The notes under the pieces are model-generated. The model was not told the origin of the DNA and searched no databases. It saw nothing but the letters and a program-made list of their open reading frames with translations. Both the position numbers and the translations under genes were made by a program. Below, piece by piece: positions 1-64,000 of a DNA stretch of 64,000 nucleotides. Position 1 is the first letter of the stretch; each line of letters starts with the position of its first letter. The stretch covers positions 62,001 through 126,000 of the forward strand of contig JACPMX010000011.1 in NCBI GenBank assembly GCA_016185755.1, written 5' to 3'. The stretch comes from Candidatus Woesearchaeota archaeon (lineage in GTDB: Archaea; Nanobdellota; Nanobdellia; Woesearchaeales; GW2011-AR4).

Positions 1-218
1 GATGATGACTCTATTACTATTGTTCTTCGAGGGGGGGAGTTAAATAAAGCAGAATAAGAACCATCAAATACATGTATTTTATTACCTCTTCTAACAATTG
101 TTTGTTTTGGTGCATATCCAAAACCAGAAGGGCCATCATAAATTACTATCTTTTCACCATCTCTTAGATTATAGAGTCTTAAAAGAGCATCCTCTTCACT
201 TATTTCATCATCATCCAT
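1..218 (-). CDS. Partial hypothetical protein (N-terminal part)
   Basis: The reading frame is open from an ATG at 218 on the minus strand to the window edge, so only the first 72 or so codons are present. The start reads MDDDEISEEDALL and is followed by a mixed beta-rich stretch with several Gly, Tyr and Ile-Val runs. I do not recognise the family. An AT-rich TATA-like stretch (around 266-275) lies upstream. Codon use looks native. The function is unknown. Confidence 0.55.
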   Translation of the reverse strand, partial: MDDDEISEEDALLRLYNLRDGEKIVIYDGPSGFGYAPKQTIVRRGNKIHVFDGSYSALFNSPPRRTIVIESS

Positions 219-308
219 CTTGTCCCCCCATTTTGCTCCCCTCGTCTAAATAAAACAACCGAGATATTTAAACTTATCTGAGCCAGCCAAAAATGCTAAA
301 GCATAATT

Positions 309-1139
309 TTACAATTTCCCATAAACCTTCTTCATCAATAAAGCATCCTCCTCTATATTCGGGCTTTCGGAAATCACAACGCCTTTTGCCTTGAAGTCTT
401 TTAACGACTTCAGCAGCTCCTTATAATTGAGATCAGACTCCTCAAGATTCAGATGATGCTTCTCCCCTTTTGGGCCGTAGGCTATTCCTGTCACATGGAT
501 ATGCATGTTTTCCAGCCCTTTCTTGCCGAGCTTTTTCTCAATCGCTTCCAGAATGCTTGCAAATTCATCGTATGTGTTGTATTTTCCGTTTGTTCTCGCA
601 TGGAAATGCGCAAAGTCAACGCATGGCATCACATTATCAAGCTCTTGGCTTAGCTGCAGAATCTCGTCAACATTGCCGAACTGGGTTTCTTTTCCTGTTG
701 TCTCGGGCCTTACCCATATATTATTGCCTTCTTTTTTTAATGCTGAAGAAATTTCCTTAAGATTGCTTTTTATTGTGCCATAAGCCTTTTTTGGCTCCTG
801 CCCCATGTAAAATCCTGCATGGAAGCAGACGCTGTAGCCGCCGCACAGGTTTGCTATGCGGGCGGAATTCAAAATCCTGCCAATGCTTGCAGTTATCTTG
901 GCTTTTTCCAAAGAATTCAAATTTATGAAATAAGGCGCATGGCACGTCAAAATTACATTGCTTTCTTCCGCAGCCTTTTTTATCAAGGGTGCCTTTTCTT
1001 TTGATATGTTTATGCTTCGGACAAACTCAAGCTCCATTGCGCCCAGGCCAAGGCTGCTAACATGCTTTATGCCGTCGCCTGTAGTCCGGGGATTTGCGCT
1101 CAATGGAATGCCTGCGGTGCCGAATAGCAGCTCTTTCAT
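309..1139 (-). CDS. nfo: Endonuclease IV (AP endonuclease, TIM barrel)
   Basis: This 276-residue protein has the order and spacing of a deoxyribonuclease IV: an HAPYFINL motif (His67), CFHAGF (His107), RPETTGK (Glu146), DFAHFHAR (Asp175, His178, His180), an IHVTG pair around 213-215, His228-229 and a C-terminal Glu258. These match the trinuclear zinc ligands of the family. By family knowledge it cuts DNA 5' of abasic sites in base excision repair. The length is normal and the frame is intact. It is monocistronic or at the end of a short minus-strand unit; the next gene upstream on that strand (DUF1761 protein) is 44 bp away. Confidence 0.9.
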   Translation of the reverse strand: MKELLFGTAGIPLSANPRTTGDGIKHVSSLGLGAMELEFVRSINISKEKAPLIKKAAEESNVILTCHAPYFINLNSLEKAKITASIGRILNSARIANLCGGYSVCFHAGFYMGQEPKKAYGTIKSNLKEISSALKKEGNNIWVRPETTGKETQFGNVDEILQLSQELDNVMPCVDFAHFHARTNGKYNTYDEFASILEAIEKKLGKKGLENMHIHVTGIAYGPKGEKHHLNLEESDLNYKELLKSLKDFKAKGVVISESPNIEEDALLMKKVYGKL

Positions 1140-1183
1140 AAGAATGGGGATTTTAATGTTTTTTTAAAGGTGTTGGAATTAAT

Positions 1184-1618
1184 TTATGCCCAAACTGCCA
1201 GAATAGAGGCCATCACCGCCAAGGAGACAAGGTAATGCGACGTGTTCATCAAATATAGTTTAAGCGGCTTGTTTTCCCACAATACTACCCCAAGCTGCGT
1301 TGTGGCAAAAAAACCAATCCACAGCCAGAATGCAAGAATAATTCCGTCCATTATCGTGCCTGCCTGCACGTAATCGACAAAATGCGCCAGAATATAAGAC
1401 ATAACAAGAGATGTTATGAAGGTGACTCCCATGGATTTTTTGCCTTTCTCTTTCATCTGGGCCACTTCCTTTTTACTTAGCTTGTCAATGCCCGTCAATT
1501 TCATCCATTGCTTTCCGAACAAAGGACCATACCACAGAAATCCTACGGCCATGGCTGCAGCTGCAGCAACTAGAACTGCCCAATAGTTTATATCAACAGG
1601 CGGAGCCATTTTATTCAA
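1184..1618 (-). CDS. DUF1761-type membrane protein
   Basis: A 144-residue protein with four predicted membrane helices. The N-terminus holds VGFLWYGPLFGKQWMKLTG, the sequence I associate with the DUF1761 family, followed by a short charged cytosolic loop rich in Lys and Glu. The family has no established biochemical role. It starts with ATG at 1618 and shares a short AT-rich divergent promoter region with the ZIP-like gene at 1693. Confidence 0.75.
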   Translation of the reverse strand: MNKMAPPVDINYWAVLVAAAAAMAVGFLWYGPLFGKQWMKLTGIDKLSKKEVAQMKEKGKKSMGVTFITSLVMSYILAHFVDYVQAGTIMDGIILAFWLWIGFFATTQLGVVLWENKPLKLYLMNTSHYLVSLAVMASILAVWA

Positions 1619-1692
1619 TATAGTAATTTTTGCCTATTTAAATATTTCGCCATATAAAAAGGTTTAAATATTCTGATAAGGCAGAGCTTGTC

Positions 1693-2382
1693 ATGGCTTT
1701 CCATCTGCTGTCACTGCTGCTGGCAGGAATCTTAAGCTTTGCAGACTACATTACTGAGAACATATATTCGAAAAAACTCAGGAAAAACCAGAAGCTGATT
1801 TCGTTCTCTGCAGGAGTGGCGATTTCCTACATAATCCTAAGCCTTTTTCCTGAAATATCATCGTATGCGCTCATTGAAGGAAAGAAGGTTTTTCTTTATG
1901 CATTGCTAGGGTTTGTATCATTAAACCTTATTGAGCAGTACATCTATAAATCAATTGGAAAGCTGAAAAAGCCCGTTGTTTACCACAAAAGCATACACGT
2001 GGCTTATTTCTTCATTTATAACTTTTTCATAGGTATCGTGCTTGCAAGCTTTTCGTCAAAAGGCCTTGCGCAAACACTGCTTTTTTTCGTGCCGTTCCTG
2101 CTTTACATCATAGCCGAGATACTCCCCCAGGAATTTGAGTTCAAAAGCCCGACTTTCAGGATTTTTTACTCCATGGCTCCTTTGCTTGGGGCTGTCATAG
2201 GAATCAATTTCATAGACGCTGTCAACAGCATATTTGGCATCCTGATTTCATTCATTACAGGGACTTTGCTTTATATCATAATAAGGGAGTCTCTGCCGAG
2301 CGACGAGGCTGAAAAGCCGCTGTATTTCATGGTAGGGGTATTGCTTTACACTTTGGTGATATACCTGGCATGGGCATATTAA
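1693..2382 (+). CDS. ZIP-like polytopic membrane protein
   Basis: A 229-residue, strongly hydrophobic protein with about seven or eight membrane segments. Helix 2 reads FSAGVAISYIILSLFPEI, close to the small-residue and acidic pattern of ZIP metal transporters (SAGVAI...PE), and a later segment carries IAEILPQE. The His-rich loop and His-Glu metal pairs of canonical ZIPs are weak here: only His99 and His102 in KSIHVAYF stand out. Divalent metal transport is therefore an inference from fold-level resemblance. The start ATG at 1693 follows a TATA-like tract (gtttaaatat) at about 1662-1671, which supports a near-leaderless transcript. Confidence 0.55.
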   Translation: MAFHLLSLLLAGILSFADYITENIYSKKLRKNQKLISFSAGVAISYIILSLFPEISSYALIEGKKVFLYALLGFVSLNLIEQYIYKSIGKLKKPVVYHKSIHVAYFFIYNFFIGIVLASFSSKGLAQTLLFFVPFLLYIIAEILPQEFEFKSPTFRIFYSMAPLLGAVIGINFIDAVNSIFGILISFITGTLLYIIIRESLPSDEAEKPLYFMVGVLLYTLVIYLAWAY

Positions 2383-2448
2383 GCCAAAAAGAAAGATTAT
2401 TAAATTAGGCATGCACCAAGATTATAAGGAATAGCGGAGGCTTAAAAA

Positions 2449-2487
2449 ATGGGAAAAGACAAGATGAAAGGAAAAGGATGCTGTTAA
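2449..2487 (+). CDS. Micro-ORF, 12 residues ending Cys-Cys
   Basis: A short ORF reading MGKDKMKGKGCC starts at ATG 2449. A good Shine-Dalgarno (GGAGG, 2437-2441) sits eight bases upstream and the stop is at 2487. It is Lys/Gly-rich and ends in a Cys pair. It lies 33 bp before a glutaredoxin gene on the same strand, so it may be a leader or a thiol/metal-binding micropeptide cotranscribed with it. Translation is inferred only from the ribosome site; no homologue is known to me. Confidence 0.4.
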   Translation: MGKDKMKGKGCC

Positions 2488-2520
2488 ATTTTTATTTTTA
2501 CAATAAAAAAGGAGGGTATA

Positions 2521-2778
2521 ATGGTTAAAGCAAAAAAGAGCAAGCCAAGCAAGGTGAAACTGTACACTACCAGCACGTGCCCCTGGTGCGTCAAGACAAA
2601 GGAGTTCCTGAAAGCCTATAATGTAAAGTACACGGAAGCAAATGTAGGCACAGACGAGAAAGCAAGGAATGAAATGTTTGAAAAGTCAGGCCAGTTTGGA
2701 GTGCCTGTATCGGATGTGAATGGCACGATAATTGTCGGCTTTGACAAGGAAGCCCTGAAAAAAGCGCTTGGTTTATAA
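2521..2778 (+). CDS. Glutaredoxin/NrdH-like thioredoxin-fold protein
   Basis: An 85-residue protein with the redox motif CPWC at residues 20-23 after a beta strand (KLYTTST), and the cis-proline motif GVPVSDVNG near residue 61. This is the full thioredoxin fold of NrdH/glutaredoxin-like proteins. It probably reduces disulphides in cytosolic partners such as ribonucleotide reductase or peroxiredoxins; the partner is not encoded here. The start ATG has GGAGGG eight bases upstream. The Lys-rich first 12 residues precede the fold. Confidence 0.85.
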   Translation: MVKAKKSKPSKVKLYTTSTCPWCVKTKEFLKAYNVKYTEANVGTDEKARNEMFEKSGQFGVPVSDVNGTIIVGFDKEALKKALGL

Positions 2779-2947
2779 AAATTGTTTATTATTTTTTTCA
2801 TTGTACTAGGCAAGGATACTCGTACAGGCTTTAGCCTTTAGAGGAATTGCCTTGCTTGATTCGTAACTTTTTTCTTTCATTCTTGATAAAAAATTGAGCG
2901 TGCAGCGAAATTTCGGCACGCTCAATCTCCCTCGATTTAGCGTTAGC

Positions 2948-2970
2948 TTTCGTTGCACGGAGCAACGAAA
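2948..2970 (+). promoter_or_regulatory. Perfect hairpin abutting the tnpA start codon
   Basis: A 9-bp perfect stem (TTTCGTTGC, loop ACGGA, GCAACGAAA) ends one base before the ATG at 2971. The loop holds the only purine-rich, ribosome-binding-like sequence. In IS200 a leader stem-loop is known to block tnpA translation; a comparable role here is inferred from position. Confidence 0.5.
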
Positions 2971-3399
2971 ATGGAATATGTAAACATTGAATTGGAACAT
3001 TACAACCATAAGGTTGGCATAAACTTCTGGCACATGAACTGGCAAACAAAGTACCGCTATGCCATGTTCGCAAAGTTCGAGTACAAAAACCTTTGCGAAG
3101 CCTGCATTCGCAAAGCAGCTTCAAGGCATAAAATCAAAATCCATTTCATAACTGTTATGCCTGACCACTTGCACATGCTTGCCACTCTGCCGAAAGGCAT
3201 GAGTGATGAAAAAGCCATGCAGCTCCTGAAAGGAGGCTCTGCATACAGCTTCTTCAAAAACCATCCAAAAGCTCGCCTTAGATATCCGCAAGGACATCTG
3301 TGGAGCAGAGGCGGTTCTGCTGTTACCGTCGGCTACAACCAACTAAGCGATACGGTTTTGTACATTTTGAACCAAGCTAAGCATCATGGTTTAGCTTGA
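2971..3399 (+). CDS. tnpA: IS200-family Y1 transposase TnpA
   Basis: A 142-residue HUH single-strand transposase. The HUH motif is His66-Leu-His68 in VMPDHLHMLA, and the likely catalytic tyrosine is Tyr131 in the YILNQ helix. The length is normal and there is no frameshift, so the enzyme looks intact. By family knowledge it excises and inserts single-stranded DNA at subterminal hairpins without target duplication. The ATG at 2971 is preferred over the in-frame TTG at 2953 because the family usually begins with a short strand and the TTG lies inside the upstream hairpin. Confidence 0.85.
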   Translation: MEYVNIELEHYNHKVGINFWHMNWQTKYRYAMFAKFEYKNLCEACIRKAASRHKIKIHFITVMPDHLHMLATLPKGMSDEKAMQLLKGGSAYSFFKNHPKARLRYPQGHLWSRGGSAVTVGYNQLSDTVLYILNQAKHHGLA

Positions 3400-3444
3400 A
3401 ATTCCCGATACGGGATACTGCGGACTTTAGTCCGACAGAGGAGG

Positions 3445-4500
3445 TCATTCTAATATCAACCAGTCTCCTTTTAATTTTTTGGAATCATAGCCTCTTTCTT
3501 TGATAAATGGCTCAATAGCGGAAGTGGCAGGAAATTCAAAACTGAATTCTCTTTTAAGATCTCTAAGCAGATCTTGTCCAAGAGTTGCAGAATATTTCTT
3601 TGATAAACAAATTTTATACCATTCTCTTAAGTTTGATAGTGTTATTATTCCCTGAATCCTATCGCTAAATGACAATTGCTTTGTTATTTTCTCAATAACC
3701 TCAGCTTCGCCATCAAGGCAAACAATAATAATTTTATCGGCTGTTAAATTTTCAGAAACGTCTTCTGCCACTTCCTCGCTTAGTGAAATATGTTTTACTT
3801 GAATTGCAGGACCGAAATTAGCCCACATATCTAGACCCCTATCTGCAGCATTTGTAACTCCTACACGAAATAGTTTAGCCGGTATTGTAATCTTAATTTT
3901 ATTCTCAGATAATCCTAAAACTAATCTAATAAATTGTTTGAAATCGGATAGTATTTCCTTATTAGGATTCCCTAAAGATAATTTTATCTGGGCTTGTAAT
4001 GCCCTTACTATTGTGCTGAATAATGCGTATATAGTCATCTCATACGCCTTGTCTATGCTTCTTTTTAATCCTGGTTTGTGTATGAAAAGCGACAGAAATT
4101 CGTCCAAATCAAATGTATTTGCGTTAGATTTCTCTATATATTTTACAGCTGTGAGCACCAAATCATACCTTGCAGCAAGATTATGATAAATATAATCTTC
4201 AACAAGTCCATCATTCTTTTTGTTGAATTCAGCAAGTTCCTTTAATAATTCAGGAGGCATGGCATTCTTTTCAAATAAATTATCCTGAAATTTTTGAGAA
4301 GATGTAGATATCCTTCCAACTAAAACTTTTGTTATTTCATCGCGCCATCTTTTGCTTATGTTCCTATAAGTGTCCAAGTCAAGCGGGTCTATTTTATCGC
4401 CTTTTCTATAATGATATAATATTTCAGCAATCTGAATTGGCTTGTAAAGATGGACTCTGCTTTTTCGTATAATTTTATCTAACGCCTCTTTGCTTTTAAT
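3445..4500 (-). CDS. HaeII-like type II restriction endonuclease
   Basis: The protein, about 351 residues, lies directly behind a C5-cytosine methyltransferase gene and resembles what I know of the HaeII endonuclease family: an N-terminal SRVHLYKPIQIAEILY stretch, then TYRNISKRWRDE and GRISTSSQKFQDNLF. A later segment holds conserved Asp/Gly/Lys positions (RGLDMWANFGPAIQVKH) that could be the nuclease core. The first in-frame ATG or TTG would delete the conserved N-terminus (TTG at 4377). The frame is open to just past 4500, where an ATT overlaps the methyltransferase stop and follows a GAGGTG ribosome site, so an AUU start is proposed. The stop codon lies inside the right end of the adjacent IS element. 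Confidence 0.7.
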   Translation of the reverse strand: MKSKEALDKIIRKSRVHLYKPIQIAEILYHYRKGDKIDPLDLDTYRNISKRWRDEITKVLVGRISTSSQKFQDNLFEKNAMPPELLKELAEFNKKNDGLVEDYIYHNLAARYDLVLTAVKYIEKSNANTFDLDEFLSLFIHKPGLKRSIDKAYEMTIYALFSTIVRALQAQIKLSLGNPNKEILSDFKQFIRLVLGLSENKIKITIPAKLFRVGVTNAADRGLDMWANFGPAIQVKHISLSEEVAEDVSENLTADKIIIVCLDGEAEVIEKITKQLSFSDRIQGIITLSNLREWYKICLSKKYSATLGQDLLRDLKREFSFEFPATSAIEPFIKERGYDSKKLKGDWLILE

Positions 4501-5482
4501 TGGAAATCACCTCTACCAAGGAAGTTTGCTCAACTTCTTTGCTTTTTAATTTATAGCTTAGAAGAGGCTTTTTATTCATAGCTGAGATTATGTTCTTAGC
4601 CACTTCACTTATCATTGGCATTGGAACGCTATTGCCGATGAGTTTCCTAATTTGCCCATTCGCTCCTTCTATTTTGAAATTTTTAGGAAATCCTTGCAAT
4701 CTTAATTGTTCTTTTGGCGTTAATCTTCTAATCCCGTCAACCAAGAGGTAATTATATGAACCTTGAGCTCTCAATGCGCAAGAAAATTCATGTACCCCTA
4801 TATCCCCTCTCTTATTTTCATGCCAAATAGCTGGCTTTGGTATTTTCCGATTCTTTACTTTCTCAAGTCTTTTCTTAACAATGGCTTCAGAAGCAAAATG
4901 AGATTTATCAACCATTGAATGCTCTTCTAAAATATCTTTCAAAGTCAACCTTTCTTTTGTGGGACTTGGGAACACAAAAGGATAATTCTTCCTGAAGCCA
5001 ACAAGTATGACTCTCTCTCGCTTTTGAGGAAGACCATAATCTAAAGCATTGAGAATTTTCCAGTGCACAAAATAACCCAATTTCCTAAGTTTTAACAAAA
5101 TCACTTTAAAAGTCCTCCCTTTATCGTGTTTCACCAATTGTTTAACATTCTCCAATAGAAATGCTTCAGGTTTTTTAGCATATAGGATACGCTCTATATC
5201 AAAAAAAAGAGTTCCTCTTGTGTCTGCGAATCCCAATCCTTTCCCTATTATGCTAAAGGCTTGGCATGGAAATCCAGCCAATAAAATATCATGTTTAGGT
5301 ATGTCTTTGGCATCTATTTTGGTTATATCTCCATAAGGCTGTTCGCCAAAATTTGCCTTATAAACCAATTGAGCTGCCGCGTCCCATTCTGATGAGAATA
5401 CACAAGAACCTCCCAATTCTTCAAATGGCACTCTAATTCCGCCTATTCCCGCAAACAAATCTATAAACTTAAAAGTTGCCAT
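4496..5482 (-). CDS. DNA (cytosine-5-)-methyltransferase
   Basis: A 328-residue m5C methyltransferase with the motifs in order: I, DLFAGIGG (8-15); IV, GFPCQAFS with catalytic Cys73; VI, ENV (111-113); VIII, QKRERVILVGF; a variable target-recognition region; IX, RRLTPKEQLRLQGFP; and X, GNSVPMPM. It protects host DNA against the partner endonuclease. The ATG at 5482 is chosen because translation upstream of it is not family-like and a TATA box (5508-5515) sits about 29 bp away, giving a leaderless mRNA. Its stop overlaps the proposed endonuclease start by a few bases, so the pair is one operon. Base composition is more AT-rich than the flanking housekeeping genes. Confidence 0.93.
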   Translation of the reverse strand: MATFKFIDLFAGIGGIRVPFEELGGSCVFSSEWDAAAQLVYKANFGEQPYGDITKIDAKDIPKHDILLAGFPCQAFSIIGKGLGFADTRGTLFFDIERILYAKKPEAFLLENVKQLVKHDKGRTFKVILLKLRKLGYFVHWKILNALDYGLPQKRERVILVGFRKNYPFVFPSPTKERLTLKDILEEHSMVDKSHFASEAIVKKRLEKVKNRKIPKPAIWHENKRGDIGVHEFSCALRAQGSYNYLLVDGIRRLTPKEQLRLQGFPKNFKIEGANGQIRKLIGNSVPMPMISEVAKNIISAMNKKPLLSYKLKSKEVEQTSLVEVISN

Positions 5483-5507
5483 AACATATATAAAAGTAAA
5501 AGTAAGC

Positions 5508-5515
5508 TTTATAAA
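5508..5515. promoter_or_regulatory. Shared palindromic TATA box between methyltransferase and vsr
   Basis: TTTATAAA is its own reverse complement. It lies about 29 bp before the methyltransferase ATG on the minus strand and about 41 bp before the vsr ATG on the plus strand. The two divergent genes could therefore compete for one TBP site. The spacing fits archaeal TATA-to-start distances on the minus side. Confidence 0.5.
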
Positions 5516-5552
5516 CTTTATGTGCGCATGTCCAGTGGTAAAAGGATAAAAC

Positions 5553-5954
5553 ATGGCAGATACCTTTACGAAGGAACAACGAAGCAGTATAATGGCTAAA
5601 GTTAAAGGGAAGAATACCTGTCCTGAACTAAATTTGAAAAAGCTGTTGTCAATGGCGGGAATAAAATATACTACTAACCGCAAACTAGAAGGAAAGCCAG
5701 ATATAATATTAAAACCTCAAAAAGTGACAATTTTTATAGATGGATGCTTTTGGCACAAATGTCCAATTTGTTTTAGGGCTCCAAAATCCAATACAAGCTA
5801 TTGGAAACAGAAAATCAAAAAAAATGTAAATAGAGATAGAAAACTGAATAAAACGCTAAAAAAAGAGGGTTGGAAGGTTATAAGAATATGGGAGCACGAT
5901 GTCTTTAAGAATCCCGATAAAGTTTTATTTAAAATCATAAAAAATATAATTTAA
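5553..5954 (+). CDS. vsr: Very short patch repair endonuclease
   Basis: A 133-residue Vsr protein with KEQRSSIMAKVKGKNTCPE at the N-terminus, the catalytic Asp in GKPDIIL, the zinc/catalytic motif IDGCFWHKCP and the C-terminal WKVIRIWEHDVF. By family knowledge it nicks next to T:G mismatches formed when m5C deaminates, so it repairs damage caused by the divergent C5 methyltransferase. The length is complete. Its pairing with an m5C restriction-modification system is typical in bacteria and supports horizontal acquisition of the whole unit. Confidence 0.92.
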   Translation: MADTFTKEQRSSIMAKVKGKNTCPELNLKKLLSMAGIKYTTNRKLEGKPDIILKPQKVTIFIDGCFWHKCPICFRAPKSNTSYWKQKIKKNVNRDRKLNKTLKKEGWKVIRIWEHDVFKNPDKVLFKIIKNII

Positions 5955-6010
5955 TAATCAATATTCTTATAAATAAGATAAACATATCCATATAATTTGA
6001 CTTAATAAAA

Positions 6011-7258
6011 ATGGAGAAAGACAATGTCTGCATCAACTGCTACAACCAGGTTGACAAGGTTGCCAAGGTGCTGAAGCTTGGGCAGGCAGAGCTTGACATC
6101 CTGACGATCCCAAAAAGAATCCTTACCTTCAGCTTTCCGGTCAGGCTTGATTCAGGGGAAATAAGGTATTTCACAGGCTACAGGGTGCAGTTCAATGATG
6201 CCCGGGGCCCTACCAAAGGGGGAATAAGGTTTCATCCTGAAGTGAATCTCGAGGAAATTAAGACACTTGCTTTTTTGATGACTTTAAAATGCGCTGTGGT
6301 CAACCTGCCTTACGGAGGGGCAAAAGGTGGCATAATGATTGAGCCAAAGCACTTTTCAGAGCAGGAGCTTGAGAGGATAAGCAGAGGGTATATAAGGGAA
6401 ATTTACAATTTCATCGGGCCAAGGATCGACATACCTGCTCCGGATGTCAATACAGACTCAAGGATAATGGCATGGATGCTTGACGAATATGAGAAGCTTG
6501 AAGGAAAGCACGCCCCTGCTGTCATCACAGGCAAGCCGATAGCGCTTCATGGCTCCAGGGCAAGGGAATTCTCAACTTCCATGGGCGGGGCTTATGTATT
6601 GCAGGAGATGGCCGGAAAGTTTGACATGAAGCCAAAGAAGACTACAGTTGCAGTGCAGGGCTTTGGCAATGTAGGGATGAATATAGCAAGAATACTTGAC
6701 GAATGGGGCTACAAAGTCATTGCGGTAAGCGACTCAAGAGGGGGAATTTTTAATCCACAGGGCCTTAAAATCAAAGAGGTTATTTCTCACAAGGAAAAGA
6801 CAGGAAAGCTGGCAAAATTCAAGGGAGCAAAGGAAATATCAAACGAGGCTTTGCTGGAGCTCAAGACAGATGTGCTTGTTCCTGCTGCGCTTGAAGACCA
6901 GATAACAAAAAAGAATGCCGACAGAATCAAGGCAAAGCTCATACTTGAGATGGCCAACAGGCCGATTACGCCAGAAGCTGATGAAATACTTCTCGATAAA
7001 AATATATTTGTGATGCCTGACATACTGGCAAATGCCGGCGGTGTTGTTGTCTCTTATTTTGAATGGGTGCAGAACTCGCAGAATTTCTACTGGAGCGAAA
7101 AAGAAGTTCTGGACAGGCTGAAAGTGTACATGACAAATGCCGTTAACGAGCTTTCAACTGTTTGCACTGACTTCAGGTGCGACATGAGGGGCTCGCTTTA
7201 CATAAACGCAATCAAGAAGATCATGGAGGCTGAAAGGCTTAGGGGAAATTTGAAATAG
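6011..7258 (+). CDS. gdhA: Glutamate dehydrogenase
   Basis: A 415-residue Glu/Leu/Phe/Val dehydrogenase, typical of the hexameric archaeal type. It shows GPTKGGIRFHP, the catalytic-lysine motif PYGGAKGG, NTDSRIMAWM, the Rossmann loop VQGFGNVG (about 216-223) and the C-terminal NAGGVVVSYFEW. It interconverts glutamate and 2-oxoglutarate plus ammonia with NAD(P). An unusual N-terminal CINC pair (Cys7, Cys10) precedes the domain. A TATA-like sequence (about 5969-5977) precedes it. It opens a plus-strand block of central-metabolism genes, which suggests amino-acid fermentation or nitrogen assimilation. Confidence 0.94.
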   Translation: MEKDNVCINCYNQVDKVAKVLKLGQAELDILTIPKRILTFSFPVRLDSGEIRYFTGYRVQFNDARGPTKGGIRFHPEVNLEEIKTLAFLMTLKCAVVNLPYGGAKGGIMIEPKHFSEQELERISRGYIREIYNFIGPRIDIPAPDVNTDSRIMAWMLDEYEKLEGKHAPAVITGKPIALHGSRAREFSTSMGGAYVLQEMAGKFDMKPKKTTVAVQGFGNVGMNIARILDEWGYKVIAVSDSRGGIFNPQGLKIKEVISHKEKTGKLAKFKGAKEISNEALLELKTDVLVPAALEDQITKKNADRIKAKLILEMANRPITPEADEILLDKNIFVMPDILANAGGVVVSYFEWVQNSQNFYWSEKEVLDRLKVYMTNAVNELSTVCTDFRCDMRGSLYINAIKKIMEAERLRGNLK

Positions 7259-7364
7259 TGCAATATTGCAAATAATATTACAAATCCTAAAAATCATGCC
7301 ACTTATTGTAATTTATATAACTAAAGATATAAATTGTCATTTTCTATAAGATATTTGAATAAAA

Positions 7365-7547
7365 ATGGTACTCTACTGGGCAGTCATTTTTTTGATCATT
7401 GCGCTTGTGGCAGCCTTTTTCGGCTTTCGCGGAATTGCGGGGACGGCAGCATGGATAGCAAAGATATTGTTCTTCATATTCCTGATACTATTTATTCTTG
7501 CGCTGATAGGATTTGGGAATATAAGTACTGCAATTAGGGGCGGATAG
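7365..7547 (+). CDS. DUF1328 small membrane protein
   Basis: A 60-residue protein with two membrane helices around a [17 protein letters not shown] turn, the hallmark of the DUF1328 (YtjA) family common in bacteria. The function is not established; bacterial relatives are often stress-associated. It starts at ATG 7365 after a TATA-like tract near 7326-7334. Archaeal occurrence of this family suggests transfer from bacteria, but that is inference. Confidence 0.75.
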
Positions 7548-7607
7548 CCTTTAGCCTCATTGCCTTATTGAAAAACCTTTAAAAACACCCTTTCTTCGCT
7601 TTTTGCT

Positions 7608-9011
7608 ATGCGAAGGGCAAAGATCATCTGCACAATAGGGCCAAAAACAGAGAGCGAGGATATGATAAGGAACTTGTCATCCGCGGGCATGAACATCGCA
7701 AGAATCAACATGTCCCATGGCGAGCCAGAGTGGAATGCAGTTGTCATGAAAAGGCTCAAGAAAATCAGCGAGCAGGCTATTTTTCCAATTGGACTGATGC
7801 TCGATACACAAGGGCCTGAAATAAGGACAAGCGCAAAGACCGAGTATGGCTTAGAGGAAGGCGATATATTCAGGATAGCTGTGAGCAGCGCATGCGATAT
7901 ACAGGAAGGGGAAAAGCACACTTTTGTAGACTATGCCAATCTGATAAAAAAAGTCGAGAAAGGGCAAATCATACTCATAGACAACGGACTGATTGCGCTT
8001 GAAGTCCTCAAGGTAGAGCCTTATTCTGTCACTTGCAAGGTATTGAATAAAGGGAAGCTGGGAAAAAGGAAAAGCGTGAACCTCCCGGGCATAAGAACAG
8101 GACTGCCGTCAATAACAGAAAAAGACGTGCAGGACATAAAGCTTGGCGTGGAAAACGGGGCTGATTACATAGCCCAGTCATTTGTGAGAAAAAGAGAAGA
8201 TATAAAGCAGATGAAGGAGCTTCTCAAAAGCCTTGGCTCGAATGCCATGGTGATAGCAAAGATTGAGGACCAGGAAGGCATAGAAAACATGGATGCAATC
8301 ATAGAGGAGTCTGACGGCGTGATGGTTGCACGAGGCGATTTGGGAGTCCAGATACCTTTTGAGCAGATTCCAATAGTGCAGAAATACATGGTCAAGAAAT
8401 CCATAGAGCTTGGCAAGCCAGTGATAATTGCAACCCATCTCCTTGAATCTATGATAGAAAATCCAAGGCCTACAAGGGCTGAAGTGACGGATGTTGCAAA
8501 CGCTGTCTTTGAAAAAGCCGACTGCATAATGCTTTCAGGCGAGACAACAAAAGGCGAGTACCCGGTTGAATGCGTGGCCACGATGCACAGGATAGCAAAG
8601 AATGTCCAAAGCAGGCTTAAATTCTACATGCCTCCTGACGCTATAAAGACAAAAGATGCCAAGGAAGCCATAACGCTGGGGGCTTGCATAAATGCAGAGA
8701 ACCTTGATGCAAAGGCCATAATAGTTTTTTCCAAGACAGGAAAACTGCTGAGGCTTGTGACAAAAAACAGGCCCAATATAGATATTTTTGTGTTCACAGA
8801 CAATGAGGAAGTAAAGAGAAAGCTGATGATTTACTGGAGCACGTTTCCATTCAGGATTGACTTCGACGATAATTTTGAGTTAATGGCGGAAAATGCAATA
8901 AACATGCTGAAAGAAAGCAAGTTTCTTGTCAAGGACGACAAAATAATAATAGTTTCTGACGTGAATCCGAGGCAGAATGTCGATATACTTGAAATAAGGA
9001 AGATTGATTGA
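7608..9011 (+). CDS. pyk: Pyruvate kinase
   Basis: A 467-residue enzyme with all expected segments: KIICTIGPKTES at the N-terminus, LMLDTQGPEIRT, the B-domain insert, the active-site IAKIEDQEGIENMD (Lys and Glu for metal-PEP), VMVARGDLGV, and a complete C-terminal regulatory domain. It makes pyruvate and ATP from phosphoenolpyruvate. A TATA-like ctttaaaaac near 7577-7586 precedes it. It is followed after one base by malic enzyme, so both pyruvate-forming enzymes are cotranscribed. Confidence 0.95.
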   Translation: MRRAKIICTIGPKTESEDMIRNLSSAGMNIARINMSHGEPEWNAVVMKRLKKISEQAIFPIGLMLDTQGPEIRTSAKTEYGLEEGDIFRIAVSSACDIQEGEKHTFVDYANLIKKVEKGQIILIDNGLIALEVLKVEPYSVTCKVLNKGKLGKRKSVNLPGIRTGLPSITEKDVQDIKLGVENGADYIAQSFVRKREDIKQMKELLKSLGSNAMVIAKIEDQEGIENMDAIIEESDGVMVARGDLGVQIPFEQIPIVQKYMVKKSIELGKPVIIATHLLESMIENPRPTRAEVTDVANAVFEKADCIMLSGETTKGEYPVECVATMHRIAKNVQSRLKFYMPPDAIKTKDAKEAITLGACINAENLDAKAIIVFSKTGKLLRLVTKNRPNIDIFVFTDNEEVKRKLMIYWSTFPFRIDFDDNFELMAENAINMLKESKFLVKDDKIIIVSDVNPRQNVDILEIRKID

Positions 9012-9012
9012 A

Positions 9013-10200
9013 ATGAACCTAAGGGAAAAAGCGCTAAAGCTCCACAAAGCAAACAGGGGAAAGCTTGCAACAGCTTCAAAAGTGAAGGTTGCGACAAAAG
9101 AAGACCTGAGCTTGGTTTACACTCCGGGAGTTGCTGAAGTGTGCAGGGAGATAGCTGCAAACCCTGAAAGCGTTTATGACTACACTTTCAAGTCAAATTC
9201 TGTTGCTGTTGTCACTGACGGAAGCGCTGTGCTCGGGCTTGGCAATATAGGTGCGGAAGCTTCATTGCCCGTCATGGAGGGGAAATGCGTCCTTTTCAAG
9301 GAATTAGCCAATATAGATGCCTTTCCAATCTGCCTCAAAACCCAAAATGACGGGGAGATAATCAATATAGTGAAAAACATTGCTCCTGCATTCGGAGGCA
9401 TAAATCTCGAGGATATTGCAGCGCCAAGGTGCTTTGAGATTGAATCGGCATTGCTTGACATTGGGATTCCGCTCATGCATGACGACCAGCACGGGACAGC
9501 AATTGTATTGCTTGCGGGCCTGATGAATGCTGCCAAGGTTGTAAAGAAAAATATCGATGATTTAAGAGTTGTCATAAGCGGCGCCGGGGCAGCAGGAACT
9601 GCTGTTGCAAAGCTGTTGCTATGCCTCGGGATAGACAAGACGATATGCACCTCTGTGAAGGAGATAATAGTCTGCGACAGCAGCGGGATTATCTATGAAG
9701 GCAGGCCGGATTTGAACAAGTACAAGATGCAGCTTGCAAAAATAACAAACAGGAAAAAAAGAAAAGGCACTTTGAAAGACGCTTTGGAGGGGGCAGACGC
9801 ATTCATCGGCGTTTCAACAGGCAACATACTCAATGCGGATGACTTGAAGAAAATGAATGAAAATTCCATAGTGTTTGCAATGGCCAACCCCGTACCCGAG
9901 ATAATGTTTGACGAGGCAATAAAAGTTGCTGCTGTTGTAGGCACCGGCAGAAGCGATTTTCCGAACCAAATCAACAACTCGCTTTCTTTCCCGGGAGTTT
10001 TCAGGGGCGCTCTGGATGCAAAGGCAACGATGATAAACAATGAGATGAAGATTGCAGCAGCGCATGCCTTGGCTGATTGTGTCAAGCCCACAAAGGACAA
10101 TATTCTGCCTTACACTCTGGACAAGCAGGTAGTGCCGAAAATCGCAGAAGCTGTCAGAAAAGCAGCTGTTGAAAGCGGTGTTGTCAGAAATAGATTTTAA
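9013..10200 (+). CDS. NAD(P)-dependent malic enzyme
   Basis: A 395-residue short-type malic enzyme. Visible motifs are LVYTPGVAEVCREI with the catalytic Tyr, the Lys in GKCVLFKELANIDAFPICL, metal-site LEDIAAPRCFEIE, MHDDQHGTAIV, the dinucleotide loop ISGAGAAG and FAMANPVPEI. It oxidatively decarboxylates malate to pyruvate. The ATG at 9013 is chosen over the TTG at 9004 because it gives the usual NLREKALKLH start and a one-base gap after the pyruvate kinase stop. There is no phosphotransacetylase extension, unlike long bacterial MaeB. Confidence 0.92.
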   Translation: MNLREKALKLHKANRGKLATASKVKVATKEDLSLVYTPGVAEVCREIAANPESVYDYTFKSNSVAVVTDGSAVLGLGNIGAEASLPVMEGKCVLFKELANIDAFPICLKTQNDGEIINIVKNIAPAFGGINLEDIAAPRCFEIESALLDIGIPLMHDDQHGTAIVLLAGLMNAAKVVKKNIDDLRVVISGAGAAGTAVAKLLLCLGIDKTICTSVKEIIVCDSSGIIYEGRPDLNKYKMQLAKITNRKKRKGTLKDALEGADAFIGVSTGNILNADDLKKMNENSIVFAMANPVPEIMFDEAIKVAAVVGTGRSDFPNQINNSLSFPGVFRGALDAKATMINNEMKIAAAHALADCVKPTKDNILPYTLDKQVVPKIAEAVRKAAVESGVVRNRF

Positions 10201-10244
10201 CCCTTAAACCAAATCTTTAAAAACAGCAAAAATAATTTCTTATT

Positions 10245-11528
10245 ATGCAAACTTTTGACTTGATTGTCATAGGGGCAGGCTCCGGCCTTAATGTTTCTTC
10301 CGCAGCTGCTGAAATGGGCATGAAAGTTGCCGTTGTCGAAAAAGGCCCTATGGGGGGCACCTGCCTGAACAGGGGATGCATACCCTCTAAAATCATAATT
10401 CATTCTGCTGATGTTGCCGAGACAATAAAAAAGTCAAAATTGTTCGGGATTAATTCGAAAATCAGCTCTATTGACTTTAAGAAGATAATTTCGAGGGCTT
10501 CCAACATAGTTGACAAGGATGCAAAAGAGATTGAGGAAGGAATAAAAGAAGACAAAAATACCACTTTATTCAAGACCGAAGCCGAGTTTATTGGCGACAG
10601 GATGCTAAAATCCGGAAAAGAGACCATAAGGGGCGACAAAGTAATCATAGCAGCCGGCACAAGGCCTTCTGTCCCGCCCATTGAAGGATTGGACGAAGTT
10701 GATTTTATAACAAGCGACGGGGCTTTGAGGCTGAAAAAACAGCCAAAGACAATGACGATTCTTGGAGGGGGTTATATTGCTGCTGAATTGGCGCATTTCT
10801 ATGGGGCGTTGGGAACGAAGATAAACATTATACAGAGAGGCAAGTTTTTGATTCCAAACGAGGACGAGGAAATATCAAAGAAATTTACAGAGCTATTCAG
10901 TAAGAAATATAATGTTTTAACTGAGCATACTACAATAAAAGCTTCAAAAAAAGGCAAGAAATTTGTTGCAGTCGCCGAAGGGAAAAAACAAAAGAAAAAA
11001 ATCATTTCCGATGCTTTGCTTGTAAAAACTAACGATTTTCTGGAGACAACGGCAAAAAATATATGGGCGTTAGGAGACATAGTAGGAAAATACCTTTTCA
11101 AGCACAGCGCAAACCTTGAGGCGCAGCATGTTTATTACAATGCCATCCTAAATAAAAGGATTAAAATTGATTATGGCGCAATGCCTCATGCTATATTTTC
11201 ATCACCGCAAATAGCAGGAGTCGGATTAAGGGAGCAGGATTTGAGAGAAAAAAAGATTGATTATGCAAAAGGAGTTTATAGTTACATCAATTCCGGCATG
11301 GGGATTGCTTTGCATGACAATGACGGCTTTGTCAAGATTTTTGCCGACAGAAAAACAAGAAAAATCCTTGGGTGCCATATTCTTGGGACTGATGCTTCTA
11401 CATTGATCCATGAAGTGATTGTCGCTATGAAAGCAGGCTTGGCGGTTGATTCAATAAGGGAAGCTGTCCATATCCACCCTGCCCTTTCTGAAGTTGTGCA
11501 GAGGGCTGTGAATAACATTGAGTGGTAG
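10245..11528 (+). CDS. Dihydrolipoamide dehydrogenase-like flavoprotein
   Basis: A 427-residue class I pyridine nucleotide-disulphide oxidoreductase: FAD loop IGAGSGLNVSSAAAEMG, redox disulphide in GGTCLNRGCIPSK, NAD loop ILGGGYIAAELAHFYGALG, the second FAD motif ALGDIVG and the C-terminal HIHPALSEVV with the catalytic His. It is about 40 residues shorter than typical Lpd, mainly in the NAD-binding half. No lipoyl E2 or E1 genes are nearby, so it may act on another disulphide. It has its own TATA-like box (ctttaaaaac, about 10214). Confidence 0.85.
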   Translation: MQTFDLIVIGAGSGLNVSSAAAEMGMKVAVVEKGPMGGTCLNRGCIPSKIIIHSADVAETIKKSKLFGINSKISSIDFKKIISRASNIVDKDAKEIEEGIKEDKNTTLFKTEAEFIGDRMLKSGKETIRGDKVIIAAGTRPSVPPIEGLDEVDFITSDGALRLKKQPKTMTILGGGYIAAELAHFYGALGTKINIIQRGKFLIPNEDEEISKKFTELFSKKYNVLTEHTTIKASKKGKKFVAVAEGKKQKKKIISDALLVKTNDFLETTAKNIWALGDIVGKYLFKHSANLEAQHVYYNAILNKRIKIDYGAMPHAIFSSPQIAGVGLREQDLREKKIDYAKGVYSYINSGMGIALHDNDGFVKIFADRKTRKILGCHILGTDASTLIHEVIVAMKAGLAVDSIREAVHIHPALSEVVQRAVNNIEW

Positions 11529-11581
11529 CAAACCACAATATTTTAAAATAGATTGTCAATCCTTTATTCTTGGGTGGTTCG

Positions 11582-13030
11582 GTGTACAGAACAGAAAAAG
11601 ACGTAATGGGCCCTATAGAAGTGCCTGCAGACTCTTATTATGGGGCTTTCACGCAAAGGGCAAAGATAAATTTCCAGATAAGCGGCATCAAAGCCCATCA
11701 GGAATTTCTTGTTGCATTAGCCATTATAAAAAAGGCCGCTGCACTGGCGAACATGGAACTGAAGCAGCTTGATGAAAAGCTCGGGAATGCAATAGTGAAT
11801 GCTGCTGACGAGGTTACTGAAGGCAAATTTGACCCTTATTTTGTCCTTGATGTTTACCAGGCTGGTGCCGGAACTCCTTTCAACATGAACTGCAACGAGA
11901 TAATCGCCAACAGGGCTACTGAAATTCTTGGAGGAAAACTTGGGCAGTATATTGTGAACCCTAACAACCACGTCAACATGGCGCAGAGCACTAATGATGT
12001 GATCCCCACAGCAACAAGGATTGCAATTTTAATATTGCTTAAAGAGCTGATTGGCGAAGCAAGAAAATTTGAATGGTCCTTGAGAAAAAAGGCAGAAGAA
12101 TTCAAACCGATTTTAAAAGTCGGAAGAACCCATTGGGAAGATGCCGTGCCTGTAACGCTCGGGCAGGAATTTGAAGCATATGCTGTTTCTGCTGCAAAAG
12201 ACATTGAAAGAATGATTAAGTTTGCAGAAGAGCTTAAAGAACTCGGCATTGGGGGGACAGCAATAGGCACAGGCATAACAACACACCCAAAATTCCATGA
12301 AACAATAGTTAGAAAATTAAATGAACTGACAAAATTGGAATTAAAAACCTCAAAAAACCTGATTGAATTGACGCAGAACTACAACTGCTTTGTCTCATTC
12401 TCAAGCTCGCTGAAGATGCTTGCCATTGACCTGTTCAGGTTTGCAAACAATTTGAGCATCATGAATTCAGGCCCTAAAGCAGGCATTTCCGAGATTTTGC
12501 TGCCGGATGTGGAGCCGGGCTCCTCCATAATGCCCGGCAAGATAAACCCAAGCATTCCTGAATGTGTCATTATGGTAAGCTTTGACGTCATGGGCAAGGA
12601 CAAGACTGTTGAATTGGCTGCGCAATACTCAATCCTGGAACTAAATGTCATGTGCCCTGTTATTGCCTATAATATTCTTCAGTCGATGAAAATCCTTATT
12701 TCCACTTTGAAAATGTTCAGGGAGCTCTGCATTGACGGAATACAGGCTGATGAAGAAAGATGCCGTGAATTGCTGGACAAAAGCACTGCAATAGCGACTG
12801 CATTGAACCCCTACATCGGATACCAGGTTGTGTCCAAGATAGTGAAGGAGGCATTGAAAAACAATAATTCAATCAAGGAAACTATCCTGAAATACGGCCT
12901 GATTGAGGAGAAAGACCTTAACAGGATTTTGTCACCTGAAGAGATGACGCAGCCGAAAGAGGCTGACAAGGAAATTATGTTTAAGATTAAGAACAGTGAG
13001 GGATATAAGAAGATATTGGAAAATTTGTAA
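11582..13030 (+). CDS. Class II fumarase/aspartate ammonia-lyase family enzyme
   Basis: A lyase of about 482 residues. It has DVYQAGAGTPFNMN and NPNNHVNMAQSTND, which are aspartase-like, but also GRTHWEDAVPVTLGQEF, where the His is fumarase-like (aspartases usually have Gln). The mobile catalytic loop is GSSIMPGKINPSIPE. It could make fumarate from aspartate or hydrate fumarate to malate; both fit beside malate dehydrogenase and malic enzyme. The start GTG at 11582 has a GGTGG ribosome site five bases upstream and is preferred to the TTG at 11570. Confidence 0.85.
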   Translation: MYRTEKDVMGPIEVPADSYYGAFTQRAKINFQISGIKAHQEFLVALAIIKKAAALANMELKQLDEKLGNAIVNAADEVTEGKFDPYFVLDVYQAGAGTPFNMNCNEIIANRATEILGGKLGQYIVNPNNHVNMAQSTNDVIPTATRIAILILLKELIGEARKFEWSLRKKAEEFKPILKVGRTHWEDAVPVTLGQEFEAYAVSAAKDIERMIKFAEELKELGIGGTAIGTGITTHPKFHETIVRKLNELTKLELKTSKNLIELTQNYNCFVSFSSSLKMLAIDLFRFANNLSIMNSGPKAGISEILLPDVEPGSSIMPGKINPSIPECVIMVSFDVMGKDKTVELAAQYSILELNVMCPVIAYNILQSMKILISTLKMFRELCIDGIQADEERCRELLDKSTAIATALNPYIGYQVVSKIVKEALKNNNSIKETILKYGLIEEKDLNRILSPEEMTQPKEADKEIMFKIKNSEGYKKILENL

Positions 13031-13033
13031 AAA

Positions 13034-13333
13034 ATGAAATACTCGATTGCCACCATGCCTTCCGGTAGGCAGCTGGATGTATGGGGATTTTATGACAGAA
13101 TGTGCGGAATATACCATGCGAAAGGACTATCTGGTCAGCCAGCTCAACTTCCGCTACTAACCCAGGCCGAAGTTGATGGCATATTGGCTGATATTGGAAT
13201 CAGGTCTGACAGCGATAGGCTGCATGTTAGAACAGATTTAATAGATACGGGGCGCTTGGAAAAAACCGTTGGCGGATTCAGGCCAACTGCTAAGGGAGTC
13301 AGAGAATGGCATGCATGGAACAGAAGAATATGA
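13034..13333 (+). CDS. Small hypothetical protein, possibly winged-helix
   Basis: A 99-residue protein whose ATG is three bases after the lyase stop, suggesting cotranscription. Residues 45-95 read as a helix, a helix and a small hairpin (LLTQAEVDGILADIG ... TGRLEKTVGGFRPTAKGVREW), which resembles a winged-helix wing with its ARPT-like turn. No definite family is recognised. A regulatory role for the metabolic block is possible but unproved. Confidence 0.6.
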   Translation: MKYSIATMPSGRQLDVWGFYDRMCGIYHAKGLSGQPAQLPLLTQAEVDGILADIGIRSDSDRLHVRTDLIDTGRLEKTVGGFRPTAKGVREWHAWNRRI

Positions 13334-13362
13334 TTTAATCCAGAACAAAACATTAAGTTTAA

Positions 13363-14328
<966 letters not shown>

Positions 14329-14374
14329 TACAAACACCGCAAAACTTAAATACTTCTGAATCAAGAATTGCAGT

Positions 14375-14638
14375 ATGGACAAGCCTGAGGAGATGCAGGT
14401 CGGCAAAGTAAGCCATTATTTCTCTAAAATAGGGGTTGCTGTAATTGATGTTACGGGCGGCAGCATAAAAGTCGGCGATGAAATACACATTAAAGGCCAC
14501 ACCACTGACTTCAAGCAGAAAGTGGCTTCAATGCAGATAGAGCAGGACAAGATTGAGATTGCAGAGCCCGGCCAGTCTATCGGGATTAAAGTGAATGAGC
14601 CGGTCAGGCAGCATGATGCCGTTTACAAGGAAATTTGA
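14375..14638 (+). CDS. Translation-factor-like beta-barrel protein
   Basis: An 87-residue protein that resembles domain II of EF-Tu/EF-1A standing alone: KVSHYFSKIGVAVIDVTGGSIKVGDEIHIKG, then the characteristic SMQIEQDKIEIAEPGQSIGIKV. Stand-alone proteins of this kind are common in archaea and bacteria and have no proven role. It sits 46 bp before alaS on the same strand with a TATA-like acttaaatac about 30 bp before its ATG. Confidence 0.75.
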   Translation: MDKPEEMQVGKVSHYFSKIGVAVIDVTGGSIKVGDEIHIKGHTTDFKQKVASMQIEQDKIEIAEPGQSIGIKVNEPVRQHDAVYKEI

Positions 14639-14684
14639 TTTCTGACCAATAAGTTTTAAAAACAAACTATTTCTAGCTTAATTT

Positions 14685-17216
14685 ATGCCAACAGACAAGG
14701 AAATAAAAAAGGAATTCAAGGCAAAAGCAAGCAAGGAGCCTGACAAGTATTATGCAACCTCTGTTCTAAAAGCAGAAGGATTCGAAAGGAAGAAATGCAT
14801 TAAATGCGGCACTTTTTACTGGTCGACAGAAAATGACGATGTCTGCGGCAATCCGGCATGCTCCGGGGGATTTAGATTCATAGGCAACACTCCGGCAACA
14901 AAGAAACTTGATTACATCGGGATATGGAAAGAGTTCTCAGGCCTGTTCAAGAAATGGGGGTACACTCCAATAAAAAGATACCCCGTTGTTGCAAGATGGA
15001 GGGATGATACCGATTTTGTGCAGGCTTCTATTTATGATTTTCAGCCTTATGTGGTGAGCGGAGCAGTTGAACCCCCTGCAAACCCATTGGTTGTGCCACA
15101 GCCAGTCCTGCGCTTTAATGACATAGACAATGTCGGCATAACCGGGTCCCATTATTGCTGCTTCGTCATGATAGGCCAGCACGCCTTCATGAAGCCAAAA
15201 GACTGGAACCAGGCAAAATATTTTACAGACATCCACAACTGGCTTAAACAGGGATTGGGATTAAAAAACGAGGAAATCAAGTTCCATGAGGATGCGTGGG
15301 CCGGCGGGGGAAACTTTGGCCCTTGCATGGAATATTTCTCAAGAGGCCTTGAGCTTGGAAACCAGGTTTACATGATGTACGAGCAGACTCCCTCCGGAAA
15401 CAAAGAGCTTGACTTAAAAGTCCTTGACATGGGCATGGGCCACGAAAGGAATGCATGGTTTACACAGGGAAAATCTACAAGCTATGAAACAACATTCCCG
15501 ACAGTTGTTCAAAAACTGAAATCAATAACCGGGGTAAAAACAGATGAGCACATGATGCACAAATTCCTCCCTTACTCCTCTTATCTTAATGTTGATGAAG
15601 TTGATGACATAAATAAAACCTGGAATGAAGTTGCAAAAAAAACAGGATACGGTGTAAATGAGCTCAGAGCTCCAGTCCTGGAGCACGCGGCGCTTTACTC
15701 GATTGCAGAGCATTCAAGGGCTTTGCTTGTTGCGCTAAGCGATGGCGCTTTGCCAAGCAATGTGGGCGGAGGCTATAATCTAAGGGTTATTTTGAGAAGG
15801 GCCCTTTCCTTTATCGACAAATACAAATGGGACATCTATTTGCCTGAGGTGTGCAGGCTGCATGCTGACTACCTGAAGCCATTGTTCCCTGAACTGAGCG
15901 AAAACCTTGACGAAGTTGAGAAAATACTTGAAGTTGAAAAGTCAAAATACGAGGCTACAAAGCAGAAAACGGGCTCAATGATCTCAAAATTGGTGAAGGA
16001 AGAGATTGATGATAAAAAACTGCTGCTCCTTTACGACAGCTACGGCATAACTCCGGAAATAGTCAGGGAAGAGTCATTGAAATCAGGCAAGAAAATCAAT
16101 GTGCCTGAAAACTTCTATGCAAAAGTTGCGGAACTGCATGAAAAAAAAGAGCAGGAGCATGCCACAAAAAGAGAAGAAAAGCTGGATCTTGAAGGCATTC
16201 CAGACACAAAAGCGCTTTATTTTGAGGATTATGCAAAAACAAAATTCAAGGCAAGGATTGTGAAGGTTATTGACAATAAAATTATTCTTGACCAAACATA
16301 CTTTTATCCTACAAGCGGAGGGCAGTTGCATGATACAGGCACGATAAACGGGGAAGAAGTAACTGATGTATTCAAGCAAGGGGGGATAATTGTTCATGTT
16401 TTGCATGAAAGCACAAAATTAAAAGAAAATCAAAGCGCAGAATGCGAGATTGACTTGGACAGAAGGCTGCAGCTTGCAAAGCACCATACTTCAACCCATA
16501 TCGTAAATGCAGCTGCAAGGAAAGTGCTCGGAAACCACATAAACCAGGCCGGCGCCAAAAAAGACATTGACAAGGCGACAATCGACCTGACACATTACCA
16601 GAGCATAAGCGATGAGGAACTGCAAAAAATTGAGGAAGAGGCGAACAAATTGGTTAAGAAATCGCTTCATGTGCACAGCAGCTTCCTGCCAAGGACCGAG
16701 GCGGAGCAGACTTACGGAATGAACATCTATCAAGGTGGGGCTGTACCGGGAAAATTATTGAGGATAGTCAACATTGAAGGAGTTGACGTGGAGGCATGCG
16801 GCGGAACTCACTTGAAAAACACTTCAGAGGCTGGCGAGATAAAGATACTGAAAGCATCGAAGATAAGCGACGGCATTGTAAGGCTGTATTTTACAGCTGG
16901 AGAGGCTGCACAAAAGGAGAAGCATGGAGAAAGGCAAATACTTGAGGAAGCTGCAAGATTATTGAACGTTGAAGCAAGCCAATTGCCTTCAAGAGTTGCA
17001 GAATTGTTCGAAAAATGGAAGCTTGCAAGGAAAGCTGTTGAGAAGAAAAAAGATATTGATGTGAAAGAATTGAATCTGAGGTCAAAAGAAGAATTCAAGG
17101 GAAACGTTCTTGACAAAGTTGCTGAAATATTAAAGACGCAGCCGGAGCACGTTGTAAAGACCATAAAGAGATTTCTAAATGAGATGGAAGAATATAAAAA
17201 GAAAATAAAAAAATAA
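14685..17216 (+). CDS. alaS: Alanyl-tRNA synthetase (archaeal type)
   Basis: An 843-residue archaeal-type AlaRS with an N-terminal zinc-finger-like CIKCGTFYWS...CGNPAC (about residues 37-57), the class II catalytic core with KWGYTPIKRYPVVARWRDDTDF, the editing domain with HHTSTHIVNAAARKVLG, the second metal site CGGTHLKNTSEAG, and a C-terminal helical region. It charges tRNA-Ala and hydrolyses mis-charged Ser/Gly. The size is slightly below the usual archaeal 890-910, mostly in the C-terminal domain. TATA-like AGTTTTAAAAAC lies upstream. Confidence 0.95.
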   Translation: MPTDKEIKKEFKAKASKEPDKYYATSVLKAEGFERKKCIKCGTFYWSTENDDVCGNPACSGGFRFIGNTPATKKLDYIGIWKEFSGLFKKWGYTPIKRYPVVARWRDDTDFVQASIYDFQPYVVSGAVEPPANPLVVPQPVLRFNDIDNVGITGSHYCCFVMIGQHAFMKPKDWNQAKYFTDIHNWLKQGLGLKNEEIKFHEDAWAGGGNFGPCMEYFSRGLELGNQVYMMYEQTPSGNKELDLKVLDMGMGHERNAWFTQGKSTSYETTFPTVVQKLKSITGVKTDEHMMHKFLPYSSYLNVDEVDDINKTWNEVAKKTGYGVNELRAPVLEHAALYSIAEHSRALLVALSDGALPSNVGGGYNLRVILRRALSFIDKYKWDIYLPEVCRLHADYLKPLFPELSENLDEVEKILEVEKSKYEATKQKTGSMISKLVKEEIDDKKLLLLYDSYGITPEIVREESLKSGKKINVPENFYAKVAELHEKKEQEHATKREEKLDLEGIPDTKALYFEDYAKTKFKARIVKVIDNKIILDQTYFYPTSGGQLHDTGTINGEEVTDVFKQGGIIVHVLHESTKLKENQSAECEIDLDRRLQLAKHHTSTHIVNAAARKVLGNHINQAGAKKDIDKATIDLTHYQSISDEELQKIEEEANKLVKKSLHVHSSFLPRTEAEQTYGMNIYQGGAVPGKLLRIVNIEGVDVEACGGTHLKNTSEAGEIKILKASKISDGIVRLYFTAGEAAQKEKHGERQILEEAARLLNVEASQLPSRVAELFEKWKLARKAVEKKKDIDVKELNLRSKEEFKGNVLDKVAEILKTQPEHVVKTIKRFLNEMEEYKKKIKK

Positions 17217-17217
17217 A

Positions 17218-18963
17218 TTATTTAATTTGTTGTCTAGCTTCATACATTATCACTAATTTATCTAGGTTAATTGCATTTGCAAATGCTCTTGCTGCGCTTC
17301 TTACAATGTCCCTATCATAACCTTCACCCCATATATAACGTCCGCTTACATCTTGCAACAGAATTTCAGTCCTAGCGAATGACTGTATGCCCTCAGCGCC
17401 AATTGTGTTCCTGTTATGTTGAGAATAGGTTTTTAGCACCATGTCCATGCCAACTGCTTGTTTCATGGCATCAACAATTGCTTCTATCTGGCCCATTCCT
17501 TGTCCGACATATTCTGTCACGGGTCCCTCATCAACTCGTAAAGCTACACTTATTTTTATCGGATCGTCTCTATGTTGAGCTTTAATATAAGAATGATCTA
17601 CATATTCAATAGGTAGTTTAACTTCAGTGTGAAATCCTTCTTCACCCATCAAAATCTTTAATTCCCGATGAGTTACTGTTCTTTGGTCTTTTGCAAAACC
17701 AACAAATTTATCATAAACTCTTGCGCTTTCATCCTGATTCCATGCTCCTGTTGGTGTTTTTTGGAGTCCATAACCAAGCAAATTTAAATGATATTCAAGA
17801 GCATTAATCCCAGATCTTCTTCCAAGAGGAAATTTGGAACCTCCAGCACCAATTTCATCACCAGTAACACCTTCGTAAACATGGGCATTCCCTAGTTTAA
17901 GCCCTTTTATTTGCCCTGCCTGGTGTATTCCTGCTTCATGTGATCTTGTATTTGAACCAACAACGGGTTGAGTTCTGCCTGGATGAAATCCGGTAAATCC
18001 TGCGACTTCAACGCTCGCTGGAAATATCTTTCTTGTATGTATTCCGGTTTTTACTCCATAAAGCCCTCTTGAATCATGTGCAATATTCATTGCTACTTGC
18101 TCTAGTGAAGTGTTACCTGCCCTTTCACCTATTCCATTAACAGTGCATTCAAATTGTCTTACACCTTCTTCTATGCTTGCCAAGCTTGAAGCGACTGCTA
18201 ATCCATGGTCATTGTGAATATGTGCACTCATAAGGAGGTGTTCTATTCCTGGGACATTTTTCTTTAATTCCATTATATAATCTGCATATATTCTCGGATG
18301 AACAACCACCCCCACTGTGTCTGGAATGTTAAAAGTAAATCCAACTCGACCCACGTATGGTCTTATGGCAACCATTACATGATTATAGATTTCAATTAAT
18401 AAATCAATGGGTGTCCTCATCGCATCTTCTGCTGAAACTTCAACCATCCCATATTTACCTGCTTTTAAAAATTTTTCAGCAGCCCGCGCTGCGCTTTCCG
18501 CCATCATGTACTTTAAATCTTCAGGCTTTTTTCCAGGAAATTTTGCCATTCTGTGTTCATCGGATGTCGAAACAAAAGTGTGAATACCGGGCAATCGTGC
18601 TGATTGCACAGCTTCCCATGCAGCATCTACATCTGCCGGAAGAGCCCTGGCCAAGCTATAAATCAATATATCTCTACCGCTTGATGGGGTGTCTTCATGC
18701 TGATTAAGTGCATCAATCACTTTATGAGTTGCATCAATCTCATTAGGATCCGATATAGCAAAACTAACTTCCATTGCATCAACTCCCATTGCTTCAATAA
18801 ATTTCGACAGATGTGCTTTCTCCAGAGGTCCCTGAGCGGCGCCCGGAGTCTGCTCTCCATCTCGCAACGTCGTATCAAAAATCAATAATCTCCTGATATC
18901 TGGTTCTCCAAAGATTTTTGGATTTATGTATCCGGCATACGGCGAATTTATTGTTGATTGCAT
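17218..18963 (-). CDS. leuA: 2-isopropylmalate synthase (alpha-IPMS)
   Basis: A 581-residue enzyme: LLIFDTTLRDGEQTPGAA (metal and substrate Arg-Asp), FNIPDTVGVVVHP, the HIHNDHG metal motif, CTVNGIGERAGN, then a linker and a C-terminal regulatory-type domain ending GYDRDIVRSAARAFANAINL. It condenses 2-oxoisovalerate and acetyl-CoA in the first committed step of leucine synthesis; homocitrate or citramalate synthases are close relatives, so substrate choice is not proved. No leuBCD is in the window. A GAGG ribosome site precedes ATG 18963. Upstream is a leucine-rich leader ORF with its own promoter, which strongly suggests leucine control. Confidence 0.88.
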   Translation of the reverse strand: MQSTINSPYAGYINPKIFGEPDIRRLLIFDTTLRDGEQTPGAAQGPLEKAHLSKFIEAMGVDAMEVSFAISDPNEIDATHKVIDALNQHEDTPSSGRDILIYSLARALPADVDAAWEAVQSARLPGIHTFVSTSDEHRMAKFPGKKPEDLKYMMAESAARAAEKFLKAGKYGMVEVSAEDAMRTPIDLLIEIYNHVMVAIRPYVGRVGFTFNIPDTVGVVVHPRIYADYIMELKKNVPGIEHLLMSAHIHNDHGLAVASSLASIEEGVRQFECTVNGIGERAGNTSLEQVAMNIAHDSRGLYGVKTGIHTRKIFPASVEVAGFTGFHPGRTQPVVGSNTRSHEAGIHQAGQIKGLKLGNAHVYEGVTGDEIGAGGSKFPLGRRSGINALEYHLNLLGYGLQKTPTGAWNQDESARVYDKFVGFAKDQRTVTHRELKILMGEEGFHTEVKLPIEYVDHSYIKAQHRDDPIKISVALRVDEGPVTEYVGQGMGQIEAIVDAMKQAVGMDMVLKTYSQHNRNTIGAEGIQSFARTEILLQDVSGRYIWGEGYDRDIVRSAARAFANAINLDKLVIMYEARQQIK

Positions 18964-19053
18964 TTTATTTCCTCGTTGTTTGTTTTCCCTAACACACTCT
19001 AGAATTTTGAACGATGCGATGCCCCTTATAGAATATGTCAGATTTTGTGGGGC
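18964..19053 (-). promoter_or_regulatory. leuA leader segment with hairpin and sequestrable ribosome site
   Basis: Between the leader-ORF stop and leuA ATG there is a GCCCC/GGGGC stem (19048-19052 with 19021-19025). The leuA ribosome region (minus-strand CAACGAGG, 18971-18978) is complementary, with one bulged G, to CCTGTTG inside the leader's Leu codons (19069-19075). No U-rich terminator is visible, which favours translational over transcriptional attenuation. Confidence 0.45.
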
Positions 19054-19128
19054 TTAAAGCAGCAGAAGCAACAGGTTTAGAGCTGACAAAAGCAAGACAG
19101 AATTTTTTAATGATGTTTTGCCAGCCAT
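19054..19128 (-). CDS. Leucine-rich leader peptide of leuA
   Basis: A 24-codon ORF (start MAGKTSLKNSV) has 11 leucines and finishes with six consecutive Leu codons (CTG TTG CTT CTG CTG CTT) directly before TAA. It lies on the leuA strand, ends 90 bp before leuA, and its ATG is about 33 bp from a TTTAAATA box, so it would be the first ORF on a leaderless leuA transcript. This is the layout of bacterial amino-acid leader peptides such as leuL. A single-span membrane peptide is the alternative reading. I know of no described archaeal example. Confidence 0.6.
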   Translation of the reverse strand: MAGKTSLKNSVLLLSALNLLLLLL

Positions 19129-19156
19129 TTTATTTTTTATTTGAAAATGCAGCTTG

Positions 19157-19164
19157 TATTTAAA
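19157..19164 (-). promoter_or_regulatory. TATA box of the leuA transcript
   Basis: TTTAAATA on the minus strand, centred about 33 bp before the leader-peptide ATG. It matches the box seen before smc (24551-24558) and the ORF at 62669. A start site near 19134 is predicted. Confidence 0.6.
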
Positions 19165-19229
19165 TGTTTTGAGAATTTTTGGTTTTACAGGCGCGCAGGT
19201 ATTTCCATTGACCTGGGAAGAAAGCAGTA

Positions 19230-19616
19230 TTATGCTGACCTAATTGCTGGCTCAACTTTCAGAACAGCGTTAACATAGGCATCGCTATAGGCTTCTAATA
19301 TTCTTATTGGGTCGTCAAATGAAGCATGCCCCTCATGCCGTGAGCCGTTAGAAGAAACAACTACTGAAACTGTGCCTTTCCATTCATGCGGCTCTCTACT
19401 CATTGAATGATTTTCAATTTTATAGTCAAAGATTTCCTCTAAAGCAGCAAAAACAAAACGTTTTGGATCCTGCAAATACTCTCTTTTAAGGTTGATGCCG
19501 GGCCTGATTTCTGCACTTTTAGCTGTTCCATCAACTATGAATTCCAATTTGAATATAGGACCATTATCGGGTCCGCCCGTATCAAGAAGCATGCTCTTTC
19601 TTTCAATACTTCGCAT
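19230..19616 (-). CDS. Stand-alone IPMS regulatory-domain-like protein
   Basis: A 128-residue protein. Its C-terminal half (residues about 60-125: a helix, then GTVSVVVSSNGSRHEGHA, then DDPIRILEAYSDAYVNAVLKV) follows the pattern of the 2-isopropylmalate synthase LeuA dimer/regulatory domain and can be aligned with the C-terminus of LeuA encoded just downstream (GEGYDRDIVRSAARAFANAIN). No catalytic barrel is present. It has its own TATA box (around 19640) and ATG at 19616. It may modulate LeuA or bind a ligand; this is inferred from resemblance and location only. Confidence 0.55.
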   Translation of the reverse strand: MRSIERKSMLLDTGGPDNGPIFKLEFIVDGTAKSAEIRPGINLKREYLQDPKRFVFAALEEIFDYKIENHSMSREPHEWKGTVSVVVSSNGSRHEGHASFDDPIRILEAYSDAYVNAVLKVEPAIRSA

Positions 19617-19693
19617 GATTAAAGGTGAAGGTTAATTTTATATAAATCTTTTAACTAAAATTTGGAACAAGCATACCAAGAAATGTAGCTTTT

Positions 19694-20929
19694 TCATATA
19701 AATTTTTCAAGTTTTGCCTGCTGCCTGATGTTTTTCAGCAGCTTGCTTGGATTCAGCAGATAATCGACATTATAGCCAAACTTTCTTTTTATCAGCTTCC
19801 TTGCATACTCAAGCATCAGCTCCTTTGAGGAGAATTCTATCGGCTTGATGCTCATGGCTTTTCTTGCAGCTTCTCTTGTAACCCAAACTCCCAAAGGCAT
19901 TGAATATTCATCCGTTATAAACCTTAATGCAAGAACAGAAGCCTGCTTTCTTATCTCCCTTAATTTTTCAAGAATTCCAAGCCTGACTGTGTAATACCCT
20001 CCTACAGTGTTTTCCGCGTAATCTTTTCTTCCGCTATAGCTTTCATAATCTGTTGTGTACTTTAACGGCTTGCTGAAATCCCAATTTGAAGGCGCATACG
20101 TCTCAAACAATTCATAGCTCCAGATTTCGGGAAACATCAAAACCAAGTAATAATTTCCAAGATAGCTTCCAAAAAATGAAGAGCAAGAGCTCATTTCAGA
20201 AAAATCCTTTATTTCATTGATTAATTTCTTTCCGATAATGTCGTCTGTTGCTGTTATCGACCAGCGCGTGGGGACTAATTTCCTGTCTTTTTTCAATCCA
20301 AGAGTTCCAACGCTCAATATCCTGCTAAGGAAATTCTCGTCAAAATTGTTTTCATAGAGGTAATTGACAGCCTCATTTGCCTTTAAGTCAATGTCATCAA
20401 ATACCTTGTAAACTTTTGTGTGTATTTTTGGGTTTTCGGTTATCTGCGCCTTCTTTAATTTCGCATTCGGGCCGGTCGGCGCCATGTGAGAATCCAAGTT
20501 TAGCCTGAACTTTGGCTTTTCATGCAACTGAATGTCAACGTCAACCGGCTTGGAGGACATTGCAATGTCCTGCGACAGCTCGAGCAGCTTCACTCTCTTT
20601 TTTATATTGATATTGTACCTTGAATTCAGCAATGAAGAGCGGAAATCAACGATTTTCGGAATTTCAAATTGGCTGTTTGCCCAAAATTTAGGCGCATCAT
20701 AAAGCCATGCATCATCTTTCTGCTCAGGAGGAGCGAGAATCCCTACGTTTATGTTGGGATAGCCGAACCTGCCGACAAATGGGGAGACAGCATCGCTTGT
20801 GAATTCCTCTTTTTCAAGCGTATTTTTAATCCTGAATAATGCATTGTTTCTCGCGCATATGGGGCATCTTCCCTTTCCGCAGTCTCCTAATGGATCATAG
20901 CCCTTGTGCTGCCTGAACGGGATTTGCAT
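19694..20929 (-). CDS. nreA: NreA-type archaeal DNA repair protein
   Basis: A 411-residue protein of the archaeal Nre family: an N-terminal zinc finger (GDCGKGRCPICARNNALF), the conserved VGRFGYPNINVGILAPP, a central HTKVYKVFDDIDLKANEAV block, and a C-terminal PCNA-interacting motif QAKLEKFI as the last residues. Family members act in mitomycin-type DNA damage repair with PCNA. The ATG at 20929 is selected because a TATA-like ATTTATATTAA lies about 28 bp upstream. The downstream neighbours are unrelated. Confidence 0.88.
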   Translation of the reverse strand: MQIPFRQHKGYDPLGDCGKGRCPICARNNALFRIKNTLEKEEFTSDAVSPFVGRFGYPNINVGILAPPEQKDDAWLYDAPKFWANSQFEIPKIVDFRSSLLNSRYNINIKKRVKLLELSQDIAMSSKPVDVDIQLHEKPKFRLNLDSHMAPTGPNAKLKKAQITENPKIHTKVYKVFDDIDLKANEAVNYLYENNFDENFLSRILSVGTLGLKKDRKLVPTRWSITATDDIIGKKLINEIKDFSEMSSCSSFFGSYLGNYYLVLMFPEIWSYELFETYAPSNWDFSKPLKYTTDYESYSGRKDYAENTVGGYYTVRLGILEKLREIRKQASVLALRFITDEYSMPLGVWVTREAARKAMSIKPIEFSSKELMLEYARKLIKRKFGYNVDYLLNPSKLLKNIRQQAKLEKFI

Positions 20930-20974
20930 GAAAAAGCACAATCAAAGAATTAATATAAATTTTTGGGTGTAAAC

Positions 20975-21352
20975 CTATTTTTTATCAATTAACACATCTA
21001 TCTTCTTCTCTATCCTGTCCAGTTTTTTTGACAAGTCATCCCATGCATCAATAACAATCTCGTGCGGTGGCTTCGGCCTTAAATGCAATGGCACAGGTCT
21101 CCCGCCTCTTAGGAAATCCAGTATTTTTTTGTCTTTTAAGAAGTAATACTTTTTGCCTTCTTTCCATTCGCTTTCCACAAGCCCGATTTCTACAAGCAAA
21201 TTGAGATGAAAATCAATCGTCTGAGGCTTTTTCTTAATCTCATTGGAAATTTCACTGAGATATTTTTCCTTGCCTGAAAGGCTAAGCAAAATTTCTCTTC
21301 TTATGTCTGATGCAAGGGCTTTATGGAAAACTTCGTCATGTAGTGGCGGCAT
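20975..21352 (-). CDS. ArsR-type winged-helix regulator with coiled-coil tail
   Basis: A 125-residue protein. Residues 5-75 form an ArsR-like HTH (ALASDIRREILLSLSGKEKYLSEISNEIKKKPQTIDFHLNLL as successive helices with the wing at EWKEGKKYYFLK). After a Pro-rich linker the last 25 residues form a heptad coiled coil (WDDLSKKLDRIEKKIDVLI). No Cys metal-site motif is seen. It is divergent from the small-protein operon at 21482, the usual layout for a local regulator. Confidence 0.82.
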   Translation of the reverse strand: MPPLHDEVFHKALASDIRREILLSLSGKEKYLSEISNEIKKKPQTIDFHLNLLVEIGLVESEWKEGKKYYFLKDKKILDFLRGGRPVPLHLRPKPPHEIVIDAWDDLSKKLDRIEKKIDVLIDKK

Positions 21353-21448
21353 AAAAACTAAGTTTCGAGATTACTATAATAATCTTTCTTTTCGATTAAA
21401 CTAGAAAAACCGAAATATTTAAATACTTGCTATACTTTCCACTTTCAT

Positions 21449-21470
21449 AAGAAACCCGAAAGAGTTTCTT
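21449..21470. promoter_or_regulatory. Palindrome in the ArsR/small-protein divergent region
   Basis: AAGAAAC, an 8-base spacer, then GTTTCTT form a perfect 7-bp inverted repeat. It lies at the expected transcript start of the plus-strand operon, whose TTTAAATA box is at 21418-21425, and directly before its GGAGG ribosome site. It could be an operator for the divergent ArsR-type protein or an RNA hairpin. Confidence 0.45.
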
Positions 21471-21481
21471 GGAGGCAAAAA

Positions 21482-21790
21482 ATGGAACAAGCAAAACAAT
21501 ATGCAAGCATGGCAAGAAAAGCTGCTGAAGAAAAAGCACACTTGGCAAGAGTTGTTTATAGCGGGCTTGGCACACTATTAACAGTTTCAGGGGAAGAGGC
21601 AACTAGAATTGTCGAAGGAATGATGGACTATGGCGGAGTTCCAAAGAAACCAATAGACCGACTAGCGACATATCAATTTGCCCAATATGTAGTGGCAGCA
21701 AGGTCACTTGGAGATGAGCTTGACGCCAAGGTTAAGCATTTGATGGAAACAATAAATTTGGAAGATGGTGAAAATGCCGCCACACCATGA
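21482..21790 (+). CDS. Small alpha-helical hypothetical protein
   Basis: A 102-residue, mostly helical protein starting MEQAKQYASMARKAAEEKAH with GGAGG eight bases upstream. There is no signal peptide or metal motif, and I do not recognise the family. It is the first gene of a three-gene operon with overlapping or close successors, divergent from an ArsR-type regulator. Confidence 0.65.
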   Translation: MEQAKQYASMARKAAEEKAHLARVVYSGLGTLLTVSGEEATRIVEGMMDYGGVPKKPIDRLATYQFAQYVVAARSLGDELDAKVKHLMETINLEDGENAATP

Positions 21791-22016
21791 GCCTTCAGCA
21801 GCTCACCTGCATATACCGCCTCATGCGCTGCCTATCCGGAATGAAAACAAGATAAAATTCCTTTTTATCAGCTTTGTTTTTTCGAGCCTTTTCGCCCTAG
21901 GATTTGCCCTGTCATTAAGATTTTCCGGCATATCAATAAATGTCATAATACCGTCTACTGCCCCGGTATGGATGAGCACATTGACTATAGGGTACATGAT
22001 GCAGACAGAAAAATAA
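21774..22016 (+). CDS. Small two-helix membrane protein, His-rich N-terminus
   Basis: An 80-residue protein overlapping the preceding gene by 17 bases. The N-terminus MPPHHEPSAAHLHIPPHALP carries five His and many Pro, followed by two hydrophobic segments (FLFISFVFSSLFALGFALSL and a second ending IGYMMQ). The His cluster could bind metal, which fits an ArsR-type neighbour, but this is inference. An alternative ATG at 21765 adds three residues. Confidence 0.6.
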   Translation: MPPHHEPSAAHLHIPPHALPIRNENKIKFLFISFVFSSLFALGFALSLRFSGISINVIIPSTAPVWMSTLTIGYMMQTEK

Positions 22017-22032
22017 CACGGAGGTGAGAAAT

Positions 22033-22140
22033 ATGCCAAGACCGCATGAAATGGATGAAAGGCCGCCGCATGAGGAAATTTTGGAAAGGCTGGGCAAAAT
22101 CGAGGAAATGGTAAGAAGAATAGAAGAAAAGCTAAGATGA
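22033..22140 (+). CDS. 35-residue coiled-coil microprotein
   Basis: It starts MPRPHEMDERPPHEEILERL with a strong GGAGGTGA ribosome site 7-14 bases upstream. The last 22 residues form two to three heptads ending RRIEEKLR. The Pro/His linker plus coiled coil resembles the C-terminal tail of the divergent ArsR-type regulator (RPKPPHEIVIDAWDDL then a coiled coil). It may pair with that tail. The stop at 22140 is clean and there is no homologue known to me. Confidence 0.6.
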   Translation: MPRPHEMDERPPHEEILERLGKIEEMVRRIEEKLR

Positions 22141-22204
22141 TTCTCCTTTTCTTTTTATTTTTCAAACAAAAACCCTTAAATAACTAAAGTCCAACTCGGC
22201 TGAT

Positions 22205-23239
22205 ATGGCATTATCATCGGACCAAATCAGGCAGTTGAGGGAGCATCTGGACAGCTGCAAAAACCCATTGTTCTTCTTTGATGACGACCAGGATGGGCTG
22301 TGCTCTTTCCTCCAGCTTTACCGCTACAAGGGTGAAGGCAAGGGAATAATCGTAAAGACAACGCCTAAGCTCGGGACTTTTTTTGTCAGCAAGGTGCATG
22401 AATACAAGCCTGACAAGGTTTTCATCCTTGACATTGCGGTTGTGGAGCAGGAATTCCTTGATGAGATGAAAGTGCCTGTCATATGGATTGACCACCACGG
22501 GCCCTTTGAAAGAAGCAACGTGAAATATTTCAATCCCAGGGTCTCCAACCGGGAAGACAATCATCCGACTTCATACATGTGCCATCAGATTGTCCAGCAG
22601 GATTTATGGATAGGGATGACTGGATGCATTGCAGACTGGTTCATCCCCCCTTTCATCAATGATTTCAAGAAGGAATATCCTGACCTGATAGACAAGCCGT
22701 ACAGGACTGCAGGAGATATAATCTACAATACACAACTTGGTTTTTTGACAAGGATATTCGCGTTTGTGCTGAAAGGCAAGACAAATGATGTCATGAAATC
22801 CATTAAGGTTTTGACGCGAATAAACAGCCCTTATGAAATCCTGAAACAAGAAACTGCGCAGGGCAAATTCATCTACAAGAGGTATGCGGAAGCCAATAAA
22901 ATGTACGAGCCCTTGATTAAGGATGTACTGGAAACAGCGGAAAAGTCAGGTGAAAAGCTTGCGGTGTTCAAGTATGCCGATGACAGGACCAGCTTTACAA
23001 GCGAACTGTCCAATGAGGCAATTTACCGGCATCCTGACAAGATAATAATGATTGCAAGGGAAAAGAATGACGAGATGAAATGCAGCATCCGCTCGTCAAA
23101 AATAGTGCTTCCTCCTTTGGTGGATAAATGCCTTGTGGGGCTTGAAGGCTACGGCGGCGGGCACGAGCATGCATGCGGCCTTAATGTCAAGACAAGGGAT
23201 TTTGAGGAGTTCCTGAGAAGGTTCAGGGAGATGATTTAA
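22205..23239 (+). CDS. DHH-family phosphoesterase (RecJ-like/archaeal)
   Basis: A 344-residue protein with motif I FFFDDDQDGLCS, motif II VFILDIAVV, the DHH signature in WIDHHGPFE, and a C-terminal DHHA1-type GLEGYGGGHEHACGLNV. By family knowledge it is a Mn-dependent phosphodiesterase acting on single-stranded DNA/RNA or nanoRNA; archaeal relatives include the GINS-associated nuclease. A CxxH pair in MTGCIAD is unremarkable. TATA-like ccttaaataac lies upstream. Its 3' end overlaps the convergent gene at 23236 by four bases. Confidence 0.85.
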   Translation: MALSSDQIRQLREHLDSCKNPLFFFDDDQDGLCSFLQLYRYKGEGKGIIVKTTPKLGTFFVSKVHEYKPDKVFILDIAVVEQEFLDEMKVPVIWIDHHGPFERSNVKYFNPRVSNREDNHPTSYMCHQIVQQDLWIGMTGCIADWFIPPFINDFKKEYPDLIDKPYRTAGDIIYNTQLGFLTRIFAFVLKGKTNDVMKSIKVLTRINSPYEILKQETAQGKFIYKRYAEANKMYEPLIKDVLETAEKSGEKLAVFKYADDRTSFTSELSNEAIYRHPDKIIMIAREKNDEMKCSIRSSKIVLPPLVDKCLVGLEGYGGGHEHACGLNVKTRDFEEFLRRFREMI

Positions 23240-23877
23240 TCAGAGGCAAAGTCGTAAGTTATTGTTCCAATGTTGTACAAATACCTTAGCAACAAACGCA
23301 TTCTATCGTGATGGTCTGTTCCAAGAACTAGTGGCAGCAAAGCCAAATTTTTGGCATTCATCAATCTCCATATATTCCTGGCATCAGCATCTTCTCTTCT
23401 TGCGTTTAATTCAGTAAGCTGCCCCTCTAGCCAGCTTATTCGGGCTTTGCTCATTTTTAATTCCAATCTGCTTCTTGGATTTATCTTCTGCAATGCTTTA
23501 TACTCTTCATGTAGTCTTCTCTGAGCGTAAAGAAACTCCCTGTCCTCAATTCCATAAATTTGGAATTTTCCGCTTTTCAGACCTTTTTGATGCTTCAACT
23601 GCAGGAGATGAATTGAAGATGTCCTCTCCCCTATGCTCCATGTGTCTTCCAGGAAAATGTGCGGGGGGACATATCTTGCTGCTTCTGCAATTTTTTCGAC
23701 TAAATTAGGGACTATTCCAAAACCGGTTTCACATGCAACCACATGCCTGCCATTTCCTTTAAGAAGGCCGCCGATATTTTCTGCTATCTGAACTTGGGCC
23801 GGGATAGATTGATGATAATCTCTAAAATAGGCCACATTTCTGCCACCGGGAATCTCGTAAGCGCGGTTTGCTTGCAT
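23236..23877 (-). CDS. Hypothetical protein, possible TIKI/TraB-like fold
   Basis: A 213-residue protein. A GxG-like HVVACETGFGIVPNL region, an internal Glu-Asp (YGIEDREF), and ARNIWRLMNAKN followed by LGTDHHDRMRLL give a layout reminiscent of TIKI/ChaN-like hydrolases (Glu/Arg, then ARN...M, then a terminal His). The resemblance is weak. No signal peptide or membrane segment is present. Confidence 0.55.
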   Translation of the reverse strand: MQANRAYEIPGGRNVAYFRDYHQSIPAQVQIAENIGGLLKGNGRHVVACETGFGIVPNLVEKIAEAARYVPPHIFLEDTWSIGERTSSIHLLQLKHQKGLKSGKFQIYGIEDREFLYAQRRLHEEYKALQKINPRSRLELKMSKARISWLEGQLTELNARREDADARNIWRLMNAKNLALLPLVLGTDHHDRMRLLLRYLYNIGTITYDFASD

Positions 23878-23944
23878 TATACATTAAAAAAAGAAATTAA
23901 ATATAAATCTTTGCAATTAAACTACTCTTAAGTCATAACAAGAT

Positions 23945-24466
23945 TCAAAACCTTAAATTCTGGTTGATGAAGTTGATTATCTCGTCTTTTTTCCTGTTGG
24001 ATTCCTTGTCCTTCATCCTGGAAGAGTACAGGTCAAGGTTTTCCTTCTTTATCCTGGAGTTTATCCTTGATATCTTCTCGTTGATCTTGTTCAGCCTTGT
24101 GACGAGCATGTTGAGCTTGTTGGGCATCTCGCTTGGCAGGGAAAGCACAAGCAGCTTGGTGCAGTTATTGTTCATATAGAATATCTTGCTTCCGCCGAAT
24201 GTCTTCTGCTCCTCCCTGAGGAAGTCCTTCCATGCGTCTGATGCGCCGCTGCTCTTCGCGAGCCTCAAAACCAAAGCCTCTTTGTAGGATTTTGACTTGA
24301 TCAAGTGCAGTTCAATGGAGTCATTGCCTGCCTCAAAATCGCCCCTGAACTCGAGAATTCCGTCATCTTCAATGCCGCTGAAAGCCGAATACTCAATAGC
24401 ATCCGAGCTCCGGTCTATGTCAATGTGAGAAATAATGTTCCTGTAATCATGCTCCATGTAAACCAC
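23945..24466 (-). CDS. Hypothetical protein divergent from smc
   Basis: A 173-residue protein: an N-terminal beta-rich half (residues 10-75) and a C-terminal long helix rich in Lys, Asn and Arg that looks like a coiled coil (MPNKLNMLVTRLNKINEKIS onward). Not recognised. It is divergent from smc with 114 bp between starts. A start at 24457 (MEHDYRN) is equally possible. Confidence 0.6.
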   Translation of the reverse strand: MVYMEHDYRNIISHIDIDRSSDAIEYSAFSGIEDDGILEFRGDFEAGNDSIELHLIKSKSYKEALVLRLAKSSGASDAWKDFLREEQKTFGGSKIFYMNNNCTKLLVLSLPSEMPNKLNMLVTRLNKINEKISRINSRIKKENLDLYSSRMKDKESNRKKDEIINFINQNLRF

Positions 24467-24580
24467 CCCGGTTTATTTTCCTATATGCAAGCTTATTTAA
24501 ATACTTATTGCTGTTTACAGGGCAAAACAGCGAGGGCTGCAACAACAAACTTTAAATAATACCAATGCAGGGTATTTTTC

Positions 24581-27500
24581 ATGGAAGAGGTTTCTAATGA
24601 TGTCCGGGCAACGCCTCAGATAACTGTTGCGGAAGAGGCAGTAAAAGCCACAAGAATCAACAAGATGGTGATGCAGGGCTTCAAGTCCTTTGCCAAGCAC
24701 ACGGAGATACTTTTTGGAGGCAATTTCAACTGCGTTCTTGGGCCGAACGGGGCAGGAAAAAGCAATGTTTTGGACGCGCTTTGCTTTGTGCTCGGCAAAT
24801 CATCCTCAAGGGATTTAAGGGCTGAAAAATCGGCAAATTTAATCTACAATGGCGGCAAGTCCAAGAAGCCGGCAAAGCACGGGGAGGTAAGCATATATTT
24901 TGACAACTCCAGCAAAGTTTTTCCCACAGAAGACAATGAAGTCAAGATAACAAGGATAGTGAGGGAAAGCGGCCAGTCCATATACAAGATAAATGACCGG
25001 GCAATGACAAGGCAGCAGGTGACAAGCCTGCTTTCTTTGGCTAAGATAGATCCTGACGGCTATAACATAATCCTTCAGGGGGACATTGTGAAGTTTGTCG
25101 AAATGCACCCGGAAGAAAGGAGAGTTTTGATAGAAGACATTGCCGGCATTTCAGTTTACGAGGAAAGAAAGCACAAGGCGATGCTCGAGCTGGAAAAGGT
25201 TGAGCAGCACTTAAGGGAAACTGAGCTTATCCTTACTGAAAGAAACACCTATCTCAAGGAGCTCAAAAAAGACCGTGACCAGGCCATGAAGTACAAGGAC
25301 ATGAGCGACAGGATAAGGCAAAACAGGGCTTCATACCTGAAGATACAGGTGGACCGGAAAGAAGCTGAGAAGAAGGAAATCCAGGAAAAAATAGATTCCG
25401 GCAACGGCAGCCTGGGCGTTTTAAGGGAAAAAATCAGCAAGCTGAAGCTTGAAAACGAGGACAAAAAGAAGCAGATTGAGTCAATTTCAAAAGAAATAGA
25501 GGAAAAAGGCGAGATAGAGCAGGTCAGGCTCAACAAGGATGTTGAGATTTTGAAGATAGAGCTTACAAAGAACAATTCAAGAATTGATGTTTTAAGGAAC
25601 GAGCTGAGCAAAATAAAGCAGAGAAGAACGGACTTGAGGGCAAGCATTGAAGACGTTGAAAAAAGGATTTCCCAGCTTACCAATGAAAAAAAGGAATACG
25701 AGTCGCATATAGGGTCAAAAAACAAGGACAGGGAGACAATCAGCAGCAAGATAATAAAATTCAAGGAAAAAAACCAGCTCGATAATGTTGCCGACATAGA
25801 AAGAAAAGTTGAGGAGATAGACAGAAAAGCGGATGATTTCCAGAAGGAAATAACTGCCCTTAGGGAAAGCCAGCACAATCTTATAAGGGAAAAGGACAGG
25901 TTAAGGCATGAGATAGGGGTCATAGATGACAAGATAAAAAAAGTTATTGATGTAGAGAAGGAATACCGGCAGCAGCTTGATGCATTGAAAGACAAGAGAC
26001 AGGCTTTCAAGAGCACGACTTTGGAGCTGAACAAATGCCTTGACGAGGACTCTTCCTTGGCGATACAGCTTTCTGACTCGAGAAGAAGGCTGAACATAAT
26101 AAATGAAGAGCTTGCAAAGCTGCGCGCAAAAGACATCACAATCAAGGAATTTGCAAGGCTTGATTTGGGCGTCAAGAAAATCCTTGAGCTCAAGGGCAAA
26201 AGGGACGGAATCTACGGAACTGTTGCAGACCTTGGAAATGTAAGCTCAAAATACGCAGTTGCGCTTGAAGTGGCTGCTGGCCCGAGGATAAAAAGCATAG
26301 TTGTGGAGAATGACAGGCTGGCAGCAGAGCTTATCAGTTACCTCAAGGAAAACAGGCTGGGGACAGCTACTTTCCTCCCATTGAACAAGCTGAGCGCCAG
26401 GGAGGCAAATGATGAAGTGAAGAAATACATAGGGGCAAAAGGCGTGCATGACTTGGCAATAAACCTTGTTTCTTACGAGCAGAAATTCAAGAAAGTATTT
26501 TCATATGTTTTCTCGGACACCCTGATTGTTGACAATATACATGTTGCGGCAAGGCTTGGAATCGGGAAGGCAAAATTCGTCACCTTGGACGGGGACGTTG
26601 CAGAAGCAAGCGGCGCAATGCACGGCGGCTTCAGGGAGAGAAGAAAAGAGGCATTCGGCTTCAAGGAAATGGAAGTGGCTGAAAGCCTTGGGTCAAATGA
26701 GAAAAAGGCAGGGGAGCTTGAAAATGCCATATCTGCACTGGAAAAAAAAAGGAGCGAAAACGAAGCCAAAATCACAGAGCTCCGGGAGAAAAAAGCAATT
26801 TTTGAAGGGGAGATAATAAAATCGGAAGCCTCAATGCACCTTGAATCCGGCGACATGGAAATTTCAAGGCAGCAGCAGAAGGAGCTAGAGGCAAGGGAAA
26901 AGGGAATAGACAATGAAATCAGCAAAATCAGCAATAAAATTTCAGAATCAAACAGGGAGCTTACAACCCTGAAGATAGAAAAGCAAAGATTAAGGAATGT
27001 CATAGCGCAGCTTAACGACCCGACGCTGCTTGCAGAGCTGAACACGTTTGAGCAGAAATTCAAGGAACTAAGCGAAGAAATAATCAAGATAAGCTCCGAG
27101 ATAAAGAACATAGATGCGCAGATAATAAACATATTTTTGCCTGACAGGGAAAAGACAGAGAAGATTTTGAAGCAGCTGGACAGGGATGAAGAGGAGTTCA
27201 ACAGCGAGCTTAAGAGGCTGCAGGAGTCAATAAGCCAGAGGGAAGGACTGCTCAGGGAAAAAGAGGCCCTTGCAAAGGAATTCTACACAAAATTCAAGTC
27301 CTTGTTTGCGAAACAGGGAAAAATAAACGAGGAAATACAGAAGAATGACATTTCAATCGAAAAGCTTGCAGAGGAAAGCCGCCAAGCCGAAATCAAGGTG
27401 AACTTCCATTCGCTGAAAAACGCGGAATTTGCAGCCTCGCTGGCAGCAATGAGCCAGGAATTCGCCCAGTACGAGGGGGTGAAGCTTGACACCGAAAAAA

Positions 27501-28147
27501 CAGAGGAGCAGCTGAAAAGCGAGATTTCAAAATTCGAGAAGATGAGGGAAGAGATAGGCTCTGTCAACATGAGGGCGCTGGAAGTTTATGATGAGGCTGA
27601 AAAGCAATACAGCGAGTTTTTGGACAAAAAGGAGAAGCTTGGCACAGAGAAGGAAGACGTGCTTTCAATGATGAAAGAGATAGAAGGCAAGAAAAAAGAG
27701 CTGTTCATGAAGACATTCGAAGTTGTAAATAATAATTTCAAGAATTTCTTCGGGATGCTGACCACAAAAGGAGCTGAGGCAAACCTCGTGCTTGAAAACG
27801 AGGAAAATCCCTTTGAAGACGGCATAAGGATAAATGTAAAGATAACCGGCAGCAAGTTCCTTGACATAAGGGGCCTTTCCGGAGGAGAAAAGACCATGAC
27901 CGCGCTTGCATTCATCTTTGCTATACAAGAGCACGAGCCGGCATCATTTTACGTTCTGGACGAGGTTGATGCTGCGCTGGACAAGCACAACAGCGAGAAG
28001 CTTGCAAAGCTGATAAGGAAATACGCTGAAAAGGCGCAGTACATCATGATATCCCACAATGACAATGTCATTTCAGAGGCAGACATTCTGTACGGAGTTT
28101 CAATGAATGCTGACGGGATTTCACAAGTGCTTAGCCTGAAGATATGA
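24581..28147 (+). CDS. smc: Chromosome segregation ATPase SMC
   Basis: An SMC protein of 1188 residues. The Walker A is GPNGAGKSNVLDALCFVLGK near residue 57; long coiled coils follow, with a hinge around residues 520-680 (GTVADLGNVSSKYAVALEVAAG to SGAMHGGF). The C-terminal head has the signature LSGGEKTMTALAFIFAI and the Walker B with D-loop YVLDEVDAALDKHN. It organises and segregates chromosomes, normally with ScpA/ScpB; neither is visible here. A TTTAAATA box at 24551-24558 is 26 bp before the ATG, so the mRNA is leaderless. Confidence 0.96.
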   Translation: MEEVSNDVRATPQITVAEEAVKATRINKMVMQGFKSFAKHTEILFGGNFNCVLGPNGAGKSNVLDALCFVLGKSSSRDLRAEKSANLIYNGGKSKKPAKHGEVSIYFDNSSKVFPTEDNEVKITRIVRESGQSIYKINDRAMTRQQVTSLLSLAKIDPDGYNIILQGDIVKFVEMHPEERRVLIEDIAGISVYEERKHKAMLELEKVEQHLRETELILTERNTYLKELKKDRDQAMKYKDMSDRIRQNRASYLKIQVDRKEAEKKEIQEKIDSGNGSLGVLREKISKLKLENEDKKKQIESISKEIEEKGEIEQVRLNKDVEILKIELTKNNSRIDVLRNELSKIKQRRTDLRASIEDVEKRISQLTNEKKEYESHIGSKNKDRETISSKIIKFKEKNQLDNVADIERKVEEIDRKADDFQKEITALRESQHNLIREKDRLRHEIGVIDDKIKKVIDVEKEYRQQLDALKDKRQAFKSTTLELNKCLDEDSSLAIQLSDSRRRLNIINEELAKLRAKDITIKEFARLDLGVKKILELKGKRDGIYGTVADLGNVSSKYAVALEVAAGPRIKSIVVENDRLAAELISYLKENRLGTATFLPLNKLSAREANDEVKKYIGAKGVHDLAINLVSYEQKFKKVFSYVFSDTLIVDNIHVAARLGIGKAKFVTLDGDVAEASGAMHGGFRERRKEAFGFKEMEVAESLGSNEKKAGELENAISALEKKRSENEAKITELREKKAIFEGEIIKSEASMHLESGDMEISRQQQKELEAREKGIDNEISKISNKISESNRELTTLKIEKQRLRNVIAQLNDPTLLAELNTFEQKFKELSEEIIKISSEIKNIDAQIINIFLPDREKTEKILKQLDRDEEEFNSELKRLQESISQREGLLREKEALAKEFYTKFKSLFAKQGKINEEIQKNDISIEKLAEESRQAEIKVNFHSLKNAEFAASLAAMSQEFAQYEGVKLDTEKTEEQLKSEISKFEKMREEIGSVNMRALEVYDEAEKQYSEFLDKKEKLGTEKEDVLSMMKEIEGKKKELFMKTFEVVNNNFKNFFGMLTTKGAEANLVLENEENPFEDGIRINVKITGSKFLDIRGLSGGEKTMTALAFIFAIQEHEPASFYVLDEVDAALDKHNSEKLAKLIRKYAEKAQYIMISHNDNVISEADILYGVSMNADGISQVLSLKI

Positions 28148-28155
28148 GCTTCAAG

Positions 28156-28854
28156 TTATTTTCTATACCTTAGATTATATTTGAATATGTCATTTCTTAT
28201 TTCGCCGAAAATAAGCCTGTAAACTGCAGACAGCAGCAGCTTGAGGCCCACTTTAAGCCTGCCTTCATTGCTGTACCTCCTCATGGAGTAAATGAGCCTT
28301 GAGCCTTTGATCATCCTGAACCTGCCATGCCTGCCGCATCTTCTTACATAGTCCATGTCCTCGCTGAGCCTTATGGACTCGTCAAAGCCCCTTACTTTTT
28401 CATGAAGCTCCTTCCTGCAGAATATGCCGCTGCCGCAGGCATTCGGGTAGAAAAACTGGGTAATGAATGTCCATCCGTTGAAAATATGAAGAAATATTTT
28501 GTCAAGCAAATTGCCGCTTAACGGATAGAGATACGAGCCGGCAACGTCCAGCTTTCTTTTTTCAATGTCTTCCAGCGCATTCTCCAGAAAATCCTTTTCT
28601 ATGAGTGAATCGGCATCCAGGAACAGCAAAATGCCCCCTTTTGCAGCCTTTGCCCCACTGTTGCGCCCTGTTCCCGGCATGCCTCCTTTTACAACCCTGC
28701 AGCCATATTTTTTCGCGATTTTCCTTGTGGAGTCAGCCGAGTCTGCGTCAGCCACGATAATTTCATAATCCCTGAAGCCCTGCCTTTTGATGCAGTCCAG
28801 CAGCTTTGGGAGATATCTCTCCTCATTATAAGCCGGGATAATTATGCTTATCAT
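28156..28854 (-). CDS. Family 2 glycosyltransferase
   Basis: A 232-residue GT-A fold enzyme: MISIIIPAYNEERYLPKLL, the nucleotide-binding ADADSADSTRKIA, the metal-binding LFLDADSLIEKDFLE (DxD), and the acceptor region LSEDMDYVRRCGRHG with an ED motif. The sugar and acceptor are unknown; lipid or surface glycan synthesis is likely. There is no membrane domain beyond a hydrophobic stretch near residue 130. It converges on smc with nine bases between stops. Confidence 0.87.
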   Translation of the reverse strand: MISIIIPAYNEERYLPKLLDCIKRQGFRDYEIIVADADSADSTRKIAKKYGCRVVKGGMPGTGRNSGAKAAKGGILLFLDADSLIEKDFLENALEDIEKRKLDVAGSYLYPLSGNLLDKIFLHIFNGWTFITQFFYPNACGSGIFCRKELHEKVRGFDESIRLSEDMDYVRRCGRHGRFRMIKGSRLIYSMRRYSNEGRLKVGLKLLLSAVYRLIFGEIRNDIFKYNLRYRK

Positions 28855-28952
28855 CCGCAGAGGATTTCATTAATTGTTTATAAACCTGAGCAAGCCTGGA
28901 AAGCCGCAAGATTTAAATATGCCAATGTTTTTGCCATTCTGAAGTGGTATAG

Positions 28953-29654
28953 TTGGGGCTAAGAAAAGACTTTTTGATACACAGAAGAAAAACCGTTGAA
29001 TCATTCCGGTATGCAAGGGCTGACATTTCTGCTATAAGCACTAATGTGAACCACCTCAAGGACTCTGTTTCCTCAATCGAGGCGAGAATATCGGCAATTG
29101 ACAATGAGATGATTTGGCTCAGGAGATCGCTTGAGAAAAGCGCGGCAGAAGCAGTGATGCAGCACAGCCAAAACCTAAGCATCCAGTCGAAGATTGAGCA
29201 GATAAACAAGTCGATGTCAGGCGCTGCGGCATCCATCAGCTTGATGAGCAGCAGAGTAAGCCGCGTGCTTTCAAGGCAAAGAGGCATATCCGGCAGCATA
29301 TCCGGCCATGACAAGTCGATAAGAAGAATACTGGAAAGCTCAAAGAGGCAGTCTGCAAAAAACAGGAAAACTGACTCATCAATAAAAAAATCCAAGAATG
29401 AAATAAAAAAACTGAGGAGCGCAATAAGCAAAAAGATAGCAAGGCAGGAAAAAACCATAGCTGTCTTGAGAAAAAGGATAAGCGGATTTAAGCCTATAAG
29501 GAAAACAATCAAGAAGACAATAACTCCAAGGAAAACAATCAAGAAGACAATAACTCCAAGGAAAACAATCAAGAAGACAATAACTCCAAAGAGGACAGTT
29601 ACAGAGACAACAACCCCGAAAAGAAAGACTATAACTGAAATAGTGCAAAAATAA
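28953..29654 (+). CDS. Coiled-coil protein with tandem-repeat tail
   Basis: A 233-residue basic protein beginning at TTG 28953; no in-frame ATG exists upstream and an AGTGG lies nearby. Residues 20-90 and 95-165 form coiled coils rich in Ser, Ile, Lys and Arg. The tail has three identical 10-residue units (KTIKKTITPR type) followed by two decayed ones. The protein has no recognised domain. The basic Thr/Pro repeats could bind nucleic acid or be surface-modified. Confidence 0.65.
   Translation: MGLRKDFLIHRRKTVESFRYARADISAISTNVNHLKDSVSSIEARISAIDNEMIWLRRSLEKSAAEAVMQHSQNLSIQSKIEQINKSMSGAAASISLMSSRVSRVLSRQRGISGSISGHDKSIRRILESSKRQSAKNRKTDSSIKKSKNEIKKLRSAISKKIARQEKTIAVLRKRISGFKPIRKTIKKTITPRKTIKKTITPRKTIKKTITPKRTVTETTTPKRKTITEIVQK
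29498..29587 (+). repeat. Three perfect 30-bp tandem repeats
   Basis: Three copies of a 30-bp unit (29498-29527, 29528-29557, 29558-29587) are identical at every base. They encode the Thr/Lys-rich tail of the coiled-coil protein. Two imperfect units follow. Perfect identity indicates recent slippage or conversion. Confidence 0.95.
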
Positions 29655-29655
29655 G

Positions 29656-30528
29656 CTAATTATTTGAACTGTTTCTTATAAAATAATTGTTCTGCATCGG
29701 CATCGGATTGACTGAAACTGATTGTGCATAGGATGGGATTATGCTGTCAGAATACAAGGCTGATTTGAAAGGGCTGGATGCGATTGCTCCCAAAGAATGG
29801 CTGCCATGAGACGCATATGGCTGAATGCTGCCCATGATCTCTTTCACTATAGGCCCGCTTTTAAACGCGTAAAAATCATTGCTCAAATCATAAGCCTGAT
29901 TTAATGGAATTGTCCTCAAGGGACCGGTAGCCTCACCCTTTAATCCGCCTTCCACAAAATTTTTCCATTCCTTGTCTGAGAGGGGTATGACCCAAAAATC
30001 TGTGTAAACAACTTGCCCGCTGAATTCTGCAGTTTGAGTATTATATCTGTATCCTTTTTCTTTCAGCGCTTTTATCACAGCAGACGAATTAACAGCCTCC
30101 TCTTCAAGCTCTCTAATAATAGCTTCAAGCGAGCTTTCCCCCTCATCAACATGGCCCCCGGTGCATTGCAGCTTGCCACGCTCAGATTTGACTGAATAGT
30201 CATATGACTTCTGCTCGAAAGCAACCTCGCCTGTTTCCTCGTTGTAGATGAATGCAACAGAGCCGTTGTCAGTGCTCTTGCCTGCATGCCTTACCGGCGC
30301 ATCAGATTCGCTGTAATTTGCCCTTGAGCTTTTTTTATATCGGCTGCTTTTTGCAGAGCTTTTATTGCCGATTCCATTGCCTTCATAAGCTGGAAAAACA
30401 TTGCCATCGTCGTCCATGCTTGAAAAGATTTTGTCTTGTGCTTTCATAACCCTCCCTTCCAAGCTGTTGGCCTGCGGCTCGCTGTCTAGCTCAGGCTGCT
30501 CTGCTTCCATAACTTCCACTTCACTCAT
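29656..30528 (-). CDS. Nudix hydrolase with long disordered N-terminus
   Basis: A 290-residue protein. The Nudix box GGHVDEGESSLEAIIRELEEE near residue 125 has all key residues (Gly, Glu, Arg-Glu, Glu-Glu). About 85 residues before the domain are Ser/Lys/Glu-rich and likely disordered, and the last 60 are Ser-rich with no fold prediction. The substrate, some nucleoside diphosphate derivative, cannot be assigned. It converges on the coiled-coil gene, leaving one base between stops. Confidence 0.82.
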   Translation of the reverse strand: MSEVEVMEAEQPELDSEPQANSLEGRVMKAQDKIFSSMDDDGNVFPAYEGNGIGNKSSAKSSRYKKSSRANYSESDAPVRHAGKSTDNGSVAFIYNEETGEVAFEQKSYDYSVKSERGKLQCTGGHVDEGESSLEAIIRELEEEAVNSSAVIKALKEKGYRYNTQTAEFSGQVVYTDFWVIPLSDKEWKNFVEGGLKGEATGPLRTIPLNQAYDLSNDFYAFKSGPIVKEIMGSIQPYASHGSHSLGAIASSPFKSALYSDSIIPSYAQSVSVNPMPMQNNYFIRNSSNN

Positions 30529-30688
30529 TGTTACCTATAAGTAGTAAATTCATTTAAATATCTTTCGCTTTAGAAAAGAGGATTAAGCATCCATAATTTG
30601 CTCACTTACCACTGGACATGTTCACATAGACTATTTAAATAAGTTTCCTTAACTCTTAACTCAGAATTAACCTCGTTTACCAAGGAAA

Positions 30689-31513
30689 ATGATTAGGCAA
30701 AAACTCAGTCAAAAAGAAATTGAAGAAATAAGAGAGCTTACCAGAGATTCTAAATCCCTAAATGAGATAGCAAGAATATTGGACAGAGGCAAAACCACCA
30801 TATACTACCATTTTGTAAAAATTAAGGGAAAAACCGTTAAAACTATTTTTGTAAATTATAAAGATGAAGAGTTAATTGGTGAATTTATTGGTTTATTTGC
30901 CGGCGATGGCTGTATTAATAAAACAAAAGATTATAAGTATAGGATTTATTTATATTTTAATATAACAGAAGAAAAGTTCGTGTTTGATTTGATAGAAAAT
31001 GTATTGGTAAAGATTTTTGACAGGAAGCCTATGGTTTTTAGGCCATATCACAGAATAAATCTATGTTATTATTCAAAGAATATAGCTAACTTAATTTATA
31101 AATATTTAACTTGGGATATAAACGATAAAAAAACTTACAAAGTACATTTAAGGAAAATGATATACTCAAGGGAATTTATGATAGGCTTTATTAGAGGCTG
31201 TTTAGATAGTGACGGATATCTATCTAATAATAAGATTAGTTTTGCCACTGTTTCAAAAGATTTAATGAAAGATATAACAAAATTTCTTACTAAGTTAGAG
31301 ATAAAATATTATGTTAGTTTGTATAAGGAAAAAAGAATGAATAGAAAAGACATCTATCATATTGGCATTCCTGGGTCTTATTATATCAATTTCATCAAAT
31401 TAATAAAGCCCAGAAATATAAAGGGAACTGAAAATGCGCCGGCCGGGATTCGAATTTCCGAACGTCAGTCCCACCGTTTCCCGGATACCGAGCTTGGAAG
31501 GCTCGAGTCATAG
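30689..31513 (+). CDS. LAGLIDADG homing endonuclease with N-terminal HTH
   Basis: Residues 1-50 form a helix-turn-helix (KSLNEIARILDRGKTTIYYH). Two LAGLIDADG helices follow: LIGEFIGLFAGDGCI (about 62-76) and FMIGFIRGCLDSDGYL (about 163-178), each with its catalytic acidic residue, so it should be an active monomer. The natural end seems to be near TENAP: the last 26 or so codons are read from the antisense of the convergent tRNA-Gly gene, and the TAG lies inside that tRNA. It is AT-rich compared with its surroundings, consistent with mobility. Confidence 0.85.
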   Translation: MIRQKLSQKEIEEIRELTRDSKSLNEIARILDRGKTTIYYHFVKIKGKTVKTIFVNYKDEELIGEFIGLFAGDGCINKTKDYKYRIYLYFNITEEKFVFDLIENVLVKIFDRKPMVFRPYHRINLCYYSKNIANLIYKYLTWDINDKKTYKVHLRKMIYSREFMIGFIRGCLDSDGYLSNNKISFATVSKDLMKDITKFLTKLEIKYYVSLYKEKRMNRKDIYHIGIPGSYYINFIKLIKPRNIKGTENAPAGIRISERQSHRFPDTELGRLES

Positions 31514-31531
31514 CCATTAGACCACCAGCGC
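31435..31531 (-). tRNA. tRNA-Gly(UCC) with an intron in the T arm
   Basis: The mature cloverleaf is complete: acceptor GCGCTGG/CCGGCGC, D arm, anticodon stem CGAGC/GCTCG with loop CTTCCAA (anticodon TCC), variable loop GTAT, T stem CCGGG/CCCGG and T loop TTCGAAT, discriminator A. No CCA is encoded. A 25-nt intron lies between T stem and T loop (position 53/54). Without removing it no T arm can form. Confidence 0.92.
31455..31479 (-). other. Archaeal tRNA intron (25 nt) with bulge-helix-bulge
   Basis: The junctions form a proper bulge-helix-bulge. The 5' bulge GG|A and 3' bulge AA|T are separated by a perfect 4-bp helix TCCG/CGGA, followed by an inner stem AACG/CGTT with a 10-base loop. This is the substrate of the archaeal splicing endonuclease. 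The position (53/54) is non-canonical. Confidence 0.9.
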
Positions 31532-31574
31532 GGCGCTAATAGTAGAAATTTTATCAATTTATAAAAGTAATGCT

Positions 31575-32771
31575 TTATTTGCTTGTCACAATCTCAATCA
31601 CATCGCGGTTTTTCAGCACATATTCCTTGCCCACGGGCCTTCTTGACTTTACATCAATTGCCTTGATGAAGTGATTTCCAATATCTGTGTGCAATTTGAA
31701 GGCAAAGTCAAGCGCTGTTGTCTGGGGAGGCATCAAAAAGCAGTCCGGCAGCCTGTTGCCGTGCTGGTCTTCGAGCTTGTTTACCCCGCCGGGAAAGATT
31801 GCAATGTACTTCAGCAGCTCAAAAACCGCAATGTCAAGAACTTTTTGCACGCCGGTAGAGCTGTGTTTTTGCAGTATCTCTGCCTTTATGAAGCCAAGGG
31901 CATTTTTCTGCTTTTCAGTCAGCTTTTCCTCATGCAAAATCTCAAAATCGCTGTCTCCGGGCAAATATCTTATTAGTTCATGCTTTGCAGCCTCCCTTAA
32001 TGCAAGCTCGGCTTCTGCGCTGCACGGTACAAGCAGCTGATGCCCAAATTCCTTTTTCAATCTCTCAAAATTTTCATATGCGCCTTTGACGTCTATCTTG
32101 TTGCACGCAATCACCATCGGCTTTGTCGCCCTTCTAAGCTCAGTGGCTATCTTAAGAAGAATATTCCTGTCCCATTTCGTTATGTCAGGGCCAAGAGCCA
32201 GCTTTTGGATTACTTTTTCCATCAGCTTTTCATTAACCCTCATCGAGCTCAGCTGCTTTGCAACCGCCTTGTTAAGCTCGGGTTTTTCCTGATTCACGCT
32301 CCTTGCGAACCTTTCCCAGCCTTTTTCTATAAGCCTCAAATACCACATGTCAAGCTCGTGCTCAAGAAACCTGATGTCGTTTGCAGGGTCATAGCTTAAT
32401 GGCGGAACTGGCTCACCTTTTTCGTTTGTCGAGCCGGACACGTCAATTATATGTATAAGCACATCAGCCTGGTTCAGGTCATCAAGAAACTGGTTGCCCA
32501 TTCCCTTGCCTTCGTGAGCGCCTGGCACGAGGCCGGCTACGTCGAGCAGTTCTACAGGCACAAACCTCTTGCTGTCAATGCAGTAGCCGAATCTTGGATT
32601 GCATTTGGTGTTGAACTCTTTATCAACACATTCAATCCTTACATAACCGGTGCCGTGGTTTGGCTTTATTGTGGTGAAGGGATAATTCGCTATTTCAACA
32701 TTTGCAAGCGTCTGGGCTTTGAAGAAAGTGCTTTTCCCGCAGCTTGGCTTGCCTACAATCCCGATTAGCAT
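31575..32771 (-). CDS. ychF: YchF/OBG-family GTPase-like ATPase, archaeal type
   Basis: A 398-residue protein with G1 GIVGKPSCGKSTFFK, switch region YPFTTIKPN, G3 LLDVAGLVPGAHEGKGMG, and a divergent G4 (ACNKID). A C-terminal TGS domain ends in the YVLKNRDVIEIV signature. Relatives bind ribosomes and hydrolyse ATP or GTP. The archaeal subfamily has the helical insert seen here (residues 110-190). It is a single gene; TATA-like sequence lies in the 88-bp divergent gap to 32860. Confidence 0.9.
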   Translation of the reverse strand: MLIGIVGKPSCGKSTFFKAQTLANVEIANYPFTTIKPNHGTGYVRIECVDKEFNTKCNPRFGYCIDSKRFVPVELLDVAGLVPGAHEGKGMGNQFLDDLNQADVLIHIIDVSGSTNEKGEPVPPLSYDPANDIRFLEHELDMWYLRLIEKGWERFARSVNQEKPELNKAVAKQLSSMRVNEKLMEKVIQKLALGPDITKWDRNILLKIATELRRATKPMVIACNKIDVKGAYENFERLKKEFGHQLLVPCSAEAELALREAAKHELIRYLPGDSDFEILHEEKLTEKQKNALGFIKAEILQKHSSTGVQKVLDIAVFELLKYIAIFPGGVNKLEDQHGNRLPDCFLMPPQTTALDFAFKLHTDIGNHFIKAIDVKSRRPVGKEYVLKNRDVIEIVTSK

Positions 32772-32859
32772 GATTTTAGGAAATGACTATTTATTTTAAA
32801 TGTTTACTAATTCCGCCAAATAGAAATCTTTATAAAGCCATTTTTCAGTAAAACAGGAT

Positions 32860-33459
32860 ATGGGAGTCATAGCCGAGGTTCCGCAGTTCAGGGTCAAATA
32901 CAACGACGTATTCTCTTTAAGAAACCTGTACATCATGCTCCATGAGTTCCTGCTTGAGGAGAACTGGAAAGGCGCTGAAAATGACCAGGGGCACGAGGAC
33001 ATAGAGACGCTTTATTCCGAGAACGTATACCAAAAAGGAATCCATAGGGGAGGCAAGGAGCTCTGGTTCTGGTGGCGGGCGCATAAATTCTTCGAAGGCA
33101 AGCACAGCGGATACCTGATCAACAAGCTGGACATAGATGCCCATGTGGTATACCTCCAGACTGTTGAAATAGTCCATCAGGGAAAGAAAATGAACGCCCA
33201 CAAGGGGGAAATTGAACTTTTTTTCAGGGCAAGGATAGAATCCGACTACAACAACCAATGGGATAAGCACTGGCTTTTGAAATACATGAAGCCCATCTAC
33301 GAGAAAAGAATTTTGCATACCGAGATAGAAAAGCGGGAAAAGGAGCTTTGGCGGGATGCGTACAGGATACAGGCAAAAGTCAAGCAGTACCTGCAGTTAA
33401 AGAGCTTTGTCCCTGTTCCGGAGCCCTTCTTTGCAAGGCAGTTCGGCTTCGAGGAATAG
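32860..33459 (+). CDS. Conserved-looking hypothetical protein
   Basis: A 199-residue protein with an aromatic-rich core (ELWFWWRAHKFF, HLL-type helices) and no membrane or secretion signal. A run GIHRGGKELWFWW and DNNQWDKHW-like aromatic motifs suggest a ligand or sugar-binding fold, but I recognise no family. TATA-like ctttataaag lies 26 or so bases before the ATG, indicating a leaderless mRNA. The tRNA-Thr gene follows. Confidence 0.7.
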   Translation: MGVIAEVPQFRVKYNDVFSLRNLYIMLHEFLLEENWKGAENDQGHEDIETLYSENVYQKGIHRGGKELWFWWRAHKFFEGKHSGYLINKLDIDAHVVYLQTVEIVHQGKKMNAHKGEIELFFRARIESDYNNQWDKHWLLKYMKPIYEKRILHTEIEKREKELWRDAYRIQAKVKQYLQLKSFVPVPEPFFARQFGFEE

Positions 33460-33502
33460 ATAAAAACTTATTTAAACCGACTTAATTTCTGGAAAGAGCT
33501 TC

Positions 33503-33587
33503 GCCTCCGTAGCATAGTAGCTATTGCGTCTGACTTGTATCATTGCAGGCCATCAGAAGGTCGGGAGTGCAACTCTCCCCGGAGGCT
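33503..33587 (+). tRNA. tRNA-Thr(UGU) with a 12-nt intron
   Basis: Acceptor GCCTCCG/CGGAGGC, anticodon stem TCTGA/TCAGA, T stem GGGAG/CTCCC, discriminator U. A 12-nt intron (33540-33551) sits at the canonical 37/38 site. The bulge-helix-bulge has a 4-bp helix CTTG/CAGG (one G-U) with bulges TA|T and CC|A. The anticodon is TGT. The inner stem is only one base pair, close to the minimum for such introns. Confidence 0.92.
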
Positions 33588-33633
33588 CTCATATTCAGTA
33601 ACTTTAAAAACCACCTTAATTTCAGCTTTCAAA

Positions 33634-34107
33634 ATGCCGAACGAAATAGAGAAGCAGTACGACGAACTGAAGAAAAAGCTCAAATTGCCGGACTTCAAAG
33701 AGATAGACTTTGAATTCGAGATAAGCGACATTGAGGAGACAAATTTTCTCCTTAGGGAGATAATAAGAAGAATATGCGAAAGGCTTGATTTCTACAGCAC
33801 GATGCTTGAGGGGATCCTGCAGCCTGACACATCCAACCTTTATGCCATGCATGAAACAAGGTACTTTACCGAAGACGAGAAAAATAATATGTATAAAGTA
33901 TACAGCAGGCTTATGGAGCTAAACCGGCAGTCAATAGAGATCTCTTTGCAAAGAAACGGCAATGAAGGCCTTGAAGCTGACTTTATAAGCAAATTCTTAA
34001 TTGAATGGAAAACCATAAAGAAAGGGCTCCTGAGCTTTGTCAAAAAAATGAAAGAGTCATGGCAGAATGAAGTTGACATAAAAGAAAACGTGGGTTATCT
34101 GGGGTAA
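33634..34107 (+). CDS. Hypothetical all-helical protein upstream of adk
   Basis: A 157-residue protein that looks wholly helical with acidic heptads (YDELKKKLKLPDFKEIDFEF...). Not recognised. The ATG at 33634 is preferred because the longer frame would begin inside tRNA-Thr. A TATA-like ctttaaaaacc is at about 33602. Its stop is one base before the adk start, so the two are cotranscribed. Confidence 0.75.
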   Translation: MPNEIEKQYDELKKKLKLPDFKEIDFEFEISDIEETNFLLREIIRRICERLDFYSTMLEGILQPDTSNLYAMHETRYFTEDEKNNMYKVYSRLMELNRQSIEISLQRNGNEGLEADFISKFLIEWKTIKKGLLSFVKKMKESWQNEVDIKENVGYLG

Positions 34108-34108
34108 A

Positions 34109-34771
34109 ATGCAGCTTGTAATATTCGGGCCGCCGGGAGTGGGCAAAGGGACTTTGTCAGACATGCTTTCTGCGAAGTATAAAATCCCCCACATCTCTAC
34201 AGGAGACATCTTCAGGAGCGAGATAAAGAGCGGCAACAGCGAGCTTATACAGTATGTCGAGAAAGGGCTTCTTGTGCCGGACAGCGTGGTCAACAAAGTC
34301 ATTGAAAAGGCGCTCAAGCAGGAAAGCTTCAAAAACGGGTTCATACTTGACGGCTACCCCAGAACTACAGACCAGGCGGAATTTCTCGAGAATGCAGTTT
34401 GGAAACTGAAGAAGAAGATCAACTTAGTGCTGAACCTGGCTGCTCCTGAGGACGAAATCGTAAAAAGATTGACTGCAAGAAGGCACTGCCCAAAATGCGG
34501 CGCATTGTACAACCTAATAACTGTCAAGCCAAAAAAGAAGGACATATGCGACAAGTGCGGCTCGCAGCTTGCGATAAGGAAGGATGACGAGCCTGAAACA
34601 GTGAGGAAAAGGATACAGGTTTACAACAGTGAAACAGCCCCTTTGATTGAGCATTACAGGAAGAAAAAGCTGCTTGCTGACATCGACGGCTCAAAAAGGC
34701 CAAGGACAGTCTTTGGCGAGGGTGTTGCATTTATTGAAAAACATATTCCAAAGCAACAAAAAATGGATTAA
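34109..34771 (+). CDS. adk: Adenylate kinase with zinc LID
   Basis: A 220-residue bacterial-type adenylate kinase: P-loop GPPGVGKGTLSDML, ISTGDIFR, DGYPRTTDQ and a zinc-binding LID (HCPKCG...CDKCG). It equilibrates AMP, ADP and ATP. Most crenarchaeal and euryarchaeal Adks are a different family, but DPANN often carry this type. It overlaps no neighbour and follows a helical hypothetical gene by one base. Confidence 0.94.
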   Translation: MQLVIFGPPGVGKGTLSDMLSAKYKIPHISTGDIFRSEIKSGNSELIQYVEKGLLVPDSVVNKVIEKALKQESFKNGFILDGYPRTTDQAEFLENAVWKLKKKINLVLNLAAPEDEIVKRLTARRHCPKCGALYNLITVKPKKKDICDKCGSQLAIRKDDEPETVRKRIQVYNSETAPLIEHYRKKKLLADIDGSKRPRTVFGEGVAFIEKHIPKQQKMD

Positions 34772-34801
34772 TTTATATATCTCTCTCTTTCTGAATTATT
34801 T

Positions 34802-35944
34802 ATGATTATTCATGGCAAGAATGTAGACTTTGTTATAGAAAAAGGAGATCCTTCTGGCATAGTAGGTTCCGACCCACTAAATCTCAGAAAAAATCCTAAA
34901 AGAGTATTAAGTCAATTAAAAAGAACAAAAATAAAAATACCGTATTTGCAAGAATGCATAGGGGGTTATTTGAATAATGACGTAGGCAGTTTTCTTGATT
35001 ATTGCATTAAAATGGTAACACAGGTATTTATAGAAGAGCTTAAAGAGAATCCCAGCTTTATTACTTCCAATAATTTTATTGTTAATATAAACTTAATTTT
35101 TCAAAATTCAACACATTTAGGAAAATATTTTGATAAGCTATCGGGGCTTGAAAAAGCACTTTTTAGAGTTAATCCAATTGGAATAATAAGAGAAATAGTG
35201 TTTTATGGTCGCTTTAATTTAAGCGAGATTATTTATCACGAATTCATACACCATCTCAGAAATTGTTATGGTAAAAATGCTTATCAATGGATTGACAAGG
35301 CAATAGACCAATTAGCTCAACAAGAACAAAGAGATCCATCAAAAATAACCTACTTGATTAACGCACAATGTATAATTTTTGTTCTTGACAGCGTAAGCAA
35401 CGAAGGAATAGCAGAATTTGCGGCTCAATATCAAAAACGGAAAAGAATACCTTTTGAAAAACACATATTTGCTGAAATAATCTTTATACTGGATTTGTTA
35501 TGCACTGATTTTGGACCTGAGGTAACGAATAAAGCAACTAAAATTCTGGAACAATCCCGTGCTGCCTATAAAATAGGCTCATTAATAGTTGCCACTATTG
35601 TTCTTCATAAGCTATTTAGTAATAACAAAAAATTCTATGCATGGTTGAAAATATACGGAGTTTGGTTTGGAAGAAGGACTTATAATGCAATTGAAATAGG
35701 GAAATTTTATAACACTAAATTATTTGATTTATACTTCACTTACGATGATGAGGAAACCGATAGGATAGTAGAGCAAACAATAGCCGATATATACGGGATG
35801 AGCCATTTGGGATTTTTGAAGGCTTATGAAGAAGCGTGCGTTAACTTAAAAATAAAACCATTCTTTACTCTTCAAATATACGATTTCTACAAGAGAGAAT
35901 GTTGGCAAAATTATCAAGCATTAAAAAGAGAAGGAAGAATTTAA
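34802..35944 (+). CDS. Putative zinc metallopeptidase (HEFIHH)
   Basis: A 380-residue protein with HEXXH in IIYHEFIHHLRN (about residue 140) and a following EGIAEFAAQY (about 199-208) that could give the third ligand of a gluzincin. There is no signal peptide. It is AT-rich with many Lys and Asn, unlike its neighbours adk and gap, suggesting later acquisition. The ATG follows a TATA-like tttatatatc by about 24 bp. Confidence 0.6.
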   Translation: MIIHGKNVDFVIEKGDPSGIVGSDPLNLRKNPKRVLSQLKRTKIKIPYLQECIGGYLNNDVGSFLDYCIKMVTQVFIEELKENPSFITSNNFIVNINLIFQNSTHLGKYFDKLSGLEKALFRVNPIGIIREIVFYGRFNLSEIIYHEFIHHLRNCYGKNAYQWIDKAIDQLAQQEQRDPSKITYLINAQCIIFVLDSVSNEGIAEFAAQYQKRKRIPFEKHIFAEIIFILDLLCTDFGPEVTNKATKILEQSRAAYKIGSLIVATIVLHKLFSNNKKFYAWLKIYGVWFGRRTYNAIEIGKFYNTKLFDLYFTYDDEETDRIVEQTIADIYGMSHLGFLKAYEEACVNLKIKPFFTLQIYDFYKRECWQNYQALKREGRI

Positions 35945-36078
35945 TCTATGTAGATAAACCTTTACAAAAGAATAAATAAGAACGACAGATAGCTTATTTT
36001 TAATTATAAGATTTTGGCAGTTTTGGCTTGAAAGGCTTAAAAATTCTTTCCTCCAAAGGACTATCGATTCTATAATGT

Positions 36079-36163
36079 AGGGCACAAATAATTGATAAAA
36101 ATACTTTGTGCCCTCCTGATATAATAGCGAATTAATTTATGATTTATTTATGTCCGCTATTAT
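36079..36163. repeat. Two large hairpins in a convergent intergenic region
   Basis: AGGGCACAAA/TTTGTGCCCT (36079-36088 with 36105-36114) and ATAATAGCG/CGCTATTAT (36121-36129 with 36155-36163) are perfect stems of 10 and 9 bp. They lie between the convergent ends of the peptidase-like gene and the secreted-protein gene. They could be processing or termination signals or mobile-element remnants. The rest of 35945-36185 is AT-rich and holds nothing else recognisable. Confidence 0.7.
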
Positions 36164-36185
36164 AGTTAATTGTGTTATTGGCATT

Positions 36186-36779
36186 CTACTTTTTAGTCTC
36201 ATAAAATTTAACTGCTTTTCTCAAAATATATACATATAGATTTTTTACAGCTTCTCTTCCTTCCATAGTTAAGTCTCCAAGCATATTATTCAGTACACGC
36301 TTATCATTCAGTACATATCTGCCTGAACTGATATAAACTTCGCCATTTGGATTTTGGTCAAATGGCTTATGTGGATCTTCAGCCTGTTTTGTAAATTTAA
36401 AATGAACCCTTTCACTAAAATCATGTCCTCTTAAGCTCCGAAGAGAATATGGAATCTCATTTACCTCTGATGGGTCTAAATCCCCTTCAAACCAAAATAA
36501 GTAAGGCTTTTCATTCTGAGTGCGTGCTTTACGTACTGTTATTCTTAGTGGAGCTAGTAAAGGATCATTAGAGGGTATAAACTCTTGATAAATATCGTTA
36601 GGTGACTGATTAAATCTATTAGTTATATCTTCTCCTTTTTCTACTAAATATTTTGCTACTTTTTGTTCTAATTCCTCAACACTTTCTGCTCTTGGCGCAC
36701 AACCCCAAAAAGAAGTTGCTATTGCTCCTGCTATGCCGAAATATCCCAATAATTGCCTTCTTGTAATTTGTGTTGACAT
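36186..36779 (-). CDS. Secreted lipoprotein-like protein, Tat-type leader
   Basis: A 197-residue protein. The N-terminus STQITRRQLLGYF has a twin-arginine consensus followed by a hydrophobic segment and FWGC, a lipobox-like cysteine at residue 27. The mature part has no recognised domain. Tat export plus lipid anchoring is inferred. Twin-arginine substrates are unusual in small-genome archaea, and no tat genes are in the window. Confidence 0.7.
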   Translation of the reverse strand: MSTQITRRQLLGYFGIAGAIATSFWGCAPRAESVEELEQKVAKYLVEKGEDITNRFNQSPNDIYQEFIPSNDPLLAPLRITVRKARTQNEKPYLFWFEGDLDPSEVNEIPYSLRSLRGHDFSERVHFKFTKQAEDPHKPFDQNPNGEVYISSGRYVLNDKRVLNNMLGDLTMEGREAVKNLYVYILRKAVKFYETKK

Positions 36780-36893
36780 TTGATTTATAACTACTAATAA
36801 GTAATAACTTATATAAAAATCTTTCCTTTCTACCAGTAATAAGCTACTTTATTTTCTATATAGTAAAAATATATTAAAAAGTTCGTATTTTTT

Positions 36894-37889
36894 TTAATTT
36901 ACCAAATATTCCAAAGCAACAGTAGCATAGCAGCTTTTCGGCAATATGAAATTTAATTTAATTTTCTGCTTTTTTTGATTTAGCTCGTCATTTTTAATTT
37001 CCAATATCCTGAATTTTAAATCAAAAAACAAGCTTCTGGATGTGCCTTCTGCCGTAAGCTCAGGAATCTGGCTTATTATGAAATCCCTTGGATTTAGATT
37101 TTCTTGACTTAAGATTTTTTGAATTAGTATTTTCAATCGCTTATTTTTAATTTCATTGATTTCAAAATTAAACCCAATGATTGGAATTTTAACATTTTTT
37201 GGTTTATTATTGCAATTCACTTTTAAATGTCCATTAACAATCTCATTAAATAAATAAGATTGGTAAGAATGAACAAAAAGCTTCCGTGTTTTTAATGGGA
37301 TAAGCCTTAATGCCTCAATGTAATTGTTTTTGTTGGCCTTCAGATATTCTCCTATTTTTTCCTCGATAAATCCATTGCTTTCAAGAATTAGCCCAACAGC
37401 CTTTTTGAAGTCTTTTTTTACAATCGCCTTCCCAATCAGATGGTTGTTTCTGCTGAACCTCTGCGGGCCGTAAAGGTTCGGGATTTTCAGCTTTTTATTC
37501 TCAAGCTTTTTTATCTTTTCAATGTGATTTTTATTTAAATTCCTTATTGTTATAGTGAACTCGTTGCCTTCCAAATCTCCAAGCGAAACCGGGTTTTTTC
37601 CGTTGCCCAGGTATTTTAATTCAATGCCTTTCAACACAATATTCTCAAAATTCCTGCTGCCCCTGAAGATTGATATAGCCTGCTCTGTAACCGCATTCCT
37701 GTCCTTGTTGCCCGCAAAGCCGAAATGCTTCAATGGGATTCTAAATTTTTGTGACAGAACTTGAAGCGCATCAATCGTGGTATAATTGGTCTTTTTGAGA
37801 GTGAAGTATGTGTATTGCCCATTATCCAGATTAACTTTGCTTATCTCTTTTACTATGAAATCTTCCGGAAGCTGCTTGATTTGGTGCAT
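36894..37889 (-). CDS. truD: tRNA pseudouridine synthase TruD
   Basis: A 331-residue TruD with FIVKEISKVN at the N-terminus, the catalytic-Asp motif GFAGNKDRNAVTEQ (Asp near residue 83), NLYGPQRF and a C-terminal ALEYLVN. It modifies U13 in tRNA. It is AT-rich, with many Lys and Asn. The convergent and upstream spacing is tight with no clear partner; it is followed in the minus direction by a hypothetical gene. Confidence 0.93.
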   Translation of the reverse strand: MHQIKQLPEDFIVKEISKVNLDNGQYTYFTLKKTNYTTIDALQVLSQKFRIPLKHFGFAGNKDRNAVTEQAISIFRGSRNFENIVLKGIELKYLGNGKNPVSLGDLEGNEFTITIRNLNKNHIEKIKKLENKKLKIPNLYGPQRFSRNNHLIGKAIVKKDFKKAVGLILESNGFIEEKIGEYLKANKNNYIEALRLIPLKTRKLFVHSYQSYLFNEIVNGHLKVNCNNKPKNVKIPIIGFNFEINEIKNKRLKILIQKILSQENLNPRDFIISQIPELTAEGTSRSLFFDLKFRILEIKNDELNQKKQKIKLNFILPKSCYATVALEYLVN

Positions 37890-37901
37890 GAAGACTCTTA
37901 T

Positions 37902-38507
37902 TTAACTTGATATTTTAGATTTTTCTTTTAATTTTTTGTGCAGTTCTCTTTCCTTAAGAAGAAGGCTCCAAAACAATCTTTCATAAAATTTCATTATGTC
38001 TCCGAATTGTTTTATGAAAAATTCAGCCTGCCCTTTTACATTTGTATCAGGTATAATTTTAAGCAACTCGCCAGTTAAACTTGCGATTCCATTGAATTTT
38101 TTAAACAGCCACCTTAAATCACGCTTGTGCAGCCTGATTGATGTAGCCTGCAATGACTCCTCTTCAGGTATCTGATGAATTGCCGCACGCCATTCTCTAA
38201 AACTTAGATATCCACTTATTTTGTCCAGTACATTCCTTTCTTCTTTCATTATCTTTAATCCCCTTAATTTTAATCTATCTAGCTTTCTATCTAAAAGATG
38301 GAACAAATGAGCAATTTGGCCTAGAATCCTGTTGGCTTCAGGATCATCTACTATTTCATCCAAATGTGCAGAAACATGCACTAGAGCTTGTAGCCTTTCT
38401 GCCAATAAATGCTCTTCTTTTACAATGCCCCCTTCAATGTCAAGAAATTCTTTTGTTTCGGATAAGGCGTCCTTAGCTTGCTCTTCCCATTCCAATGGCT
38501 CATTCAT
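37902..38507 (-). CDS. Hypothetical helical protein between gap and truD
   Basis: A 201-residue, all-helical acidic protein (MNEPLEWEEQAKDALSETKE...) with a His/Leu-rich middle (QIAHLFHLLDRKLDRLKLRG). There is no signal or membrane segment and no recognised family. Its start is four bases from the gap stop, so gap, this gene and truD may share a transcript. Confidence 0.7.
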   Translation of the reverse strand: MNEPLEWEEQAKDALSETKEFLDIEGGIVKEEHLLAERLQALVHVSAHLDEIVDDPEANRILGQIAHLFHLLDRKLDRLKLRGLKIMKEERNVLDKISGYLSFREWRAAIHQIPEEESLQATSIRLHKRDLRWLFKKFNGIASLTGELLKIIPDTNVKGQAEFFIKQFGDIMKFYERLFWSLLLKERELHKKLKEKSKISS

Positions 38508-38510
38508 AAA

Positions 38511-39503
38511 TTACTTCCCAATCAGCTTTATCACATCAACCATCCTCTCGCTGAAGCCCCATTCGTTGTCATACCATGCGACAACCTTTACAAAATTGCC
38601 CCCTATGACGTTTGTAAGATCCGAGTCAAAGATCGAGGAATTTGAATCTGTTATTATGTCAACTGAAACAATGGGCTCTTCTGTGTACTGAAGAACGCCT
38701 TTCAGCTTTTTTGCAGATTCCTTGAATACTTTGTTTATCTCCTCTTTTGATGTGCTCTTCTGAAGCTCGCACACAAAGTCTGTCACAGAGCCGGTTGCAA
38801 CAGGAACCCTGAATGCAAGGCCGTCAAGCTTCCCTTTCAGTTCAGGAATGACCTCTGCAACGGCTTTGGCAGCTCCTGTAGTTGTTGGAATGATTGACAA
38901 AGCAGCCTGGCGCGCCCTCCTAAGGTCTTTATGCGGGGAGTCAACAAGCTTCTGGTCTGCCGTGTAGGCATGGATTGTGGTCATGAATCCCCTTTTGATT
39001 CCAAAATTGTCATTGAGGATTTTTGCAACAGGGGCAAGGCAGTTTGTGGTGCAGGATGCATTTGAGACTATATGGTGCTTGCTTTTGTCATACATTTCTT
39101 CATTCACTCCCATAACGATTGTCAAGTCCGGGTTTTTTGCAGGAGCGCTTATCAAAACCTTTCTTGCGCCTGCATCAAGGTGCTGCTGGGCCCCTTCCCT
39201 GTCAGTGAATCTTCCGGTGCTTTCGACAACAACATCGATCTTCAGGTCTTTCCACGGCAGTTTTTGCGGGTCAAGAACCGACAATACTCTTATTTTTTTG
39301 CCGTCAATGATCAATGAGTCTTCTGTGTGCTCCACAGTTCCCTCATATTTTCCGTGGACGGAATCGTACTTGAAAAGGTGAGCCAAAGTTTTTGAGTCCG
39401 TGATGTCATTGACGCATACCCAGTTTATATTCTTGTCTTTTATGCCTGCCCTAAGAACTAATCTTCCTATCCTGCCAAATCCGTTTATTGCGACATTGAC
39501 CAT
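38511..39503 (-). CDS. gap: Glyceraldehyde-3-phosphate dehydrogenase, bacterial type
   Basis: A 330-residue enzyme of the bacterial/eukaryotic class: AINGFGRIGRLVLRA, the catalytic ISNASCTTNCLAP (here VSNASCTTNCLAP), TTIHAYTADQKLVD and AWYDNEWGFSERM. Archaea usually use an unrelated phosphorylating GAPDH, so this is likely a horizontal gain. The ATG at 39503 has a GGTGG ribosome site; an in-frame TTG one codon upstream is not needed. A structured hairpin sits in its upstream region. Confidence 0.94.
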   Translation of the reverse strand: MVNVAINGFGRIGRLVLRAGIKDKNINWVCVNDITDSKTLAHLFKYDSVHGKYEGTVEHTEDSLIIDGKKIRVLSVLDPQKLPWKDLKIDVVVESTGRFTDREGAQQHLDAGARKVLISAPAKNPDLTIVMGVNEEMYDKSKHHIVSNASCTTNCLAPVAKILNDNFGIKRGFMTTIHAYTADQKLVDSPHKDLRRARQAALSIIPTTTGAAKAVAEVIPELKGKLDGLAFRVPVATGSVTDFVCELQKSTSKEEINKVFKESAKKLKGVLQYTEEPIVSVDIITDSNSSIFDSDLTNVIGGNFVKVVAWYDNEWGFSERMVDVIKLIGK

Positions 39504-39524
39504 CAAACCACCTTTTTATTATAC

Positions 39525-39646
39525 AAACGGGTCACCTCAATCACTTTGCAGCCAGAGGTCGTTCCCGTTTTTGTTTTATTGGCTTCTCTTTAAATTTTAA
39601 AAACAAATGCGACCCATGCAAAACATCAGTCAAATGGGTGCCCCGC
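39525..39646. repeat. Paired structured hairpins B1 and A1 (upstream of gap)
   Basis: B1: AAACGGG/CCCGTTT and CCTC/GAGG separated by internal loops TCA and TCGTT (39525-39570). A1: ACCCAT/ATGGGT (39612-39617 with 39634-39639) extended by GCG/CGC across a small internal loop. Both are found again, in the opposite order, at 41488-41590. Stem positions covary between the two loci. Confidence 0.75.
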
Positions 39647-39695
39647 AAACTTCATACTTGCTAACTTTTCAACTTATATAAAAAGATTGCGGGTG

Positions 39696-41417
39696 CTATT
39701 TTTTCAGCATCCTAATCATATCCTTCAATTTCCTTGTGTTGATAACATTCTCTTTTGTTGCCCAGCCTCTTCTTGCAATTCCGATGCCCAGCTTTATGAA
39801 ATGAAGCTGGCCTGCGTTGTGGGAGTCCGTGCTTATGGCCAGTTTAACTCCTGCCTTTATTGCAGCCCTTGCGTTGGTGTCCTTCAAGTCCATCCTGTAA
39901 GGCTCTGCGTTTATCTCCATGACTGTTCCAGTATCTTTTGCCGCTTCAAAGGCCTTTTCCAAATCAATGTCATAAGGCTCTCTTCTTCCAAGAAGCCTGC
40001 CTGTAGGATGGGCTATTATGTCAACATTGTCGTTTTGAATCGCATTAATCATCCTTGATGTCAGCTTTTCCCTTGAATTTTTGAAGCCGGAATGTATGCT
40101 TGCAACAACAATATCCAGCTCTTTCAGCACTTTGCCGCTCATATCAAGCTTGCCATCATTTGTTATATTGACTTCAGTGCCCTGCAGGACAACAATGCCG
40201 CTGAGCTTTTTGTTCACCTTTTCTATTTCTTTTCTCTGCTCCAGAATCCTTTTCTCATCCAATGCCTTTGCAATTGCAAGAGAACCTGCATGGTCTGTTA
40301 TGCAGATATACTCATGCCCTAATTTCTTTGCAGCCAGCGCCATCTCTTCAATTGTATTGCTTCCGTCGCTCCACTTTGTGTGCATCTGCAGGTCGCCTTT
40401 TATGTCGTTGTAGCCAATCAGTTTCGGCAGCATATGGTGCTGGGCCAATTCAACCTCGCCTTCGTCTTCCCTCATTTCCGGCTCGATGTAATCCATGCCG
40501 AGCCTTTTGTATATTTCCTCTTCTGTCTTTCCTGCAACAAGCTTGCCTGTTTTCCCGCTGAACAGCCCGTACTCGCTCAGCTTAAGCCCCTTTTCAATTG
40601 CAATCCTCCTTAAAATTATGTTATGCTCCTTGTTGCCTGTGAAGTAGAGCAATGCTGCGCCAAAAACATTGTCATCAAGCACCCTCAAGTCGACCTGTAT
40701 GCCTTCTTTCAGCCTTACAGAAGACTTTGTGGGGCCTTTGGCAAGAATGCCTGCGACATTCGGCATTTTTGTGAAGAAGTCAATTACTTTTGAGGGGTTT
40801 GCTGATGTTGCAACGATATCAATGTCCCTGATTGTTTCCTTCATCCTTCTTGTGGAGCCTGCAATGCTGACTCTTTTCACTTCTTTTAAAGCGCCCATCA
40901 AGCCAAGGACTTCTTCTGCATCGCTTAAGGCAAACCCCAATGGAATCCTCTGCCTGCTTTTCCTTGAGAACTCTATGCTTTTCAGCAGATTTTGCTCCAC
41001 GACGGGGCCGAGGCCTTTTATTTTCTGTATCTTTCCTTGCTTGGCAGCCTTTTCAAGCTCTGAAATTGTCCTTATCTTCAGCCTGCTGTAAAGCTTCATT
41101 ATTGTCTTCGGGCCAAGGCCGCTTATTGTGCCAAGCTGCTCTATGTCAACCGGAGTTGATTTTTTCAGCTCATCGAGATACTTTGACTTGCTGTTTTTCA
41201 GGAAGTCATCTATTTTTTTTGCAATGCCCTCTCCAATGCCGGGCAATTCCTCCAGCCTGTTTTCTTTCCAGACCTTTTCTATGTCTTCCGAGAGGCTTTC
41301 AATGACCAATGCAGCTTTTCTATAAGCCCTTATCTTGAACCTGTCTTTTGCATCGGTGCTGAATTCGAGATAATCGGCTATCTCATTGAGAAGTTGCGCT
41401 ACTTCAAGATTTTTCAT
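39696..41417 (-). CDS. polX: PolX-family DNA polymerase with PHP exonuclease domain
   Basis: A 573-residue PolX. The N-terminus is helix-hairpin-helix (LPGIGEGIAKKID, ISGLGPKTI, IKGLGPVV). The polymerase site is GSTRRMKETIRDIDIVA plus a third Asp in VDLRVL. A C-terminal PHP domain has LQMHTKWSDG, ITDHAGSLAIA, IIAHPTG and STDSHN. It fills short gaps in base excision repair and the PHP part is a 3'-5' exonuclease. TATA-like tttaaatac is about 30 bp before the ATG. Confidence 0.94.
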   Translation of the reverse strand: MKNLEVAQLLNEIADYLEFSTDAKDRFKIRAYRKAALVIESLSEDIEKVWKENRLEELPGIGEGIAKKIDDFLKNSKSKYLDELKKSTPVDIEQLGTISGLGPKTIMKLYSRLKIRTISELEKAAKQGKIQKIKGLGPVVEQNLLKSIEFSRKSRQRIPLGFALSDAEEVLGLMGALKEVKRVSIAGSTRRMKETIRDIDIVATSANPSKVIDFFTKMPNVAGILAKGPTKSSVRLKEGIQVDLRVLDDNVFGAALLYFTGNKEHNIILRRIAIEKGLKLSEYGLFSGKTGKLVAGKTEEEIYKRLGMDYIEPEMREDEGEVELAQHHMLPKLIGYNDIKGDLQMHTKWSDGSNTIEEMALAAKKLGHEYICITDHAGSLAIAKALDEKRILEQRKEIEKVNKKLSGIVVLQGTEVNITNDGKLDMSGKVLKELDIVVASIHSGFKNSREKLTSRMINAIQNDNVDIIAHPTGRLLGRREPYDIDLEKAFEAAKDTGTVMEINAEPYRMDLKDTNARAAIKAGVKLAISTDSHNAGQLHFIKLGIGIARRGWATKENVINTRKLKDMIRMLKK

Positions 41418-41487
41418 AAATAGATTACTTTTTCAATTGTATTTAAAATTTTGGGATTTTGAAATGAACTTTAAAAAATAAAAAATA

Positions 41488-41590
41488 TGAGACCCATGCA
41501 AAATATTAGTTGAATGGGTGCCTCCTCTACACTTTCTCCAGAAAAAACGGGTTACCTCCAACTGCCTGCATAAAGAGGTCGTTCTCGGGA
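41488..41590. repeat. Paired structured hairpins A2 and B2 (upstream of polX)
   Basis: A2: ACCCAT/ATGGGT (41492-41497 with 41514-41519) with GAG/CTC extension. B2: CGGG/CTCG and CCTC/GAGG (41548-41590) with loops TTA and TCGTT. These are the second copies of the elements near gap, in the reverse order. A GCG/CGC to GAG/CTC change in the A stem preserves pairing. Confidence 0.75.
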
Positions 41591-41616
41591 TTGAGTTAAT
41601 ATATTTATTTGACTTT

Positions 41617-42039
41617 TTATTGTGTCTTATTCAAAAACTTATCAGCTTTCTTCAGCAGCTCCTTTGCATTGTTAAAAGTCAGCTTTTTCTCTGCATGCTC
41701 GTAATTGAGCCATGCATAGCCGATATGCTCGCTGGAAAGCCTTACCTCATCTGTTGCCGACTGCGCAAGAAAGAAAATGACTTCCTTGAAGACTGTCTCA
41801 TCGCCGTTTTTGTAGAAGTAGTTTATGGTTTCCCTGAAGCCGTCAGCAAACTCAATGTCTTCAATGCCGGTTTCCTCCTTGATCTCCCTTGAGGCAGTCA
41901 TCTCGTCTTTCTCGTTTTTTTCCTGGCCGCCTTTGGCAAAGTCCCAGTGACCGGTGCTGTAATGCAGAAGCAGGTATTTCACAGAGCCGTCTTTGTATCT
42001 TTTGAAGACAACTGCGCCGCAGCTCTTCTCTTTTGCCAT
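41617..42039 (-). CDS. Nudix hydrolase (Ap4A-hydrolase-like)
   Basis: A 140-residue single-domain Nudix protein: SCGAVVFKRYKDGSVKYLLL, GHWDFAKGGQEKNEKDEMTASREIKEETG (the box has Glu and REXXEE in place), and a C-terminal ALKKA-type helix. The GHWDFAKGG pattern resembles diadenosine polyphosphate hydrolases. The substrate is inferred. There is no operon partner. Confidence 0.85.
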   Translation of the reverse strand: MAKEKSCGAVVFKRYKDGSVKYLLLHYSTGHWDFAKGGQEKNEKDEMTASREIKEETGIEDIEFADGFRETINYFYKNGDETVFKEVIFFLAQSATDEVRLSSEHIGYAWLNYEHAEKKLTFNNAKELLKKADKFLNKTQ

Positions 42040-42449
42040 TTTTGGTGTGAACTATTGACTGTTTAAAAATCTTATCAGGAAACTCTCTTCTAAAGGCTTG
42101 AATAACTTTTGGGATATACATTCCATTTTTGAGCCAAAACCTTTAAATACAAGGTATACAATATAATATCTACTTTTAAACATATATACTGTATAATGAT
42201 AAAGTTTATATATAACAAGTACTCTTAAGGAATGCAATAGTCATTCTTATCTATTGCAATTTTCATACTCATAAGTTATATATCATATTGGGAGAAAATG
42301 GGGTGGAAAGGCGGAGTGTAGATATTAGAGATAGGGATATCATGTTTTAACTTATCCCAACCTTTTAAGGGAGTGTAGGAGTTTTTCTATCACCTCTTTT
42401 CTTCTATGCTCAACCTTAAAAGGGCGGGATTTTACAATACGAGGCAAAA
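42040..42449 (+). other. Long non-coding region upstream of tfe
   Basis: No protein is supported in these 410 bases. It holds three TATA-like tracts: near 42139-42146, 42203-42213 and 42273-42282. It also has a perfect 8-bp hairpin TGCAATAG/CTATTGCA near 42234-42259, and a long structured leader (listed separately) that ends 20 bases before tfe. The last TATA would start transcription near 42304. Confidence 0.6.
42331..42430 (+). promoter_or_regulatory. Structured leader RNA with alternative pairing upstream of tfe
   Basis: The main hairpin is ATCCC/GGGAT, CCTTTTAAGG/CCTTAAAAGG (42361-42370 with 42414-42423) and an 11-bp GU-tolerant stem (42371-42381 with 42401-42411), about 26 base pairs in all. 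The ATCCC arm can instead pair with GGGATA at 42334-42339. Two exclusive folds are typical of regulatory leaders. Confidence 0.6.
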
Positions 42450-43004
42450 ATGGAGGCAACTGCGCAGCTAAAAATGAAGTTAACAAACACAAAAATATAC
42501 GACACAGTCAAGGAAGTAATCGGGGAGGACTCTATAAGGGTTATTGAGTACCTCAAAGACAAGAAGAACATTTCTGATTTCAAGATTGCCGAGAAGGTTG
42601 ACCGGGACATACATGAAGTTAGGAACATACTTTACAGGCTTTACAACCATAACCTTGTGAGCTATTACAGGAAAAAGGACAGGCAGAAGGGATGGTACAT
42701 AAGCTACTGGACTTTCAACAAGAAAAAGATCAAGGAGCTGCTCGACAAGACAAACAAGGAGAAGCTTGCCAGGTACAGCGTAAGGCTTAAGGAAGAGGAG
42801 TCAAACATTGGCAATTTCTACCTTTGCCCGAATGCATGCGTCAGGGTTGGCTTCGAGAGGGCTGTTGACCTTGAATACAGGTGCCCCGAGTGCGGAAACA
42901 TACTCAACCACCAGGACAACACAAAGACAATTGATTTCCTGAGGACAAAGATAAGAGAATTGCAATTGAACGGCAACGGAAAGCATCTGGCCAGAAGGGC
43001 TTGA
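42450..43004 (+). CDS. tfe: Transcription factor E, alpha subunit
   Basis: A 184-residue TFE: an extended winged helix at residues 12-85 (IGEDSIRVIEYLKDKKNISDFKIAEKVDRDIHEVRNILYRL) with the wing at KKDRQKGWYISYW, then a zinc ribbon (C...C at LCPNAC and YRCPECG) and a short helical tail. It stabilises open promoter complexes with RNA polymerase, TBP and TFB. The length is normal. It is preceded by a long structured leader, suggesting post-transcriptional control. Confidence 0.93.
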   Translation: MEATAQLKMKLTNTKIYDTVKEVIGEDSIRVIEYLKDKKNISDFKIAEKVDRDIHEVRNILYRLYNHNLVSYYRKKDRQKGWYISYWTFNKKKIKELLDKTNKEKLARYSVRLKEEESNIGNFYLCPNACVRVGFERAVDLEYRCPECGNILNHQDNTKTIDFLRTKIRELQLNGNGKHLARRA

Positions 43005-43061
43005 TTTATTTTCTTATATAGGGAAAAAGTTTTTTAAGTAAAACTATGTTTTTATATTTTT

Positions 43062-43535
43062 ATGCCATACGAATTAGTGCGATATCCAGCTATGTGCGCA
43101 TTTAATGGGATTTTCTCAAACGGTAACTCATTGTTTGAAGTAGTTCATTCCCAAGATTATAACAATGAAACAAGAAGGCCGTCCATTGATAAACTTCCTG
43201 ATAAAAATCAAGCAGAGCCTCCTCATGGGTTGGTTGGCATGTTGCAAAAAAGAGATTCCGGGGAAATCATTTTTGTACCATACCTACCGAGAGTAAGCAA
43301 AGTTGAGGTAAGGGAAATATTAGACTATGATTTTAGGGCAATGACGGGAAAAGACAGGAAAACCAAAAGAAATGGAAATGTAAGCTATAAAAAAGATATT
43401 CATGAAGTCAGGCAATCTTCAGGCAAAGTCGAGATACAATTAAAGCCTGACGAGCAGGTTTTTGAAGTTTACGACAAAAGTGGCCACTCCTTAGGAAGCT
43501 TTTTTTTGAAGTCAAGATGGTTTTCCTTTGGCTAG
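43062..43535 (+). CDS. Hypothetical protein
   Basis: A 157-residue protein starting MPYELVRYPAMCAFNG. It is mainly beta, with a basic segment near RKTKRNGNVSYKK and a C-terminal ELK-type strand pattern. No signal, membrane segment or known domain. A TATA-like tttttatatt lies about 15-25 bp before the ATG, supporting a leaderless start. Confidence 0.6.
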   Translation: MPYELVRYPAMCAFNGIFSNGNSLFEVVHSQDYNNETRRPSIDKLPDKNQAEPPHGLVGMLQKRDSGEIIFVPYLPRVSKVEVREILDYDFRAMTGKDRKTKRNGNVSYKKDIHEVRQSSGKVEIQLKPDEQVFEVYDKSGHSLGSFFLKSRWFSFG

Positions 43536-43634
43536 TTCTTAAAAAACTAAAAGGAACTGAAGCACGATGCGTTTTTAGCATATTTTTGTCACTACAAAAA
43601 AGTTTATATAAGATTACATTTTTTGCTATTTTCT

Positions 43635-44390
43635 ATGCAGATAATCGGACATAGGGGTGCTATGGGCTACAAGCCTGAGAATACGATTTCTTCATTTAAA
43701 GAAGCTTTAAGGCTTGGAGCTAACGGGATTGAACTTGATGTTTGGGTTTGTAGGTCTGGTGAGCTTGTTGTTTTTCATGACGAAACGCTTGACAAGCTTA
43801 CAAATGGAAGCGGACATGTTTATGACAAAACATTGGCTGAACTGAAAAGATTGAAAGTCAAACACCCTATTCCGGAAAAAGAAGAATTCATACCTCATGA
43901 TGAAATTATAATACCAACGCTTGATGAAGTTCTGGATGTTGTTGACAAAAGAGCTTTTGTGAATGTAGAGCTTAAAGGCCCCAACACTGCTAGAGCAGTT
44001 TATAGTACAATCGACAGGTATGTAATGGAAAATGGCTGGCCTTATGACGGATTTTTGGTTTCTTCTTTTGACCATCCTGAACTGAGAAAATTCCAAAAGA
44101 TAAGTAAGGGTTTGGTTAATGTTGGGTATCTTTTTTCAGGAATACCAAGAGGCTATGCTAAAAGTTTCAAAAAAGACGGTGCCTATGCCCTACATCCAGA
44201 ATTAGACTCTACAGAAACAAGATTAGCCACTCTTGTTAAAGACGCACATAAAGGCAGGCTAAAAGTTAATTTTTGGACAGTAAATACCGAAGAACAGGCT
44301 GCAGTAGTAGCTAGGCTTGGAGCCGATGGAGTATTTACAAACTATCCTGACAGAATGAGGGAATGGGTTGCGAAATATAGTGCGCGCTAG
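43635..44390 (+). CDS. Glycerophosphodiester phosphodiesterase
   Basis: A 251-residue GDPD TIM barrel: IGHRGAMGYKPENTISSF (catalytic His and Arg), ELDVWVCRSGELVVFHDETLDKLTNGSG with the metal Glu/Asp and second His, VELKGPN and a C-terminal WTVNTEEQ. It hydrolyses glycerophosphodiesters from lipid turnover. The ATG at 43635 follows TATA-like gtttatataag by about 27 bp, so it is chosen over the ATG at 43623. Confidence 0.93.
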   Translation: MQIIGHRGAMGYKPENTISSFKEALRLGANGIELDVWVCRSGELVVFHDETLDKLTNGSGHVYDKTLAELKRLKVKHPIPEKEEFIPHDEIIIPTLDEVLDVVDKRAFVNVELKGPNTARAVYSTIDRYVMENGWPYDGFLVSSFDHPELRKFQKISKGLVNVGYLFSGIPRGYAKSFKKDGAYALHPELDSTETRLATLVKDAHKGRLKVNFWTVNTEEQAAVVARLGADGVFTNYPDRMREWVAKYSAR

Positions 44391-45343
44391 CTTACCTTTT
44401 TTATCTTCGCCACAAAAAATCCCTCTGTGTCATTGTCCTGCGGCCAGATTCTCAGGCATTTTTTCAGCTCTTCAGAATATTTTTTGTTTTCAAACTCCAG
44501 GATCGGGTTTGATTTTTTAATATTTAGTTTTATTTCGCCAAGCTTTGCATCTTCATATTTTTTCAATAAAAAATCAACGACTTCCTCATTTTCCTCAGGC
44601 TCCAAAGAGCATGTGGAATAAACCAAAGTGCCGTTTTCCTTCAATAAATTAAAGCCTGTTTCTATAAGCTGCTTCTGCGTTATGGAAAGCCTTCTGACCA
44701 TGTCAGGATTCCATATGCCGATTGTCTTGAGGCTTTTCCTTATTGTGCCGGTTCCTGAGCAGGGAGCATCAACCAATACCCTGTCAAATTCAATGCCGGA
44801 ATTTTTGAACCATTGGCCTTCCATCAATGTGATTATCGCGTTTGTAACCCCGCACCTCTGCAAGTTGATTGACAATGGCTTCATTCTCTCGTAAGTGTAG
44901 TCGTTTGCGAGCAAAATTCCCTTGTTTTGCATGTATTGCGCTATCTGCGTTGTCTTGGAGCCTGGAGATGCTGCAATGTCCAAAACAATCTCATCAGGCT
45001 TTGGCTCCAGCACGATAGGTGGTATCATCGAGGCTGCTTCCTGCAGATAAAAATATCCCAAAGAATGCTCAATCAAATTGCCAATGTCCCTTCTTTCCTT
45101 TTTGATGTGCTCGATCCAGAACCCTTCTTTGCACCACGGAACCTGCTCCAGATTCCAGATGTTTTCGAGCCTTTCCTTCAGCTCTTTGATGGGAATCTTT
45201 AAAGTATTCACCCTTATGGAGCGCCTCAGGAAAGACAACGAAGACTTTTTGAATTCCTCCCAGTCTGTAAGCTTTGAGTAGCGCTCTACAAATTTCTCCT
45301 TGAAATGAACTTCCTTGCCGCTTTCGGTGATTGATGAGTGCAT
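44387..45343 (-). CDS. NOL1/NOP2/Sun-family RNA m5C methyltransferase
   Basis: A 318-residue enzyme: an N-terminal RNA-binding part (RVNTLKIPIKELKERL), the SAM motif VLDIAASPGSKTTQIAQYM, DRVLVDAPCSGTGTIRKS with catalytic PCSG, and VYSTCSLEPEENEEVV with the second catalytic Cys. It methylates cytosine C5 in tRNA or rRNA; the site is not predictable. It converges on GDPD with a four-base overlap. Confidence 0.93.
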   Translation of the reverse strand: MHSSITESGKEVHFKEKFVERYSKLTDWEEFKKSSLSFLRRSIRVNTLKIPIKELKERLENIWNLEQVPWCKEGFWIEHIKKERRDIGNLIEHSLGYFYLQEAASMIPPIVLEPKPDEIVLDIAASPGSKTTQIAQYMQNKGILLANDYTYERMKPLSINLQRCGVTNAIITLMEGQWFKNSGIEFDRVLVDAPCSGTGTIRKSLKTIGIWNPDMVRRLSITQKQLIETGFNLLKENGTLVYSTCSLEPEENEEVVDFLLKKYEDAKLGEIKLNIKKSNPILEFENKKYSEELKKCLRIWPQDNDTEGFFVAKIKKVS

Positions 45344-45383
45344 TAGAAGAAGTGTTAAGCATTAAAATATAAACATTATTGAA

Positions 45384-46643
45384 TTAAGTGGCATATTGGA
45401 AACTATAAGGGATGCTCCATAGTGGTTGGCGTAGCCTGGAAATAAATGCTTTTGCAGCTTGCCTCCCCAGTTCTATTAATTTTTCTCTTTCAGGCATCGG
45501 TATGTTAATTTGACCAGGTAATACACCATCAATTTTGGGCGCAAACAGTTTCAGCTGCTGCTTATGGTAGTCATCACCCTGAGTTAATACATCTACTGGA
45601 ATTTCAGAGAATTTTTCTACCTGTTCTGTAGAGGCTATTACATTTCGAACATGCCCTTGCCAAGCCTCGTCTGCGGCGAAAAATGGCAAGCCCTTATAAA
45701 TTCCATTATTGTAATTCAAATCAACCCCCACAACAGTTCCAGCATTTTTGCCGATATGTTTAAGTAGCAGAGGAAAATTATACACCTCTCCAGCGTCCCC
45801 AAGGAGGCTGCCATTATATCCCTTATAAGGAATTATTTTTGCCAAGGCAATTGCCGCCGCCAAAACATTATACAAAGGCATTTCGCGGTATTCTTTTCCA
45901 AGAGCAACTGGACGCTTGTGAATATAGTCAATTGCCATTATAATAAAATTCCCTAAATCTCCTATGGTCCGCTCTCCTGAGATGCTTCTTACGGCCTCAA
46001 CAAAAGCGTCTGTCTGAACAACCCCCTTTGGATTCCTAACAAGTTCCCCATTTTCTGTCATTAGGTCTTCTGCCTGAAAATAATGCATGATTTTTAATAA
46101 CCTATCAAATCTGTCTTTGACATATCCACCCGGCAAGTACCCTATTGCGGCTTTTATCAGCCTGATGGCTCTATGATAATCCCTTTCTGGCAGAAGCTCT
46201 GGAATTTTTAGGGCAAATTTCACAAAGGTTTCTTCATCGGTTATTTGTCCGAGCGATAATAGCGATGATACGGATGTTGTTACATATTTGCTTATCTCAA
46301 TATGCTTTCTAAGCTCAGTAGCAAATCCAAGAATCCAATAGCCCTTTGCTGAGCCGCCACCTCCAACAAAAGTTACATCTCCATTTGTTGGGAGTCGCCC
46401 AGTGCGCAAACCAAAAGCTAAAATCTCTTCCAGAGAAGCTCTTTTTATACCGCTGGAGTCTGAAGCAGGCTTTGCGACATAAAATATTTCAGGAGAAAAT
46501 TTATCAGCTGTCCTTTTCAAGAGATTTAAATTTTTATATTTCCTATTAGGTGCTCCATTGTTAATTACAATAGGCTCGGTTTGGACTTGATGATCATTTC
46601 CAACTTCTATGCCTTTACTAACCTCAGTTTCTAGTTTTCCCAT
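45384..46643 (-). CDS. Patatin-like phospholipase, degenerate nucleophile motif
   Basis: A protein of about 419 residues. DVTFVGGGGSAKGYWILGFATEL matches the patatin oxyanion-hole strand-loop, and DAGEVYNFPL resembles the D-G-x dyad motif. The expected GxSxG elbow reads TTSVSSLLSL, lacking the flanking Gly, so catalysis is uncertain. About 80 residues of unrelated sequence precede the domain. An alternative TTG start at 46676 would add 11 residues. Confidence 0.6.
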   Translation of the reverse strand: MGKLETEVSKGIEVGNDHQVQTEPIVINNGAPNRKYKNLNLLKRTADKFSPEIFYVAKPASDSSGIKRASLEEILAFGLRTGRLPTNGDVTFVGGGGSAKGYWILGFATELRKHIEISKYVTTSVSSLLSLGQITDEETFVKFALKIPELLPERDYHRAIRLIKAAIGYLPGGYVKDRFDRLLKIMHYFQAEDLMTENGELVRNPKGVVQTDAFVEAVRSISGERTIGDLGNFIIMAIDYIHKRPVALGKEYREMPLYNVLAAAIALAKIIPYKGYNGSLLGDAGEVYNFPLLLKHIGKNAGTVVGVDLNYNNGIYKGLPFFAADEAWQGHVRNVIASTEQVEKFSEIPVDVLTQGDDYHKQQLKLFAPKIDGVLPGQINIPMPEREKLIELGRQAAKAFISRLRQPLWSIPYSFQYAT

Positions 46644-46772
46644 AACTGAAACTCTCTTCCCAAACTCTGAATACAATCCTGAAAGAACTGCCTAATAAAC
46701 CTTTCCTTTTAAAGAATCAGGCTAATTTCTTTGCCATGTCAAAAACCGCCAGTTAAGGGAATGCAGCTGTTG

Positions 46773-48794
46773 CTATCGCAAATTTTCTAGTGGTTTTTGA
46801 GCATGCTCGAAAATATCCAATATTTTCGACATATAGACGTTTTCCAGTTTGTAGCCAAACTTCCTGAAGTACTCCCTTGCCCCAATTCCAGAAATTATTA
46901 CCATTTTGTCCTTTCCATTTTGCCTTGCAATCTCCTCTGCCTTCAGCAAAAGATTTTTTCCGATGCCGCGATGCTGGAAGCTGTCCTCTGTCTTTTTTCC
47001 AATCTGGGCTGCTGCTGAGAAAACATGCAATTCCCGTATCAAAGCAGATGATTGAGTTATCTCTTTTCTTAAGAACTGTGATGAAAATCTCATTCTGCAA
47101 AAGCCGAACAGGACATCATTTTTAACGTCCTCTGCTGCTATGAACAATTCCTTTCCATGCGAAGCTTCATACTCCGTTATTGTTGTTTGGATATTGTTGA
47201 AATTTGCCCCTGAATGGAATCCGGCTTCCCTGCATCGTATGCACCTGCATTTTATGCCCCTGTCTGCACAGATTTTCTCAACGTATTGTCTTAGGTTTGT
47301 CCTGTCAACTCCCGATGCTGTTGCAAATGTGGGAATGTCCCTTTGGACCCTCATTATCCTGCACCATTTTGGAACATATTTTTTTGCTTCTGCGATTATC
47401 TCAGCAGCTTCTTTTGTTGTCAAAGGATTGAAGGTGCCATTTTTCCAGTCCTCGTAAAGCTTCGTGCCTTCCATCACCATGCACGGATAGAGCTTCAGCA
47501 TGTCCGGCTTGTAATCGGGGTTTTCAAACAATGTTTTTAATCCTTTTAAGTCCATCTCTTTTGTTGTCAATGGCAGCCCCGGCATGTAGTGGGCATTTAT
47601 TTTGAAACCCAAGTCTTTCAGGATCCTTATTGACTCGATGTTATCAGCTACAGTGTTGCCTCTGTTTGTGGCTTCAAGCACATCGTCGTAAATTGACTGG
47701 ATTCCAAGCTCAACCCTTGTGCAGCCAAGCTCAAGCATCAAGTTTCCATGATACAGCTTGCCGAAGTCGCTTTTTGTCTCTATTGTGAGGCCAACACATC
47801 TAATCAAGGCAGTTTCATTTTCTTTTTGCACCTGCTTTAATGCCAAGCTTGAATTGTCTTCTGCTTTTAGCTTGTTTTGGACATTTTTTATTGCCAGTAT
47901 ATTTGCATCATTTATTTGATTTTCAATAACGCTTAGCTTATTACCATGTTCAGGCAAATTTATTTGATTTTGCTTATTATTCCCCATCTTGCTCGGCGCA
48001 TTTAACACTTTTCCATCATCAAAATGCCCATTACTAAACTTGCTGTTAAAAAATAAACTATCGGCATTTTTCCTTGCTTCCAAATCACTCAAATCAATGT
48101 TCTTCATATGCAGCAGCTTTTTATGCACTTTCTGCGTCCTTTCATCCTCTCCCAAAACCAGCCTTGGCAGCTCAAAGAAATTTTTGAATTTGGCCATGTC
48201 CAATTCTGCATCATTGCTAAAGAACAATCTGGAAAAATCATTCATTGCCTTGAGCGCGTACTTCACAAAATATTCCTGGTATGCTTTTGGAAAAAAGGTG
48301 AACGTTCCCCCTTGTATTATCAGCTCTGCCTTGTCAGGCACCTTGCCCATTGCAACATAGTGCTCCAGCCTGTTGAATACTATCAGGTAAGGGTCGTAAT
48401 TGTTCCTTATGCTTCTTCTTGTTGAAGGCTCTTTTCCGGTGTAGCTTTGCGGTACATTGCCAAAGGCAGAGTCCGGGCCGCCCGGGCAGTAAGTGCAGGG
48501 GCCGATTCCTTTCATTGTATGAGGGCATGGGTAAGGCTCTGACATCAGCGCAATCGGGGAAACGCCGCTTATTGTCCTTACCGGCTTCAAGGAAAGCAAT
48601 TCCTTGAATTTTTCCCTTTCCTTTTCAGATGCTGCAAAGTAAATGTCCGCATTTTTGGGAATCTGCGCCAATCCATTAGCCTTATACTTATTCAAGACCT
48701 TCAATTTCAACTGGTTCAATTCGTGCTGGGTCTTTGGATTATTTTTATTAATCTCTTCAGCTATTTCAATGCATGCCTGCTCGAAATCGTTCAT
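46773..48794 (-). CDS. elp3: Elp3-type tRNA uridine-34 modification enzyme
   Basis: A 673-residue radical SAM/acetyltransferase. The cluster motif is CPHTMKGIGPCTYCPGGPDS, followed by IIQGGTFTFFP, RCVGLTIETKSDF and a C-terminal GNAT domain (QHRGIGKNLLLKAEEIARQNG...FRKFGYKLENVYM). It makes cm5U-type wobble uridine. Between about residues 205 and 325 there is an Asn/Lys-rich low-complexity insert; ordinary archaeal Elp3 is roughly 100 residues shorter there. The frame is intact through it. Confidence 0.93.
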   Translation of the reverse strand: MNDFEQACIEIAEEINKNNPKTQHELNQLKLKVLNKYKANGLAQIPKNADIYFAASEKEREKFKELLSLKPVRTISGVSPIALMSEPYPCPHTMKGIGPCTYCPGGPDSAFGNVPQSYTGKEPSTRRSIRNNYDPYLIVFNRLEHYVAMGKVPDKAELIIQGGTFTFFPKAYQEYFVKYALKAMNDFSRLFFSNDAELDMAKFKNFFELPRLVLGEDERTQKVHKKLLHMKNIDLSDLEARKNADSLFFNSKFSNGHFDDGKVLNAPSKMGNNKQNQINLPEHGNKLSVIENQINDANILAIKNVQNKLKAEDNSSLALKQVQKENETALIRCVGLTIETKSDFGKLYHGNLMLELGCTRVELGIQSIYDDVLEATNRGNTVADNIESIRILKDLGFKINAHYMPGLPLTTKEMDLKGLKTLFENPDYKPDMLKLYPCMVMEGTKLYEDWKNGTFNPLTTKEAAEIIAEAKKYVPKWCRIMRVQRDIPTFATASGVDRTNLRQYVEKICADRGIKCRCIRCREAGFHSGANFNNIQTTITEYEASHGKELFIAAEDVKNDVLFGFCRMRFSSQFLRKEITQSSALIRELHVFSAAAQIGKKTEDSFQHRGIGKNLLLKAEEIARQNGKDKMVIISGIGAREYFRKFGYKLENVYMSKILDIFEHAQKPLENLR

Positions 48795-48826
48795 GAAGAT
48801 TAGAAGTAAAGCACCATATTTAAACC

Positions 48827-51460
48827 TTAACCATTATTAATTTCAATCACTTCATTCCTTGTCTTGTAATGCTTGCATACCTCTATTATCATTGCCCCAA
48901 TGCTTGAGACAGCAACTATAAATAAAAACATCGGAATGGCAATGGGATGCATGTCAAGGTGTTTCCCCAAAGACGGAATAAAAATCGAGGCTGCCATGAT
49001 GATAAAGGAGCTTACGAAAGCAAGTATCAATAATCTATTTTTGAAAATCCCAACCTTGAATACCGGGTAAATTGTTGACCTTGATGCAATGGACTGGTAC
49101 AGCTCAAACATGCCGATTGTCAGGAATGCGGCTGTCTGGGCTTTAGCCAGGTTTCCTTCGCTGAAAAATATATAAATAAAAATCGAAAGCGCGACTGCAA
49201 CCTGCGCAACTGGGTAGTAGATGAGGAATGGATTCAATCCCCTGAACAGCGACTCATTCTGCTTTCTTGGCTTCCTTGACATTGCATTCGGCTCAAAGGG
49301 GTCTGCGCTCAATGCAAGGGCCGGCAATCCGTCTGTCACAAGGTTGATGAGCAAAATTTGGGTTGCTGTCAAAACCAGCGGCAGTCCCGATATTATTCCG
49401 AGGAAGATTATCAGCACTTCCCCGATATTGCCGGAGAGCAAAAACCCGATATACTTCCTTATGTTGTCATAAACCCCCCTGCCTTCCTCGACTGCATTGA
49501 CTATTGATGCAAAATTGTCATCAAGCAGGATCATGGAAGATGCCTCCTTTGCGACATCAGTCCCTGTGATGCCCATTGCAATCCCGATGTCGGCTTTTTT
49601 CAGCGCAGGGGCGTCGTTAACGCCGTCCCCGGTCATTGCAACAACATGGCCTTTTTTCTTCAATGCATCAACAATCTTTATCTTGTGCTCCGGGTTTACC
49701 CTTGCGAATATTGCAATTTCCTCCACAATCTCGTCAAGGTTTTTTATCTCTTCAAGCTGCTGCCCCGTCATTGACTTCCCTTCAAGGCCTATCTCCTTCG
49801 CGACTGCCCTTGCAGTTATCTCATGGTCTCCTGTGATCATGACAACCTTTATGCCTGCATTTTTGCATTTTTCAACCGCTATTTTGACTTCCGGCCTTGC
49901 CGGGTCAATCATTCCCTGCAGGCCTGCAAAAATTAAATTCTTTTCAGGGTCTTTTTCAGTCACGATGGTTTTGTATGCAAAGCCAAGAACCCTCAATGCG
50001 CCATTTGCAAACTCCCTGTTTATATCCAGGATTTTCTGCTTTTCCTTCTCCGCCAGTTTTTTGACCCTGCCGTTTATAAGGATATAACTGCATAATCTCA
50101 GGATTACTTCAGGGGCGCCTTTGGCAAAAGCAAGCTTTTCGCCATGATGGCTGTGCAAGGTTGTCATCAGCTTCCTTTCGCTTGTGAATTCTATCTCGTC
50201 AGTTCTTGGGTATTCTATATCCAGATCTTTTTTCCCAATGCCTGCCTTTTCAGCGCTGACTATCAAGGAGCCTTCGGTAGGGTCGCCTATGACGCTGCCT
50301 TCTTTCAGCTCGGAATTGTTGTTCAGGGAGCCTATTAAGAGAAGCTGCTCAATCTCTTCAGTTTTGACAGGCTTGCCTTTGCACAGGAACTGGCCTTTTG
50401 TTTCATATCCTGAGCCCGTGACATCAATTATTTTCCCGTTTGCAAAGACTTTTCTTACGGTCATCTGGTTCATAGTCAATGTGCCTGTCTTGTCAGTGCA
50501 TATGACTGTTGTCGAGCCTAAAGTCTCGACGCTTGGAAGCCTTCTTATCAATGCGTTTCTTTTCAGCATCCTTTGGGTTCCCAATGCCAACGACATTGTC
50601 ACTATCGCAAGCAGTGCTTCAGGAATTGCAGCAACTGCAACTGCAACTGCGAAGATCAGCATGTCAAGAAGCGGCTTTTCATGGAAGAGCATTCCAACCG
50701 CGAAAATCACAACTGCAACTGCTATGACAACTTTTCCAAGGAATTTTCCCAATTTGTCCATCTTTTTTTGCAAAGGAGTGGGCTCTGGCCTGACTTCCTC
50801 TATGAGGGTGGCTATCTTTCCTATTTCGCTCTTCATGCCTGTTCCGGCAACTATTGCATTTGCCCTTCCGCTCACTATAACCGTGCCCGAGAAAATCATG
50901 TTTTTCATGTCAGCTATAGCTGTTTTTTCCGGCAGAGTACCTGTATTTTTCTTGACAGGCTGCGATTCGCCTGTCAAGGCTGCTTCCTGGGCCTGCAAAT
51001 TGAAGGCTTCAAGCAATCTTGCATCTGCAGGAACCTTGTTGCCTGTTTCTACGGATATTATGTCGCCAGGCACGAGATGCTTTGCATCAATTTCCCTCTT
51101 TTGACTGTTCCTTATGACAGTTGCTTTTAGCGATGACAGTTTTTTCAATGCCTCAATCGCCTTTTCCGCCCGGTATTCAAGTATGAATCCAAGCACAGCT
51201 ATCAGAATGATTATTATCAGGATGACCATCGCATCAATGTATTCCTTCAGAAAAGCCGAAATCAGCGTGGCTGCAATCAGGATCCACAGCACAACGCTCT
51301 TGAACTGGTCCAGAAAAATCTTCCAAGGCGGAATTTTTTTTGATTCTTTTATCTCATTCAGGCCGTATTCCTTTAATCTTGACTCTGCCTCCTGGTCGGA
51401 GAGGCCTTTGCCTGACGAGCCCAGCTCTTTTAATGCCTGCTCCGTGGATTTATTGTGCAT
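48827..51460 (-). CDS. P-type ATPase, calcium/monovalent-cation PMCA-SERCA type
   Basis: An 877-residue P2-type pump: N-terminal cation-ATPase motif, AALTGESQPVKK, the transport-helix motif AIPEALLAIVT, the phosphorylation site ICDKTGTLTMNQ (ICTDKTGTLTMNQ), nucleotide-site KGAPE and TGDGVNDAPALKKADIG, then ten membrane helices with a C-terminal Cation_ATPase_C domain. It likely exports Ca2+, but PEALLA for PEGL leaves Na+/K+ possible. The downstream gene overlaps nothing. Confidence 0.92.
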   Translation of the reverse strand: MHNKSTEQALKELGSSGKGLSDQEAESRLKEYGLNEIKESKKIPPWKIFLDQFKSVVLWILIAATLISAFLKEYIDAMVILIIIILIAVLGFILEYRAEKAIEALKKLSSLKATVIRNSQKREIDAKHLVPGDIISVETGNKVPADARLLEAFNLQAQEAALTGESQPVKKNTGTLPEKTAIADMKNMIFSGTVIVSGRANAIVAGTGMKSEIGKIATLIEEVRPEPTPLQKKMDKLGKFLGKVVIAVAVVIFAVGMLFHEKPLLDMLIFAVAVAVAAIPEALLAIVTMSLALGTQRMLKRNALIRRLPSVETLGSTTVICTDKTGTLTMNQMTVRKVFANGKIIDVTGSGYETKGQFLCKGKPVKTEEIEQLLLIGSLNNNSELKEGSVIGDPTEGSLIVSAEKAGIGKKDLDIEYPRTDEIEFTSERKLMTTLHSHHGEKLAFAKGAPEVILRLCSYILINGRVKKLAEKEKQKILDINREFANGALRVLGFAYKTIVTEKDPEKNLIFAGLQGMIDPARPEVKIAVEKCKNAGIKVVMITGDHEITARAVAKEIGLEGKSMTGQQLEEIKNLDEIVEEIAIFARVNPEHKIKIVDALKKKGHVVAMTGDGVNDAPALKKADIGIAMGITGTDVAKEASSMILLDDNFASIVNAVEEGRGVYDNIRKYIGFLLSGNIGEVLIIFLGIISGLPLVLTATQILLINLVTDGLPALALSADPFEPNAMSRKPRKQNESLFRGLNPFLIYYPVAQVAVALSIFIYIFFSEGNLAKAQTAAFLTIGMFELYQSIASRSTIYPVFKVGIFKNRLLILAFVSSFIIMAASIFIPSLGKHLDMHPIAIPMFLFIVAVSSIGAMIIEVCKHYKTRNEVIEINNG

Positions 51461-51461
51461 T

Positions 51462-51800
51462 TCAGAAATAATTGTCCGTGTTGCTTACATTGTCTTCCTT
51501 GGGCTTGGACTTCATGTCCTTCAGCTTGATCATGAAATATCCCAGGCAATCCAGGCCGCAGAAGCTTGCCTTTTTCTTGAAGTCGTCAGGGCCGAAAACA
51601 AGGGTGTAGTTGCTTGTCTTGTAGAAGTTTAATTCGCTTGAGCAGGTTGCGCATATCCTCTCGTGCTCTTTCAGCTTCCTCTTTATCCTGTCCTCAAGCA
51701 GCCTCTTCAGAGTTACTGCCCCGCTGTCCAGGTCGCTCTTGAAGCGCATCAGCTCGTTGTAATCAAGTATGTCAACAACTTCCTCGAATTTCCTGCCCAT
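51462..51800 (-). CDS. Small zinc-ribbon-like hypothetical protein
   Basis: A 112-residue protein starting MGRKFEEVVDILDYNELMRF. Cys pairs ICATCS and FCGLDC, about 35 residues apart, could form one zinc site. The N-terminal part is a helix-rich coil. It ends one base before the P-type ATPase start, so both share a promoter. Not recognised; a regulatory or adaptor role is speculative. Confidence 0.7.
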   Translation of the reverse strand: MGRKFEEVVDILDYNELMRFKSDLDSGAVTLKRLLEDRIKRKLKEHERICATCSSELNFYKTSNYTLVFGPDDFKKKASFCGLDCLGYFMIKLKDMKSKPKEDNVSNTDNYF

Positions 51801-51858
51801 TGTCCCACCTCATTTTCAAGTTTTTTATTTGATTTTGTTCTGAAATTAAATTCAATCC

Positions 51859-51913
51859 GTCGCTTCGCGACCTTATTTACTGCCCGGCAAAATTGCCTTA
51901 CACTAATTTTGCC
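51859..51913. repeat. Two perfect palindromes upstream of the zinc-ribbon gene
   Basis: GTCGC-TTC-GCGAC (51859-51871) and GGCAAAATT/AATTTTGCC (51886-51894 with 51905-51913). A similar pair, a palindrome followed by a GCAAATT-type stem, is found at 57317-57369. They lie in the gap between two minus-strand genes. Confidence 0.7.
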
Positions 51914-51947
51914 TCGCCTATTCATTCAATATTAATTAATCAACAGC

Positions 51948-52139
51948 CTACAGCCTTTTATCAAGGCCCTTTTTGCCACCTCCAGCTTCCTCGAATTTTA
52001 TGTACCACTTGTTTGCGCTTTCGTCATATGCAAAAATGACATTGTATTTCTTGCTTTTATCAAGCAGCAAAAGAATAGGCATCGGTATTGTGGTTTCAAA
52101 GCTTGAGCCCCTCCTGTAAAGTTTCCTCTTGAATTCCAT
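51948..52139 (-). CDS. AbrB-like small DNA-binding protein candidate
   Basis: A 63-residue protein: FKRKLYRRGSSFETTIPMPILLLLD then YNVIFAYDESANKWYIKFEE. This has the strand-turn-strand order of SpoVT/AbrB swapped-hairpin proteins (the SFETTIP turn replaces RKIGSSLVVTIP). The C-terminus is Lys/Gly-rich. It sits beside two clusters of a 12-bp-spaced repeat and may bind them. Family assignment is tentative. Confidence 0.6.
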   Translation of the reverse strand: MEFKRKLYRRGSSFETTIPMPILLLLDKSKKYNVIFAYDESANKWYIKFEEAGGGKKGLDKRL

Positions 52140-52142
52140 TTT

Positions 52143-52247
52143 ACTTATTTTATTACTTATTAAAATACTTATTTATAAAGATTTGCTATTTCAAAAACAC
52201 ACAATAAGAGTAATATACTTATTTTATCACTTATTTAAATACTTATT
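52143..52247. promoter_or_regulatory. Two triplets of ACTTATT at exact 12-bp spacing
   Basis: ACTTATT occurs at 52143, 52155 and 52167 and again at 52217, 52229 and 52241. Each triplet has a 12-bp period and the two triplets are 74 bp apart. The region is the divergent promoter of the AbrB-like gene (ATG 52139) and the gene at 52315. Operator arrays are the simplest reading. Confidence 0.6.
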
Positions 52248-52314
52248 TATTTTTTACTATTTGTTAATAGATAATAGGCGAAAATTAATATATACGGAAG
52301 CTATTCCATGAATA

Positions 52315-52815
52315 ATGGAAACAGAAAGGCTTTTGTATCTTCTGAAAAGGGTATCAGATTCTGATCCAAAAGCAATAATCAAATTAGTTCGCGATAATAA
52401 AGACACTTTTGACAGGGATGGGCTCAAGCCCAACGGAATAGACTGCATTGACAGGGCTATCGACCATGCATATGCTCGACATGCAACATACGAAGAGGAT
52501 TCTTTCAAAGGCGTTAAGTCGTATACATTTTTTGGATCATACACCCTGTTCCATATATGTCTTGAGGCAGCCAGAAGAAAAACAATTCATGATGCGGGCA
52601 TCGAGCCCCATCTACTTGTAGACTCGCAAGGAAATCCCAAAAGGCCGAGTACAATAAAACTATGGAGACCGACTTATGAAACTCATAGTGCAGTCCGCAA
52701 TATTGAGGAAATAATGGACCTAAAAGAAATTTTTGATATTTATGTGGGCGCCAAATTAAAGGAGAAAGGCATGTCAGATTATCTTGCAAAATTGGATATA
52801 CCTTCTAGCAAATAA
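52315..52815 (+). CDS. Hypothetical protein
   Basis: A 166-residue protein beginning METERLLYLLKRVSDSDPKA. It looks mixed helical, with a hydrophobic middle (YTFFGSYTLFHICLEAARR) too polar to be a membrane span. Not recognised. A TATA-like ttaatatatac is about 24 bp before the ATG, so it is probably leaderless. It is divergent from the AbrB-like gene. Confidence 0.6.
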   Translation: METERLLYLLKRVSDSDPKAIIKLVRDNKDTFDRDGLKPNGIDCIDRAIDHAYARHATYEEDSFKGVKSYTFFGSYTLFHICLEAARRKTIHDAGIEPHLLVDSQGNPKRPSTIKLWRPTYETHSAVRNIEEIMDLKEIFDIYVGAKLKEKGMSDYLAKLDIPSSK

Positions 52816-52870
52816 CATTTAAAACCCGATTTCTGCTAACATTTAAGAATAAGGAATTATCTTCAGTTTT

Positions 52871-53695
52871 ATGAATGTAGCAATTATCTCTTCTTCCAAA
52901 GACCCGGCCGGAGTCAATATAAGGAAAAACCTGATTGAACTGTTTGGTTTTGAAGAGAGCAGTGATAAATTTGATAATAATCCAATATACGAACTAGAAA
53001 TCCAAAACAAAATAATAAGATTGTATCTAATAAATGATGAATTGATCTTCTCTGAAAGGATTGACAAAAAGATTGATGCAGACGCTTTTGTATTCGCGTC
53101 AAAGCACAGGAGCAAGGAAAACACAAAATCCTTTGCCGTGCATGCGATAGGCAACTGGGGCAATCCAGACTTTGGAGGGCAGGAGAAGAAATTATGCCCA
53201 AGCTCAGCAGTTTTATTGAAAAACCTGTTTTTAGAATTAAATAATACAGCAAAAGATTATGGCTACGAATTAACCATGGAAGCGACGCATCACGGGCCTT
53301 ATACAGAGAAGCCTGCTGTTTTTGTTGAGGTTGGAAGCACGGAAGCTGAGTGGAGCGATGCGGAAAACGGAAAAATAATTGCAAAAACAATAATGAACGG
53401 ATTGAAAAATGAAAATCAGAGCTACAAAATTGCCGTCGGCATCGGAGGGCCGCATTACTGCAATAACTTCAACAAGCTGGCCTTGAGGACGGACATTGCA
53501 TTCTCGCACATCTGCCCAAAATATCATCTGGATAAATTAGACGAAGATTTAGTTAAGCAAGCAATAGAAAAAACAAAAGAAAAGCTTGATTTTGTCGTTT
53601 TGGACTGGAAAGGATTGGGAGCGGAAAAGCAGAGGATTGTTGATATGCTGAAGTCAATGAACTTGGAATATAAAAGGACAGACCAAATTTTGTAG
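52871..53695 (+). CDS. dtdA: D-aminoacyl-tRNA deacylase, archaeal DTD2
   Basis: A 274-residue archaeal D-aminoacyl-tRNA deacylase: AIISSSKDPAGVNIRKNL, ASKHRSKENTKSFAVHAIGNWG, EATHHGPYTEKPAVFVEVGS with the conserved paired His, and VGIGGPHYCNNF. It removes D-amino acids from charged tRNA. It is one base from the convergent stop at 53696. The length is full and there is no N-terminal addition. Confidence 0.93.
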   Translation: MNVAIISSSKDPAGVNIRKNLIELFGFEESSDKFDNNPIYELEIQNKIIRLYLINDELIFSERIDKKIDADAFVFASKHRSKENTKSFAVHAIGNWGNPDFGGQEKKLCPSSAVLLKNLFLELNNTAKDYGYELTMEATHHGPYTEKPAVFVEVGSTEAEWSDAENGKIIAKTIMNGLKNENQSYKIAVGIGGPHYCNNFNKLALRTDIAFSHICPKYHLDKLDEDLVKQAIEKTKEKLDFVVLDWKGLGAEKQRIVDMLKSMNLEYKRTDQIL

Positions 53696-54304
53696 CTAAG
53701 CAGTTCCTACTCGCCCCCCGCTGCTTTGTTCATTCTGAACATCCTTCCATAATTTTTGCAGCCTTATTTTCTTGTCCCGATCCATCTCGAGTTCTGTAAT
53801 CAGGTCTTTATAATATGCTTTTTGATAGTCATTAATAAATTTAATCAGCCTGTCTATTTCGGCGTTGCCTCTTGGCACGTGCTCCAAAAATAAATTTATT
53901 GATTCGTGCAGCAGCTTAAATGTTTCGAGGGCAATCTCCACAGACATGCTTTCACTAATCATACGGTCGAGGGCTAGATTTATAGTTTCTTTGAGCTGGT
54001 ATACTTTTACCAAATTAGGGCCCATTTGAACATCCTTTAGATAAAAATCAGGATCTATGTTTTTTGCTAGCGTTTCTATTTCATCTAAGGATTTCTTTAT
54101 TGCCTTGCATACTTTTTTTTCGTCTTTCTGGGCCTTCTCAGCTTCTTTCTCGTCCTGCTTCAGCTTGTCTGTCTCTTTCTCCTCTTCTTTTTCCTCTGCA
54201 AGCCGGCCTTTGCCTCTCATCAGCCAAATAACAAAAACAATCAGGAGAATTATCCCTATAATCCCTGCAAAAATTTCGCCATTCTCGATGCCAAGCAAAG
54301 CCAT
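53696..54304 (-). CDS. Membrane-anchored coiled-coil protein
   Basis: A 202-residue protein with one N-terminal membrane helix (GIIGIILLIVFVIWLM, residues 14-29), then a highly charged Glu/Lys coiled coil (about 38-65) and a helical C-terminal half. It is not recognised. It follows rpl11 on the same strand with a 38-bp gap, in a place where many archaea have rpl1. Confidence 0.65.
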   Translation of the reverse strand: MALLGIENGEIFAGIIGIILLIVFVIWLMRGKGRLAEEKEEEKETDKLKQDEKEAEKAQKDEKKVCKAIKKSLDEIETLAKNIDPDFYLKDVQMGPNLVKVYQLKETINLALDRMISESMSVEIALETFKLLHESINLFLEHVPRGNAEIDRLIKFINDYQKAYYKDLITELEMDRDKKIRLQKLWKDVQNEQSSGGRVGTA

Positions 54305-54342
54305 AAGCCAGGCTTTTAGAAATCAGTATAAATATTTGTTGC

Positions 54343-55152
54343 TTATTTTTTCTTCTCTTCCTTCTTTGGGGCCTCTTTCTTTGCCCCTGCTGCCGCAGCA
54401 GCTCCTGCTGCCGGTGCTGCCGCTCCGGGCTTAGCCTCTGCTCCAGGCGTTGCAGCTCCCTCAACAGGCAGCAGTTCCTTGATCATCTCGTCCGGTATGC
54501 CTGCCTGTACAAGCTTTGCCTTGGTCTCTCCCCTTGACTTGCCGGCCATCTGCGCAATAATTTCCTTGGCCAATTTCTCGAATTCTGCCTTCCTCTTCGC
54601 AAGCTCTTCTGCAAGCCTCTTCTTCTCAACTTCAAGCTTCGCAAGCTCTTCCTGGGTAAGCTCTGTCTTCTCAAGCCTTATCTCCTCGTCAAAAATTCCC
54701 GCTTCAATGTCCTTCAGGGTTTCCTTTGCATGCTTTCCCTCGACAAGGATTCCCATTGACTGGCACGTTCCAATAACTTCCTTGACTTTTTCCCTCAATG
54801 ATTTTCCCAAAGTGGCAGTTTCCTTCATCTTTGCTATCTTGATGACCTGCTCGATAAGAATGTCGGCAACCATCTCGTGCTTTGCCTTGCCCGAGCCTTT
54901 CTCCAAATTTGCCTCTTTCTTTATCAGGCCGGAGGCTGGCGGAGTTCCAATCACAATCTCGTACTGCTTTGTCTCCTTGTCTATGAAAATCTTGACAGGC
55001 ACCTGCATGCCCTGGAACGAAGAAGTTTTCTTGTTTATGTCAGACACAACCTGGCCTATGTTGACGCCCATCGGCCCAAGTGCAGGTCCAAGCGGCGGGG
55101 CTGCCGTGGCTTTTCCGCCTTCAACCAAGACTTCAACTTTTTCCTTTGGCAT
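54343..55152 (-). CDS. rpl11: Ribosomal protein L11 with long C-terminal extension
   Basis: The first 165 residues are a normal archaeal L11 (VEVLVEGGKATAAPPLGPALGPMGVNIG; N- and C-terminal domains including the thiostrepton-site region). About 100 more residues follow: a Lys/Glu coiled coil (LAKLEVEKKRLAEELAKRKA) and an Ala/Pro tail ending in Lys/Glu repeats, like the tails of stalk P-proteins but without the terminal LFG. It binds 23S rRNA near the GTPase centre. Confidence 0.95.
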   Translation of the reverse strand: MPKEKVEVLVEGGKATAAPPLGPALGPMGVNIGQVVSDINKKTSSFQGMQVPVKIFIDKETKQYEIVIGTPPASGLIKKEANLEKGSGKAKHEMVADILIEQVIKIAKMKETATLGKSLREKVKEVIGTCQSMGILVEGKHAKETLKDIEAGIFDEEIRLEKTELTQEELAKLEVEKKRLAEELAKRKAEFEKLAKEIIAQMAGKSRGETKAKLVQAGIPDEMIKELLPVEGAATPGAEAKPGAAAPAAGAAAAAGAKKEAPKKEEKKK

Positions 55153-55197
55153 TTTTAATTGTGATTTTTGATTTGTTTTTAAGTAAAATCTCTTAAT

Positions 55198-55704
55198 TTA
55201 TAAACTTTCTTCCCCGGCATCTTCGTCCAAAGCCGCTGAGGAAGATTCCGTCTCCCTCCTTATTACCTTGACGGCGTCCATCTTTACAGTGATTGGAATT
55301 GGGACGGCTGCTTCCAGCAATTCTACAACGACTTCCTCTTTTGTCTTGTCTATCCTCGTGACTTTTGCGTTTTCCCTCTTGAAAGGCCCGCTTATGATCT
55401 CAACAATGTCATTCTTCTGGATGTTCATCTCGTGCTTCACCTGCTCGAGCATGTGCTCTATTTCAGAATATTTGACAGTCTGCGGAAGTATCCCCCTTGC
55501 ATACGGGATGTTGAATGCAGCCTGCTCTGCGTCTGCCTTTGTGGCTGCTTCAATGAAGATGTAGCCCCTCATGCCGTGCGGCCTTATCACAGAGTAGACC
55601 TCTATCTTTTTCTTCTGGGCATTGCTTGTAACAAAGTCCATGACCTGGTCTTCCCTGTTTGCCGTTGTCCTCAAGGCAAATATCGTCTCGTCTTCTCGTG
55701 TCAT
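55198..55704 (-). CDS. spt5: Transcription elongation factor Spt5 (NusG)
   Basis: A 168-residue protein: the NGN domain (IFALRTTANREDQVMDFV ... GYIFIEA) and a KOW domain (KNDIVEIISGPFKRENAKVTRID), with an acidic tail. It partners Spt4 on RNA polymerase. The ATG at 55704 is chosen over TTG 55728 because family proteins begin here. The bases around this start occur again 95 bp upstream (see repeat). It lies in the ftsZ-secE-spt5-rpl11 order. Confidence 0.95.
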   Translation of the reverse strand: MTREDETIFALRTTANREDQVMDFVTSNAQKKKIEVYSVIRPHGMRGYIFIEAATKADAEQAAFNIPYARGILPQTVKYSEIEHMLEQVKHEMNIQKNDIVEIISGPFKRENAKVTRIDKTKEEVVVELLEAAVPIPITVKMDAVKVIRRETESSSAALDEDAGEESL

Positions 55705-55802
55705 TTTTAAAGTTTGATTGCGAAGCAATCTGAATTTTTGGTCAAGCTTTTTGCGAACGCAAAAAGATTGGCAAACACCGTCTCGTCTTCTCGTGTCATT
55801 TT
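55675..55802. repeat. Duplication of the spt5 start with hairpin-bearing insert
   Basis: A 33-bp stretch covering the spt5 ATG (55675-55707) recurs at 55770-55802 with two mismatches; 24 bp are identical. Between them are perfect palindromes GATTGC-GAA-GCAATC (55716-55730) and CTTTTTGCG-AA-CGCAAAAAG (55747-55766). The copy creates a 30-codon ORF (55707-55799, minus) ending two bases before the spt5 ATG. Confidence 0.9.
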
Positions 55803-55883
55803 AGGTTTACGAACTACACTTTAAGTTTTTGAAGCAAAAAAACTAGATATATAACACTTTGGATTTTTCCCTTATTTATAAAT

Positions 55884-56081
55884 CTATTGAAAAAACAGTA
55901 TCTTAGCCATCTGCACTATGAAGCCGATTGAGCCGATAATCAGGATGCCGAGCCCGCTTACCTTGACTATAGTCTTGAACTCTACGCTGTTTGGCTTTTT
56001 TGTTACCTTCAAAACCCTTATGCATTCCCTGATGAATGATTTAATTTTGTACTGCCATGAAGACGCGTTTTCCTCTTCCAT
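55884..56081 (-). CDS. secE: Preprotein translocase subunit SecE (Sec61 gamma)
   Basis: A 65-residue protein with one C-terminal membrane helix (VSGLGILIIGSIGFIVQMA) preceded by the conserved amphipathic helix FIRECIRVLKVTKKPNSVEFKT. This is the archaeal SecE, part of the SecYEG channel. The position between ftsZ and spt5 is the classic archaeal arrangement, which supports the assignment. Confidence 0.92.
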   Translation of the reverse strand: MEEENASSWQYKIKSFIRECIRVLKVTKKPNSVEFKTIVKVSGLGILIIGSIGFIVQMAKILFFQ

Positions 56082-56117
56082 TTTTAGATGATAAACTGCC
56101 CTATTAATAAATTTTAT

Positions 56118-57266
56118 CTAATCCAAGAACTCAATCCCAAGATGCTGCTCTATCTCCTTTTTCTTCTTCTCGGCAGTCTTCTTGCTGGAGCCGAATATCT
56201 GCGATGACTTGACCCCGGTCACAATGAGCATTGTCCTTATTGTCTTTTCCATGTCCTTGTAGATTTGAGCGCCCCATATGACTCTTGCGTCCTCGTCAAG
56301 CTTCTCTGTTATAGTCTCGACAACTTTTCGAGCCTCGTCCAAGGTCATGTCTTCCCCGCCGATGACATTGATCAAGGCGCCGTTTGCCCCTGAAATGTCG
56401 ACATCAAGCAGCGGGTTGTTGATGGCTTTTTCAACAGCCTCGACAGCGCGGTTTTCAGTATCGCTCTCGCCAACACCAATCAATGCAACTCCGCCGCCTT
56501 TCATGACAGCCCTTATATCGGCAAAATCCAAATTGACCAAGCCGGCTTTTGTGACAAGCTCTGCAATCCCCTTGACGGCATTTGTCAGTATTTCATCGGC
56601 GACCTTGAAAGCAGTGTGCAATGGCAATTCCGGAGCCAATTCCAGCAGCTTGTCATTTGGAATGACAATCAAAGTGTCGGCAACCTGCTCCATCTTCTCA
56701 AGGCCGACAACAGCATTCTCATATCTTCGATGGCCTTCCATCGCAAAAGGCATCGTGACAACACCCACAGTCAATGCCCCAAGCTTTTTTGCAATCTCTG
56801 CAACTACAGGTGCGGATCCTGTTCCTGTTCCGCCGCCAAGCCCGCATGTGACAAAAATCATGTCGCAGTTCTGGAGGGCTTTCTTGATGTCAGACTCATT
56901 TTCCCTGGCAGCTTCCTCGCCCAGTCTTGGCTCAGAGCCTGCCCCCAGGCCTTTTGTGAGTTCCCTTCCGATCAGGATTTTTTTATTGGCTGTTGTGTAA
57001 AGCAAGTCCTGGGCATCTGTGTTGATGGCTATGGTGTCAACACCCACAATTCCCACTTCAGTCATCCTGTTGATTGTGTTGTTTCCCCCGCCGCCGCAGC
57101 CGACTACTTTTATAGTGGCTCTTTGCCTTGAAAGAAGCTGCTCAAGCTCTGCATCTATGTCCTTGATGTCCTTGTCATGGTGAATCTGCTTCCTGTCAAT
57201 AGAAAGAAGTTTAGGGTTGTCGCTGTTCAGCTCAGCTTCCACTGCCTGCTCGATTATTGTTGACAC
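56118..57266 (-). CDS. ftsZ: Cell division GTPase FtsZ
   Basis: A 382-residue Fts[18 protein letters not shown], the tubulin signature [32 protein letters not shown] and the T7 region [14 protein letters not shown]-terminal extension with Lys-rich [16 protein letters not shown] and a LGIEFLD end could bind a membrane partner. The GTG start at 57266 has a GGTGAG ribosome site. It leads the ftsZ-secE-spt5-rpl11 block. Confidence 0.96.
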
Positions 57267-57316
57267 AAACTCACCCTTTTGCTATTGAAAAATGGTTATA
57301 ACTACTATTTAAATTT

Positions 57317-57369
57317 ATTGAAAATTTCGCGCTAAATTTTCAATTCCGCAAATTCACAGATAATTTGCG
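57317..57369. repeat. Two perfect palindromes between fkbp and ftsZ
   Basis: ATTGAAAATTT/AAATTTTCAAT (57317-57327 with 57334-57344, 11 bp) and CGCAAATT/AATTTGCG (57347-57354 with 57362-57369). They end against the FKBP stop codon. The layout matches that at 51859-51913. Confidence 0.75.
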
Positions 57370-58035
57370 TTATTTGTTTTTATTTTCAGCCAGCTCAAAA
57401 TCCACATTCTTTATGCCTATAAGCCTTTCAGCAAGCTTCCTGAATTCTTCCTGCGCTTCCTTGGGCATCTTATGGCTGGATTTTATTTTGGCGGTGCTTT
57501 CATTCAGCTCTATTTCGGCATCCTTTATGTTCAAGTGCATCCTAAGGAGGGAGCCGAGCTTCTCCTTGTTGTCGTCCACAATCCTTTTGACACTGATGTT
57601 ATAAATTATATCCTTGCCTGCCAGCGGATGGTTGAAGTCAACAAGGCACCTTCCGCCGCTGACAGTCTTTACAATGCCGAACACCCCGTCAATGTTCAGC
57701 TGCAGGCCCGGAATTGGCTGTATCTTCTGCTGCCTGAATTTGTTAAGGGGTATCATCTGTATGAGCTTCGCATCCTTCCTTCCGAAGGCGTTCTCAGTCC
57801 CGATTTCAAAAGTGTACTCCTTCCCTGTTTCTTTTCCTACAAGCTGCTCTTCAAGAGCCTTCATTATGCTGTTTTCCCCAACGCAGATTATTGCAGGGTA
57901 GTAATCGGCATTCTTGTCATAGGAATTGTTTTGCTTTGCAACCTTCTCATCTGTGGTGTCGAATATTGTGCCGTCTCCCTTTAGCCTTCCGGTATACTCT
58001 ATTTCCACAAAATCATGCTTTTTTACAACTGCCAT
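57370..58035 (-). CDS. FKBP-type peptidyl-prolyl isomerase (SlyD-like)
   Basis: A 221-residue protein: FVEIEYTGRLKGDGTIFDTTD, an insert-in-flap chaperone region, and DFNHPLAGKDIIYNISVKRIV, as in archaeal FKBP/SlyD. It assists protein folding. ATG 58035 is chosen because the longer frame adds a non-conserved tail overlapping cmk. It sits 28 bp after cmk and probably shares its transcript. Confidence 0.92.
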   Translation of the reverse strand: MAVVKKHDFVEIEYTGRLKGDGTIFDTTDEKVAKQNNSYDKNADYYPAIICVGENSIMKALEEQLVGKETGKEYTFEIGTENAFGRKDAKLIQMIPLNKFRQQKIQPIPGLQLNIDGVFGIVKTVSGGRCLVDFNHPLAGKDIIYNISVKRIVDDNKEKLGSLLRMHLNIKDAEIELNESTAKIKSSHKMPKEAQEEFRKLAERLIGIKNVDFELAENKNK

Positions 58036-58063
58036 AGAATTAAATTTTGAATTAATGGATAAT

Positions 58064-58612
58064 TTATAAAGATTTCTGCTTTGTGCTGACAAAACCGGTT
58101 ATTTTCTCGACAACCTGCAAGGGGTTTAATTTGGTGGTGTCAATCACGTAGTTGTACAGCTTTTTATCAAGATAATCCACCTTGTAATATTTTTGGTACC
58201 TTTTCTTCTCGCTTTCCTCCCTTTTTTTGATGTTTTCCAGAGTTTCCTGCAGGCTGCTGTTTTTTTCCTGCTGCCTCCTGTCCTTCAAAATCCTTCCGGC
58301 CCTTACATCATCGTCAGCGTCAAGGAGAACCCTCACGTCGGCATTTGGTATGAAAAATGCGGTAAGCCTGCCGTCAACCACGAAATTGTCCTTTGCCTTT
58401 CCAAGCTGCCTCAGCTTGCTGTCGAGCTCAATATCTATGGACTTGTCTTTTTCGGCAAGCCTGTTCAGCTCGAGAAGGCTTATCCCTTTCTCGTTTGCCA
58501 TCACCCTCATCAAGTCCCCTATCGAGTAATGCTCCAGCCCGAGCCTCTGCGAAAGCAGCTTTGCAACAGTGCTCTTGCCCGAGCCTGCCTTTCCGGAAAT
58601 TGTTATCCTCAT
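58064..58612 (-). CDS. cmk: Cytidylate kinase, archaeal type
   Basis: A 182-residue enzyme: P-loop ITISGKAGSGKSTVAKLLS, GLEHYSIGDLMRVMANEKG, a Glu-Asp rich lid (FVVDGRLTAFF), and R-rich LID DDVRAGRILKDRRQQEK. It phosphorylates CMP/dCMP. ATG 58612 follows TATA-like aatataaata by about 30 bp; an upstream frame extension overlaps the structured-RNA element and is not real. Confidence 0.9.
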   Translation of the reverse strand: MRITISGKAGSGKSTVAKLLSQRLGLEHYSIGDLMRVMANEKGISLLELNRLAEKDKSIDIELDSKLRQLGKAKDNFVVDGRLTAFFIPNADVRVLLDADDDVRAGRILKDRRQQEKNSSLQETLENIKKREESEKKRYQKYYKVDYLDKKLYNYVIDTTKLNPLQVVEKITGFVSTKQKSL

Positions 58613-58663
58613 ACAGCCCTGATGTTGCAATTGATATTTATATTTTGTTTTTTCCACAAATAA

Positions 58664-58833
58664 GCTCTGTTGAAAATGCAGGTTAGCAGCATAAGGTCAA
58701 AGACTAATTTAGGAATATGCTAACTGACAAAGGGGATGCTCCTTACGGGAAATGTCAGTAATCCTGCAATGGAATTAAAGTCTTTGAAGCTGCTAACCAG
58801 AACGAAAGTGAGATTTTCAACAGAGCATTCCCC
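58664..58833. ncRNA. Large elongated structured RNA candidate
   Basis: Nested perfect stems form a near-continuous rod: 14 bp (58664-58677 with 58813-58826), 10 bp (58681-58690 with 58789-58798), 9 bp (58697-58705 with 58779-58787), AGGA/TCCT (58711-58714 with 58762-58765) and 7 bp (58723-58729 with 58753-58759). The apical GGGGATGCTC (58732-58741) can pair with the 3' tail (58823-58833). TATA-like boxes flank both ends, so strand is unsettled. A mobile element (MITE) is the alternative. Confidence 0.6.
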
Positions 58834-58875
58834 AAATAAAAACATTTTTAAAGATAATTTTCATACCAAAATGCA

Positions 58876-59739
58876 ATGAAAGATGACCTGCTCGATAAAG
58901 CCAGCATTTTCCTCCTGAAGAAAGGATTTACAATAAAAAACCTGACAAGGACGTGCTTTGATGTCCTTGCAAGGAAAGGGACCCAGATTCTTCTTATCAA
59001 AATCCTAGAGGACGCAAACTCGGTAAGCAGGCAGTACACCGAGGAGATGATTGCCGTTGCGTCGTACATAAACGCATCCCCCCTGATAATTGCGGAAAAG
59101 GCAGGAAACAGGCTCGATGACAACATAGTTTACTCAAGGTTTGACATCTACACGCTGAATTTCAGCACATTTTTGAGCTGCATCAACAACAAGTTCCCGT
59201 TCATCAGGAGAAGCAAGGCAGGGCTGACAGCATCCGTTGTAGGGAAAAAGCTGAAGGAGAAGAGGGAAGAGCTTGGCTATTCGCTAAACGCCCTTTCCAA
59301 GAAAATAGGGGTAACGAGCAGGATGATAATGAAGTATGAAAATGAGAATTCTGAAGTTACCATAAACAGGGCCATGAAAATTTATGACCTTTTTGGCTAC
59401 CAGGTCTTCAATTCTGTCGATGTATTCTCGCAGAGGTCGAATCCGGAGAGCAAGTTCGAGACGGAAGTTTCAAAGAAATACGTCGAGCTCGGGTTTGACG
59501 CCACAGAGACAAAGAAAACACCATTCGACATAATCGCAAGAAAAGATGACGACATAATCCTTACTGAAGTCAGCGACAAGGTGAACCCGCAGATGGAGTC
59601 ATTGTCCAGGCTGCTTGACGCAGACAATCTTGTCATTTTCAGGAAGAAAAAGCCTAAGAACATCCCGTCCATGACGAAAAAGGACTTCATGGATTTCGAC
59701 AAAGCCAATGAACTGGTCAGGTTTCTGAAGGAGTTCTAA
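58876..59739 (+). CDS. Archaeal HTH regulator with duplicated flanking domains
   Basis: A 287-residue protein. A central Xre-type HTH (VVGKKLKEKREELGYSLNALSKKIGVTSRMIMKYE, residues 115-150) is flanked by two related halves, each with FDVLARKG/FDIIARKD then LLIK/ILTE, a pattern like a PDDEXK-type fold but with weak catalytic residues. Related archaeal proteins are annotated as HTH regulators. A TATA-like box is 26 bp before the ATG, so it is leaderless. Confidence 0.75.
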   Translation: MKDDLLDKASIFLLKKGFTIKNLTRTCFDVLARKGTQILLIKILEDANSVSRQYTEEMIAVASYINASPLIIAEKAGNRLDDNIVYSRFDIYTLNFSTFLSCINNKFPFIRRSKAGLTASVVGKKLKEKREELGYSLNALSKKIGVTSRMIMKYENENSEVTINRAMKIYDLFGYQVFNSVDVFSQRSNPESKFETEVSKKYVELGFDATETKKTPFDIIARKDDDIILTEVSDKVNPQMESLSRLLDADNLVIFRKKKPKNIPSMTKKDFMDFDKANELVRFLKEF

Positions 59740-59741
59740 GA

Positions 59742-60866
59742 TTATTTTGCAGCATACCTTCTTCTAAGATCATAAATTCTTAACCTACTATAAATCTTTG
59801 CTAACAATAAAACTAAAGGTATTTGTGCAATGAGATCATCCCTAAATATTACATTGCCAAAATCAACCAATGCAGGTTTTTTTTCTTTTGTAACCAAGAA
59901 ATCTGCCCTGTTTTGCCCTATCCTATAAACCCCTCTGTCTTCACATATTCTTGTAATTGCAGCCAAATCATCAAAATATTGATTTGGTACATCTCCTTTA
60001 CGACGTTTCAAGGGGTCAGCTTCAATATAATGCGATGTGAATGATGTTCCAGATTCTCTTGCAACCAATTTTTGAACTCCCGGGACATCAGCAAGCAGCT
60101 CTAAAGCCCTTATTTCTCTGTCAACCGCCCCTTGAGCTGAAATATCAAACTTTAATCCACTGCCAATAACTTTGTATACTCTTTTTTTGACTAGCCCATT
60201 TTCATTTAAAGTAACCACTGATTCCGGGTCATCATGCAACACGGTGTTACTTGAAGAAATAGCCACTTCCCTCTCTTTTACATACAAACCCGAATCTAAT
60301 CTTCTGAAGCCAGGAACTTCAAAATCTTCATTTAGTGATAATAATCCCCCGTTATTAACAGATTCTGCAATATTTTCTAAAGACTTCCTTGGATTACTTG
60401 TTCTCTGAGCTACGCGATAAGCTACTACAATGTCGCCCTTAAAAGGTATCGGCTGATTTGCTACATTAACCAGAGCATAATCTATAAGTAATGGATACTC
60501 CCTTACAAAACTCAGTCTTTTGACAGCATCTAAAACTTTCTGCTCCCTATCAACTACATAAATCTGTTTAGGCTCCAATTCTTGGAAAATGTTTAATATT
60601 TCTTGTGGCTCCGAAGTTCTTAAGTCAAATAGCTCTGCTCTTCGCAATGTGTTCTCAACAACTCTTAGAATTTGCCATGCTAACTTTTCTTTTTTTGTCC
60701 AGCCTTTCATCTTCCCAACTGGAAAATAATCAAATAAAAAATCCACAACTCCGCCCGGGCCTACGTTGATTATGGTTGGGTTTTGTAGCTGTAGCCTCGC
60801 GGCCTCCTCCTTAACCCTTTGAAGTCGCTCATAATTTCTACCTGCCCAAGTGCTTGTTCTTGCCAT
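59742..60866 (-). CDS. Methyltransferase-like/degenerate-kinase fusion protein
   Basis: A protein of about 374 residues. Residues 30-200 resemble a Rossmann methyltransferase (INVGPGGVVDFLFDYFPVG; ..IYVVDREQ..; DIVVAYRVAQ). Residues 225-370 resemble a protein or lipid-A-type kinase: DREIRALELLADVPGVQKLVARE, a hinge and ALVDFGNVIF, but the catalytic loop reads YRIGQNRADFLV, without the usual HxD/Asn. The ATG at 60866 is preferred because a TATA box (ggtttaaaag) is about 27 bp upstream. The fusion and function are new to me. Confidence 0.6.
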   Translation of the reverse strand: MARTSTWAGRNYERLQRVKEEAARLQLQNPTIINVGPGGVVDFLFDYFPVGKMKGWTKKEKLAWQILRVVENTLRRAELFDLRTSEPQEILNIFQELEPKQIYVVDREQKVLDAVKRLSFVREYPLLIDYALVNVANQPIPFKGDIVVAYRVAQRTSNPRKSLENIAESVNNGGLLSLNEDFEVPGFRRLDSGLYVKEREVAISSSNTVLHDDPESVVTLNENGLVKKRVYKVIGSGLKFDISAQGAVDREIRALELLADVPGVQKLVARESGTSFTSHYIEADPLKRRKGDVPNQYFDDLAAITRICEDRGVYRIGQNRADFLVTKEKKPALVDFGNVIFRDDLIAQIPLVLLLAKIYSRLRIYDLRRRYAAK

Positions 60867-60986
60867 AAAATATCGGAACAAAAACATCACTTTTAAACCT
60901 TTCCATTTCTTTACTTTTGTTTAGTAACAACATTTGAACAAAAGCTTTAAATAGACCGGATATACACCAATTTCGAGGGATTCTTA

Positions 60987-62630
60987 ATGCAAAATCAAGT
61001 ACAGCCGATATTCATTTTGCCTGAAGGCACGCAGAGAAGCATAGGGAGAGATGCACAGAGAAACAACATAATGGCTGCCAAGCTGGTGGCTGAAACTGTG
61101 AGGACAACTCTTGGACCAAAGGGAATGGACAAGATGATTGTCGATTCCACGGGAGACATCACTATTACAAACGACGGCGTCACAATTCTTGAAGAGATGC
61201 AGATCGAGCATCCAAGCGCAAAGATGATTGTCGAAGTTGCCAAGACACAGGAGAACGAAGTCGGAGACGGGACAACAACTGCCGTTGTTCTTGCAGGAGA
61301 ATTATTGAAGAATGCAGAAGAGCTGCTTGACCAGGATGTACATCCTGCAATCCTTGCAAGAGGATTCAGATTAGCTGCCATAAAAGCAAACGAAATTCTT
61401 GAGAGCATTTCAGAGCCCATTTCAGAGAAAGACGACAGGATGCTGAGGCAGATTGCCATGACTGCCATGACCGGAAAAGGGGCAGAGACTGCAAAGGAAA
61501 AACTGAGCGAGATAACCGTAAGGGCTGTCAAGGAAGTTATGGACAAAGGCGAATCAAATGTCATTGACAAAGACAACATAAAGCTGGAGAAAAAAGCCGG
61601 AGGCAGAGTTGAAGAGACAGAGCTGGTGCAGGGGCTTGTTTTGGACAAGGAAAGAGCGAATGACTCTATGCCGAAATCCGTTAAAAATGCAAAAATCCTG
61701 CTGATTGACTCCGCCTTGGAGATAAAAAACACAACTACAAGCGCAAAAATAAAGATAAAGGCGCCTTCGCAGATGCAGACTTTCCTCGACCAGGAGGAAA
61801 AAATGCTCAAGGAGATGTCCGAAAAGATAGCAAAGACAGGCGCGAATGTTGTTTTCTGCCAGAAGGGAATTGATGATATTGTGCAGCACTTCCTGGCCAA
61901 AAAGGGAATTTATGCCGCAAGAAGAGTAAAGGAGTCCGACATGAAGGCCCTTGTCAGGGCCACAGGCGCCTCAATCGCTTCAAACATTGATGATGTTGCT
62001 GAAAAAGACCTGGGAAAAGCCGGGCTTGTTGAGGAAGTCAAGATTGGCGACGACAGCATGACTTTCGTAAGGGAATGCAAAAATCCAAAATCCGTTACAA
62101 TTCTTATAAAAGGCTCGACAGAGCACATAGTTGACGAGACCAAGAGGGCAATAGAGGATGCTATTGGGGATGTCTCATCTGCTTTGCGCGACGGAAAAGT
62201 CGTTGCAGGCGCAGGCTCAACCGAGATAGAGCTTGCAAGGCAGCTGAGGAAATTTTCCGAATCGCTTAGCGGAAGGGAGCAGCTTGCTGCAAAGGCTTTT
62301 GCAAATGCGATTGAAGTGATACCGAGGACTTTGGCTGAGAACGCGGGCCTTGACCCAATTGATGTTTTGACTGATTTGAGGGCAGCCCATGACAGGAAGC
62401 AGAAATGGGCAGGCATTGATGTTTTCACAGGCAAGGTGATTGATGCATGGGGCAAAGGGGTGATTGAGCCTTTGAAGATGAAAACCCAGGCAATAAGCTC
62501 TGCATCCGAAGTTGCAATCATGATTTTAAGGATAGACGATGTTGTCGCAGGCTCGAAGAAGGAAGCTCCACAGATGCCGCCCGGAATGGGCGGAATGGGG
62601 GGCATGGGCGGGATGCCGCCGATGATGTAG
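60987..62630 (+). CDS. thsA: Thermosome subunit (group II chaperonin)
   Basis: A 547-residue chaperonin: [40 protein letters not shown], the ATPase [15 protein letters not shown], and a C-terminal [13 protein letters not shown] tail. It forms the double-ring folding machine. Only one subunit is present in the window. It has a TTTAAATA box (60946-60953) and a GAGGG ribosome region, implying a strong promoter. The flanking fusion gene is divergent. Confidence 0.96.
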
Positions 62631-62668
62631 AAAGCTTTAAATATAACCAACTCAAAATAAACATAAAT

Positions 62669-62737
62669 ATGGCACAAAGCAATAAATTAACTTTAAGTAT
62701 TCTGATTTTGCTAGTGCTGATTATCGTGGTGCTGTAA
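62669..62737 (+). CDS. 22-residue single-span membrane peptide
   Basis: It starts MAQSNKLTLSIL, and the remaining ten residues are Leu, Val and Ile to the stop. A TTTAAATA box at 62636-62643 lies about 29 bp before its ATG, the same spacing as smc and leuA. It is therefore a plausible leaderless membrane microprotein between the thermosome and a hypothetical gene. No other evidence of translation exists. Confidence 0.5.
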   Translation: MAQSNKLTLSILILLVLIIVVL

Positions 62738-62788
62738 AGCCCACCTTTGATTTTTAAAATTCTATAAAACGATTAAAGGTGAAAAAAC

Positions 62789-63388
62789 ATGACTACCCCT
62801 AATGCTACGGAAACTGGAAATGCAGAGCTTTCTGATATAACAAATGCTGCCTTTAAGGCCATGAAGCAAACAAATGGCTTGCACGTCATAGATATGCCTA
62901 GAAATGGAAATGGGCATGCTGCATACCCTATGACAACCCAGACCCATGCTGATAAAGATAATTTAGCTAAGGCACAAAAGCAAAAATATAATGGCCTTAC
63001 AGAGGATGGGTGGAGATTTGTACAGAAAGTCGGGGCACCTCACTTTAACAGGCGAAGAAGAGAGATGGCCGGGTATAAAAAAATAGGGACTGCCGTTCGA
63101 ATAAACTACTCTGCCCATTCAATTGATATTCCAGTACCGGAAGGAAACCTGAAGCTTGTGGTTTTCAGGCCTTCAGACAGAAACGAATTGGTTGGAACAT
63201 TCACAAAAATTAATCCAAAATATGCCGGGCTATATGGGGGTTACCAGAGCATTGGAGACGCGGTGGCGAGCAATGATTTTAGAATATTCAGGACCTACAG
63301 GGTGCCCGACGGAGTGGAAAGACTAACCCTTCCTATGCCAACCATGTATGATGGATTGGGGCGCCAAGTGAATTATAGGACAAAATGA
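62789..63388 (+). CDS. Hypothetical protein
   Basis: A 199-residue protein with a Thr/Asn/Ala-rich N-terminus, a Lys/Arg-rich middle (FNRRRREMAGYKKIG) and beta strands toward the C-terminus (LKLVVFRPSD, LTLPMPTMYDG). No signal peptide. Not recognised. A GGTGA sequence eight bases before the ATG at 62789 fits a ribosome site. Confidence 0.6.
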   Translation: MTTPNATETGNAELSDITNAAFKAMKQTNGLHVIDMPRNGNGHAAYPMTTQTHADKDNLAKAQKQKYNGLTEDGWRFVQKVGAPHFNRRRREMAGYKKIGTAVRINYSAHSIDIPVPEGNLKLVVFRPSDRNELVGTFTKINPKYAGLYGGYQSIGDAVASNDFRIFRTYRVPDGVERLTLPMPTMYDGLGRQVNYRTK

Positions 63389-63535
63389 AAATGCAAAATA
63401 AACTATCAATAAGCCAAAGTTCAATAATAGCTATAGATGATATCCTTATTTCAATTATTATCTAAAAAGGCCGATTTTTCTGGCCTGAATAAAAATGGTG
63501 AGATAAAGCTATAAGACAAGAATGGAGGTTAAAAA
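63389..63535 (+). other. Short non-coding gap with small hairpin
   Basis: Only AT-rich sequence and a 5-bp AGGCC/GGCCT hairpin (63469-63473 with 63483-63487) are visible. A ribosome site GGAGGT near 63525 serves the next gene. Confidence 0.5.
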
Positions 63536-63886
63536 ATGACAGGCCCATGTTTAGAAGTAGCAATGGAAACTGCAAGAAAACAAGAAATTATGGGTATGCA
63601 GGCTATAGAACTTAATCCTTTAGGCGGAACTTACCCTATCCTATTTAAAGGCAATACTCCAAAATGGGTGGTGCCTGTAGACGGTTATCGGCCAGCGAGT
63701 GTAGAATTACTGCCAAGAAGAAAACGCGGCGATGCAAGAAAACACCATAAAGTACCGGATGGAGCAACAGGCGTGTTTTTTCCGGACTTTCATTACGAGC
63801 ATGATGGAAACGGAAAATCGAAACCAGATTATGGCAATCCAAGATTCATACCCTTCCATGATTTTATTGGAAGCCCAACTGCATAA
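63536..63886 (+). CDS. Hypothetical protein
   Basis: A 116-residue protein starting MTGPCLEVAMETARKQE, with a basic RRKRGDARKHHK stretch and several Pro/Gly-rich turns (PDFHYEHDGNG). It has a good GGAGGT ribosome site six bases before the ATG. No family is recognised. It is followed immediately by a very short ORF and a partial gene. Confidence 0.6.
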   Translation: MTGPCLEVAMETARKQEIMGMQAIELNPLGGTYPILFKGNTPKWVVPVDGYRPASVELLPRRKRGDARKHHKVPDGATGVFFPDFHYEHDGNGKSKPDYGNPRFIPFHDFIGSPTA

Positions 63887-63887
63887 A

Positions 63888-63950
63888 ATGCCCTCAAAAT
63901 TCCAGACAATAAACCTTAATGATCTGATGGAAGAATTCAAGGAAAAGTGA
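63888..63950 (+). CDS. 20-residue micro-ORF
   Basis: An ATG one base after the preceding stop encodes MPSKFQTINLNDLMEEFKEK and stops at 63950, one base before the next ATG. The tight packing suggests translational coupling. It may be a real small protein or chance; it is shorter than can be judged by sequence alone. Confidence 0.3.
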   Translation: MPSKFQTINLNDLMEEFKEK

Positions 63951-63951
63951 A

Positions 63952-64000
63952 ATGAGAGAGTATCCTCTTCATCTTGGTAAAATGTCCCAGCCAAAAGGCT
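63952..64000 (+). CDS. Partial gene at window end
   Basis: An ATG at 63952 opens a frame reading MREYPLHLGKMSQPKG that runs off the window. It follows a short ORF by one base. Too little is present to assign a family. Confidence 0.4.
   Translation, partial: MREYPLHLGKMSQPKG

Follow-up and report, generated by a model that had tools for sequence, protein, structure and literature searches.

A leucine-codon leader peptide and a conserved post-stop RNA element upstream of leuA point to a candidate ribosome-controlled switch in DPANN-type archaea

Leader-peptide attenuation is a textbook bacterial mechanism. In a 64,000-nucleotide stretch of a Candidatus Woesearchaeota contig (JACPMX010000011.1, positions 62,001 to 126,000; here referred to as “the window”), a short leucine-rich open reading frame (ORF) lies between a promoter and a leuA-like gene, which raises the question of whether archaea also use leader peptides to control the genes that follow and, if so, through which RNA structure and at which step of expression. 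An earlier note on this DNA proposed such control and knew of no described archaeal amino-acid leader peptide; our literature search, limited to open-licence papers, agrees in having found none. The locus, in the direction of transcription, contains the following.

19157 to 19164, minus strand: TATA box TTTAAATA, the leader promoter (read directly)
19054 to 19128, minus strand: leader peptide ORF, MAGKTSLKNSVLLLSALNLLLLLL followed by the stop (conserved in relatives; synonymous-change test)
19057 to 19074, minus strand: run of six Leu codons up to the stop (CTG TTG CTT CTG CTG CTT)
18971 to 18974, minus strand: GAGG, the likely Shine-Dalgarno (SD) element of leuA (read directly)
17218 to 18963, minus strand: leuA-like gene, 581 aa, with an HMGL-like catalytic domain and a LeuA_dimer allosteric domain

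The first T of the TATA box (19164 to 19157) stands 36 nt upstream of the leader ATG, so the leader mRNA would be leaderless or carry a 5′ untranslated region of only a few nucleotides. As the earlier note had described, and as can be read directly in the sequence, the ORF behind this box (ATG at 19128 to 19126, stop TAA at 19056 to 19054) has 24 sense codons, 11 of them for Leu, with six Leu codons immediately before the stop; leuA starts at 18963, 90 nt past the leader stop. The ORF is not a product of chance: of 622 ATG-initiated ORFs of 12 to 40 aa in the window, this one and the ORF at 62669 to 62737, described below, are the only two with such a branched-chain tail, which none of 20 Markov-1 random windows contained. 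The leuA product matches 2-isopropylmalate synthase families at scores below the NCBIfam equivalog cut-offs, which we attribute to its divergence, and retains the RDGEQ, HIHND, and GIGERAGN motifs (read from the sequence); a GTDB pattern search for its close relatives returned none. Because a search of the assembly for a 16S rRNA gene found none, the archaeal assignment rests on the archaeal-type AlaRS (TIGR03683), the thermosome, Nre, and the promoters. A 128-aa ORF just upstream of the leuA promoter (19230 to 19616, minus strand) carries a separate TATA-like box; judged by eye, its C-terminus looks like a LeuA regulatory domain, and the ORF had no Pfam match and no useful AlphaFold/Foldseek match (low confidence).

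We sought leuA/HMGL genes throughout the order, oriented their upstream regions, and listed the short ORFs. Within the order, more than 20 families have leaders before leuA or cimA genes, and two more leaders precede 2-isopropylmalate-synthase-like genes outside the order, in the same class. In a set of loci selected because their tails are rich in L, I, or V, whichever of the three predominated, the dominant leader residue was L before leuA (32/32), I before cimA (21/21), and V before stand-alone ilvB (5/5), with a Fisher value of 3e-15 for leuA versus cimA; the comparison that the earlier note proposed, for a conserved Leu-run ORF in relatives, came out strongly positive. A tree of 91 proteins gave a similar picture: nearly all leuA-clade genes with readable upstream DNA have a Leu-run or Leu/Val-run leader (one, L048, is doubtful), and Ile-run leaders precede a sister clade and most citramalate synthase genes, of which three of three tested scored above the TIGR00977 cut-off. 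No leader was recognised for about one in four cimA-type genes, and some 30 related HMGL genes of other clades have no convincing one.

The last regulatory residue lies 0 to 2 codons from the stop across 76 loci, and 73 distinct ORFs with LIV tails occurred among 781 TATA-preceded short ORFs (1.89 Mb of DNA, both strands), against six tail flags for all other amino acids together. No convincing leader was found upstream of trpE and hisG. Short ORFs ending in WFIWD and WCFWE before the stop, perhaps Trp leaders, lie upstream of two chorismate-binding genes (L152 in G465 and L157 in G074, respectively). The nearest relatives of the cimA genes are bacterial (46 to 61%), and these genes look bacterial in origin; since an Ile-run ORF precedes only 2 of 80 bacterial cimA genes, the leader was probably not simply inherited along with the gene. 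A bacterial cimA from a Deltaproteobacteria MAG (L247) has an Ile-run upstream ORF, MIRNIVSIIRPIIIIIIQDTSG followed by the stop.

Two signatures support translation of the leader from a near-leaderless mRNA. A TATA-like box (at least 7/8) lies 28 to 39 nt before the leader ATG at 73 of 76 loci, where the choice of leader start among internal ATGs depended in part on which had the best TATA match, compared with 135 of 1,140 control ATGs; its first T is at a median of 31 nt upstream, a spacing that implies a leaderless or near-leaderless mRNA. Among 18 leaders of the family, synonymous changes make up 52% of the codon differences when these are read in frame; the two shifted frames give 8% and 4%, and the mean after column permutation is 38% (maximum, 41%).

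Conservation extends into the RNA that follows the leader stop, where the window locus has the elements listed here, all on the minus strand.

19049 to 19053, minus strand: 5′ arm of helix S1, GCCCC, from the first base after the stop onward
19029 to 19042, minus strand: 5′ arm of helix S2, UCUGACAUAUUCUA, within the S1 loop (shuffle p = 0.003, the minimum of the test)
19021 to 19025, minus strand: 3′ arm of S1, GGGGC
19010 to 19016, minus strand: CAUCGUU, a copy of the recurrent unpaired CAUYGUU motif
18988 to 19001, minus strand: 3′ arm of S2, UAGAGUGUGUUAGG, forming 14 bp with the S2 5′ arm

S1 starts 0 to 10 nt after the leader stop across loci, 10 nt being the limit of the search. Of 58 loci, 37 had an S1 (Fisher, 3e-33) and 21 an S2 (7e-12) that was significantly stronger than in dinucleotide shuffles. 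In 30 distinct members of the family, aligned over S1 and S2, paired cells amount to 92.6%. Covariation in these members, from an alignment fitted to S2 with S1 outside the model, comprised both-side changes in 7 of 15 pairs (39 cells), against 0 to 4 pairs and 0 to 8 cells in slid controls, in which pairing was lost. S1 and S2 occupy equivalent positions in other families but with quite different sequences, and the S2 5′ arm starts at +10 to +13 from the stop in most pseudoknot members. Both helices covary and, as they cross, they would form an H-type pseudoknot or, in its place, an S2 hairpin. We infer the pseudoknot; S1 and the 14-bp S2 may clash sterically, however, in which case a switch between alternative hairpins is possible. 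Minimum free energy (MFE) folding, which is blind to pseudoknots, keeps S2 at the window locus, and the MFE z-scores for that locus alone are weak (−1.65). The motif CATTGT occurs in 16 of 73 intergenic regions against 1.4 expected; as CAUUGUU or CAUCGUU it is found unpaired in leuA/cimA elements of several families, after S1 and at +22 to +42 from the leader stop. A covariance-model scan against Rfam (T-box, riboswitch, and leader models) gave no match above the gathering score. In one locus (L112, G004:C74), the leader end and S1 region are tandemly duplicated before leuA, which may be real or an assembly artefact.

The earlier note had placed the regulatory pairing elsewhere, between CCTGTTG inside the Leu codons and CAACGAGG at the leuA ribosome site. 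This complementarity is present, and it appears in the MFE fold of the leader plus intergenic region; it is no stronger than chance, with p values of 0.41 and 0.43 against shuffled SD regions, a Fisher value of 0.47 over 55 loci, and no enrichment in a larger locus set. We therefore rejected the Leu-codon/SD stem as a conserved RNA element; the helices that are conserved are S1 and S2, after the leader stop. Antiterminator pairing between leader segments and the S2 3′ arm was likewise not significant.

The window contains a second unit of this kind (62636 to 63388), downstream of the thermosome gene.

62636 to 62643, plus strand: TATA box TTTAAATA of the second leader
62669 to 62737, plus strand: second branched-chain leader peptide, MAQSNKLTLSILILLVLIIVVL followed by the stop
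62742 to 62748, plus strand: CACCUUU, 5′ arm of the post-stop hairpin
62775 to 62781, plus strand: AAAGGUG, 3′ arm of the same hairpin, holding the GGTG Shine-Dalgarno element of the next gene
62789 to 63388, plus strand: gene for a 199-aa protein, family unassigned, behind the second leader

Here, the CACCUUU/AAAGGUG hairpin masks the SD of the 199-aa gene. The SD is also hidden by the S1 3′ arm in L091 and by the S2 3′ arm in L036, where an S2-type pair, UAUCCUCG/UGAGGAUA, lies over it. S2 of the window locus ends 24 nt before the leuA ATG and leaves the SD uncovered, as in most members of the family of the window’s genome, where it ends about 21 to 33 nt before the start codon. U-tracts of at least 6 nt occur in 5 of 73 intergenic regions against 2.7 expected, and the window locus has none, hence no terminator hairpin with a U-tract before leuA. 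Since the SD is hidden in several members and U-tracts are not clearly enriched, action at the level of translation is probable; the masked SDs of the second window leader, L091, and L036 further suggest that starvation would be the ON state.

Sequence comparison establishes the leader, its translation signature, the match between leader residue and gene, the promoter, and the covariation of S1 and S2. Taken together, these make it likely that the element is a ribosome-controlled RNA switch, a codon-specific leader-peptide attenuator in DPANN-type archaea, that probably acts on translation initiation. The (near-)leaderless mRNA would begin with the short ORF, whose last codons form the Leu run up to the stop. 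With ample charged Leu-tRNA, the leader would be read quickly and the ribosome would depart, allowing the post-stop RNA to fold; S1 would form beside the stop, and the next gene would be closed by pairing of the S1 loop with the S2 3′ arm, which lies close to where that gene begins. When Leu-tRNA is scarce, the ribosome would pause on the final Leu codons with its leading edge over the S1 5′ arm, blocking the closed fold and opening the gene. The waiting ribosome would cover the S1 5′ arm and not the S2 5′ arm, whose start at +10 to +13 would fall just past the expected ribosome edge. A stalled ribosome would in this way decide the structure adopted by S1 and S2, starvation would be the ON state, and sister genes would use the same device with Ile codons (cimA) or Val codons (ilvB). 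The earlier proposal that a leucine leader peptide governs expression of the gene after it is accordingly supported by the conserved arrangement in relatives, with translational control as the favoured output.

The main competing explanation keeps the same leader and RNA and places their action in transcription, with factor-dependent archaeal termination (e.g., by aCPSF1/FttA) occurring unless the ribosome stalls. We regard it as possible although unlikely. Classical leuL-type systems work on transcription, the leader lies near the 5′ end, where coupling could occur, and the RNA leaves the SD uncovered in the family of the window’s genome; on the other side stand the paucity of U-tracts (given above) and the several members in which the fold hides the SD itself. 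It is improbable that the RNA is instead the target of a regulatory protein, as has been proposed for the actinobacterial LEU element, with the leader secondary. The unpaired CAUYGUU motif and an AUAUUC arm conserved within the family would suit a protein target, but leaders specific for different amino acids share the same RNA, their codons evolve synonymously, and the run adjoins S1, all of which argues for the ribosome as the sensor.

The remaining explanations concern the ORF and its stop. The strongly hydrophobic tail, together with some N-terminal residues that are conserved within the family, could reflect a functional small membrane or signal-like peptide that stands before leuA by accident; this is very improbable, because the tail residue changes among L, I, and V according to which gene lies downstream, the run extends to the stop, with covarying RNA after it, and the survey of TATA-preceded ORFs flagged so few tails of other amino acids. 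Pseudoknots after stop codons are known readthrough signals, and the window leader and leuA share one frame, with 30 open codons between them and an open frame of 611 aa. However, leader and gene share a frame in only 24 of 72 loci, the proportion expected by chance, and in 5 of these the frame is also open; we therefore rejected a leader-LeuA fusion made by stop-codon readthrough, to which we assign scarcely any likelihood. Short ORFs are common, but the conservation across more than 20 families and the empty random windows make the probability of a chance ORF negligible.

The attenuator interpretation of the leader leaves the question of what it controls, and here the earlier reading fares less well: control of leuA by a leader peptide is supported, whereas leucine biosynthesis as its output is doubtful. 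The window’s genome (94% complete; G000) has leuA and ilvB, and neither there nor in 29 other family genomes did we find LeuC/aconitase. The leuA gene thus appears to be an orphan in this genome, where leucine biosynthesis as the output is uncertain. Of 36 family genomes searched with a covariance model of the element, 26 gave matches, a few of them marginal. In many family genomes without leuA, the element lies between a Leu-run leader and the gene for a small protein, which suggests that the leader-switch unit outlived the biosynthetic enzyme. A protein scan identified the LeuA regulatory domain (PF08502, LeuA_dimer) in three leader-associated small proteins, and a genome search added a fourth match (G008). 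Such stand-alone LeuA_dimer proteins lie behind a Leu leader and pseudoknot in the same genus (L299 in G017, L311 in G018, L322 in G015, and L323/L338 in G008), and no full leuA was found in these four genomes; other genomes of the genus encode similar leader-associated small proteins without a Pfam match. Reading frames antisense to alaS lie behind several of the small-protein units, which suggests that these occupy the same locus as in the window. In G008 (contig C67), two leader-pseudoknot-small-gene units, L310 and L323, occur in tandem about 600 nt apart. In L317 (G012), an Ile-run leader, MVAFSRRSAIIISIVAIIIIII followed by the stop, and a similar post-stop element precede the gene for a 129-aa protein of unassigned family.

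A leader in front of stand-alone LeuA domains and small proteins implies that the output is not simply leucine synthesis. We give even odds to the broader proposal that a family of Leu, Ile, and Val codon-specific leaders with a post-stop pseudoknot has, where a genome lacks the leucine pathway, come to control stand-alone LeuA regulatory domains and other small proteins, forming an amino-acid-sensing regulon uncoupled from biosynthesis. The leader-associated LeuA regulatory domains suggest a new leucine-responsive protein. The archaeal case combines a promoter and a covarying RNA with cognate matches for Leu, Ile, and Val, and it occurs in archaea with small genomes and little-known regulation; it opens the questions of whether ribosomes in archaea use leaders to sense aminoacyl-tRNA and whether this mechanism had an independent origin.

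In general kind, the element is a leader-peptide attenuator. Like the bacterial leuL, ilvL/ivbL-type, and actinobacterial ilvB leaders, it combines a short ORF, a run of cognate Leu, Ile, or Val codons, and an alternative RNA structure before a biosynthetic gene. Unlike the bacterial branched-chain attenuators, the archaeal leaders have an archaeal promoter and a near-leaderless mRNA, lack a consistent U-tract terminator, have a pseudoknot-type fold, and are dedicated each to its own gene with one dominant amino acid. In translational attenuators such as ermC (cited in PMC10219788), a stalled leader ribosome reshapes the mRNA and frees the ribosome site of the next gene. The archaeal leaders would act alike in freeing that site; the ermC signal is a drug-induced arrest of the nascent chain, whereas the archaeal signal would be a shortage of aminoacyl-tRNA at the codon run. 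Among described systems, the actinobacterial LEU element upstream of leuA comes nearest; it has a Leu-run leader, a conserved pseudoknot for which an alternative fold is possible, and a base stem between the Leu codons and the leuA Shine-Dalgarno box (Seliverstov et al. 2005, PMC1262725). The archaeal system shares the Leu-run leader before leuA and has covarying crossing helices, S1 and S2, that may form simultaneously. It differs in that its loci have no conserved Leu-codon/SD base stem (p of about 0.4 for the window locus itself) and no Rfam match, in having Ile and Val versions, and in belonging to a different domain of life.
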